From Clavelina lepadiformis (Eukaryota; Chordata; Ascidiacea; Aplousobranchia; Clavelinidae): DNA of 64,000 bases. A program made the position numbers and the translations under genes. The stretch covers positions 8,973,856-9,037,855 of the forward strand of contig NC_135246.1 of assembly GCF_947623445.1 (NCBI RefSeq), in the 5' to 3' direction. Positions within the stretch are counted from its first letter, which is position 1, and each line of letters begins with the position of its first letter. This document shows, in pieces, positions 1-64,000 of the stretch. The notes beneath the pieces are model-generated. The model was given only the letters and a program-made list of their open reading frames with translations. It was not told the origin of the DNA and ran no database searches.

Positions 1-877
1 CGTTGTGTAATTGCAACCTTAGCCAACGTGTAATTCAAGCTTAAATAGTGACCGCTTTCGTGAATATTGGTAAGCAATTTTGCATTGTGAAGCAAAAATT
101 GCGAGCATGATGCATTTTATAAACGCGTAGGCGATTTACCGACGCCGAGACGAAAGTGAATTTTAACCCTTATGGCTAATGATGCCCAACCAGGTATGAC
201 AGAACAGATAAAGGAATACGTATAACTGAAACGTTCGTAAGAAATACTCCCCTACACAGCTGGCAATAATATTTCGAGATACTTGCGTCCCAGAAATTTC
301 TATTATATGTTAACTTATAGTAGCGTTGTGGCAAGCAGTAAGACCACAGACGAATCATTACGCCAGATAGAAGAACGCCTTATAATTACTGGCCTGGGAG
401 TAAATATTTAAAATGAGATTATGCCATGGTTAAGCACATAAACGATAAATGTTTAAATCCACAGTCTGTGTATCTAATTTCAATCTGGGTATGGATATTT
501 CGCACGTTGCGCGACCACTCTGCACAATCCATGATTAAACTTAAGCAAATCTTTTTATTGACTAAATTAAAAAAATGGTTTCGCTTAAAAGAACTATCAC
601 TTTCTATTGAAAGCAGCGCGGTACGAACGCCCGAGTGAGGCAGTTACTTGTAATACAGCTTGCAATACATGTATACTGAATAAACAGGTACTCTAAAATG
701 GTTTGTTACGGAAGGAAGTTTACGCCACCATGGAATGCTTTATACAAATTTTACAACTTAACAAAGATGCTGCACAGTACCGGATATAAGTTTTAAGGTT
801 GTGCATCTAAACATTATGTGAAATTGTTCTACAATCTTTATAAAAGACACAGTATTAGCATAGTCATGCGGAAATTC
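1..877. other. 3' flank of the glutamine synthetase gene
   Basis: No convincing gene is seen. The stretch lies downstream of the glutamine synthetase stop codon, which is on the minus strand, and probably holds its 3' UTR. Short open frames here resemble no family I know and lack splice-site context. Confidence 0.6.
554..559 (-). promoter_or_regulatory. candidate polyadenylation signal for glutamine synthetase
   Basis: The plus strand reads TTTATT, which is AATAAA on the minus strand, about 320 bases beyond the glutamine synthetase stop. It is the first canonical hexamer I see downstream. No transcript evidence is available. Confidence 0.35.
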
Positions 878-3831
878 TTATAAGTCGAAATCAACGTCGC
901 CTTCCTCGTTAAGAATGGTAGTGCGAACCAAAGCTTCTGTTACAGTGTAGGGGTCGCAATTAGATGATGGTCTTCTGTCTTCCAAGTAACCAAACCTCTG
1001 TTCACCGACCTGTTTAGAAATAAGTTGTTATATAATATTTTTCATCGCTATAGCTGTAGCAAAGGCGATTTAACTTCTTTATTTAGACTGTAGATAATGA
1101 TTATGACTGCCAGTGCTACAAAGCTTTGCATCTATAATAAATATAGAAATAGGTAAGTTGGTACAGTAGTAATCAGTATCATACACGAGCAAGCACTAAT
1201 TATGAAACTACACAAGCACTATACAGTATACATCAGCGTCCGACCATATTGGTCCTCCAGCAAAGGATCTAGTTTGTTCTACAAGCAATGTTCCCAGCAA
1301 ATAACGCTTAGCCTTAGGTTTCAACAACTTAACAATGGCTTTATTGTCTCTGACAATAAACCACTAAATAATTAAAATTATGTTGACAGACTGTCTGCAC
1401 CAAGTGATACCACTTACATGTCTGGGGATCCTAATAGAAGCCTTGCGGTTTGCAACCCCAGAAGAAAAGTCATAGATTGAAGCTGTCTCGTGGAGTCCGG
1501 TCAAACGCCGAAGGTTGTCTTTACCACCTTGTGGATCGTACGCTTTAATGTGGTAGAAATGACGCTTACCAAGTTTTTCTACTGCTTTGTTAATAGCCCT
1601 AAAAAGAAATTTTACCAAAATTAAAACAAGGCATTATTGGCATTCTGAAGTTACTGTGAGGCAAATGGGGTAAAATAACCAATCTTTATGCATATTGGCT
1701 GTACAAACAATAAACTGCTCACTCAATTCCACCAGGCTGACGCATAGCTTCAGTGCTGTAGTTGGTGTGGCATCCAGCACCATTCCAATCACCTTTCATC
1801 GGTTTGGGGTCAAAGCTGGCAACTATGCCAAAGTCCTCACATACTCTGTGAAGCAGAAACCTTGAAATCCAGAGATGATCTCCCATTTCAATACCTTCAC
1901 AGGGACCAACTTGGTATTCCCACTATTGCAGAGAAAGAAAATACATATTGACATCATTCAAAAATCAGTGATACAAAGGGAATTTTCATTTGGCAATGGT
2001 AGTTAAGAGTTATATACTTCAACACTGTAAAACAGCTTTAATACAACCAAACTACGACAAAGAAAATTACTTTATTTTTTTTTTAATTTGAACTACAGCT
2101 ATAATAACGAGCATTAATTGTTACAAAACATGATCAACTATCTTTTTTGCAAAACCATTTAATGTATCCAATACATTTACCTGCGCAGGCATGACTTCAG
2201 CATTTGTTCCTGCTATGTTCACTCCAGCAAACATACAAGCTTTGTAATGTGCTTCCACAACATCTCTCCCATAGACATTGCCAGTGCCAACAGCACAGTA
2301 ATATGGTCCTAAAACAAAGCTGTGTTACTAAAAAAAAAACTCCACAACATCTAGGTGGAACTAACTGTAACCCATTACGAAGTAAATTACCTTGTGGTCC
2401 TGGATATCCCTGTTTCGGCCATCCAAATGGGTGTCCATCTACATCAAGTAATGTGTATTCTTGTTCCATTCCAAACCATGGTCTGTCTTCTTTTACCAGC
2501 TCCATAGCTTTTTTACAGGTTCTTCGGTTATTGGTTGCTGAAATGTTGGACAAACATTACAGACAAGTATACTACTACATGTCAGAAAATGAGCTTGCGC
2601 AAGTGAACTAAAAATATTTATGCACGAATATAATATCTATGATTTATATACATGAAACATATACCACTAAGTAGAAATCGCCTATAGTGACACTAACACC
2701 TAAAAGACCTCTGAAGTGTCACAATAAGCGAATGTTGCTATAAGAGAAGGTAAGGAAAATGGCCGCAGATAACCATACATTATGATTATTAAATCGATTG
2801 CCAAAGCGCAATATAAAAACTATAAATATTGTCAGAATGTAGGCTACTGCATGTGATATACCAGTACCTCAAAACCAGTGATAACTTAACATACAATGAT
2901 GTGAATTAATTTTTTCGAGAAAGAGAAGGCAATTATTTTTCCAAAAAATCCAGGATTATTGTGTGTTTTTGACTTATAAATGCTTTTATATGCAAATGTT
3001 TAAGCTCAGGGGACCGATAAATGGTGTCATTATACTCGAACTATTAATATAGATATGATAATATACAATTTCTACTGTACAAGCAAATACACACACGTGG
3101 AATACTAACCGACAGGTTCTTGTTTGTAATTTAGGACTTCACACATCACCAGTTTGTTGGGTTTTCCTCTAAATGGATCATTAAAGATTGCAACAGGCTT
3201 AATGTAACAGTCGCTGTTGGATCCTTCAGCTTGGTTGGTGCTTGATCCATCAAAGTTCCATAAAGGCAAATCTAAAATGAGATTGGTTTACAACTGTAAA
3301 TCTATTCCAAGTTGTTTACTCAGACGTTGACCATACCAATTTACAAAGTGTTCAAAAATACAGTGTAGAAGTGCAAAATATGCTACAGTACATTATAGAA
3401 TAGCTTACTCTATAACATTCTCTTTTAACTGATTGGTGCGATATTTGACAAGTAGTAGAGAGCGTAAACTTACTAAGATTAAAGTAAGATAAACTGTTAA
3501 TTCCTAACTTACGGATATTATATAAATTTGGTGTTGCCCTGAGATAGGAGCAAACACTTGAAAATTTGTACAAGCAAATATTTAACATAATTATCACCTG
3601 ACCATACCACAGAATACCACATTAGGCTAGCCTAGGTCCATTAGTAAACTTAATAAATTATTCATGGTTACCTTCATGAGACTTTGGTTCAAAGTCCAAA
3701 GTTTTTGTTTTACATCTTAAATTTTCCCCACTACCATCAATCCAAATGTACATAGCTTGAACTTTTCCATGGCTGTCAAGGTTCATGTAGTCAACCTTTG
3801 CTGTTTTGTTAAGCAGAGCAGTGGACGGCAT
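878..3831 (-). CDS. GLUL: glutamine synthetase (eukaryotic type), 7 coding exons
   Basis: This enzyme condenses glutamate, ammonia and ATP into glutamine in the cytosol. Coding exons in transcript order are 3831-3672, 3271-3110, 2537-2391, 2308-2181, 1922-1723, 1598-1418 and 1009-878. They total 1110 bases, giving 369 aa, close to the usual eukaryotic length of about 370. All introns are GT-AG and phases match at each junction. Recognisable blocks in order are: the N-terminal beta-grasp part with [18 protein letters not shown], then [62 protein letters not shown] active-site residues ([14 protein letters not shown] here), [22 protein letters not shown], and the C-terminal [20 protein letters not shown]. 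The start is the first ATG in frame before the conserved N-terminus. A perfect donor (GTAAGT) near 4267 could end an upstream untranslated exon, but this is uncertain. Nothing suggests a pseudogene. Confidence 0.97.
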
Positions 3832-6800
3832 TCTCGTTGTTTAGGGTTTTTATATAGGACGACAAGTAACAAACAAGAAAAAATCACAGATATGAGTTTA
3901 AAAACTATAGACAGTAAAACAAATATACATGAAATACTTATGGCAAGCCGCCTAAATAATCAAACAGGATAAATATAATAGAGCGGGGTATATTCTGATT
4001 ATTAACGAATAAGTTGTGAAAGTTTCCTATGCATAGCAGCCTATACAGTATTTAAAATATAAATACAGAACTCTGTTTACTGACAAGATAATATCATCCG
4101 GGAAAGAAACCGAAACTGCTTGCCATTGTAACCCAAACCCAGTTTCAATACACGTAAAACAATAGAATGAAAGTTATCTTGACCTAAACCCAAATACATA
4201 CAACTTGTATGATACAAGTTACAACAACCCAGCTGTGTCGAAACAGAAGCGTCTGTTACCCACTTACCCATTGTGTTATAACCAAGCTATACTTCTACTT
4301 TGCCAATTCTCCGTTCTAACTACCGCGCTAACCAAACGCCACGAGTTCGATAGATGACGCAATTTATAAGCGACGCGTGGTCGGAAAAAAAGAAATCCGG
4401 GTAACGTCACAAAGAAGCAAAAAAGAGAAAAAAGGTTGCAAGTGAGTCATTGTTCAGGTACTGAGGCAGTAAATGATAAAAATATAGCCTACGTTTAAAA
4501 GAATTACGAATCGGTGCCGGAGTTTCCCAAAATCCAAACGAATTAGTTATCAGTTATCACTTTGTTTTTGAGAACACCTACATATATATTGCTGTACTTG
4601 TGAGAGTCTGCTGCCTATTAACTTGGAGTGTTGGAGATAGTTAGAGATCCATTAATCGGAAAAGAAAGAGATCTTGAAATATTGCGTCATTATCGTAGCT
4701 CCTTCATTAATATTTGTCTTCTAACACTTCGGCGCCGCAAAGATATGTCGTGATGCCTATAAATGACGAAACAATCTATCACCAAGTACCAAACTATAAA
4801 AATATGGGTTGAAAATTTAGAATACAGTCGTTTTCAATCAATGATTTTCAAACCCACCTTATTACCCTATCTCAAACATTTCTCAGATATGAACATATCT
4901 TTCCAGTTATTGTTTGCTGTAGATTTATTAACCAATCGATCCAAATCTCTAATCAGGGAGTTAGTAAAATCCGCCACAAATACGTTTATGGCCACTTAAC
5001 TCCCTGAAGAAAACTGTTACCTATTCAATTTCATTTTTGACGCATGAATTTTGGAACTGACGCGATTGACGTCTAAGCGATCCTGTCACTAAAATAACTG
5101 TGTATAGCTAAAAAAATGCTGCAAGGTATAACCTCTATTTGACGAGGGAATAATTGCATTAATTGTTTCGCAACTTTGGAGTAAACTATTAATATTCCGT
5201 TGATCAAACTATGATCACTATAGATTTTACAGGCTACTACTAGCCCTACCGTTTACTTATCAAAATGGATTACAAAAGTTTCAGTTGCAACACAATACAA
5301 ACTTCTTGGTATCAAAAAAACCGAGTCTTTGGTTAGCATTGAAATCATTCAGCCATGTACTATACAGGCTTCACAGCAGGAAATCTCATCTGATATGGTT
5401 TACCGTACAGTCTACGACTCTACGGCGATGTAAAGGTTACTAGACTAGGATTGGCAGACCGTATAAACTAGTACTTTTTTCATGTAGGCTTTGCGCACAA
5501 GTTTCAAATAGAAGTAATTTTCCAAGTATTTTCTCCTCACAACTTTGACGTCTAATTTGAAACGTCACACCCTTTAACAACTGTACTCAAGTTCTAAGAC
5601 TATAAAATGTTTTTCCCAAAATACTTGCAAATACATTTGTCACATCTAACTCAGAACAATATTTATACCGTGAAGATGCTGACTCGTAATTGCATTTAGT
5701 TGAAATGTAATTCGTACAGAGACTTTGTTAAAAGTTGCCTAATGCCAAGCGCAGCAAATTTGTGAGAAGTCTTTCACAACAAACCCGCGGTCAAGAGTCC
5801 AACTGTTTAACAAGTAGGTCAACCCAACAAAGTGGGCAGTACAGCACGAAGCACATGTCGTTCATATTACTGCGTGCTCAGAGAACGGAGGTAATTGGCC
5901 TTTTTTGAGCAAGCAAATATCTTGAGGGCAGCGGATCACGAGGCAGAATCGCAACTACCATGCGGCTAACACGTGCTACCTGAAAATAATCGATTTGACG
6001 ATGGTGTGACCATTGATCTCAGGCAATCATCATTCGTCAGAACCTTGTGGCATTTTAAAATGGCGAAAATAAGTACGTGCATATAAAAAGAAATAAAGAA
6101 GGATTTCTTAATTGCAATTTATCGTTCTCCACAAAAGGCTACAGTCATCAATTCGTTGAAACACGTGGTTATGATTTCTTTCCTTTTTCAAAGAAAACAA
6201 AAACTGCTTACGGTAACATTATACGAATAATACGTAGAACTACTGTACTTTTGTGTTTGAACAAAAGAATTCTGTTTATTAAGATACAAGTGAAGCGAAA
6301 ATGAGCCGAAAAAATTTTATGAAGCTTCAGTCACAGCCTTCCTTTATAGTTAAAATTTGTTTACCTGAAGTATAGAACACCAAAACAACACGGCAGAATA
6401 AAAGAAGTGCCTTGTAAGAGGTCCTTTTTAGATACGAATGTTTTTATCCTGTTCCAGAGCAGCGTCGTCAGCTACCAAATCGCAAAGCACTGGCTCTGTC
6501 CTGGTGTGTTTGGCGTTAAATTTTTGCTTGCATTGGCCAAGTTGGCATAGCCTTTAAAATTATGAAACGTTTATATGACACAATAACCACATGGGAACAT
6601 GAAAACTTTACTACATCTACGTTGGGCCTTTAAGAAAAATATTTCATATCAGAAAACATTCAGCATAAGCGTGTAAAGCATGTGTGTATGAAATGGCGAA
6701 AACATATGATCTAAAATGTTTCTGTCAAAATCTGAAGTCTTCGTCATTTTCTGCAACGAAAACGTTATAGCTCCATAAGTACATAAATGACGTAATCCTG

Positions 6801-7975
6801 TATGAGTAACAGGATATTATGCTATGTGTGCGGGTTGTAAAAGCTTAGTAATCTTTTGAGTCCTTTTCTGGGAACAAGCGCGGTGGGTTTGTTAGATACA
6901 AAAACCTGAACAAGTGTTTTGCACGCTAGTGAATGAGCGAGAAATACTCACGTTTGCAAAAGTATTGATCCAAGTAAATAAAAGAGCTTGCTTTTGATTG
7001 AAAATGAAAGGTATGACGGCATGCAGAGAGTGACGTCACCTCAATTAGCAAAACTACCTCAGTTGAAAATTGTAACGAATTTGTCCATTCTGATTTTACG
7101 TGCTATTCCTCCTTATTATTGCCACTAGTACACAACACTTTAAATACCAAACATTGTCCACCATGATACACTCAAATTACAAATCAGACTGACACGGCAG
7201 TAAAATGTTTTTTAATTTAAAAAAACTATTAAAGTACAAACGTATTGTCTAACTATATTGTCGGCCACTTCCACTGCTTAAAACCTTGTGCTGACGTAAG
7301 TCGTTTGACGTAATCGTTACCGCCCACATTATCATAACAAAGGAGTGTCAAGTTTCGCCATTGAGCAAATATAACTCAAATACACGAGCCAGTACAATAG
7401 TCAGGCAAAGTTTTTCCTAATTTGACAAAAAGCGTTGTGTATTTTAGTTAAGACTATTTGTGATTATTGAAAACGGAAATTTCCGCGCACTGCTTTATTG
7501 TCTGAAAATATTTACAAGAAAAAACATACCTTATTGCACAACATCGTGCTTTTTAAACTTGTGGTTACTAACCTGGGAATTGCGATTCCGGGTAGTGAAG
7601 AGTTTTGTTGGGGGAGAGCCGAGATTCCCACTTACGATAAATCTTAGGCTAACAAACGAATTTATAAGAACAATAAAAATGGTTTGAACCAGCAGTAGCA
7701 CGACTTCGGGCTTTATTCCCTTTCAAGGAGGGCAGTAGGTGGTAGTCCATACCGATTTATCCAATTACAGTGTAAAACACTGCTGTTAACTAAAAGTTTG
7801 TTACAGGCAGTTAAAATTACGTTGGTTCTAATTTGCCAATATCAGTAAAAAATGTAAACAATTCCCACCATGCCTAAGGTATAGGCCTAGCTCCCTTCAC
7901 TAAACTAATGTAATGCCGCAATCTAATTTCTTTGAAAATTATAGGATAGAGATTACTGAAAACAACATTATTTGA
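3832..7975. other. intergenic region upstream of glutamine synthetase, no gene recognised
   Basis: The first 500 bases should contain the minus-strand promoter and perhaps an untranslated exon ending at a good donor near 4267. A TATATAAAA string at about 3848-3856 sits only about 20 bases from the ATG, too close to serve it. The rest shows scattered short open frames without family resemblance or conserved splice context. Confidence 0.5.
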
Positions 7976-7983
7976 CGTGTATA

Positions 7984-8473
7984 CAGTGGTGGCTTTAGGT
8001 TTGGGGGGAGGTAAAGTTGTGGCCCAGTTTGTAGGCCCCAACATTACGGGAGATGTAGCAATGTACCTTAAGGGGTTCGGGGGGAATGCTTCATTTCTTT
8101 GTTGCTATCAAGTGGCTAATACCTTAGAGGTTTGCCAGGGGAGAACACAATTTTTTTTCGACTTGGCATGATGTTTTAAATCAGGTGACCGTTTAAGCAT
8201 TGAGCTACATGAAAGCAATCTCAAAGCAGGAGGAGATGAGATTTACACGGAAGTTAGATTTATACAACATTCCCCCTATTTTAAATACAGTTCATATATA
8301 CAGCTAATCAGCGTTAACCAATGAATGATTCCTGTCCTGAAAAATTGTGAATAGTTAACAATAATACTCGTATCAAATGTTTGTTCTTTTAGAGCGCGTA
8401 TACACAAACAGTGGGCCCTCTTGGAGGGGGCTGAGGTGAGCGAGGTGGTCGCCACGCCCTAAAGCCACAACTG
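7984..8473. mobile_element. non-autonomous hAT-type element, family A, copy 1
   Basis: The element begins CAGTGGTGGCTTTAGG and ends with the reverse complement of CAGTTGTGGCTTTAGG. It is flanked by near-identical 8-base direct repeats, CGTGTATA at 7976-7983 and CATGTATA at 8474-8481. CAGTG-type ends with an 8-base target duplication are typical of hAT transposons. Its interior (for example the stretch around TACCTTAGAGGTTTGCCAG) is recognisably related, in opposite orientation, to the element at 61296-61878. No intact transposase is present. Confidence 0.75.
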
Positions 8474-8481
8474 CATGTATA

Positions 8482-9790
8482 ACTATTTGATATTTCATGC
8501 AACGAGATTGCAAAAAAAGAGTGTAGTGAGATGTGTATGTTCCATAAACGAAGGCCGCCGATTTTGTATTTAACGAAATATAATTTTTATATTTAATGCA
8601 TAACATTTCTAACTTATAGAAATAAAATGTGTAAGCAAACAACTAGTCAACAACAACAATAAAATTTGTTGTAGGCTGGTCATTCTTTCATACAGATATA
8701 GCAAAAATAAGCATACACGATGACGTATGTTTGCAGACGAGTAGTAAACTCTTATTTTAAAATCCCCGTGGTAATTCTAATACAGGTGCGCTTCACTGTT
8801 TTGTACTTGTCTGTGAAAAGGGAAAATGTTCGGTTTTATTATCTGCCCTAATTGCAAATAATCTGCCCTAATTGCAGATAATAAAAGTTTGTCTTCAAAC
8901 ATAATCGGTGGTTGTGATTTACAGTTAAAGGTAGACTGCCACTATTTCCCCGGAAAAATCGTGCTTTTAAAGCTCTTTTTTATAGTTTCCCGTTAACATA
9001 ACTTATATGTTATAATACAATAAGCTAAGCCTCACCTAAATCTACCATCTAAAATCTAAATCCTTCTATAATTAAACCTTAAATAATTAAAATGAAGTTT
9101 TTGCATACTAATTCTCCTAATCTAACCGCCTATCTTTAACTATGGCCTGTGTGACCTATACATTCGGTGAAATTCTCTTAAACGTAATGTGGAATTTTTT
9201 CCATCTGATCTTTTGACACAACAGGCAATTGTTTCTTTCACCCTGTAACATTTTAAAAACAAAGTTTGTCAAATCCTTCAACATGGTCATGATGCGGGGC
9301 ATAGCAGCATAGAGTATGTTATAGCAATATGTTGGATAAATCAACCCAAATAATTAAATATTTATGTAAAGGAATAAATACCTTAAACCAGTGCCTTTCG
9401 ATCTTTCTGATGACGGTTCACGCTATTTTGTGTCACGAAGATCTCATCCGCACATAATACAATCAAAGCTGTAAAACGTTTGACAGACTGGCGATTTCAT
9501 CATTCGTTCTCTTTTTCTTGATACAACTTATTGAAATTAAACATTTCATAAAAAATCTTTACCAGAATCCGTATACATGTGTCAGCATTTGTAATCTCAA
9601 TTCGACCCGTACGGAAACGAATTAACATAATCTTGAAACAATACGTGAGTGTTTTATTTCAAACTTTCAAACTCTTTTGTTTGTGAACTGGTTCACCTCC
9701 GTTGGTTGTATAATAACATCATGCAAAATGTTGTTAGTAAAGACATCCTGCTGTAGTGTAGTCAGGAATTTAAAAAAGACGTTGAAGTCC
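8482..9790. other. intergenic, no gene recognised
   Basis: AT-rich DNA. A short tandem duplication of about 20 bases (ATCTGCCCTAATTGC units) lies near 8843-8882. Nothing else stands out. Confidence 0.5.
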
Positions 9791-10372
9791 TTATTGTCGA
9801 AAACAGATTAGGAAAAGTGTCATCACCGGACGAGGGTCACGCAAACCTTTCATTATGCATAAAAACATAAGATCGTTTCGAAGTCGTTCATCCACGGGGT
9901 ATGCCCTTTTCCCAAAGATTTGCGCTTCGGTTGCAAATTCTCCCGCAGATTCATCAAGCTGGCGTCTATATAAGCAAACGTCCGGCGCATCTTTCATAAG
10001 GAATACGGAAAATTAATCATCAATTCGATTCTATAAACCACGTCGTCAAAGGGCATATCAGCTATTGAAAATTCGTCTAGTTGTAGCAGTAACTGTACCT
10101 TTTATGAAGCTATCGTAAAAGCGGTACATTTGCTTCTTCTGGTATAGCTTTGTGAGGCGGTAGTAAGATTTGAAGAGGTACAGAAAGCGTTCCAAATCAT
10201 CGACTTTGTGAAAGAACGGACGTGGAAGAAATAACGCTGGGTTCATCGTGCTCATAGTGTACCTTGGTCTTGCGGTTGCAGTATCGAACCGCGCTCGCAA
10301 ATGAAACGGGAATAACCTTTCCCTAATTTCAGCTAGGTTCTGTGCCGCAATGACGGTGAACCGCGACACCAA
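9791..10372 (-). pseudogene. gag-like fragment of an LTR-type retrotransposon, frameshifted
   Basis: Reading the minus strand from 10372 down, a frame contains a gag-like block (DDLERFLYLFKSYYRL). Near 10085 the likeness passes to a second frame, which ends in a stop near 10000. It then returns to the first frame with an ES-EF-E--IFGKRAYP-DE-LRNDL---MKGLRDP pattern typical of Ty3/Gypsy capsid proteins. Two frame changes and stops show that it is decayed. I see no zinc knuckle, protease or reverse transcriptase downstream and no convincing LTR pair. The assignment rests on the spacing of conserved residues and not on a database match. Confidence 0.55.
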
Positions 10373-12811
10373 CTACACTTTTAGGAAAGATCCATCATAC
10401 GTTTATTCTTCGCCACCGCAGTACGCGAGCACAACCAAATTACAAACCCAGCATGCAACCCCCTCGCGCAAACGACACCTTCATAAAATACACACGGAAA
10501 AGCAATAAAAGATTAAACACGAAAGTGTAAAATACTTAAGGCAGTGATTACAAAGTAATTAAGGATAAAACACGCACATGTCAAATACCTAAGGTAGTGA
10601 CGTGAAAAGAATGAAAATGGTGTTGGCAGTGAATAAAAGAGACTGAAGATTATTACACAGTATAGGAACTTGCATGAAGAAAAGATCGGTATAGCTGAGG
10701 TTCGAGCGATGAGGATTCATAGCCGAGTTTTAGTTGTGGTAAGGTTTTCCTCAGTACGACGATAAAGTTTGCGATATCAATCATATCATACGATACTACA
10801 TGCACCAGTAACATCGATATCTAAGATTTCATTAGCGACGTGTGCACAAAAACGAAACATAAAGAGTTGGATGTTTGCAATAAAGTTAATTTAAATATAT
10901 AAATTTAAAAATATGCAAGAATCATGTTAAAGTAAATCGTTTTCAAGATGATACAAAATTAATAATCGAATCGCGCAAAACCATTCAAAAAATATTTTAA
11001 CCAATTTTATTTCACTCAATCATAATTTCCACTTTCATGTCGATACAACAAAAGCTCACGTCATTGTATCCGTAACAGCACTCGATTACTTTTCAACTAT
11101 ATACAGTATAAAGCAACGAGATAAGCCATCGCCTTGTTATGATGTGATATTAACATGGTCCGTTAATTTGCTGTTGTTTTTTCTTTCCCACTTCAACATT
11201 CTGTCACGCTCTTTTCAATGGTGGTCTTATTCATGCAATGCTAGATATTGACAAAACTGTGTTTGCTTTGTGATAACTGCGCAACGTACATTACGGATCA
11301 GTTCGCCTCGACCATGACCAGACGTGAGGGTAAGCGTGAAAACACCAAACTTGCACAAGCGATCAGCGTTGCTTGAGAATAACTGAAAATCAGGGAGACG
11401 AGTTTTATCCGCACCGTGTTCGTCATCTGCATTAAATTACTTTCTGTACGTATTAGTGCATACTGTCTCACAGGTTGAAATGCACACCTACGTGTTTGAG
11501 TTTTGACCATAATTGCAGATTTTAAACGTTGGCCAAATATTGCAGTGTTTGACAAACAGTAGTCTATACCAAAATTGCAACCGCTTCCGTTTTTTGCGCT
11601 ATAGGTCACACACGCAAATAAAACGTATTTCTTATTAATTTGTTTATGCTTGCGATTTCAAATTTCCTCTGACGATGTGTATACGAAGTCAAATAAAGCA
11701 GTATTTTTTTCTTCTTTCGATACGATTTAAATTCTAAATCAACTAAAAAACGCGAAAGCAATAATTATGGATAGCCACCATACCATGCTTACAGAAATTG
11801 TCATTGCTTAAACTCAAATGCTTTCAAATGGTTTCATTTTGACAAACTGGTTTCTTTTTTGTACTGTACTGTATGGCATGAAACATTTATAACTATTGGT
11901 GATGTCATTTGAGTTGGCCAGAAAAAATTGTACCTATTTGCCCTTAACTGTTAAGTTAATGTCTTCAATCATTGATTGAAACCAGCAGTTTATTCTCTCT
12001 ACATAACAGCAGCAAGCTTTGTAACACAACTAACGAAGACAATTGTATGGCGCTGTAGGTCTTTGTTGATTCACTTTGCTGGCTTTAAAACGCTGGGCTA
12101 TTTTACATAAAAATTCTAAATGCATTCAGCCATGTAGTCACTGACTGTTAAGTTAGACATTGTATATACAGGTCTTAATGGCTTTCAGAACTTTCTGTAA
12201 TTGCCATGACATCATTTATATTTAATGCTACTTCTATGTTCTGCATTTTCCTTTTGAAGAATCGCAGCTCGCAAGGTTTTTTGCATGTGCTTTAATTTCT
12301 ATGATAGCCAATTTCAGTAAATTTTAAAAGCGGATTCTGTCTATGGCTTGTAATGGAACCTCAACTTTTTTTAAGATCTAGATATCTTCTCTTTCCATCG
12401 CCGTCGTGAAATTGACCGTTACCTCTGTGTCTCTTTTGTAATTAGTTGGGAGTTTAAAACTCCATTTGCTTTTCCTTTTGACCTGTTCTACGTATGATAG
12501 AGTTATAGTATTAGATGAGAGTGTAGTCCTGAAAAGAACTGTCGAAAAAACCTTTTGTTTGCTGCTAAGCCTGAAATATCTTTCAGCTATATGACAGATA
12601 ACAAAGCAGTTCGATTGTGGGACTTTGACTTAGCCTTAAAAGATCCATCGCGAATCCACGCCCGCACTGCTCAATTGCAAAAATGGAATGACTTAAAGGT
12701 GATTTTTTTAAATAATATTTCATTGGAATCATGATAAATACAATGCACAACTTTGTTACTTTTTGTTACAACACAAAAACAACAAAGTGACAGTTTCCCT
12801 GTCGGGGTAGG
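10373..12811. other. intergenic, no gene recognised
   Basis: Low-complexity AT-rich DNA with an imperfect local repeat near 10505-10610 (AATACTTAAGGCAGTGA and AATACCTAAGGTAGTGA). No coding pattern or RNA gene is apparent. Confidence 0.5.
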
Positions 12812-12819
12812 CCTACAGG

Positions 12820-13057
12820 CAATGTTCCCTCTAAGCTGCGCGCGTGCGCAAATGCGCACTGCTGACACGGGCTCCGCGCACAGAAAATCTGTGCTGCGCA
12901 CAAGAAAAAAATCCAACCTGAATTGAAAATAAAATAAACGCATAATAATGGCCACAGTGCGCACGTAAAACGTTTGATGTTGCTCACAGTGGTCCAAGGG
13001 ACCGCTCAGGGAGTTAGTGTGTTTGCTCAGACTCGTGAAAAATTAGAGGAAACATTG
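12820..13057. mobile_element. non-autonomous hAT-type element, family B, perfect 8-bp target duplication
   Basis: The left end reads CAATGTTCCCTCTAA; the right end is the reverse complement of CAATGTTTCCTCTAA. Perfect 8-base direct repeats CCTACAGG flank it at 12812-12819 and 13058-13065. The element is 238 bases long and has a GC-rich GCGCGCGTGCGCA block just inside the left end, unlike the AT-rich surroundings. The size, end structure and 8-base duplication fit a hAT-derived MITE. The perfect duplication suggests a fairly recent insertion. Confidence 0.85.
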
Positions 13058-13065
13058 CCTACAGG

Positions 13066-14792
13066 TGCTACACCTTGCCCAAAGGTGACATGGGAGTAAC
13101 GACGGCTAAGAGATAACTTCGTTTAGTCTCAAAGTAAACCCCTGTCGCCGGATGCAGACTAAGGTAATTTGTCCACAAACCTAAATTTGTTAGGCAGGGG
13201 AGCCATCTCGCGGCTAAAATTTTACAGATGTAATCAAAAACAAACGGCCCAAGTCAAGGCAAGAAATTGAAAAAGTGACTCGAGTCATTTCGATTCTGCT
13301 AATCTATTACCCATCAAAGGCATACACACATATGTGCAAAAAAATATTCAATAATGTATATAATCTTAAAAATCGGACCGACAAAATCTGGCTTAAAACA
13401 ACTTGAAATATCATGGAGCGTTATTGGGCGTCTTTTCTTGCCCCGCACCAGCAACAGTCCATATTTACCGGTGTGAAATTTGCTATCCTGGTTACTTATT
13501 GAGGTACTTACTTATTCAAAGCATGAACTTGGTTACTTGTCATGTGTTTTTTTACGTTATACCCATTTGCAGATGAAGTTGGTTATACATACTACGTAGG
13601 CTATAGTTACTTATTCATCAAATTATTGTTAAATAAAGATATTTAATTTACCGATTTTGAATAAGCAACCATTGCAGGGAACTGGTATAGCCATCAGCTT
13701 ATCGTCGGTTCTAAAATTACACTTCCTATCCTTCTGTATGTTTCTGATGAAAGTAAAGTGGATTGGTAAAGTGGATAGTGCCTTAAACGGAAACTGTTTC
13801 TTTCTGCCATAAAAGTGACGTGAGACAAAGGTTTTATTACTCAAAACGTTAATGCTGTTTTGTAAATTTATTGTAATGCAATTTTTTCTCTTTATCCCAG
13901 ATGACGTAATAGGCCTATTTCATGATTTTATGACCTTGCTTCGGACAATTACATAAAAAGTTTCATGATTTTTGAAGAAGTGTTAGAACTAACAAAGAGA
14001 AATAATGCACCTGTTTACCCGAACTTGATTTTTGTATGAGCGTGTACTGACAACTTTTGAAGCTGTTTATGACTTATAAAGACTGCTTAGTGAAATAATA
14101 ATCTATCTTGGAGATAATAATTAATCCGCAACTTATGAAAGATATAATAGACTTATTTACTTGATCCCCATTGGTTAAACTGCAAAGTGTATTGTACTTT
14201 CACCTAATTTACACCACTTTCTGTGTGCAATAGCCTATATATTAGTTGTATTTAGTCATTGGTTTCTTTATTATCTGCCAACCTGTATATAGGCCTATAC
14301 CGTTTTCCACCTCAAATAGTAGAGTTGTTGAGGTCAAGATAAGGACTAGTCGAGTGTTATAATGGGTAACCTATAACCTCTAGTTACTAGAGTTAACACT
14401 AGAGTCAAGTAGTCTAGTAACTATTTAATTGAACTTGACTGTTGTATGCTGAATGTAAAATTTTTAGATGTCTGTTAAATATTAACTGAGGCGTTGTTTA
14501 AGCATGAGTATGCTTTCTTGTTAACCTGGAAATACAAACTTTATCTGTAACAATAATACATATTTCTATTAATAATTGTCGGTTTTAAGTTTGCCGATGC
14601 CTGAAGATTTCTAAACTGAGCTTCTTCCCTTCTGAGAACATAGACAGATGGAAGTCACAGTTGATTAAAGAAATAGTCATCTCAATACAAAATTAAAGAA
14701 AACTTTTTGGAAACAGACATTTCACTAGTAGCCTACTCGACTTAAAAAGTGCGATGCTTTGCAAGTTGCTGAAAAATCATTTAAAAAGCAGG
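13066..14792. other. intergenic, no gene recognised
   Basis: AT-rich DNA with two copies of the TAGGCCTA palindrome (13910 and 14290). Open frames are short and show no domain pattern. Confidence 0.5.
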
Positions 14793-14800
14793 GGTGCGTT

Positions 14801-15175
14801 TAGGGATGCACATTCTAGAATAACGAATCCTAAAGAATCGAGTCTCAAAAGATTCGAATATAATTTTCGTACTTTTCCCGAATCTTAAGAACCGGTTTTA
14901 TTTTATTATTGAAGATATTCATTGGCACATGCAGGAGATGTTGTTGTCATTTCACATTCCAATACTATGTGGTGGGTGCGTTAATCGTCATGAACTAAAC
15001 CGTGTATTACGTCAATTTGACAATTGTAAACTTGCTTGAACCAAAATCATTTTGTGAGTATATCGCAAATTCAAAACAAAGCACTACTGGTGCTTAATAG
15101 TTTTAACTTTTATGCTATTCTATTCTATTCTAGATTGTTCAAAAATAGTGAATTATTCTGTATTTTACATCCCTC
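14801..15175. mobile_element. hAT-type MITE, family C (TAGGGATG ends)
   Basis: The ends are TAGGGATG and the reverse complement of GAGGGATG. The flanks GGTGCGTT (14793-14800) and GGCGCGTT (15176-15183) match at 7 of 8 positions. The left interior carries TTCTAGAATAACGAATCC, and nearly the same string occurs inverted at about 52570-52625 inside a MORC2 intron, so this is a dispersed family. There is no coding capacity. Confidence 0.65.
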
Positions 15176-15321
15176 GGCGCGTTTCAACGGGCGCTTATAT
15201 TAATTTTATCTAACTTAATACATAAGAATAAAACGGAAAGAAAATCAAAAATTAGAAAAGGACCATCACTGGATGGAACAACACCAAGACTGTATTAAGT
15301 TATGTTGAACTTGCACCTGCG

Positions 15322-15377
15322 ATGATATGAGTTATTATTTGGTTATTGAAATGATATGAGTTATTATTTGGTTATTT
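15322..15377. repeat. 29-base tandem duplication, about 2 copies
   Basis: The unit ATGATATGAGTTATTATTTG... spans 15322-15350 and is repeated almost in full at 15351-15377. Confidence 0.9.
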
Positions 15378-15994
15378 GTATTGTAAAAACACGTTATCAT
15401 TTCAACACGTCGTTGTTTTCGGTTTAGTACTAGTAGTCAATGCCAACTGCCAGCAAGGTAATATTGCTTTACCATCTTTTTGTGCGTTTTAAGCTTTCTT
15501 GTTCTTGTCACATTTTTGTGCATTTGCTTAGCGCGTACTAAATTTGCTATGATCAACTAGGATTGTTTTGCGTATACAACGCGCCAAGGAAAAAGCTATA
15601 ATATATAGGAATGAATAGCCTACCAGTTAAAAACAACTTTCTGTGTCGGTTGCATTTTACACAGTACAAAAATACGCTTGTTATAAAGGGAAAGACCCGT
15701 AAAAACTTACAATACTAACAGTCTTTTGTAAATTTCTTACAACATTATAAAGTTTTTTAGTTGTTACGTTGGTTGTATTGTTATATGTCAGGATTATAAT
15801 GACTCGAGTCACGTTTTTTGATGACTCGACTTGACTCGAGTCAAAAGTCTTAAATAACTCGAGTCACATTATGACGATTGTGACGGCAAAAAGACAACTT
15901 TAGCTAACAAAAACGGATATTTTCTAAAAAATTACCGATAGTCGGCACTATTTCAAAAAACGTAGTCCGGTACTCTGTCGGTACCGGTACTTCT

Positions 15995-16025
<31 letters not shown>

Positions 16026-16026
16026 C
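15995..16026. repeat. CA/TA microsatellite
   Basis: A short (AC)n run passes directly into (AT)n, followed by interrupted TATACA units. Confidence 0.9.
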
Positions 16027-17014
16027 ATATACAGTATATACAATATCTGCAGTTACATGGAAGGCAAAGTTACAAAAAGTCACGTGATTACATCAGCGTT
16101 TGTAATTGAAGCCTGCTGACGTAGAGTGATGTCACACTAGAAAGAGCTTTGCTTCAAAAAAGAAACTTTGTCACGTAATGTTAAATTTGTTTGCTCGTCA
16201 CCGAGTTGACGTATGGCGAATGGTAGCTTACTATTGCTTCCTGGTTGCGTGAGCAATGGTAGCCTAAATGACAACGCAAGCCTATAGCCTACCCTACATT
16301 CAGAGTTTCAGACAGTGTTTGTTTAAGATAATTTAGATTAGTATGTTTTCGAAACACGGAAGTTACCCTAGCCAAATACCGTAATGCATATATGACCTAC
16401 GAAATAAAGTATTATAATCGTAAATTTGAAGATGTTACAGTGTTTTTAATGTTAAGCCTAGTCTTACAGTCTAGGCTATAATACCAGAAAACGGGTAGTC
16501 TGGGATATACGGTAATCTAACAAATTTCTTAACCTTGACCGGTAGACTATATTAAAGCAACTTCAGGTCAGGACATACCACTCACAACTTTTTAAACAAG
16601 AAGTCGTTTCATTTCTGAAATTAGGCTTACTAGGCCTATGCAAAGGCATCCATCCTGTTGTTGTACACTTGTATACTAGGCCTATAGCCATAAATCCTAT
16701 AGGCTAGGCTACAGGTACTTGTTACATGTATATACATGGTAGGGTAGGTTATTAAATGTATAATAAGGTAGGCTAACCTATATGTAGTTTGTAACTTGAC
16801 ATGAATTAGCCTGCAGGCGCTACAATCCTACAGGTATCATAAAACCCTGAAAGACATAGGCTACCCGTACCGGTTACTGTTTTAGTGCTGTACAGAAAAC
16901 AGTGATATAGTTGATGGCATTGACATGGATTGAGGCTATAGTGGCAGAATGGGGTCGGCTCTAGTTTTGCAATTCCGTATCGAATATTTAGGAATTAATT
17001 ACGTCATAATTTCT

Positions 17015-17359
17015 TTGGACAACACTAATTAACGGAATGAGAAAACTGAGGACTGCAACAGAAATTCATGGAAAGTGAGGAATTACGAAATAATTTTTGC
17101 TATGTTTGCAATAATACAATTCGCAAATATATACAATATTATTTAGCTTAACTTTTTAACTGTAAAAATTTTTTTTGTTGCGATGCGTTTAGAATTTCTT
17201 ACGAAATTACAAAATTCAAATCTTTACGAAACGTTTTTGTCGGTCCAGTGATTTATTTATTGTAGTTTTTACAGATTGAGGAAACTGAGGAACGCTCACT
17301 TTCTGTAAATTAGTGTTGCGTTCGTCAGTTTCCTCATTCCGTAAATTAATGTTGTCCAA
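17015..17359. mobile_element. MITE with long (about 70 base) terminal inverted repeats
   Basis: The left arm (17015-17085) begins TTGGACAACACTAATTAACG; the right arm, read in reverse complement from 17359, begins TTGGACAACATTAATTTACG. Both continue with GGAATGAG(A/G)AAACTGA and GAAAGTGAG. The arms enclose about 200 AT-rich bases. No clear target duplication could be fixed, so the superfamily is left open. Confidence 0.75.
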
Positions 17360-18287
17360 TTTATTTTCTGTAACCTCTTATCTTAGCTTAGCTCCTTTCC
17401 ATTAAGCCTTCAAAGCCTCGTGTAAAAGTACAACATACCCAGATAATGCAGAATATACCATATAGATTAGTTTCAATGTTACCCTGTCCTATCTAAATGA
17501 AACGTTAGCAACAGATTTAAGAAAACTATTGACCAAATACAAACTCTTCTGGATATCATGTTTTGTCACTCAGCAAACTGCTTGTCTTAAGGCCCTGACC
17601 CTGGAGGCGACAATACCATATTTAAATTTAAAAGATTTTTAACAATTCACACGACCAATCAGTTATGATGGGTTTTCACATTTAGCTTTTTATCGTACGC
17701 TAGCTTGTAATACTGAGCATTAATTGTGAAAATAAATAAATTTTTAACATGTCTTTATGAACTTGCTCTTCTACAATTGGTAACCCTTTTGTTTGTAATA
17801 TAAATCATGACATAAAATTTAAATTTGTTATACTCTGTATGTGTATCTTAGCCTTTGACATGCAATGTTGAAAGACCATAGGCCTTCTATACTTTGGACC
17901 CCCATGAACTGTAACTGTAAGTATCATGTATTGAGAAATTAATACATCATAACTTCTTTGCTATATCATCATAACTTTTACCCATTCACACCTTCCTGTG
18001 ATAGTGCCAAAGTAAAACAAACTCAAAATATCTTTCTCACAAACTTGTATACTCTCAGTCTCAAGTTACTATTTAACCTTGGTTTAATAACAAAATGATG
18101 ATTTGAGTTTTGAATAAATTTTTGTTGAATTTGTAAGATGCAGGGTGTGTATACATACATATGAGATAAATCAAAATTAAATGATTTTAAAATAAATTGG
18201 TTATGTAGCTTGGTCACCAAGTTTCAAAAAGATGGTAATCAAGTAGGACCGTCAACTTATTGAGAATGTCATAAATTTTGAGAAACA
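17360..18287. other. upstream region of IPPK
   Basis: It probably holds the promoter and 5' UTR of the kinase gene that starts at 18288. No TATA box at a convincing distance and no upstream exon is recognised. Confidence 0.45.
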
Positions 18288-20002
18288 ATGAATGATGAAT
18301 TGGAATCTTTCAGTGTAACTGACTGGAAATATAAAGCTGAGGGTAACAAACACATTGTCATTTGTGATGGCAAAGGAAAGGTACTTCGATTGGTAAAGCT
18401 GTCTGGTCCTCTACCAGAGCAAGAATCCCATTCATTACAATCACGTGATGGCTATCCTGCCAAGTCTCCTTCATTGTTTATAACAGAGCATGGAAGCACA
18501 GAAAATAAGGATGAGTTGGACTTTATGGAGCATGTTGTTCTTCCATTAATGAATAATTGTGATGCATGTCACATTCCCAAATATGTGCAATTGTCAAAGT
18601 TGTTTTATGAGGAGATGAGGATCAGAATTGATAAGGATAGACCTGAGCATAGGAAGCATAAATCTTTGGATTGTAATGCTCCAGGCCTTCTAATGCATGA
18701 CCACTGCTTCATTCCATTCTCAAAACAGTATCAGTCTTTATTTGCAAATGGTTTATCATCTAGATCTGATTTGGTCACTGTAGAAATCAAGCCGAAGAGG
18801 GGATATATGGCAACAGATGCTGCTATGACTGAAGCAAAATTTTCGAAACACAAAGTTTGTCAGTATTGTCGTACTCAGATATACCGAGTGGTCCATGGAC
18901 AGCGTTTTAAGAAGTGTTCATTTTACTGTCCATTAGATTTATTTTCTGGTGTGGAAGAATGTATGAATTTGGCACTAAAGGAACTGTTTCGCACACCTCA
19001 AAATAACTTCAGAATCTTTCGCAATGGCAAACTAGAATTCTCTCAGGATATCATTGATGCAAGTCGTGAAACATGCAATATTACACCAGATCATTTGCTG
19101 CAACCTTTATTATCTTCTAATTTTTTTGATGACTACAGTTGCGTGAATGATATTATAAATTTACTTATTGATTTGGTTTGTCAATCATTACTTTTACCTA
19201 TTGTTGAAAAACATGACCATGAAACAGTAATTAGCGAACATTGTCTTGGCTTGTATTTAAAAGAACATTTATGTAAACAAACACCTCAAAATGCAATACA
19301 AAGAACAACTAATTGTGCTGGGAAGTTACCTGCTAACTGCATACTAGGCCTTATACATTCACTGCAATTATTAGACCATCATTCCATATCGGATATTAAA
19401 CACCACTATGACACTGTGACATCAAGTGGGCAGTTAAATCTTGACTTGAATGAACATCTTGCATTTGATGCTCCATACTCAAGTGATGAATGGTGCACAT
19501 TTATAAACAGTATTCTCAAAAATGGAAATTCAGCCAGTGACAGGTGGGTAAATATACTGCAGTTTATGAATACTTCATGAACTGTAATAAGTGATTAGTT
19601 GAAAATTAGCCAAGAAATATCAATATAGTCTTTGATATATTTGTCATTCAAGTAGCAAGTACTCGATTGTAACTACAAGTATGTATGTTATTTAGGGATG
19701 AAAAACACAAATCTGCTGATTTACTGCGAAAGTTTTTGGTGGCAAAGTCATTTAGCGACTGCTCCGTCATGATTTCCTTTCAGCGAATTATAGATCCTTC
19801 TGTCAAATCTCTGCAACATTTGAAGAAAACTTTGTCATCGAGGTCTCCAACTGCCCACCTAAACATACTGCAAGATAAAAAAGGGCAAAATTATATTGTT
19901 TCTGTAGCTGTTGTGGATACAGATCCAAAGTTCTCTCAGAAAATTCCAGATTATTACAACCAACATACAAAGATCATGGAATGGTGGGAGAAGATCTTGT
20001 AA
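18288..20002 (+). CDS. IPPK: inositol-pentakisphosphate 2-kinase, 2 exons
   Basis: This kinase phosphorylates the 2-position of inositol pentakisphosphate to make InsP6 (phytate). Exons 18288-19543 and 19696-20002 join in frame (AG + G gives Arg) through a 152-base GT-AG intron, giving 520 aa. Vertebrate IPPK proteins are about 490 aa. Family motifs in order are: EGNK at residues 18-21 near the N-terminus, VEIKPKRGY around 165-173 (nucleotide and substrate site), the Cys pair CQYC at 191-194, and YCPLDLFSG at 213-221. Further on come NNFRIFRNG and the C-terminal block with DCSVMISF and a VSVAVVDTDPK stretch. The start is the first ATG upstream of the EGNK motif. The middle of the protein (about residues 260-400) is divergent. 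The gene is same-strand with FEM1, whose start lies 666 bases downstream, too far to suggest an operon. Confidence 0.95.
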
Positions 20003-20667
20003 AACAGTTTCTTCTCCAAATTACAGCAAAAGTATGTTGACTCATGATCATTTTTTGGGGACCACTTGCATTACCTTAAGTTAGTAGAAATTTTGTGATA
20101 AGCAAAGTTCAGCGAATGAGCTTTCACTGAATATTTAATTAACAAATACCTTTTGTGTTGTATTTTTATTGTGTTAAAGTTTATAAAATATATGATATAT
20201 AGCCATGACTTTTTTCTTAACATCGTAATGAAATCTAGACTAGCTATTGTGTTACTTCCTATGATGTGTTATAGATTCATCCAAATCATATACATATACC
20301 AGTGTAATAGAGAGTTGCATTTATTTTTGCAACAACTGCAATTGTAGTGAGATATAGAAGTAGGAGCGTTAGTGTGTTTATAAAGCTTTCAAAGCTGTAC
20401 GCTGCTTCTTGAAACTGTTCTGGATTTGTAGTAAATATATATGCCATTTCTGTTTGATAGCCTTGTATATAAAAGATTCTAACATGTACAATGTTTAACT
20501 TTTTCTTGCCATGTTATATTTCAACACATTGTTGAAAATTTTGGTTTTATTCAAGAATTTACTTTATTATCACGTCCGCATGTGATGGATTCTCATGACT
20601 TGATTTTGCTTTTGCAGCAGTACGGAAAAAAATATTATGTGTTAGGTAAAGTAATTTAATAGTTAAA
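20003..20667. other. IPPK to FEM1 intergenic region
   Basis: It holds the IPPK 3' UTR and FEM1 upstream sequence. No AATAAA is visible. A pyrimidine-rich tract ending in TTTGCAG (20617) lies about 50 bases before the FEM1 ATG and could be a splice acceptor for an untranslated exon or a trans-spliced leader. Confidence 0.45.
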
Positions 20668-26386
<5,719 letters not shown>

Positions 26387-27906
26387 TAACAGTAATTATT
26401 ATGCCACTTTCGTTTACCACTTCATTATTTTTTCTTTATTCTTAGCTAGTTTAGCAATAATACTGTACAGTAATTGTTGTTAAATTCATGCAAAAAAGCT
26501 TTCCATAGTTCCCAATTGAACTTTTATTTGATTAAATTTTAATTATTGGTCGGCGACCACATCACACAGGGTATCCACAAATTCTTCAAACAATTTTAAA
26601 ATATTATTATTGTAAATTGTCTTTGAACGCTTTGTGGACACCCTGTATTTTAACAAAATTGCATTTAGGGAATTGGTTTTTGATAATCCTGCAAGAAATG
26701 TATAGCTCATTTCCCGGTTGTCACGCCTTTTTTGACTGATATCCACCATTTCTTGTTTGTATCACAAGCACTTCTGCCTTTTGTCAAAATGCATTTCACA
26801 GCGGACTACTGTAATAAGTAATCGTTTACTTTCACGCTTGTATAGTACAAAGCATTTGCAAACTTTCCGTCAACCTTTTACCTTTTCAGAGATTTATTTT
26901 CAAAATGAAAGCATAATTTGGTATGGTGTATCTTGCTCTGTTGCAACTTGTGTTCTTTTTTAGAACACTGGGCATAATAATGTTCGTTGCTCATGAAAAT
27001 GCAATTTTTGACAGAACGTTGCGTTGTACCCCACCTTAACTGTGTTACTTTGATGTTTTTAATTTTTTTTCTGCGTGATTTGTCGTTGTTGCGCATGCAT
27101 GGTGAGAGCCGGTCTGGCTCTAAATCACTGACACGAAAAATTGTCCAAAAATTACAAAATCATAAATCAGACAGTATCACTGAGCGAAAACAACACAAGA
27201 ATTCCACAAAGTGTAAGGCAAATCCATCCACAATTATCAGGGTGGCAAAGTGTTTCAAACAAATAGGCATCCTTGTGAAACTCACAATATTCTAAAAGAA
27301 CATTCCTGTTTTGGCTGTTAATATTCAAAGGTGGGCACTCGGTACCGGTACTTAATTAAAAACTGTTCCTGTTGGGCGTAGGCCTATTCGGTACTTTTTA
27401 AAAAGACATTATTATTCGGTACTTTTTGTGTGACTGATCCTGCTGCAAGTGCAATTTTTAAAACTGTTATGGCTCAAGGATTTGGTCAACTCCTGAATTT
27501 TATTTAATTTTTGGTTGGCATTAACGTTTAATTCAGCTATGTCCAACCCCGCGGGCTCATATATGCTGTCCAGTAAGGAGTCTTCGTTGTATTATGTTGG
27601 TAATGACAACCAATCTTTAATTTAATATGCGGCAAACAGTTGTCGAGAACACTATGGGAAGTGAACCTAAAAAAACATTCTGAGCTAGGACAATGTAGCA
27701 ATTTGGTTCATCTGCCAACCGTCAAAGAGATGTGGCCAAAGTGCGTTCCTGTAATTATAACAGCTAATGACCAGTATATATAACTACTGCGTAGACTTTG
27801 CGTTTGGGGTATTTTATAGAGTTGCAGCTGCAAACAGATTCTTACTACAATGTGCTCCAGTGTTGCAAATTTAAAGTCGCGTTAACCTTAATTAAGCGCA
27901 TTAAGT
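26387..27906. other. intergenic after FEM1
   Basis: An ATTAAA at 26531-26536 may serve as the FEM1 polyadenylation signal. The region also holds a short hairpin element (26565-26647) and a second copy of CGGTACCGGTACTT (27340). The open frame at 26987-27295 is rich in basic residues but matches no family I recognise. Confidence 0.45.
26565..26647. mobile_element. short hairpin MITE remnant, CAGGGTRTCCACAAA ends
   Basis: CAGGGTATCCACAAA at the left pairs with TTTGTGGACACCCTG at the right (14 of 15 positions), enclosing about 50 bases. On the right it is followed by TA, as in Tc1/mariner insertions; the left has CA. It is too small to be autonomous. Confidence 0.55.
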
Positions 27907-28844
27907 CAGGGTTGTGTAAACTACGGTCCGCGGACCAACTGCAACCTTCCACCTGTCTTTCATTAGCCTACGGCGGTCATCGAACTCACGCGAAACTTCG
28001 TAGTAAAGATAAAGAAATATGAAACAAACGTTGGAAGTTTAAGAGTAACAAACTTTATTTCAATATGGCTTACATAAAACTGCCTTATTCAGGTACAAAT
28101 TAATTTTTCCAGCGTTTAGTGGTAATTGTTAACTTGCCTTCACTAATTCACAAAAGTTAAGATACGTTATTGAGCATAATTTAAGAATTATGCATCACAA
28201 GAACTGCAATTTCTTATGGTCCTATCTGTCACGAGATCCTGTGTGTATACAGTTAACTGCTGAGTGCTGTTATGCGTTAGGCCTACGTCGAATATGGCAG
28301 AACCAAAGAAATTTTTCGAATGCACGTAGGCTACATAAAGCAAAATTCATAGAATCAGTGTGACTGACAACCGTTTATGTGACGTCTTTCACATCGCATT
28401 ACTGCTTCCACGAAGAACGCTGAAGCATTGTCTTCCTTTATTCGCCAATTTTTCGAATGAAATCATTAAAATGATATATTGTTCTAGCACTTCGTTTTAT
28501 ATACGTCTGGGCCGTGTAGCCCTTACGTTTATGGTACCTTTTAGAGATCTAGGAGCAAACGAGTAGCTACAGTTGCGTAAATTTTTAAGGCTTTGAGCGA
28601 TGTTTCTTTGGGGCCTACTATTTAGCATTTTTAGTTAGAAAGTTAATTTTTCCGTCAATGCCATTGTTAATGATCTTCACAATCTTTATTCGTTATTCTA
28701 ACGTTGTGGCCAAAGCAGTAATCCTCACACGTAGGATGATAGCGTGGCGACGATGATGATGATGATAGCGACGATGATAGCGTAGTGGTCATTGGTTAAC
28801 TTTTTAGCGCATGACCCTCGCTGAAAGATGTTTGGACACCACTG
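27907..28844 (+). mobile_element. decayed hAT-like element with a possible transposase C-terminal remnant
   Basis: The left end CAGGGTTGTGTAAACTACGG and the right end, reverse complement CAGTGGTGTCCAAACATC, resemble Charlie-type hAT termini. The flanks CATTAAGT and TATTAAGC match at 6 of 8 positions. Near 28356-28400 a plus frame reads VTDNRLCDVFHIA, similar in pattern to the C-terminal end of hAT transposases related to GTF2IRD2/ZBED proteins. A (GAT)n run lies at about 28750-28776. It is heavily decayed, and the transposase likeness is weak. Confidence 0.5.
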
Positions 28845-30899
28845 TATTAAGCTATTCAATGTGCGGCCTTCATTAAAAATGACGTCATTTTAACGTAAAG
28901 CGTCTCATTTGGACAGAGCTGATTTAGTAAAACTAAAGTTTTTAAAAACACACTATACTCAAAACCAAAACGTCATGAATTTAAAAGTACCGAGTATCGG
29001 AGCTTGCCGATAATGCAGCTAAGCAAGTTGAGGGTAACATTAGGTCGGAATATATCAAGGAAATGGTGAAAATTATACTTACAAATGTTCTTATCTGCCG
29101 GTGGTCCGCACAACGGAGTAACCACAACATTTTTAGCGCCGATACCTACCATTCATTTAAAGTTATACAATGTGTCCCGGACTTTCCGTGCCTTGTCAGA
29201 CACAAATGAGCAATGCAGAGTTACAAACAAAAAACAGTTAATTTGTGTGATGACTGATGAGGAACTTCTCTGTTTTAAAAAAATGCTCGGTTTTTGCTGT
29301 TGTAAAAATATGTTTAGTGACCAATTATTGTGTTTATTAAGAACACACATTTTTCATTTGAGTTATTTCAGTACATGTTTATAGGTTTGTGGCGAATATC
29401 AGAATTGAGCTTATGATATCAATACACTTTACAATAAAACACACATGAGTGTAGTTTATACCTCTATTGGAAGCAGAACTGTGGGGCAAAGGGAACTAAA
29501 AATACAGTATAAGCCGAAAATTGAAATATGGCTCATCTAACCCCGTTCTCCCCTGCCATAGCACAGCGGTACGGTCCACGTCTGTTAATATATTTGACAT
29601 AATTACTTTGAATACCAAGTACACGTAAAGAGCCTATGAAACAAATGTTCAAACTCAAGTTTTCTAGTGAAGGCTTCTGTTTGAAAAAAATTAATAATAG
29701 GTTAAAGCAATCAATCGAATCGTATACTGTATAACCGATACCTATATTGCTATTATTTTTAATAATCGTCAATAGTGTATTTCGATAAATCTGAGTAGGT
29801 TTAATAGATATAGGCATGATTATGAAACATTTTATTCTCGAATATCAGTACCTAAAGCAGCTCTAGTATCACGTTAAAAATTATTAAATCTGATTTGTAA
29901 TGAAATGGTTGTTTATCGTACCTTAACCTGTAAGGTTGACCACTTCACTACAATGTTTGTTAGTAGAATTGTTTATTGCGCTCGATGTTATATGAGTCTT
30001 CGAAGGTCGTTGTTCTGCTTTTCTTAATCTTAGAATTAATTGTTTACCTTGACAACTGTATATTCTGATTATATTGAAGCTTCTTTGAACGAATACATCT
30101 AGATAAAACATTGGTACATCAACGGCATAAAGACGTGCATGTTGCGGCGTTGATCGTAATAGCAAGAAAGAATAACTCAAAATGCACACACAATAACCAG
30201 GAAGCAATCGATTACGTCACGCAGTGTTATGCTTCGCTGATTCGACACTTAAAGACGAGAATGCTAAATTTCCAAATGTTATTTAACGCCACATGTTACA
30301 TTAACTATTATATTATCACAGATTCTTTATAACAGGGAAATTATTTGATCTCATGGTAATAGACACAAAATAGTTTTTGTTACTGGAACTGGAATGGTTG
30401 CACACAATACTTAGGCTACAAAGTGTTTTCACGTGATAACAAACTTATCTTTTTTGATCGATGCTTATTTGTTCAATTGATAATACAATTGTTGCGAAGT
30501 ACAATAAGCTTTGTGTTCTACTTAGTTCAAGCTACCTCATGGTGTTAAGATTTACTTATACAGTATATTCTTGTGTTTAAAAAAGTTATAAACCTGATAA
30601 ATTTTTCATAAGTAATTTAGCTTAAGATTTCTACCACTGAAACTGGAAATCTGGTAAACGTTTTAAAGGAAGTATTTACGAGTTGTCTGATCAAATGAAT
30701 GTTTTATGGAAGAAGTGCTTCATTCCTCTGCAGAATACAATACAAACAGCAGTCTCATTGTTCACGTGAGGGTGATATAAAACGAAAGCCTTACTATAGC
30801 CTGTGATCTAGGTCTAGGACCTATAGGTCTGTTTGCATCACAGCTTTCAGAGTTCAGTTGCATTAATCTGTGCTATACTTTCGTCATCAAGCAACCAAC
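28845..30899. other. intergenic upstream of the TIR-Kelch gene
   Basis: No gene recognised. The last few hundred bases before 30900 should contain the promoter of the TIR-Kelch gene. Open frames here (for example 29085-29384) show no domain pattern. Confidence 0.45.
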
Positions 30900-33800
30900 A
30901 TGTCGTCGAAACCAGTAAGTAGAAGCTAACGCTAACTTCGCCAATAACAGAAACATTTGTCAATGTCTCAAGCCTTTTTATTGTTTATTATATTGTTAAG
31001 ATTTGTTATTTTGCTATAGTTTGTATGTTATGCTAGCAGTAGTGTTAATGCAGTGTTATGAGATTGCCAGCGTTTTACCAGTTACAGGTGTTGTAGCAAA
31101 GATATGTTCTTTGCCAAGTGATATACCTGATTATTTAAGAAAAAGCATCCAAATTCACTTCTGTACTTGTTTCGCTAAATTTTTGTTTTAAAGAAGGAAG
31201 GTCTTTTTTGTGATTGTTTACCAAAACTTTTTTTAAAAATATTTGTGATGAAACAATAAGAAAAGCAATCATAAGGCTATTTTATTCGATATTTTGTTGT
31301 TATATTTGCAACCCAATTATAAATAGAAGATACCGTAAAACCTCTATTTCACCGCCATGGCGTTCTATTTTTCAACTCTTGTTTAAAAGTGGCGTTCTAT
31401 TAGAGGTGACGTTCAATTAGAGGTTGGCGCTCTATTTTACTGCTGCTTATTGTAACGTGATACTGCATTGTTACTACCGGTATGTTGGTTGGTATCTTTT
31501 AAATGGCTGCTTTAACTGCTAGATTGTGAAAACTTAATCAATTGTATAATTATCAGTAGAGACCTGCTAATACAATTCCGCCGCTAAAAGTGGTGTTCTA
31601 TTAGAGGTGGCGTTCAATTAGAGGTGGCGGTGAAATAGAGGTTTTACGGTAAATAAACTATATACGAGTGTTTGAAAATTCACAAAACCGTTTTTAGACA
31701 AACCTTTTTCCTTAAATTATTCTATCTGTGGCACTTGTAAACATTCACCTTTATTAGGTTGCGCATTAATTGTATCGGCGAATGTGAAATTTATGTCGCT
31801 GTGAATATATGCGAATGAATTTCGTTGTTTAAAAATCTAAGAGCGTTATAATGAACTTTACCAAAGATCATCTTGCTGGCGGATTATACATATAGTTTCT
31901 AATAAACACATAAGCTCTTTAGGTTGTTGAATTAGGAAAATACAGCGGAAGATATGAGTGCACACATCAAAACCTGCTGGTGTAATATAGAAGCAGTAAA
32001 TTCAAGCAATAAAGCATTTTTGTCGCCGTTTCGGTAGAGTAAACTTTCTTCGTCAGTCTTCAAACATTTTTAGTGAATTTATTGGCACGAAGCAAAATTT
32101 ATATCTCAGCGATGTTTGAATTGCATTGTGCAAACGCTTAATGACGTATGATAAAAGAAAACCTGGGAGTATTTTGTGGAGATGAAATTTCGGAGTGTTC
32201 CTCAGAGGTCAGACCATATCATTAAAGAGCTAATTGGGTTCCACCTAAATCCGAAGAAAACAAAATTAACCAAATTAGGATTAAAACATATCGGCCTAAA
32301 TAATACATAATGTACATTAAAAAAGAAACAATTAAGCCTTATACATGTACAATGGAAATTTCTAATAACTTGTAAAAAAAAAATTATGAAGAATAATGTT
32401 ACAAATTACATTACACGTGAAATTACACCCTTTATTATCCACTGCTTTCGCCATGAGTTTATTGTTTACTTATTTAATTTGTTTAGCTATAATGGGACAT
32501 GAGAAAAAGTGGGGAGACCATTTGTCAAGACTTTATTGGCTTACTCCAGAAATAGAAAGTGAAACTTGACAAAACCAAAACGGTGTTGGCAGTCTTTCAC
32601 CCAACAAGAAACCGAAATGTCAGTTCGAAGCTAGTTAGCAACGAAAAGGCGGTCAAGTCCCTCTGTCTAGGACTCTAGGTTGATCCTAAATACCTTGCAT
32701 GGGGTAATCTTGTAAAGACCGCTCATGTGTCGTTCAGCTGCTGATACAATGAGTAAATAGGTAAAAAATTTACATCATCGGTCTGTAATGTTAAGACAAC
32801 TAACGGACTTACGCTGGAGCGCTGTAAAGGCTGCTACATTACGCATAGCAGTTTTAGTCCTAGTCTACTACATCACCGAGTACACACATCCATCAAATCG
32901 AATCTGTCGTAAACGGTGTCTTGCGATACTGTCACGAGAATATCTTTACGCACTTGTTTTAAGAAGCACTGCATTTTAATGTTATATAATCCAATTGTTA
33001 AGGCACTAGTTTGGGTTGTAGTTTGTTGTTGTGTAGTAATATTTTATCGTTGTAGCACTTGTGACCGTTATCGTTTTTATCGTTTTTAGGAAATTGTAGT
33101 TCTATATACACGTGCACGTTTTTCTTTGTTCCCTACAACTCTTCCCCGAAGCATGTCACGCTACCCGCGAATCCTTTTTCCTCGTTGATTGATGGTGGTG
33201 AATGGTACGATAGTTTGGTGACCAATAGTTGGTTCAGTTACGTTTTAACTTTGTAGTGAAAAGATGGTTGTTTTTACCTAAGAAAATGCAATTAAAAGTT
33301 AATGAGACAAAAGAGCTAATTGACTAGCTGTCAAGCGGGAAGTTTCATGATTCAGTTTCATGATTCAGTTTTTCATGATTCAGTTTCATGATCGGCGCCA
33401 ACTCCTATCCCGCCAAACTTTTGCTGCCAAGGATATCCTGATTATACGGCTGAACCGGCGTTGGATGTTTCTGCTTAGCTCTGTACAAATAGGGAGTGAC
33501 AAAATGTCTTTTGTGAGTGTGGTGTGAAGGAGCAGACTGCAGACCATTTCTCACGTTTCATTTTTCCTCACGGAATACATCATATGTGCGAATTTTGGGC
33601 GACAGCAAAACCCAGTGACTAATCGACTTCCGCCCTGACATTTAGTCCGGGACCCGGGTAGTTAATTAACATTAGGTTCACCCGATGACTAGGAGTTACA
33701 GATGAAAGTAATCTTGAACTATTAGGAATACTATATTAAAACACGGAAAACAGCAATTGGTTATACTTTCTTGTTAATATAAGTATACCCAAATATGGTA

Positions 33801-36800
33801 GTTTTACACCCCTGTAGCTTTACCCAAGAGTATACTTGTTTAAAAATATGATTTTCTAGCAAATGCCAGTTCAATGGAAACATATCATGATCAGCTACAA
33901 TTGGAAAGACTCGAAGAAGTTGGCACATAAGGTGAGTTGTGTCTGTTTTCAAAGTTTAAATATACCGTTTTTATTCGATCATATATATTAGCAGCGCCTT
34001 TTATAATTTTTATCATCATTTTTTGCGGTTTACATTGGGTTAATTTTTTTATCTGGCGTTTATTTTGTTGGCCACACTTTTTCGATAAACCTTGCTTTGT
34101 CTTTTTTCTTCTCTGTACCCCTTTTGTATCGTAGACGTCGTAGACTGCATATAGTATGGAAAAAGAGTATATTGCAGTAGCTTACTATACCGTATATGTT
34201 CCAGTAAAGCTTACTTTCCTATTCATTGAAATACATGTGGCTTACAACCGAGGCCTGCTTACAGTATAGAATAAAGTAAATACTGTATTTTTTATCATTT
34301 TTTTAGTCATCACTTTTTTTTAAGATCAGTGACATGTTATGTGATGCCGGGTACAATGTTTGGATAGACAAGGGTCAGATGAAAGGAGATATTTATGAGA
34401 AAATGGCTCAAGGTGTCGAGAACGCCCACGTGATTCTAATGTTCACGTCTTCTAATTACGAAAAGAGTGAGAATTGTAAAAGTGAGGCCACATATGCGAG
34501 GGACAAAAAGAAAAAAATTATTCCAATCCGTGTTCAAGATGGATATGAACCAAGAGGGAATATTGGTTAGCAAGGAAATTAAAAACTAAAAAACAACTTA
34601 CCAGCAATTATATTTGATAACCATCAAACTGTATTACCAAACTATTCTCTGGTGTATTTAAATTCCAGGTTTGTTGACGGCAGGGCTATTTTACCATGAC
34701 TTCAGCCAAGGAATATTTGATGACAATTTCGATAAACTTCTAAAAGAAATTGGTATAACTTTGATCGATTTATGCTTTGGCATTTCTCTATGTTTAATGT
34801 TTATTCTTTATTTTCTAAATTCTCTGTTTTTAATTTTTTTCGTAATGTTTATTATTTATATCATATACTGAAAACGATATTTTATTTCATTTATTGCACT
34901 ATATTTTCCAGGCTCCATTGATGGCATAGAAGTGACAAGAAAGACGGAAATAAAAAACACTTCTGCTGGTAGCTTTTTGATACTTAATTAACTCTAACAA
35001 CAACATATAACTTTCTTAAATTCATCACATTACCGGATACTCAGCTCGGGTAGAAATAAATATTTTTTCGAAGTTTCAAATCAGTGCATTCGTATTTTAA
35101 CTATATACTTTTACTTGAGAGGAAATTGAGAACTGAATGGGAATTTTACTTGAAAATTGACTGGGCATTGCAAGTGCAATACTTTTACGTGCATTTACAA
35201 GCCAATTTATTTGCATAAAAACCCCACAAAAGTAAAAATATTTACAAGGCTTGACTTGTATGCTATAGCCAATCATATCAGGCCATCAGTTCAACATCAC
35301 ATAAAGATGTGTCACAGAAATATCACATTTCTAACCATTAACAATATGACAGGACTTTTAAGTCACAAAGATACGTCAACAAGAAGACGTGTAAATTCGT
35401 AAAACTCTAAATGTACCACAAGCATTTTAAAAGTACTTTTCAAAACCAACTCTATAGTTTAAAACCCAGCAAACTACGTTTCAAAAGCTATCTGACATAT
35501 AACAATGCAAAACTATGTACAAATGTTTGAATGACATATCCTAGCTAAAGATAATACAACTTTCTTAATTATAAGCACAATTTGTAACTTAATACATCAG
35601 TACATCCACCACATTGCACTTCACGAAAGAGACACAGTGTGATGTGTCAATTAAAAAATCTAATTTCAACTGACATTGAAGGTTTATGCTTTTTGCATAT
35701 ACACTTTAGTCAACAGCCTGCTTCATTTTTACAAGAATCTGCTGATTGTTTCATTTACAGATCACTCTAATGAGATATTCGTGATTGGTGGATTGTTCTG
35801 TGAAAAAAGTGTTGTCAAGTACAACATCAGGACAAAGCAGTGGAGTGACATGCCGGTATGTCTCATGTCTGTAAATTTAAAGTGTTATTTATAACTTTTA
35901 AGGCACAAGTAAATGCCAAAGTAAGTTTGCCTCGACGCAAAATATAGAATGGTTATACGTAATTGGTACTGTATATCCAGAGATGTTTCATCTTAAAGTC
36001 CTTGCAGTGGCCGAAAAAATATGTTTTTGTCTCTCCCCATCAACTGTTAAAAACATAAGCGTTTTAAACCAAAAGGTAGCCTACTTCCCCCACATGAGAT
36101 ACGCAGACGTTATTTTCTGTGTGGGGAAGTGGCCGATTATAGCCTAGCTTGCAGGCGGTAGCCTCTGATAGTCTGATGTAAAATTCTTTTTAGAAAGATC
36201 AATTCCTGTAAAAGAAGTTGTATGAATTTAAAATTTAGTCACCACTCTTCAGAGTCTTTGATATTGAGGTTACCAGCAATTTCTTAAACTATAGCCATAG
36301 TGTGATGAGAAAATGTTTCTATACTTTTAACGCAACTTTTAAGTCAAACAAATTGATATGTACATATATCTGCATGGAACTTCATCAGGTTATACTTCAG
36401 CGAGGGAAAAATGTCAACTTCAGTTGCTGATTTCTTAGATAAAATAACGTGTCTTCTGGCAGAATACAATCATAGTTCGAAGATCTCCTTCTGCTGTGAA
36501 GTACAATCAACAAATTTTGTTGATGGGTGGTTGGGATGGTGTCACTGCCTTTAATTCAGTAGACGTGCTCTTGAACTTCAAAGATAAGACATCAAAGTGG
36601 GAAAGTGACTTGCCTTCAATGGGAGAAAAGCGGCAATCATTGGCATCAGCGTTATTGAACGGTAATCTAAGTCATAATAGAACGTTTTGATATGTTGTTA
36701 AAATGTGTCTCTCGCGATTTTTCCACAGGTTTTTTGGTTTGAGTTGTTTGTCAGTGGTTATTTTAGTTATTAGACCGAAAAAAACTTTGTACGACTTCAA

Positions 36801-39758
36801 CAAATCAATGATTATTTTTGATCGTAAATTATCATTCTACTAAATACGAGAACGATTTAGTTAGTTTAATCATTTTAAATATAAGTTCAAAACCTAAATT
36901 TAAATGAAGTCGCTTTAACGTCGATTATGGCATAGTGTTTTCTTTTTATTGTTTGCAAATCGCTGGGTGATATTTTTGCTTATTCATAAGAGGCAAGTTG
37001 TAAAATACGCTACATTGCCGAACTTAATTCTTTTCGGCTACGTCCTCAAACTCATGGCGAGATAATTTAATATTTAAACGAATATTTGTACCGAAAACCC
37101 ATGCATTCTTTTCAAAACTCGAAACCTTCGAGACTGTTTTTTACAACGGTCGGTTCAACAAAAATGTCACATAAAACGGTATAGAGCGATATTTTTGCCC
37201 AGTTTTACAAGTGCAACAATAACCAACTGGTGTGATTTTCGTAAAGACTATCGGTTATAGTAAAATTAGAGAAGCCTGTGCAAGTATACGGTACAGTAAC
37301 TCAATAATTATTGAGATTAATTATATTATAATTAGTTTCTTAATAAAATAAGCCAAAGCGAAGCATTGTTACAAAAAAGAATGAAGAAATTAATGCTTAT
37401 CGACAAGAGTTTTTGATTTGAATCTTTGTATAATTACCTTTAGCGTTATTTCTGCTTTAAAGTCTGTTCATTGTGTAATTGTATCTTTTCATGCTTTTAA
37501 TAAAAGAAGTCATATAATATCTAAATTTCTTGGCTACAAAGCAGCAAGATTAACGAACGCAAAGTTTTATGTTTTTATCATAGGGAATGTTTATTGTACT
37601 GGTGGGTGGAATGGCAAGCGCCTGTCATCTTGTGAGTGTTACAACTCTAGAGCGAGAAGATGGTTTGCAGTAAGCAACATGAATCAAACACGAAGCGAAC
37701 ATGCGTTGGTCAGTGCACGTGGTAAGTTCCAATTATGGTCAATTGCTCGTGGCCATTTTAAAGAACTTTGAATCTTTGAAATGATATTGTTATCATACTT
37801 GTAATAAAGTAAGACCTAGCTCCTAAATAAGTAAGGCCCAAGTGTTATGAGCCTAAACTAATGAAAAACTATTTTAAACCATATAATAGTAATTAACTAA
37901 ACCATCCTTGTCGTCATTAAGCAAGCTCTGACAAAACAAAGAAGCGTCATACTTGCCTGACGACATCATTATAGCCATTCACGGCAGCATGCTTTTGGGA
38001 GGGATAACCACATTTCCAATAATCTGATGTACATAATTAAAATTTTACAGTTTTGGCTAGTAGTATATGTTATTGCTAATAACTACTAACTTATTAGTTA
38101 ACGTTAACTTGTTAGGTACCTTACCTTCATAGCAATGATTTCCAATTGAAGCTATCGTAAATCGGTTGCTTTACAGCAGAAAAACATATAGACTGATGAC
38201 GAAATTTTTCATACAATTGCTGCAAACACGAATTAACAGAGGTTACTTTTTACCAAAAATTTCGTTGGTCGTTGTAGTTTTATGTTCCAATAAATCAAGA
38301 ATCCCAGTTACCGAAAAAGTGTAATGATAAGGAAATTAGAAGCTTCTTTGTGTATGAAAGTTTTGTTTATGTCGTGGTTAGTATTATGGAAAAATGCTTT
38401 CTAGAACACTATTGAAGAACGGAATAGGACACGGGAGAGAATATGCAATAGCTGTCACGTTCGTCTTGCAACTGACCCATTTAAATATTCGATGATTTGC
38501 TTTCAAGGTTTGCTTTTTGCACTTGGAGGATGGGACGATAATGCGAATGCAACAAACACAGCAGAATGTTATAGTGCATGTATAGGGAAGTGGCAATATA
38601 TTCCCCCGATGAATACCTGCAGAACCCAATTGACTGCCGTTGTATTAAACGATGAAATATATGTTATAGGTGAGGCTTGGTGCAAGTATAAGTTTCATTT
38701 AAACTTCACGTTTAAACAAATTTTTAACTTTATGATTTTAAATAAATTAAACCAGGAGGGTTTGGTCTTTCTTCTGTTGAAAAATACAACCTGGACAAAC
38801 AGACTTGGACTGATATTCCAGCCATGAAGGAAAAAAGATGCGGTGCATCAGCGTGTGTAGTTAATGGCCTTATATGGGTGTTTGGCGGGTGAGATATAGC
38901 ATAAACGTTTTGACAAGTTACACAAAATTTATTTACAGGTGTCACGCTCCAGCTACTTATAAAAAGTCCTCAGTGACTAATAATTACTGGAATAAGCTGT
39001 GCACACTGCAGTTTATTTAGTTGAAGAACTGCTGCAATTGATTAGTTTCAGTAAGGCCGATGAATTATTTTTGCACAATATAAATACGTGACATCATCAT
39101 ATGGTAGCCCACCCAACGTAAAAATAACTTTATTGTATATGGGCCAAGTAGCCACATGCAGTTAACTATTGTGTAAGCGAACTGTAATTTTTACTGTATG
39201 AAGAATATTCCTGCGATGCTAGAACCTTGTAGTGTCTTGGTGGAGCATCTGACAATTTTTAACCAGTGCCTCCTGTCTTCTTATGGAAAAATACACAGTC
39301 AACAATTGAGGTCCTCTTACACTTCTGCTCTGCCTGTGTTTTCATTTTCCTTTTGTTGTTATTGGGCAAGCTATAGTCTTTTCCCTTTATTGGCCTTGAA
39401 AGGCTTTTTAACCATTACAGCAGTAGCGAGTTTTAGTGCTTTTTTGGCTTTATTCATATTTTCACTTTATGGTCGGACGGCACTGATCGCTGTCAGGTCT
39501 GGACGGTAGTGCGTACACTAAGCATTTTTAATTGCCTGTAGTAATATTTTCCTTCATTTACATTGTCTGTAAATATAATTTGTGCTAATTTCATAAATTA
39601 GAAAAAATTATTTAATTTTGGATCACTAATCTGTTCAATAATCTTGTAATAGTGCTTTTGCCAAAACAATTGAAGTCTATGATCCGGTCGTCAACAGCTG
39701 GCAAGTGGAGAGCAAAATGGACAAAAAGCGATGGTTCCCTTGCGTCCTTGCTGTGTAA
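30900..39758 (+). CDS. TIR-Kelch fusion protein, 11 exons, complete
   Basis: Exons are 30900-30914, 33860-33931, 34325-34565, 34669-34752, 34912-34968, 35761-35855, 36463-36661, 37584-37721, 38508-38669, 38756-38888 and 39653-39758. They sum to 1302 bases (433 aa); all introns are GT-AG and all phases agree. Residues about 12-138 form a TIR domain: HIMISYNWKDSKKLAHK (box 1 region), GYNVWIDKGQMKGDIY, NAHVILMFTSSNY, SENCKSEATYA, KIIPIRVQDGYEP, and a closing DFSQ...LLKEIG helix. Glu83 in CKSEATYA aligns with the catalytic Glu of NAD-cleaving TIRs such as SARM1. After a short linker (139-156), six Kelch units run from 157 to 433, with Gly-Gly doublets at 166, 210, 261, 307, 355 and 398. The final DKKRWFPCVLAV strand could close the first blade. 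There is no BTB, BACK, death, LRR, signal peptide or membrane segment, so it is predicted cytosolic. The role is unknown: a propeller sensor driving a TIR enzyme or signalling module is plausible but inferred. The five-residue first exon is supported by phase and a good donor but is the least certain part. Confidence 0.9.
31331..31651. mobile_element. MITE with 26-base perfect inverted ends, inside TIR-Kelch intron 1
   Basis: It begins TACCGTAAAACCTCTATTTC and ends with its reverse complement; the inverted match extends over at least 26 bases. Inside each arm are further GGCGTTCTATT and GTTCAATTAGAGGT motifs. The terminal TA may be the target duplication. The element is 321 bases long with no coding capacity. 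Confidence 0.8.
33342..33391. repeat. short tandem repeat, CATGATTCAGTTT unit
   Basis: Three full copies and a partial fourth of a 13-base unit, with small length variation, lie within intron 1 of the TIR-Kelch gene. Confidence 0.85.
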
Positions 39759-41400
39759 AGATGCTATTTTGTTATCACTGTTGTGTATCGTTTTGCTGTC
39801 CAAACCTGGTCGTTTACAGAAACTTTCTAGACCAAGTATTTTATACAGCAATAACAAAAAACTTTTCTGCATTGTATTTGAAACTAACTTTCTGTTCTGA
39901 AATATCAACATTGTGGATGTTGCAAGAGTTAAACGAAACGTTTTCTACAACTACGGTTATTGGCTGTTTTATTTGAAACTTTTATTACGTATTTTTATGA
40001 GTATTTGCAGTTGTTTATGATGACTTTGTTACCATTTTTAGTCCTGTTTCATATAAAATACTTCTATTGACAATTTTATTGCTTGACTTTATGGGTATTT
40101 GTAATTTCTTGCCCAGAATTTATCACCAGTGGATTGCAAGACTATTGTTTGTTAGTAGCCTGACTTGGAACGTCGCAACCTGGTTGGAGCAAAGGTTTTT
40201 GACAAATTTTGTCGTTGTGATGCCGACGAGCGACAGAATTAGTTTAACACAAGAGACAGAATGTGGAATTCTTAAGTTACATATCATGTCACTAGATGAC
40301 GGTATTTATTTTGACTGCGGTCTGCAATGCCTGGTTTTATTGTAAGTCGCTGCCGGCATGCCCGAGTTGCCTATACATGGCGCAAAAAGCGACAGAAAAA
40401 ACTGCGAAATTGCCCCAAAATCCAACAGAATAAATTTCGAGGAATTTGGTCAGGTGTAATGTTTGTTGAGCGAGCGAGCCTTTTATTGTGAGGCCAGCGC
40501 TCGAACCACTCGGCTATCAAACCGACCAAAAAGAGTAGTCGTCTTTTCGACAAGGAAGCCCACAGACAGCTCTTGATGCCAAGTTATGTCTGTGCTTTGG
40601 CGCACGTTTTCCGCCAATAAAATAAATTCAAGTTAACCTCAGTCCTAGACCAGCTCAATGACATTTATCAGCGCAATGTCTTTTCGTTGAGTTATGTACA
40701 GGCACTTGACACGGGTCATGTAAAAACATTCATAACCTATATTGTCACAAAGCTTGCAAAAGGACAACATGATATCTTTCTAAATACCTAATCGAATAGT
40801 AGCCTATATACAAATAACACCGGTCTACAAAAACAAAAAAAATTTTTGTTGCATGAACTTTGATGATTGATTTAGGCTAATTTTTGGTTGCTGAATCCAA
40901 TTCTGAGCTCAGAATTGCTCTATCACGTCAGGTTTTTTCGCTGCGCATTTTCCCCAATTTCATAAATTGATCAAATTTTGACTTTCGTTAGTGACAGTAC
41001 GGTGAACGTATAACAGCAACAAATCAAATATTGTTATTGAAATCACCTATGATGAAACCTCGGCTGGAAGTTTTGTTGTAGCACAGAATGACAGGGTTTT
41101 CAGTAAACTTTAATCTAGTGGTTTTCAATCTTTCTTCAATCACGGACCTCTTTTCGAATTTCGAAAATATATGTGGACGCATTCATTTTTTCTTTCGTAT
41201 CTCATTACTTAGTTACCATCTTTATACATCGCGCTTGGTTTATACATCACGTTTGGTAGCTCATTACTGAGTTACCGTCTTTATCTGTATGCATCCGCCC
41301 TGGAGACTTAAAAGGCCAATGCTTTTTGTGACAGCACCCTGCTCTTTAGTAAAACGTAAACATTGTCAACAATAAACATAACATTGTTCGTATAATGTAA
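39759..41400. other. intergenic after TIR-Kelch
   Basis: It holds the TIR-Kelch 3' flank and a tRNA-like SINE head (40455-40530, minus). An AATAAA lies at 40616-40621 but is far from the stop. Open frames here show no domain pattern. Confidence 0.45.
40455..40530 (-). repeat. tRNA-related SINE head, copy 1
   Basis: On the minus strand it reads GCCGAGTGGTTCGAGCGCTG, a string shared exactly with 60535-60554 on the plus strand. It resembles the D-arm and A-box region of class II (Leu/Ser-type) tRNAs. The sequence after it does not form a good anticodon and T arm, so I call it a tRNA-derived repeat and not a gene. Confidence 0.6.
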
Positions 41401-41401
41401 A

Positions 41402-42353
41402 AGAAAATTGAGAGCTCAAAACGAAGCCTGAAGTGCGTGTTACTTCACAATGGAAATAAATATGTATCGATTCCAGTAGGACATTCTGTGACACTCAAAG
41501 AGACGTATGAAAACATTAAGGATGTGCTGGAAACACTTAAGTACAGTGATCATGCCTGGGCATTATGTGTAGACATAACAATAATGAACCTTCTGTTAGG
41601 ACAGCAAGGTGGTTACACCAAATACCCTTGTTTTCTCTGCTACTGGGATAGCAGAGCCATAGATGAGCATTGGATAAAAGATAAGTAGCCAGAAAGGAGC
41701 AGTTTAACACCTGGAGAGAAAAATATCATTCATAACCCGTTAGGAGATACCAAAAAGATCATCCTGCTGCTACTTCTAATCAAACTTGGGGCAATGAAAT
41801 GGTATGCTAAGGTTCTTGATCACAATGCTTTGGAGTTAAGGTTCTTGATCACAATGGAGATTGCTTTAAGTACATCTGCTAAGCCTTCCCAAGTCTCAGT
41901 GAAGAAAAGAAAGAAAAAGGCTGGAGTTTTTAGTGGCCCACAAATAAGGAAGCTGCTCAGAGATCCAAACTTTGCAGCATCAATAAACAGAGTTGAAGCA
42001 AGGGCTTGGAATGATTTTCTTTAGTTGTTAGTAACTCCTTTGGCAACAGAAAAGCAGAGAACTATCCAGACCTCTTAAAAAAAATGTTATCCAGTATGCA
42101 AGAGAAGATATGCAATATGAGCATAAAGCTACATTTTCTGAAAAATCATTTAGATTACTTTTCTGAAAACCTTGGGGACTTCAGTGAAGAACAAGGTGAG
42201 CGCTTTCACCAAGATATTAGAGTTATGGAAGAGCGCTACCAGGGCCGATGGGACTGCCACATGATGGCAGTTTACTGCTGGAACTTGAAGAGAGAAAATT
42301 ACACCACTACCCATAAACGAAAGCCATTAAAACGAAAATTTTCGAGCTCTTAA
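41402..42353 (+). pseudogene. transposon-derived protein fragment, disrupted
   Basis: An intronless stretch encodes KRSLKCVLLHNGNKY, PVGHSVTLKETYENIK, a GGYTKYPCFLCYWDSRA block with a C-x2-C motif, HNPLGDTKKIILL, FSGPQIRKLL, and finally MSIKLHFLKNHLDYF and GERFHQDIRVMEERYQGRWD. From memory this is a protein that occurs in many near-identical intronless copies in invertebrate genomes and behaves like part of a transposable element. I cannot assign the superfamily. The copy is dead: a TAG at 41686-41688 replaces an expected Trp codon, and the likeness jumps frame near 42025. The N-terminal part is missing. Confidence 0.7.
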
Positions 42354-45300
42354 AGATTGTGGCAGTTCTGTATCATTACATTGATTGTTCAACGGCTAGT
42401 TTCTAGTGATGTTTTTTAAATGATTTCGAGGCTTTGTGTTCGTGTTTTGCATGATTAAGCGTTCCAGCAGTTTTGATTAAAACTACCTCTACATTTCAAG
42501 GCGGTTTCTGATTTGCGGTATTATTTATATTGATCATATATATTATTTCAAAAACGTGATGTGATAGAAAAAAAATAATGCCAGATTCGGATTCAGCGCC
42601 CCAAAACTAGGTAAAAAAGACCCCAACACAATCTGCAACAAAAATCGTGTTGACCAGTGTAATCAATCGATAAGACATTCTTGGCAAGTAAAGAGAATAC
42701 TTTAAAGACCTGTTACATAGGCCTACACTCCAACTGTCACATAGAAAAGTCGTTTTGAAAAAGATATTCTCACGGAGACCGAGTTAACTTGATCAGTGAT
42801 TAATTAAATCCATTAAATGCTGATGTGGTTTGCAATAAGCGTGTTGTCGCCAAATCAACAAAGATCCGGATTTGTGAGAACGCGATTACCATATTATAAT
42901 ATTTGTGCTAATCCGATTCAGCCAACTTCGCTCATTGCACTTGATCAAAGTTGGTGACGAGCAAGGAAATTACTCTGAAACTTATCATTTTATTGATTGA
43001 TGATAGAAATAACCTTCTTTTTAGCGTATTTGAACTTACAAAGATACTTGAAAACATTTTACCGTATAGAATATAGATCAACCTAACAAGTGGAAACTTC
43101 AACAATTTGCTTTTGTTTTCTTAGTTTTTACAAAATATGAAGTTGAAGCTTGCAAAAGCTCGTGTTGAGTAAATAAAAGTTAACAACTAGAGCACTACTT
43201 TATATTATGCCTCTTTTTATTGCATGCTGAGGTTACACATGGTTTGATGATGTAAAGAGCGCAGCCACTGCAGATATCTGAGCTTCCTGAACGTAGGCTA
43301 CTTTTAAAATTCTATAAGTTATTATATTGGAGTAGGCTACTTACATAATAGGCTACTGTGTGTTTTAGTTGTGTTTTATATCTTGGATGAAATTACTACG
43401 CTATGTTTCAATTCGATATGTTTATTTTGGTGATGTAACCTCCTTCCTCCCATGGCATTTTGTAAGTAGAAGGGAAGAATGTGATAATTTGTGGTCTTTC
43501 TTGACCAATTACTATTTGCTTATTGCCGGAGGCAGCTGGCGCTTCTCTGCTCAGTGCAGGGTGTTCCATAGTGCAGTGGGACCTGTAGCACTGCAGTATG
43601 TAGTGCATTTGGTTGCCTTGCTTGTTGTGGCGGAGCCTTTTACTTATTTACGTATTTAATGCTTGCTTTATCCCTTATTTGTTTTATATGTGTAGATACT
43701 GGAACTGTGAGTTAAAAAAAGCCTATTTTTAGGTTAATTCGGTTCATCACAGAAATCATCTCAATTACCTGCAGCAAATAAGGTCCGCTAATTTATAAAT
43801 GCGCTTAACTCTATATTCGCTCGATGTATTTGGCCGTTTGATAGGTTGGGTTCATGGTTACAAGTTATCTAATCTTCGGCTGTATCAGTAAATAAGTTTT
43901 AAATGGTTAGAGAATAATTTTGTTTTTCCGGCTTTAGTATGACTATAGGAAGGTAACAAGGCCCAAGGCCCAAGGCCCAAGGCCCAAGGCCCAAGGCCCA
44001 AGGCCCAATTGCATGGTAAATGCTTGCAAATGGTTTTATTATATAAATATATTACAAGATATTTCAAAAATTAGGCAACCAGCAATCATGAGTGGTAAAA
44101 AACAGCATAACAATAAAGTTATCTCAGGCTACAGCTTGCCCATCATACAATTGCACGGGAACACATGCAATCGTGTTTATTTTTCAAGCATTAGAAATCG
44201 GTTAAGTGTTTAATTTCATTTCTTGATTAAAGCTTCTCAACTCGTCTCACTTCTTACACAATTTTCACAAGAAAAATCATGCATGCACAATCATCCGCAA
44301 TTGGTATAATTTCCTGCTTAGACAGCTAAATAAATGTTGGCACAAAATCCTATAAACAAAAATAAAATTTTGCGCTAAAAATGTCATAATTTTACAAGAT
44401 ACTAACAAATTAGAACATAAGTTGTAACATGTCCAAATACACATGAAAAAGTGTGATTGAAAATATAACGGAAAAGTGTTTATAATTTGAGAGAAAAAAC
44501 GGTCTCCAATTGGATGCACCCCCAATTTAACATCGTCCAAGATAAAGAAATAAATAAGACTTTAAATTAAAAATTTTAAATTTAAAGTAATTATTAGAAC
44601 GTTTAAAGCGTTAAAGATTTCAATATATTTTATTTAGTCTTTTTTTAAATTTAAAATCAGATATTTTAGTGCACCTGATTACTAACACTGGTTATGCCTA
44701 CGTAAACAAGGCTAAGGAAATCATAATAATTTTTTTCCATAGATATGCCATTTTAAAATGCTTAAATACTTGTTACAAAATACTTGGAAACCCTAAAAAT
44801 GCAGGCTATACCTAATTAACAAAATTCTCAAACCAAACAATCTGAATGTTAATAGAATGATGCTACGGTTTATTCAGAAATGAGTAATGCACTTTACTGG
44901 CCAAGAATTAGTCGGAAGCACATCCAAAACGATGTTGAGATGTCTACAGAGATTGATGGCTTCCTTCTACTTAATAATTAAGCTATGCTGATTGAGATTA
45001 AGCTTCTATCTTTGTTTTGGGCCATGTTTGTAGTTTTTCCTGTTTTGCTTACTTGAGTTGGACGGCGTTGTCTTCACTCGTAATTCATAGAGCTAGTAGC
45101 ATTTTAGCCAATAGCTCATTCATTGTTCTGTTGTAAGAATTTCTTCAAATTCGATACCTCGAGAATTTTTGAAATCTCTGCCCTAATTCGCTTGGTAATA
45201 GACCGCTGAACACAACTTGTCTCTCGATTCCTGTCTTACTCACCATTTCTGGCCTGCTTGACTTTCGTCTTCAGAAGGTACAGTTATAGTGCAACGAAAG

Positions 45301-46386
45301 GCATTACGCTATATGTATATGTATACATATTGTTGAGCCGTTCCTGATCCACGACTGCGGTTAGCTTGAGACAGTGTCTCTAAAACATAGGAAATTGTAT
45401 GTAAATGTCCAAACTATAAATTATTCCAATTGTTTTTTTTATGTTTTCCAAACAAAACAACCACAAAGTCATGCATGTAGATATGACAAATATTTTGTTG
45501 CTGTATTACTTGTGTGTAGTATTACGCAACAAACTTATCTGTCATAAAGACCGCGTACACTGGCGGTAATTAATTGTTACAATATGAGGGAGGACGATTG
45601 ATGGTTGATAATAATTCGTTTTACTTCTGCTTCGATGACATGAGTTCTCATTCCTCAAACGGCTTAAATTCTGTCTATACATATTACTAAATTATAAAGT
45701 TCCCATTTCATTTATTATTATCAGACACAAAGGCTTCCACTGTCGGGCACAGCTTACTGAATGTTACATTGCGCGGTAGTAACCAGCGAAATCAATCACG
45801 TAAAAAGGAAGGATTTCAAACATTACATCGGTATATATATGGCACACCAGTTCAAGCGAGGTAAATTATCTGAACGTCATTAAAGAGAATTCAAGTCTGG
45901 TCAAGAACTGAATTACAAGATCCCAAAATAAAATTTCAGCATTTACAAAACAACTCATGACTCGTGACGTAACCGTCACATAGGATTGTAAGCCTATGTT
46001 TCCAAACTCCATATTTTTGCAGAGGAAGGTGATTTGAGGAAAAAGCTTGTTTTATCCCCTTTTCTTTAACCAATCAGCCAAAGCCACACAGTTTTACGTC
46101 ATAGAAATACCATTCCATTCATTCAATAACATTCCAACCGCTAAATCACTTTAAAGTACTTCACTACCCGAGACATAGTTAAAACATAGAAAAACTGTTT
46201 TGATACTTCAGGTACCACATCAATCACCAAACTAACATATCAAAGACAACCATTTGTGAATATCTTAAATGACACATTTCCTACCTAAAAGACAACATAC
46301 ATCTCTTAATTATAAATTGTCAGTTTATAAATTATATAACAATTCAATGCTAAAATCGCCAAAGTATATTGGCATAGGCAGTATTG
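42354..46386. other. intergenic, no gene recognised
   Basis: AT-rich DNA with a 7-base minisatellite (43958-44008) and TAGGCCTA at 42718. Several short open frames, including one at 43369-43659, have no recognisable domain or splice context. Confidence 0.5.
43958..44008. repeat. 7-base minisatellite, AAGGCCC x7
   Basis: Seven perfect head-to-tail copies of AAGGCCC followed by AA, in otherwise AT-rich DNA. Perfect copies suggest recent expansion by slippage. Confidence 0.95.
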
Positions 46387-46656
46387 CAGGGCTTTCCAAA
46401 CTTTTTTGTTCTGCGGTCCCATCTTAAAAAAGAAATTTCTATGCGAACCCTTGATGGGTAGCCCACACGTGAAAGATATCAAAACAATAAACGCCCCATC
46501 ACACATTCAAAGTAATATTTTTGTCTATGACGAAATCATACAAACGTAAAGCAAATAAAAAATAATATTTAAAAACCATTCAATTTATAACAGTAAAATT
46601 TGTTTCGGGACCTTGCAACGTTAAATGGGGTCGCGACCCATAGTTTGAGAAGCCTG
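46387..46656. mobile_element. old hAT-like MITE, CAGGGCTTTCCAAAC ends
   Basis: CAGGGCTTTCCAAACTTTTT at the left pairs imperfectly with the right end, whose reverse complement is CAGGCTTCTCAAACTAT. A GGGGTCGCGACCC block sits just inside the right end, as in many hAT termini. No convincing target duplication is visible, so the insertion is probably old. Confidence 0.55.
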
Positions 46657-47495
46657 GCTTATACGGCGTCATAGGGTATGGGGCGCATATGGAATTACCT
46701 TTTCTGTAAAGGAGGTATAATAATTGCAAGGAATATAAAGTATGTTTTATATTTCCTTTCTCAAACTTGTAGAGTTTTGTATTTTTGGTGGGCATGCGCC
46801 TAAAGTTACATTAACATCATTAATATATTTTTTGCTTTGAAGAGTACTTATTGGTTGGTTTTATTTAGCCGCATTCAAATAATACGTTGCCAATCTCACG
46901 CCCTTACTAATATTTTTTCCAAATGAAGCAAGCATTGCCTGCTGCCAGCATCTTCAAATCGTTACTGCCTTAGCCTAAGCTGCTGACTAGAATACAGCTT
47001 TGCCTTGTTTTGGTAATATTTGAGGTATTCAATGATTGTTATGCTTATTTAGATACAAGGTTGTCCTATTGGTAATGCTTAATTGTTAAAAACTAAAGGG
47101 GTTTGATGGTTGTATTGCAATTGCTGGGTCATTATCGGAACTTTAATTACGATAAACCGTTGAACTAGGCCTATGCTAGCCGGCTACAGGGCTAGCGCAC
47201 AGTCGGGTGTCGGCACAGTACACAGATCGAGCTAAATTGTCAGAGTACATACCGACTTCAGGTTAATAACTACCAGTTTGGCAATACCCTAGACTAGGTA
47301 GTCCCTAGTTAAGGTACTTGTTCAAAAAGTGAATTTGATCACTTGTTTACGGTTTTTATTCAGTTAGCCCTACTTGTTGGCTGATAAAGTTGGTTATAAA
47401 TGCTGCATGGATACAGGTATTCTCGATTAGTAAATACGGCAGTTTTTGATAAGAAATCGTGCATGCAAACGTAAACATTTGGGCATTATGGCATG
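46657..47495. other. intergenic, no gene recognised
   Basis: AT-rich sequence between two hAT-type elements; one TAGGCCTA at 47166. Confidence 0.5.
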
Positions 47496-47503
47496 CGCTA
47501 AAG

Positions 47504-47802
47504 CAGGGGCGGGCAACTTTTTCGGTCGGCGGGCCTGATATGAGAAAATAAAGTACTTGGCGGGCCGGATTCCTGAATCGATACATTAATCGTGTATTTA
47601 TCCACCTATGCAAGGAATAAATCGTATTTAATGTAAACTTTAAGTTTTAAGGAGAGAGGCCAAAAACAGTATTTAATGAATTTATTAACGAATAATGTAC
47701 TTCATTAGCTGCTGAAGTCAAAACTGAACTGCTAAACTGAACTGCTGAACTGTCTGCGGGCCGCTCAAAATCCCGTCGCGGGCCGTATGTTGCCCACCCC
47801 TG
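47504..47802. mobile_element. hAT-type MITE with perfect 8-bp target duplication
   Basis: Ends are CAGGGGCGGGCAAC and GTTGCCCACCCCTG (13 of 14 complementary). Perfect 8-base duplications CGCTAAAG flank it at 47496-47503 and 47803-47810. Length is 299 bases. GGCGGGCC and GCGGGCC motifs lie near each end, and the middle is AT-rich. This is a textbook non-autonomous hAT structure and probably young. Confidence 0.9.
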
Positions 47803-47810
47803 CGCTAAAG

Positions 47811-50128
47811 GTTCAATTCTTTGCTTATTTGGTTATTTATTATAAATAGTAAATATTTGGCATGCATGCCTATGAATCTCGGGTGTAGGTACCACACTTT
47901 CCACTATGGCCGGTATTTGGTCACTAAATGCTGAAATTAGGGTATTCTTAAATTAAGTTAGCCTATATTTCTAGGCTGTGTACTACTGCACTAGACCCAG
48001 ATTTTATTTACCTATATTGAATAAGTAACCACGGAATTGGTAGCCATATCCAGATTGCTGTTTCCTGTTTTTTTTTCCACTGCAGGGCTTAGGGTCGAGA
48101 AGCCAGTGTCCAGATTTTACCAAAATATTGCTGTTTTATTATTAATTTTTGGTGCAATTTCATGGAATTTGCACAGGCATTAATTTTGCGATTCATCTAG
48201 CTATATACCAAATTTCACGTATTTACATAATACAATACTTTTCAAGTTCTATCACATCAAACTCACCCACCTCAGAAAAACCTGATTTTCAAGCCTAAAT
48301 GAAATTTCAGTATCCAGTGCAAAAACGTTAATATCTCATGAAAGGAACAAGCTAAAGAGACCCTTTTTCACAAATTTGTGCATAAATTCCTCTCATATGT
48401 TTCTTCAAATTTTCACGGAGCTAACTTTTCAGTAACTTTGCTTTTCATCCACTTTCCTCAGTTTGCGTGTAACTTGTGCGGAAAAGATCTGCTATGGTAA
48501 AATGCATTGTTATCAATAGAAAGTTGTGCTACTCAATGTCTATGGAGAAGTAGGCTGCAGTATAGGTTGTAAAAGATATTCATATAATGATTTAGCTCAT
48601 ATACATAAATTAAAATGAAATGTTTAACAAGTACATTTGCCTTCCTACTATTATTTAACTTTGCATTGGAAAATAATTGAAACAATACGCACATGAATTG
48701 ACGACGATAAATCCCATTTATAATAGACCTTGTTGTCGGTAGGCCTATAGAAAAAGCAAACAATACATGCTCGATTAGTCAGCTTGCATAAACTGTTGGT
48801 TTTTGATTATTCCCAATTGAATTTAGTCTAGATGCAATTTAATTAGTTTGTTTTGCTTGTTTAAAAAGTGACAGGCAACTTCCTGGCATATTGGTCGTTT
48901 TCGTGAATGCTATGCATCGAAGGCTGAGTCTTGGACGACTGCGCAATCAGAAAATAGCAAAACCAGCATGAATATGTGTGAGACAGAAAAATTTTTGTTT
49001 TCATACACTGGCGGAAATTAGGTAGACTGGTTCCAAAAGACTGATTGAAATTTGGCTGTTTAAAAGTATGTTATTGCGGATAAAATTCTACATGGGATGG
49101 TGTAAATTTTGTTATTGTACATTGAGTATAGCTTGTTTAATTTAGGTTTAAATCAGCAGCATAGCACGTTTTTTGTACACTGGCTACCCAACCCTAATCA
49201 GGGCACTACAAAAAATTTAATAGTCAAGCTTAATGTGCCAGTCTGGCAGTACTGTACTAACTAAGGCTATCGGGCTAACTGGAAAATACAGTTGTTTTCA
49301 ACGTGAAACACGTGCGTGCAAACACGCAATATTTTGCGTGATGTGATGGCATGTATTGAAGTCTGAAGTCTTTCTTTATTATAACTTGGCATTCACACAA
49401 TCAGCTTTCCTTTGTTTGTTTATTAAAATCTGGCGTAAAGATAAAAAATTTTGCACATTGATGAGTCTTGTTTGTGCAAGTGCCACACATTCCATTATGG
49501 GCTATTGACATGAAATTTAGGCAATGAGTTAGGCGGAATCTGTTTTTAAAAACTTTTTGCACCAGAATTTATGAACAGTTTTGGTATCAGCATGTGTAAG
49601 TTAGCAGTAGCTCAGATGGACTAGCTAGTCCCATAAAAAATGGAAGACAAGTCAGTAACTTAGGGGAAAGGTGAAAAATTCTGTGTGGAGGAAACATGGA
49701 TAAGGGTGCTGATATCCAGACTGAAAAGTATGGATGGTTTTGTGACAAAAAATCTGTGCAATGGAAAGAAATGTTGTGACACTATGCACTACTTTTCTAT
49801 TTCTTCACTATAAACCTTTGTGTATTCAAATTTTGGGCATGGTTTCAGTACATTTTTCCTCAGACTAACTTTCAGCTGCGATTCCAGGTTATCGTATTTT
49901 AAGAATGCAAGTTGTTGGCATATGCTTCTGACAGGTTGGGAACCACTGTCCTAAAGTATTCTTAAACAAATAATATTGACCACATTTAACTATATTGGTT
50001 TTTGTGTTCACAGGACTGCTTAAAAAAACCGAATTCTGACAAATTTTATATTTAAAACAATTATGGTTCTTTGAATCAAGGGTTGATTTATTGAATTGAT
50101 ATTTTTGTTGCATGTTTGTCCAGCAACA
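47811..50128. other. intergenic upstream of MORC2
   Basis: It should contain the MORC2 promoter and any untranslated exon. GGTTGGGAACCACTG at 49934-49948 looks like a lone hAT right end; no partner end was found. One TAGGCCTA lies at 48740. Confidence 0.45.
50121..50123 (+). other. splice acceptor five bases before the MORC2 ATG
   Basis: A T-rich tract ends in GTCCAG at 50118-50123, followed by CAACA and the start codon at 50129. It is either the acceptor of a 5' UTR intron or a trans-splice site for a spliced leader; tunicates use such leaders. The sequence alone cannot decide. Confidence 0.5.
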
Positions 50129-53100
50129 ATGACAGACCTTTATCCAACATTAACACGAGCTGGATTAACTCAAAATTATCTTCACACCAATTCGTAAGTA
50201 TTAAAATTATACAACGTAGATCAATTTGATTTAAGTTTATTGGTAAAGAATTATTTTTGGATTTTATGACCTTTGCATTTTCAACTGTTATTTTAAAGTA
50301 TTTTTACATGCTTTGCATATACAGTACAGATCACACGCAACAATGTTTAGTTTGGTTTAAGGCTCCCAGATTTTTCCAATGTAACTGTTGAAATGCTTTT
50401 AAGTTATATCTTTATATTTTTCTGGGGTGGCTGGAGATTATACAGTTTCTTACCTTAGTTAAAATCTTTTCTATGGATTAGATTGTAATTAAGATAAGGT
50501 GTTTATTAAAATAAGTAAGATGGAATACCAAAAAAAAAATTTTTGGTATACCAAAGTTAGGTTTGGAAAAATATTTTGGTTTATTAATAAAACTTGCAGT
50601 TACTATCTTTTGCAATCACATCTGCTCAAAGCATATACAGTCTGCAACTTGATTTTCACATAACAATGCTCTGAAGGTCAAAGAACAAAGGTCAAAAGTA
50701 TATCTAAAGCTATTTATCTTCATAAAATTATGTATTTCCCTGCAGTTGTATTGGTTTTAACAAGCTCTTTGTAACTTGTGCTTTCAAAACCTCATATTTT
50801 AGGTTGATAACTACTTCTTACTTGAGTAGTTTAAAATGTTCTATTTTCTATTTAATACTTGAGTAGTTTGAAACAGCAATACTTCTACTTGTAGTGGAGT
50901 GGATTTTTTGGGAATAATAATACTTCTACTTGAGTAACTTATGTGGTTACTTTGACCACCACTGCACAATACAGACAAGCAGTTTGTTTAATTCTAAAGT
51001 AAAGGCATAAAAAGGAATATCCCAATTCCTAAATAATATTATATTAAGCAAGGATTCAAAAAACAGTAAACAGATAGCCCCTTTAAGTTTTTTTTAACTA
51101 ATTTTCTTTATCATAATACAAGTTTTTTTTTCATCATGTGTAAAAAAAGTAGGTATAAAACCTATTACTAATCAAGGTTAATTGGGACAGAATTTGTAGT
51201 TCGTGTGAAGAATGTCAATATTTATCCTTCATTAAAAATTTATGAAATTTTTTCATAAAATCTCTCAAAAAGTTAAAAAGAAGAAAAATTTAGCATAAAA
51301 TAATTTGTTATTTAGAACTACCCATGAGTTTCTGTTTGGAGCACTGGCGGAATTGGTTGATAACGCTCGTGATGCGGCTGCCACTAAAATAAATGTTTAT
51401 TCTTCTTCTAATCAAGAAGTTCGTGGAGGTTTTATGCTAAATTTTCTGGATGATGGTGAAGGTATGACATTGAACTTAACTTTTGTTAAACATTTCTTCT
51501 TTCTAGTACTGTATCACTATTTATTCCAACCATTTTTGTCAATATTTATATATTGCTACATGATGCTCGTACTAAGGTATAAGTTTGTCTGATGTTACGA
51601 ATATTAGGGATGGACCCAATTGATGTTGCCAATATTGTTCAGTTTGGAAAATCGTTTAAAAGAAGTGCCAGTAATCAGATGATTGGGCAATATGGAAATG
51701 GCTTGAAATCGTATGAAAAATATGTTAATACACTTTAAAGTTTAAAGTGTATATACTACACATTGATCGTATTATAATGAGGACATGACAAAGTTATTGC
51801 TTTGTTATTCGTTGTTTTAATGTTGCAGCTTGCAACTCAGTGATGTTAATTGTTACTGTTATTTGCAGTGGATCAATGAGGATTGGAAATGACTTCATTC
51901 TGTTTACGAAGAAGGGTCGTCAGCTTACTTGCTTGATGTTGTCGAGAACATTTCATGATCGTGAAAATATTGATAGCATTATAGTGCCCATGCCAACTTG
52001 GGATTGTGATTCAAGGAGGCCAGTGTATCAAAATGGAGGCAAAGAGAGGGTGTGTAAAATATAAACTGACATTCTTTTTTTAGTGGTAATTTACAAAGAT
52101 TGCTAATTTACATGTTTTATCTTGAAAACTATGTCTTAGTCTATTTTCATTGCAGTTTGATAGCGAGATGAAATTAATCCTGAAATACTCACCATTTAAA
52201 ACGGAGCAAACTCTTTTTAAGCAGTTTGAGCATATCCGTGAGCAATCAGGTCCGGTATGGTTACGGATATAATGTACAGTATTACTATTGTAAAACATTA
52301 GTTAATTTAAATTCAGAATTTGAATCCTATTCTAGCATACTTTGAAATTTAAAAAATTCTTAGCCTCAGCCCTTTTTTTCGTCTTCAGAAAGTTATTAAT
52401 AGTGTAAGCAAGATGATACATTGATGAAATGTTGTTTAATTTATGATGGCTAATGCATGCAATGCGAAATCACAATCAACAACAAAATGCATGTGCAAAA
52501 GAAAGATATGTTTAATGAAAGAAAAACATGTTTTTAGAATACGGAAAATATTTATGAAAATTTGATTGAAAACTTTTGAGATTTGATTCTCAAGGATTCG
52601 TTATTCTAGAATATGCATGCTTTGATATCTTGTAGCATTCAACGGGAGGAATCAAATGTTTTCTGCAAAAGATACATTTTCTGTCTGTTTATGCATTGAA
52701 ATTAACATAAATTTGAAAGTGCATAGCCGTGTGTAGTTAGTATTTAAATAAATGAAGTTTTATTCTTTCAAACTAACTAACTTGAATGTTGGTATAGGGA
52801 CATTGATAGTAATATACAACTTGAAACTACTTGACTCTGGGGAACCAGAGTTGGACATATATTCTGATCCGACTGACATTAGAATGGCTGAAATGGATCC
52901 TGACGATGATAGGTATTTTGTTCAGTAATACATTAAGCTTTTTGTAATGAAGTTTGATGCATTTCATCTGGAATTTAGGAATTCTGTTATAAATTCGTTT
53001 CTTGTTTCCAGTAACTGGCCTGAGCGTGTTTCCTTCAAAGCATATGCGTCAATATTGTATCTTGATCCACGTATGAAGGTTTATGTGCAAGGAAAGAAAA

Positions 53101-56100
53101 TAAGAACCAAAAGGCTAGCATGCACGCTACACAAGCCAAAGTAATTTTATGTGTAAATTTATTCCCATATAGTTAATAGGGCATAGTTATATGCTTGTGG
53201 ATAACAGTTCCTTTTTGTCTTTAACAACTGCATTTTGCTCAGAATGTATAAGTTTTCTTCAAGTCGATTTAAAAAACGATCGGAAGAAGAAGTGGCCAAA
53301 GCTGACCAAGAATATCGAATAGGTTAGTTTTCTCGTTGATTGATTGTGTTACCAAGGCATCAATCAGAATCAACAGTTAAATGTGCCAATAGCTGGAGAA
53401 TAATATATTGATATAGTGGAAGATCGTTAACTCAAAGGTAACCGATTTACGGTGAGGTGTCCTACCGATTTGCTCGAGTTTTGACGTACGAGTTTTCCAA
53501 ACTTGGTTAAATTGGCAGATCAAATTTGTAAAAATGATCCTGGGCACTGTGTTGATATTTTCTTAATGCCATTGCTCCAATTAAACTTCTACACCCATTC
53601 ATACACAGGACACTACAGCTTAGACACTTTTTTTGAAATGAGGCGTGATTTTTGTCATAATTTCAAGATAATGTTTATATCTTTAAGTTTATGTTAAGTT
53701 TTGAGTTAATTCTTCTACTGTGTATAATTTTTTTTCGACTTGTCTAGAATAATATTGTATAATCTACCGTATTTACTTGATTTTTTATTGTAAACCACCC
53801 TAGATAGTAAGTCACATTGCATGTGGAAGTGCTAAGAAATTAATGTAAGCCGCTTGTGAAGCTAAAGTAGTCTGCACTGGATGGAACGTACAGTACAATA
53901 AGTCTCTGCAATATACTATTTATTCTCTATTACAATGACAAAGTTTTGTCGACAAATTGTGGCCAACAAAAAGCACCCAATGAAATTTTGGCTAGACAAA
54001 AAAATGTAAGCTACCCTTGCATCTAAATTGTAAAAAACGATGATAAAAATGTACTTGAACTTACACTTGAACATATATTTTGATAAACTTACTTGCTAAA
54101 CTTACTTCGAAATAATTTCAAGCGTGGTAAATTTGAAGCATTTCAGATGCATACCGCTGTACAAATCGCTGAGAAGCTCAAAAACTTCTTCATTTAGTTG
54201 ATCAATTATGAGAAGTTGTTCATGCTTTCACAATTCTGTTTAAGATTTTAATGTATCAAATGTGCAAACCACTGGTCATTAAGTTGACTGCTTTTGTGGA
54301 GAAATTCCTAATTTTAAAAAATGAAAAAAGTTGATCTTGACGCTATTATTTTGTCAGCTGATGAGAAGGCTCGTGAAGCAGAAAGTGTGAGTCGTGATCT
54401 GGAGAGGAAATTAAACCTCAAAGCAAAACCAAAAAAAGAAGAAGTAATTGAACTGCGAATGGCACAGGATAAGGCCGTTGGCTGCCGAAACTTAGCCCTA
54501 GCTAAAAAAGACACTGCAAATTTTAAACAAAAGTATTACATTAGATTTTTATATAAAAACAATATTATGTTTTACATATCGTCATTGCTGATGACTTAAA
54601 ACAGGGATTTTACAGAGCACTGAAAGATAAAAAGACATTAGACTTTGTATTTGGATTCAATATTGAAAATAGAAAATATTATGGAATGTTTGTCTATAAC
54701 TGCAGTCGCCTCATAAGAATGTATGAGAGAGTGGGTCCCCAGATTAATGGAGGAGTGTAAGTTACACTTTTAAATCATAAAACAATCTGTTGGTTTACCT
54801 CAGTTTATTTCGCATTGAATTTAGCTTATAGGTAAATTTTAATTGCTCATTTTATTATTTAACTAAATAATAATTTTGAAAATTATTAGAAACTGTGCTG
54901 GTGTTATTGGAGTTGTAAATATTCCCTACCTTGTACTGGAGCCGACTCACAACAAACAACATTTTGCAGACAATAAGGAGTATAGGCATTTGTTGAAAGC
55001 AATGGGTATAAATGTCGCTACTTGGCACCTTTTTACCAAGTTATTGCTACCTTCTATAAATGATCATTAATGTCGTATATGAAACCAGCATAAATATTTT
55101 TATCATTTAAAGGTGATTTGACTAATATCAAAGTTAATAAATTGACTTTTTAATTATGCTTCAGGTGACCATCTTCAGTGTTACTGGCGTGATAGTAAAG
55201 TTACAGCAAAAGGGGTTCTGGGTTTCTGGGAAAGTTTTGGTTATTTATCTGATGACTGGGGCGATTTGCCTTCAAGTGATCCTAAATATCAAAGGCAGAG
55301 AGCAATGAATGTCGGCAAGGTCATTCAGTGTGGTGAGTCTTGTTTGAACTTAGTTCAATAAAAAGAAATCATTTAACTTAAAAAACATTAAGAAAAGAAA
55401 CAGATAACATACTACTTCTTTTAGCTCTAACATTTAAGATTCCATAAACACTTATTTTTCATGATAAAAATAAAAAAAATTCTCATAGCAAATAAACTCA
55501 ATTTGTATTTATTGTACAGTAGTTGCAGCCTCTAGTGTTCATGAGCATTTAATTTCTTAAATTTTAGCACTATACTTCAGTACGTTTTAGTGATGCTTTT
55601 AACCAATCAAAAAATAAATTTTCTTAATAAATGCTTACTGAGAAGTTGGCCAGTTTTAATTAAAATGATGATAAAACTGAAAGTAACTGCAAAATTTTGA
55701 ACAAGATTCTGTTAATGTTTTAGTATGCATATTGCAGCAAGCTTATTAGCAAACCAAATGTCCTAATAATACAAAGACATTGTAAACTTGAATTTTACAT
55801 TCAGGTTCAAATGTTTTACAGTTCAACTTTTCCTTTTTTTTAGGAAAGCTCTACGATTTCTTCTAAAGTGTTTCCAATCCAAATAGAAACATTGTTAATC
55901 TTTTTGTTTTCAAAATTTTCTTGTAGATGGTTGCCTTAAATGGCGAACTCTTCCATTCCAGGCAGAAATGGTTGGGAAAGAGCCACCTGACAATTGGATC
56001 TGTTCAATGAACCCTGAAAAGAAATACAGTCGCTGTCAATGCCCAGAAGTATTTCCACAGGTTCCTGTTGGCGAATTTGTCAAGGACGTTAAAACAGTTG

Positions 56101-58793
56101 AGCAGAAGAAGGCTGACATAGAAGACAAAATGGAGAAAATGCAAAGAGAGCTGGACAAAGTTTCGGTATGTCAAGTTTCCAATTTTGTACCAAGCTCGGC
56201 AATAGCTGTCCAGTGTCCTCTTAATTTCTTCCATAAATTACTCCATTTTCAGACAACTGTTTGTGTACTTATGAGCTCTTTGATTGTTTTCACTAATAGC
56301 ATTGAACCAAAAAGCATACCTCGAGGTATTACTTTCCGCTGATATTTGGTTGGTTCAGAAAAAATTTATAACATTTAAAATTTAAATAATTTAAAACATA
56401 AATGTAGAGGCTTGCTGTGAAGATGCACTCAGTCCGCCTGAAGTAAAATATTGATATCTATATGGACAATGCACAGAATAATGAAGTAAGACTATTTGAC
56501 GATATTTAGATATCTTTTATTTTGTTTGTGACAGAAATTACAGACAGTGACAAGCAGCAAGGATGCCGTTAAGAAAAACAATTTCTTTCCTCGACGAAAG
56601 TCGCAAAACTACTCATCAGATGAATCGTATGGTGAAGAATTGTCTGATGATGAATCAGTTTGGAAACCGAAACTAAAACATGGAGTCACTCAGGACTCGA
56701 AAATGAGCTCAACCAGCATTGGATACAAAGTAAGAAGATCGTATTTACATATACGATTGTAGATATGTAACATATTCCTTATACCAGAGTGCTTGCTGTA
56801 CTGTCCATACTTCTGATAGAAGTTATTAGTATTGGAAAAATCTTTTGGTTTCATTCCAAAAAATGTTCAGAAATCAGAATCTTATGAGTATCTAAATGTT
56901 GCCAGAACTAAACAAATAACAATTAATTGTGAAGTTTATGTTTAGATTGTGAAGTATATTTTACTCCTGATGATGTAACTCTGGTAGGGGGGTATTTTTG
57001 GTAATATATCATACATTCCTATTTCCATACTTGGTTTTTACTGCATGTTGATGTTAATTTCTCTTAAGCAGAGAAGACCCGTTGATGATCGAAAAGCAGT
57101 TGCTCGGAAATCGGCTTCGTATTCCCCAAGCAAACGACAAAGGGTCTGTCGAGACAGTTTTTAAAAAAATTACTCTCAAAGTGATATATACAAATATTGC
57201 TATTTTCTCCGGCATGTTTTTTTATTTATTATTTATTTATTTGCATGTTTTTAAGTTCTATGTTTTCATACGTCTAAGTCGGATATTGTTGCGTTGCAGA
57301 TGTCCTTTGAGAGTGTTCAGTCAGACAGCGACGATGAAAGGCCGATGAAAGGTATGCAAATGTAATATAAAGCCACTTTTATTTAGAAATATCTTAGTTG
57401 TTTTTTGAATACTGATCCAATATTTGTAATATCTTTAAAGGAAAATGTACTTGCTGTTCTGTTATTAAAGCTGTGATTATTTGTTTATTTAGCGATCTTT
57501 TTTCCATTGCAGCTCTTGTGTTGTGTTAGTTTAATTGATTAACAGCCAGATTTTTTTTCGAAGAAGCTACTGATATAGGTCGAGCAGTTGAGGTTAATAT
57601 CGGTGGGAAATGGCGGCCAGGTCGAATAGTTACTACAAAGGTTGTCAAAAACCAACCGAAAAAATTTAAAGTGAAGTTTGATCAACACATGCAGGTAAGC
57701 ATCTACCTAATCCCTCACGTCATCAGCAGTATGAAGTATTTCAATATGGTCTTAGATCGTATCAATTTTTATCAAGTCCTCTTTTTACCAGGATCGATTC
57801 GACAAATGGTGTGATGAGAATTCCAGCGACCTTCGCTTTGTGTCGAATTCCGATCTTGTTTCCAACGGAGTTGGTTCACCCAGCAAGCCAAAGAGATCAA
57901 GTGCACCGGGTATATATCCGTTAGCATCTTCAGATATGCTCCAACTTTGACAAGAATACCCGGAGAAGTTTAATGTTATATTTCAAAATTTAAACTTTAT
58001 AGAACATGGTTCGTCGTCTCACAGGATAGATGAGAAAACGATGGAGCTTCATGAAAACGCTCTCGGGAAATTAAGGCAAGACAGATAATTATTTATCCTT
58101 ACTACAAGTTTCAACTCACTGACTTTTTTTTGACACAAATAGGACTTGTCTGAGATATTTTCTACCTCCACAATGGCAGATGCCCAAAGAGGAAATCAAC
58201 AACCTCTCACTTAAAGAACTCGTTGACTTTCCTATGGTAAGTCATTGAAATAAAATGCAAATTTGTTAAAGTTATTGTGTCTTCTCTGTTTCAATGCCTT
58301 TCTCTCAATATTTCAGGACGACTTCTTCGATCACTACGAGAAAGGCTTGCGTCGTCTAGTGAGCAATTTTAGGTCGCAGGCCGACCAACAAAGAGCAGCT
58401 GCTGAATCAGCTCGTCAGGAATTAGCCGAATCACAGCAGCTGCTCTTTCAAGTATTAAACAGGCTCGATAAGGTAAGGTGTTGACTTGATTTTTTGGTTC
58501 TTATAAAAGTGCACTTATTTGAAATTTACTTGTTTTCTCATTTCACAAACTTTCGATTTTGTTGAATCAAATGAGATCTTTTTAATGTAAGGTTAACGAC
58601 TAAACCATTTACAAAGAGTGACCTCACAACAAGTTATATCCGTGGTTGCACAATCACACCGTGTTAACCGATTTTTTTAAGTTGTAGCTGTTTTCATGCT
58701 GAATTGATCAATATTTTATTACAGAACACTCCCACCATGACGAACAAGGAGGTCGTTTTATACACGAAAAAATATCTGGAAAACACGACTTGA
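50129..58793 (+). CDS. MORC2: MORC2: GHKL ATPase with CW zinc finger, 22 coding exons
   Basis: MORC2 is a nuclear ATPase; in mammals it compacts chromatin and works with the HUSH complex in silencing. Exons are 50129-50193, 51316-51461, 51608-51710, 51869-52049, 52156-52249, 52798-52912, 53012-53140, 53243-53322, 54358-54532, 54616-54756, 54890-55005, 55165-55332, 55927-56165, 56535-56729, 57072-57143, 57300-57351, 57546-57694, 57792-57909, 58003-58075, 58143-58236, 58317-58472 and 58725-58793. They sum to 2730 bases (909 aa; human about 1030). The GHKL motifs are [10 protein letters not shown] (Asn38), DDGEGM (67-72) and [10 protein letters not shown] (96-105). A charged coiled-coil arm covers about 285-370. 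CW-finger cysteines are C504, C507, C530 and C541 with KWRTLPFQ. A Ser/Asp-rich linker, a chromo-like segment (about 690-765, [14 protein letters not shown]) and a C-terminal coiled coil (836-900) follow. The intron after 58075 has a GC donor. The intron after 52249 must use a poor GTCCGG donor to keep frame. Confidence 0.96.
50800..50964. mobile_element. hAT-type MITE fragment in MORC2 intron 1
   Basis: The right end, read in reverse, is CAGTGGTGGTCAAAGTAAC followed by TTACTCAAGTAGAAGTA. This resembles widespread hAT MITEs with CAGTGGTGG ends and ACTCAAGTA repeats. Three TACTTGAGTA-like units lie in the stretch. The left end and target duplication are not clear. Confidence 0.45.
52570..52625 (-). 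repeat. fragment of hAT family C in a MORC2 intron
   Basis: Reverse complement carries ATTCTAGAATAACGAATCCT and TCTCAAAAG, nearly matching 14808-14852 in the family C element. This second copy confirms dispersal. Confidence 0.6.
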
Positions 58794-60523
58794 CCCTGAA
58801 CAACCCTAGCACGATATTTCTTGGATCATAAATACCGTGGCTTGGCGCTGCGCCGCAATTTAGTTCGTACTGTTAGTAACGGCGCCAAGGTACCTAGAAC
58901 TTTGTGGTTTCATCTTATTTCCTTTTTCTTGATGTTTTGCTGCCCTGGGCAGTTCAAAAGGACAGAGAGGAGCTTTTTCCGGATATTTTACACAAATTTT
59001 TGAAGCTTTGCCCTTGTTTTATATCAACCTATGTATCAGTAAAACTTTGCCCCTTCATCATGGCTTACTTCAGTTTGTGTGTTTAGCTCAATTTTATCGC
59101 TATTTCAAGCGACGATGGATCGGCTATTCTTACGCTTTGCCGAGATGCGTGTACAGTCTTTTGTCGTCATTAATTTCGTTACAATTTTATTGTCAATAAA
59201 AAATATTGAAAACCGGTCACGTTAAAACACCATCTTTTTAACTTAAACAGCTGCTAATCTTGCCAGTTTGCATTTATCTGGGTTTGAACACGACGTTGTA
59301 ACATACCTTTCATACAGTTTTCTATACACACAGGGCCTTGTAAGAGCGCATTATGGTCCCGGGCCTAAAAGGAAACTTGATCCTTCGTAAGTTTGACATG
59401 TCTAAAAACTAATTCATAAACGAACCGTCGATAAATTGGCGCACTGAACAATACAGCTATTAATCAAAAAGCATATCATTTATTCCAAAGGAAACTCGCA
59501 GAAAAAAACGAGAATTGATTCATTTCCTCAATGAGTACTAAACTTGTTTGTCTGTGGTACATGTTAATATTGTAATTGTTTCACTAATTTTTCTAAAAAG
59601 TAGGCTACTGTTTCGTTAATAAGTTCGTATAGAAACAGCTTGATTCAGGATAAGAGAGCGTTAGTTTTTAGTTCCATTTTTAACGACTTCACGTTTAGGC
59701 CTAATATATAAAGTCATGCAAGTTGTCTAATATTTTTGAGAGAAATGTCTATAAAGAGATTAGAGTTAGAGAAATATTTAAACTAATAAACTTCTACAAA
59801 TTTTTAATACAAAATTTGCAATTTGTTGAGCTTTTATTTATTTTATCACCAAATCTTGACATGTATCTGATCAAACAAATTTTACAAGCTAAATTTTCAT
59901 TTATAGTAGGCCTACACACGTGGCACATTTTTTTACAGACTCCTCCAAACATTTGATTTTTGTGTATATTTTACAGTTTGCTACTGATGTACGATTTGTT
60001 TTATGGAACCGTAATGTGTTTGCTTCCTCGGACACTTAATTGTGTTTTCTAATAACGTGTACAGGTCTCTATGTTAGTAATTAGCGTTTTCTGTTGGCAT
60101 TTTCCTATTGCGCAAGCAAGTAGTCAAGCTGTCTGAGTTGTGTGGGTTCGAGTTCAGTTTTCAGTTTCACCTGTTGGCGATATCATGTTATACAGTGTTC
60201 TGTATCATTAAAAATACAACAGCTACATAAACCTTTAGCACAGTAAAAACGCTTGATTTAAAATGCTGCTAACGTGAAACGTTTTGATGAAAATTGCCTA
60301 CCTTCTACAGCATAGATTTCTTTTTTGTTAGCTTTTTCAATGTTGAGAAACAGTAAATTTGCGAAGTTTGTTTATTTTTTGGATAGATAATAATAACCAC
60401 CAGAAATAATTATTATTTATAGCTTATTTATTAACTGTAGTAGACTATTATTATTTAACAACCGCTGCTACCAAGAAGTGAAGCAAGTTTTTGTTTTTTA
60501 GTTCTAGAGATTCAATGTTGTAT
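58794..60523. other. MORC2 3' flank and intergenic DNA
   Basis: The MORC2 3' UTR probably ends soon after the AATAAA at 59195. Beyond this I see no gene. TAGGCCTA occurs at 59696 and 59907. Confidence 0.5.
59195..59200 (+). promoter_or_regulatory. candidate MORC2 polyadenylation signal
   Basis: Canonical AATAAA, about 400 bases after the MORC2 stop codon, within T-rich sequence. Confidence 0.55.
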
Positions 60524-60780
60524 TCAGCTCGGTCGCCGAGTGGTTCGAGCGCTGTCCTGGAATAAATCCGGCTCGTGTTCGATACCAAGAGGCACTACTA
60601 TACCATTGTAATGCCCTTGGGCAATGCAACGAGCTTGCTCTTTTTTATTGGACCTGATGGACAGTTCTAAATTCGTACAATACTTGGTAAAATATAAAAG
60701 CCTTGCTCGGTAACCGAGGCTCGAGCACTGAGGAATTATCGCCGGGTTTAAGTCGTACAAAGGCTTTCCTAAGTCCGAGG
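60524..60780 (+). repeat. tRNA-related SINE, copy 2, possibly with two tRNA-like units
   Basis: The first unit (60524-60590) has GCCGAGTGGTTCGAGCGCTG and GTGTTCGATACC, matching A-box and B-box positions of a Leu/Ser-type tRNA. The second unit (about 60698-60770) starts AAAGCCTT, ends AAGGCTTT and includes GGTTTAAGTCG, like a second decayed tRNA. Shared sequence with the minus-strand copy near 40500 supports a dispersed SINE family. Confidence 0.6.
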
Positions 60781-61287
60781 ATAAAGATAATCAAGAAAAT
60801 CATAACATACCGTTTTAGGTCCAAATCGTGACCTTTTAGGTTGAAAAAACTTTCCCAGTAATAACTTATTGCAACTTTTCATGTAAACATTTTCATTTCT
60901 TATTTACATGTGGTTCATTGTTCTGCGATTTGTTCAAAGATGTAGAAATGCATGTACATTGACTATACGCAGTCTTTGAAAAGGTCATTTGTTGTGTTTT
61001 AAAACCTTGTGTTTGTTAAACACAGCGGAATAAGCGTGTATATACATGGATGTAAACACAATTTGAGAAGACTCATGCACACACGGGCACAAACAGCTGA
61101 CTATAGCTACGGCATTCTCCACATATAAGCTAATCGATAATACACAAAAATTCTTTTTTTGTTGTTGTTACATTTTTGTGATATTGTTTTCTTTAGGCTG
61201 ACGATAAAAACGTTTTTGCAAATAATAAGTCCCATTAAAATTCATAGCCCCGGGCCAATAAGTCAGCCTTGCCCCCCTTTACATTGG
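60781..61287. other. intergenic, no gene recognised
   Basis: AT-rich sequence without a coding or RNA pattern. Confidence 0.5.
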
Positions 61288-61295
61288 CCTGGATA

Positions 61296-61878
61296 CAGTA
61301 GTGGCTTTAGGATGAGGAGGCCCCTATTTCTGTGTAAAATCTATAAAAAACAAACATTGCACACAAATATTATTGTTAACTATTCGCAGTTTTATAGAAC
61401 AGAAGTCATTCACTGGTTCGTGCAAATTAGTTGTATTTAGAACAGAGGAAAGTTGAGTAAATCGAACCTCCGTGTGAACTTGTCCCTTTCTGCTTTGAGA
61501 TTACTTTCATAGAGCTTGATGCTCAAACCCTTACGTGATTCAAGACGAAATAAAAGTTGTGATTTCTGCTGGCAAACCTCTGAGGTATTAGACGCTCGAT
61601 AACAATGAAGAAATGAAAGGTGTAAGATCTTGGGGCCATAGAAAAAAATGTAGGAAGCCATAAACTGAAAAGAATCGCACCAATAAATCTCAGGCATTCT
61701 TTTTTTGAAAGAAAATCGAAATCTTATGTATTTTAGACAATGTAAATTCAAAATTGTTCGGGGGAGCATGCCCTCGGACCCTCCTAGGATAGATAACTAC
61801 GTTTCCCTTAATTTTGGGGCCCACAAACTTAAGTCGCACCATACCTTGCCTCCGCCCTCCAACCTAAAGCCGCCACTG
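61296..61878. mobile_element. hAT-type element, family A, copy 2, perfect target duplication
   Basis: Left end CAGTAGTGGCTTTAGG; right end is the reverse complement of CAGTGGCGGCTTTAGG. Perfect 8-base duplications CCTGGATA flank it at 61288-61295 and 61879-61886. Its interior is homologous, in opposite orientation, to the copy at 7984-8473 (both carry versions of AATACCT(C/T)AGAGGTTTGCCAG and GAAAG(C/T)AATCTCAAAGCAG). The minus open frame at 61437-61769 lies within the element; I do not recognise it as a transposase. Confidence 0.85.
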
Positions 61879-62031
61879 CCTGGATAGTGGATACACACTA
61901 CATTTCATGCAACATGCTATTGGTCATGTAAAAGACATAATATAAATTACAACACAGCTCGATAGCGAATGATGAAATATCGATTTCACAGACAAAATAT
62001 ATCTTCGTACGATTAACTTCATCATGATGGT

Positions 62032-63363
62032 CTAAGCTGCTACTTGGACAGTCATTTGATTCGGACTTTCTCCATTCATTTCTATCTTTAGCGGACTAAT
62101 TGGATCCTCTATTTTCTTATCTACCTGTGGCGAAGGCTCATCTTTTTGCACATCTTCAACGCTTTCCTCCAGAATTTGCGGTTCTCTCTTCTTTCCAACG
62201 TCCCCAGTCGCCATTGTGCCTATCGGTGTAACTACGTTGTTTTGGTTGAAAATGCTTCGTCCAAGGGGAGTGCTCTGGACGCTTGGCCCACCAAGTCTTC
62301 CTAACACACCGTTAGGTGTCGCTACAGAACCGCTTACCGTCCAAGCCTGCTTAGCTTGATGGCTTCCTCCATTTGCTGTGCGCAGAGTGGCCTGCCGCGT
62401 CCATAGATCGTTGCTGCTTGTATCTGGCTGTACGTATCTGATACAATTTAATGATAGCATTTTGGTATGATTTAGTTTGTCCGTTAAATGATGTACAACG
62501 TGTTTATAACTACGAAGACTTTGCTAGAAAACCCTTTTTCTACACTGCGTTACCGCTATGACAGCTCCTGACTTCCAGAGGAGTCCATACTTATTACACC
62601 ATAGCTAACGAGTGACAGTGCTTTCATTTATCTCAGACGTATCATTTTATAATTATAACATGTTCTTCCCCTACCCTACTATAACCTACAACGAATTGTA
62701 AACTTACCCCAACTTTGTCTGAACTATACATTCATCGAAGTAGTTATCAGTGAAGCGTAACATCTGCTGCAAAGCGCTCAGAGCCAACACATCAACGTAA
62801 GTGTCAAGTTCAATTTCGTGTGTGTAGTTCTTAATCGGCAGAATATGACTTACTGGAACTCCAATTTTCAAGCTCGCCTATAAATTAAAGATTTATGACT
62901 TAGAATTTGAAACTTTTAAAAATCTTGCTAGCTATTCAATTCTAGGCAGCATATACTCGCAAGTAACATACTGTATACGTTTACCTCGGCGATTAAATTT
63001 TGTATGATGATGCTTCTATAAACCAATGAAAGATCAGCACCCACTTGATTGCAGACACGATCAATTTTGGTGACAAGCACAAGCAATGGAATGCCTTTGC
63101 ATACAAATGACCTAATTATCAAAAGCTGACCGGGAGCTAGATCTGATATGCGACAAAAAATTCTCTCGAGTATAATTAAACCAAAAAATACCTCTCCCAG
63201 TTATTTTTAATCTCATGTCAGAAAATTTCTGTGAAAGATTATCCTTCAGGTTATGTATTTCACTCGCGTCCAGCACAAAAACGCAACAATGAATTTTGTC
63301 TTCAAGTCTAGGTGCTTTCAGGTAGCCTGGCATTTCCGCTGAGATGTTTCCAGCAGGATCAAA
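62032..63363 (-). CDS. IFI44-like GTPase, C-terminal part (5' end not found)
   Basis: Exons in transcript order are 63363-63192, 63094-62985, 62877-62708 and 62437-62032. They encode the last 285 residues plus stop with compatible phases. The sequence KIHCCVFVLDASEI, then RGIPLLVLVTKIDRVC (the TKID guanine-specificity motif), SLVYRSIIIQNLIAE, GVPVSHILPIKNYTHEIELD and ALSALQQMLRFTDNYFDE follow the pattern of the interferon-induced protein 44 family. The P-loop and N-terminal parts should lie upstream, in 63364-64000 or outside the window; I found no certain exon there. After the GTPase domain comes a tail of about 135 residues rich in Ser, Thr, Pro, Gln and Asn, with no known domain, which mammalian IFI44 proteins lack. 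The second exon start at 63094 was chosen over an upstream AG because it restores the family sequence. Confidence 0.82.
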
Positions 63364-64000
63364 CTAACGACGTTTAAAAATGCACGTTAATAAGTATAAG
63401 TATAAGCATAAGTAAATTCTTAATAAAAATAGAGAAATTTTAAAACTTTTACTGGATCAAAAAGTCCGAGTTATATATGTATTAGTTGGCAATAGATGCT
63501 ACATGTGTAGTTATTTATTTTTAAATCATCCGAATATTATAGTTTTTTTTTACCAATTTGGAAATTATTTGTATAATTTTTTGTAAGCAGAGCTGCAGAA
63601 CTGCAGAACTGCTGATAAATAAAACAAATTCTTGTTGTACGAGTCATTGAAGAGTAATACAGTTAACAAAAAGAAGCTACTGGAGTACTGGCAGTTGTAG
63701 CCTACTATTACAATATCGTTACATTACATAGTGGAGTTGGTAAAAAAACTTCACATAAAAATTTGTTTCAAAGGGTTTTGCAACTTGCTATACGGATACG
63801 TAGCCTATAGCTAAAGCATGCAAGTCATTCCAAGTGGTTATAAATAATAAAAAAGTCATGAATTTTGCAAAGCACGATTCTTATCATGGTGATGTTAAGT
63901 AGCCTACTTTTTAAAAAGATTAACACGCCTTGGAATATATACAACACGCACTCAAATTCACCTTGACTCGGTGTCTTATTTTATATATAATGACAAGCTA
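63364..64000. other. presumed intron or upstream part of the IFI44-like gene
   Basis: No clear exon. A possible minus-strand donor lies near 63960, but the open frame before it is very short. A short tandem repeat (AAGTAT units) lies at 63391-63414. Confidence 0.4.

Follow-up and report, generated by a model that had tools for sequence, protein, structure and literature searches.

Structure of the gene and domain composition of its product

The window analyzed here, i.e., the whole stretch of 64,000 nucleotides of Clavelina lepadiformis contig NC_135246.1 (forward strand, 8,973,856 to 9,037,855), harbors a gene encoding a TIR domain followed by a Kelch propeller. Splicing of 11 coding exons resulted in a reading frame of 1302 nt without internal stop, which ends with TAA and encodes 433 aa; every intron starts with GT and ends with AG. 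The features are listed with their window positions.

30900..39758, + strand: whole TIR-Kelch gene from start to stop codon, 433 aa; P0001 is 97% identical
30900..30914, + strand: exon 1, 5 codons (15 nt), donor GTAAGT; a short upstream exon is implied in paralogues
33860..33931, + strand: exon 2, start of the TIR domain (TIR_2, 1.3e-20)
34325..34565, + strand: exon 3, TIR core; acceptor 34325 set by P0001 and paralogues
34475..34486, + strand: CxxE motif with Cys80 (34475-34477) and Glu83 (34484-34486), aligned to RPS4 CVRE (weak, E 0.27)
34669..34752, + strand: exon 4, end of the TIR domain (splice sites and Pfam)
34912..34968, + strand: exon 5, linker (splice sites and paralogue alignment)
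35761..35855, + strand: exon 6, first Kelch blade (splice sites and Pfam)
36463..36661, + strand: exon 7, Kelch; loops of the family's exon 7 analyzed by codon
37584..37721, + strand: exon 8, Kelch (splice sites and Pfam)
38508..38669, + strand: exon 9, Kelch; loops of the family's exon 9 analyzed by codon
38756..38888, + strand: exon 10, Kelch; loops of the family's exon 10 analyzed by codon
39653..39758, + strand: exon 11, final Kelch unit with the stop codon (splice sites)

P0001 represents the same gene in another C. lepadiformis entry and comprises 427 aa with 6 differences. For exon 3, an acceptor at 34307, giving 439 aa with six extra residues, was rejected in favor of 34325 because these six residues are missing from P0001 and the aligned paralogues. 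The annotation of P0001 begins at a Met of exon 2, and the 15-nt exon 1 is absent from it. Exon 1 is supported by 7 of 14 paralogue loci, at which an acceptor immediately precedes the codons of (T/S)SSPSK or NSNQDK; at the remaining loci, L033 differs and six gave no match. In annotated paralogue proteins, these residues are preceded by five others, e.g., MASPN, MSSPS, or MALQN. According to a portion of PMC10884593, RNA-seq data exist for C. lepadiformis (ERR10908613). The spliced frame, the GT-AG borders, and the match to P0001 agree with the original prediction of a complete in-frame model of 11 exons and 433 aa.

Three additional features were observed in the window. Intron 1 contains the arms of an inverted repeat at 31297-31357 and 31625-31685 (61 nt, 74% complementary), possibly a small transposon-like element. 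A single open frame at 18282-19577 (+ strand) matches inositol-pentakisphosphate 2-kinase (3.3e-47), and an exon at 55899-56339 (+ strand) encodes a CW-type zinc finger (1.6e-11).

A Pfam search carried out with the 439-aa version of the product identified TIR_2 at residues 14-140 (1.3e-20) and Kelch_1 in six stretches (3.5e-52); the remaining matches were further Kelch-type or TIR-type models. The 12 Pfam families listed included neither BTB, BACK, LRR, death, SAM, or Ig domains nor NB-ARC or NACHT, nor a transmembrane part or death domain of the TLR/MyD88 class. The search thus agrees with the predicted architecture of an N-terminal TIR domain, six Kelch units, and nothing else.

Exons 1-5 (TIR) and exons 6-11 (Kelch) might belong to two adjacent genes that were joined erroneously: the window model was derived from genomic sequence alone, and some annotated relatives, e.g., P0015 and P0017, consist of Kelch only. 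Against this, every junction is in frame with GT-AG borders, 14 further Clavelina proteins are annotated with the TIR-then-Kelch order, and this order occurs in two distinct Kelch lineages. As this order recurs in 14 other proteins, it is above chance, and we consider a misjoined model very improbable.

A family of TIR-Kelch and BTB-Kelch genes in Clavelina

At the exon level, at least 112 genome matches to the TIR part and at least 191 to the Kelch part were found; with the BTB-BACK part of a sister gene as query, there were at least 169. These counts include other TIR and Kelch genes, and they are lower bounds because only the best candidates were scored (150 of 201 for TIR, 140 of 435 for Kelch, and 148 of 324 for BTB-BACK). 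Among proteins, 15 of 105 matches to the whole product combined TIR_2 with Kelch, all of them from C. lepadiformis, and the same 15 were recovered among the best 120 of 1054 matches of a profile search. A search with the TIR part returned 15 proteins, 11 with both domains and four with TIR only. Given these many relatives in genome and protein searches, a reading of the gene as a lone oddity was dropped.

None of the protein matches listed (whole product, profile, TIR part) showed the TIR-Kelch pair in another species; since search candidates were picked by shared words, absence of the pair outside Clavelina is unproven. No description of a TIR-Kelch protein was found in the mostly open-access literature, judged by titles and the starts of abstracts, and the TIR survey PMC7075850 mentions neither Kelch nor propeller in its main text. 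The original statement that no characterized animal protein with this pair was known agreed with the protein matches and papers listed, but the combination is common within the C. lepadiformis genome. The component parts are of known kinds; their combination and the hypervariable Kelch face described below appear to be new.

A 1.85-Mb array is located on C5 (22.48-24.33 Mb), where at least 46 Kelch anchors could be placed, 43 via exon 9 and three via exon 10. The nearest upstream N-terminus was a TIR exon for 19 anchors, a BTB exon for 26, and none for one. Assignments were made to the nearest upstream exon on the same strand within 30 kb and describe neighborhoods, not finished gene models; one of the 19 TIR anchors was recognized solely through a match of the exon 4 type. 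TIR and BTB genes are interleaved in this array. Nine of its 35 BTB matches lack a Kelch anchor, and part of the array members may be pseudogenes. The window gene lies outside the array, on C7 at 9.0 Mb, and in the tree it branches outside eight sampled array-type members (set supported at 100/98, fork below the window gene at 86/90). It is a lone diverged family member; the diversification reported below was seen in the array family, not in the window gene.

Further TIR genes were encountered. A second TIR array (G000 C4:0.70-3.42 Mb, minus strand, e.g., L033 and L035) comprises at least 29 TIR-exon matches with 49-57% identity to the window TIR. The one partner examined for this array, P0076, carries TIR_2 and a C-terminal part with weak LRR-type matches alone (E 0.025 to NLRP3). 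In the Clavelina protein P0107, TIR_2 occurs three times in tandem. TIR-bearing open frames of some 1000 codons are present at L004 (C4:21.40 Mb) and at similar places on C3, C4, and C7; the one frame examined, L004, shows by eye LRRs, a membrane stretch, and TIR, i.e., the Toll-like receptor type.

Conservation of the TIR part

The CKSE sequence of the window TIR aligned to CVRE of RPS4 in a weak match (E 0.27), with Glu83 as the putative counterpart of the active-site glutamate. Cys80 and Glu83 were invariant across 14 aligned rows. Furthermore, CxxE was kept in all 15 matched TIR exons from 17 array loci (L020 and L036 were left out); 13 of the 15 were distinct, and they fell into two subtypes, both with CxxE. 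These exons gave a pN/pS of 0.36 with a pS of 0.307 and a highest column entropy of at most 1.46 bits. The TIR part is under purifying selection.

According to parts of PMC9153377, plant TIR NADases require TIR-TIR proximity and a conserved glutamate matching Glu88 of RPS4, and the cysteine beside this glutamate matters for nucleic-acid cleavage and cNMP synthesis. Because CxxE is kept and plant TIR NADases have these needs, we favor clustering on a ligand followed by an NAD or nucleotide signal, and the TIR domain is presumably enzymatically active.

Hypervariability of the ligand face

Among 73 related propellers, all 29 of the 283 alignment columns with an entropy above 2.3 bits were located in BC or DA loops, and the rest of the propeller framework was almost fixed. 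Loops were assigned by our own reading of the blade motif, i.e., as positions after the blade GG or around the conserved Arg. The best natural PDB match was KLHL12 (3.5e-45). In Kelch-substrate structures, the pocket is framed by BC loops and floored by DA loops, and for KLHL12 nine residues are named as DVL1 contacts in the parts of PMC7333892 and PMC6720452 considered here. The KLHL12 numbering can be regarded as checked because all nine residue letters match the printed chain. Seven of the nine, namely F289, Y321, L371, Y434, I439, F481, and Y528, fell on columns ranked 3, 23, 9, 11, 20, 5, and 1, i.e., all within ranks 1-23 of 283; Y512 corresponds to the column ranked 64, a conserved one, and L533 lies opposite a gap. 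The contact columns had a mean entropy of 2.79 bits versus 0.74 bits, and none of 20000 random draws of eight columns reached this mean.

The ratio of loop entropy to that of the rest was 3.76 in 64 propellers of the TIR/BTB-Kelch family (nine of the 73 were left out as too short). It was 1.32 in a mixed set of 19 other Kelch proteins, including two from Clavelina and five from Ciona, and 1.40 in 12 non-redundant of 18 intronless BTB-Kelch genes of the same genome, which were read on both strands (one strand: five genes, ratio 1.24); these control sets are more diverged overall than the TIR/BTB-Kelch family. In 24 closer control pairs, loop pN was 0.076 versus 0.054 elsewhere. Both forms of the family showed the pattern: the 29 loop columns averaged 2.12 bits in 10 TIR members and 2.58 bits in 35 BTB members, and outside the 41 columns above 1.5 bits the values were 0.29 and 0.35 bits, respectively. 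As judged from these alignments, the scaffold of the array family is fixed and only its ligand face varies. For the window gene, one second copy, P0001, was compared; all 6 differences were in the Kelch part and by eye none was at the 29 variable columns.

In Ciona intestinalis, the differences among the BTB-Kelch proteins P0114, P0115, P0118, P0121, and P0127 are likewise concentrated in the ligand-face loops. The loop difference was 0.378 versus 0.128 elsewhere, a ratio of 2.95; the same measure was 4.09 for a Clavelina TIR set (10) and 4.15 for a BTB set (12). The loop bias may be older than Clavelina, five Ciona sequences being few.

Mixed N-termini and shared propeller blocks

In a propeller tree of 46 rows (seven of 53 were left out as too short), the TIR and BTB labels need eight changes, or seven if the window gene is left out. 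Support is low for most branches, and the well-supported ones force at least two label changes. The TIR protein P0010 and the BTB protein P0034 pair at 100/99. Their agreement at variable sites was 0.86, 1.0, and 1.0 in exons 8-10 and 0.20 and 0.17 in exons 6 and 7; the record of P0010 ends before exon 11. Comparison of 2016 propeller pairs revealed 47 exon-sized blocks with at least 90% identity at variable sites, compared with 0-4 in five column shuffles. By our own rule, 33 pairs were mosaics, four of them between TIR and BTB genes. On this evidence, propeller blocks are common to TIR and BTB genes. Swap events were not counted because gene conversion can mimic swaps.

A single origin of the TIR-Kelch combination was not supported. 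P0062 and P0069 stand apart from the window gene and the array (100/98), and their propellers group with five Ciona BTB-Kelch propellers (96/94); therefore, the fusion with TIR involves at least two Kelch lineages. A TIR exon of P0062 is located at C4:20.91 Mb (L025), and P0069 has by eye a hydrophobic, membrane-like N-terminus.

TIR-Kelch proteins might be decoys or regulators of their BTB-Kelch sisters, sharing ligands with them, lacking BTB, and using TIR as a non-enzymatic assembly module. Such a role would suit the interleaved TIR and BTB genes with propeller blocks in common, and a portion of PMC9153377 describes TIRs without the glutamate or without NADase activity. The invariance of Cys80 and Glu83 and the retention of CxxE in every matched array TIR exon argue against it, and we regard this role as improbable.

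Codon-level analysis of the ligand face

For exons 9 and 10, loop classes were set beforehand from the Kelch topology, and codons were counted at 16 of 20 loci; L069, L072, L073, and L079 were left out, their exon 10 being missed by the pattern, though readable. Ligand-face codons showed a pN of 0.194 and a pS of 0.160, framework codons a pN of 0.033 and a pS of 0.089, and intron 9 a divergence of 0.067. Thus, ligand-face pN was 2.87-fold that of intron 9 (bootstrap over loci 2.23-4.02) and 2.18-fold the framework pS (1.71-2.81), and it exceeded the pair's own intron 9 in 114 of 120 pairs. An illustrative pair is L070 and L078, in which intron 9 is identical over 83 aligned bases and the loops differ by 11 replacement and three silent changes.

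In exon 7 (20 loci), ligand-face pN was 0.267 and pS 0.296, with a framework pS of 0.130. Ligand-face pN was 2.05-fold the framework pS (1.59-2.78) and 1.98-fold the divergence of the end of intron 6 (0.135; 1.29-3.58). The result reverses against the first 100 bases of intron 7 (0.445), for which the ratio was 0.60 (0.53-0.68); the first 300 bases of intron 10 (0.411) were also above loop replacement change, and both introns are poorly alignable and look partly unrelated between copies. Our yardsticks were the framework silent sites, the end of intron 6, and intron 9; introns 7 and 10 and the TIR pS were counted against the result: ligand-face pN (0.19-0.27) is not above the TIR exon pS (0.307), intron 10, or intron 7. 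Pooled loop pN/pS was about 1 (0.99) after removal of identical sequences (18 of 20, 14 of 19, and 12 of 15 kept); silent change in the loops was also raised, and the pooled ratio gives no evidence of an omega above 1. In the 19 loop codons with the most variation, the differences at positions 1, 2, and 3 were 0.55, 0.56, and 0.39, a contrast that is supportive and partly circular because these codons were chosen by amino-acid variety. The other loop codons were near the framework in silent change (pS 0.150 versus 0.114).

The same data bear on relaxed constraint combined with gene conversion. A redundant array would then have a homogenized framework and homogenized short introns, with change-tolerant loops retaining older variation, and would constitute no repertoire. 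A pooled loop pN/pS near 1, TIR silent change and introns 7 and 10 equal to or above loop replacement change, and block sharing as a sign of exchange are what one would expect. Relaxation would not lead one to expect more difference at positions 1 and 2 of the most variable codons, themselves selected by amino-acid entropy, nor near-framework silent change in the remaining loop codons, the coincidence of variable columns with KLHL12 pocket contacts, or the small loop bias of the other Kelch genes in this genome (ratio 1.40). We therefore consider relaxed constraint unlikely, although it is the strongest of the alternatives. Gene conversion may nevertheless have kept change in the framework and intron 9 low. 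In our reading, pocket residues were replaced repeatedly on a scaffold that exchange kept uniform; positive selection on the ligand-face codons is likely, not proven.

Discussion

The data are best explained by a recognition family in which a Kelch scaffold carries a diversified ligand face and either a TIR or a BTB output, with the window gene as one member; we assign this reading a probability of about 0.55. The window protein is probably cytosolic. Its six-bladed propeller would bind a partner via the face formed by the BC and DA loops, most likely a protein segment as in KLHL12 and KLHL20, and the TIR domain would provide the output. The scaffold has been multiplied into the tandem array of C. 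lepadiformis, where ligand-face residues diversified and blades were partly exchanged between genes while the framework stayed fixed, and the propeller carries either of two N-termini, TIR or BTB-BACK. The TIR output would most likely be NAD cleavage or a nucleotide signal after clustering on the ligand. BTB-BACK most likely recruits CUL3, leading to ubiquitination of the ligand; that the sisters act via CUL3 is taken from knowledge of the KLHL family, and the BTB forms presumably bind CUL3. The loops presumably bind non-self or other fast-changing ligands, and the lone window gene would work like the array members. Hence, the predicted division into a propeller sensor and a TIR effector gained support at the family level, from the hypervariable ligand face and the conserved TIR with CxxE, but not from diversification of the window gene itself.

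The varied propellers could instead serve allorecognition or self-recognition, distinguishing colonies or gametes rather than infection. Ascidian allorecognition genes are under selection, as reported for Botryllus fester in a portion of PMC3549757, and diversified families suit either use; extracellular or membrane parts, though, were not found in the window gene product by Pfam. We judge such a function to be improbable.

Extending the recognition-family reading, we tentatively propose, at slightly less than even odds, that tunicates possess a germline repertoire of intracellular Kelch-propeller receptors in which selection and the exchange of blades diversify the ligand face; their output would be either CUL3-dependent ubiquitination or, via TIR, an NAD or nucleotide signal and cell death. 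Plant resistance genes would have an animal counterpart in this repertoire, with an architecture unlike NLRs and TLRs. If so, a large set of intracellular sensors is made from Kelch propellers in a chordate whose group is sister to the vertebrates, and one sensor type is coupled to both TIR signaling and ubiquitination. The repertoire would also suggest why kelch-like genes have expanded in tunicates, as the loop bias is similar in a small set from Ciona. The variable loop residues would then predict the places of ligand binding, and TIR and BTB genes that have propeller blocks in common would make it possible to ask whether the same ligand feeds two responses.

Comparison with known systems

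The KLHL adaptors (KLHL12, KLHL20, KEAP1; BTB-BACK-Kelch, CUL3) share with the window gene the six-bladed propeller and its BC/DA-loop ligand face; in contrast, the window gene has TIR in place of BTB-BACK, and variation in its array family is confined to the ligand face. SARM1 and plant TIR-NLRs such as RPS4 have the TIR domain in common with it, the CxxE motif being aligned to RPS4, whereas the window gene lacks ARM/SAM, NB-ARC, and LRR, has a propeller instead, and its NADase activity is putative. Toll-like receptors and MyD88 likewise share TIR, and the LRR, transmembrane, and death domains are missing from the window gene. TIR group 18 of early chordates comprises lancelet and ascidian TIRs of varied architectures, as described in part of PMC7075850.

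By analogy, the repeat domains of fungal NLRs and the nematode F-box adapter families are the nearest precedents found. We know of no TIR form among nematode F-box adapters, and their folds differ from those described here. These families are large; their substrate-binding domain is under positive selection and their F-box under purifying selection (Thomas 2006, cited in a portion of PMC12062965). HET-E/HNWD NLRs of Podospora (WD40, ANK, or TPR) have, according to parts of PMC4986451, positively selected repeats with variable binding-face sites and combinatorial N-termini; in comparison, the Clavelina family is from an animal, uses Kelch rather than WD40 repeats, contains no NACHT/NOD, and carries TIR or BTB-BACK at the N-terminus.
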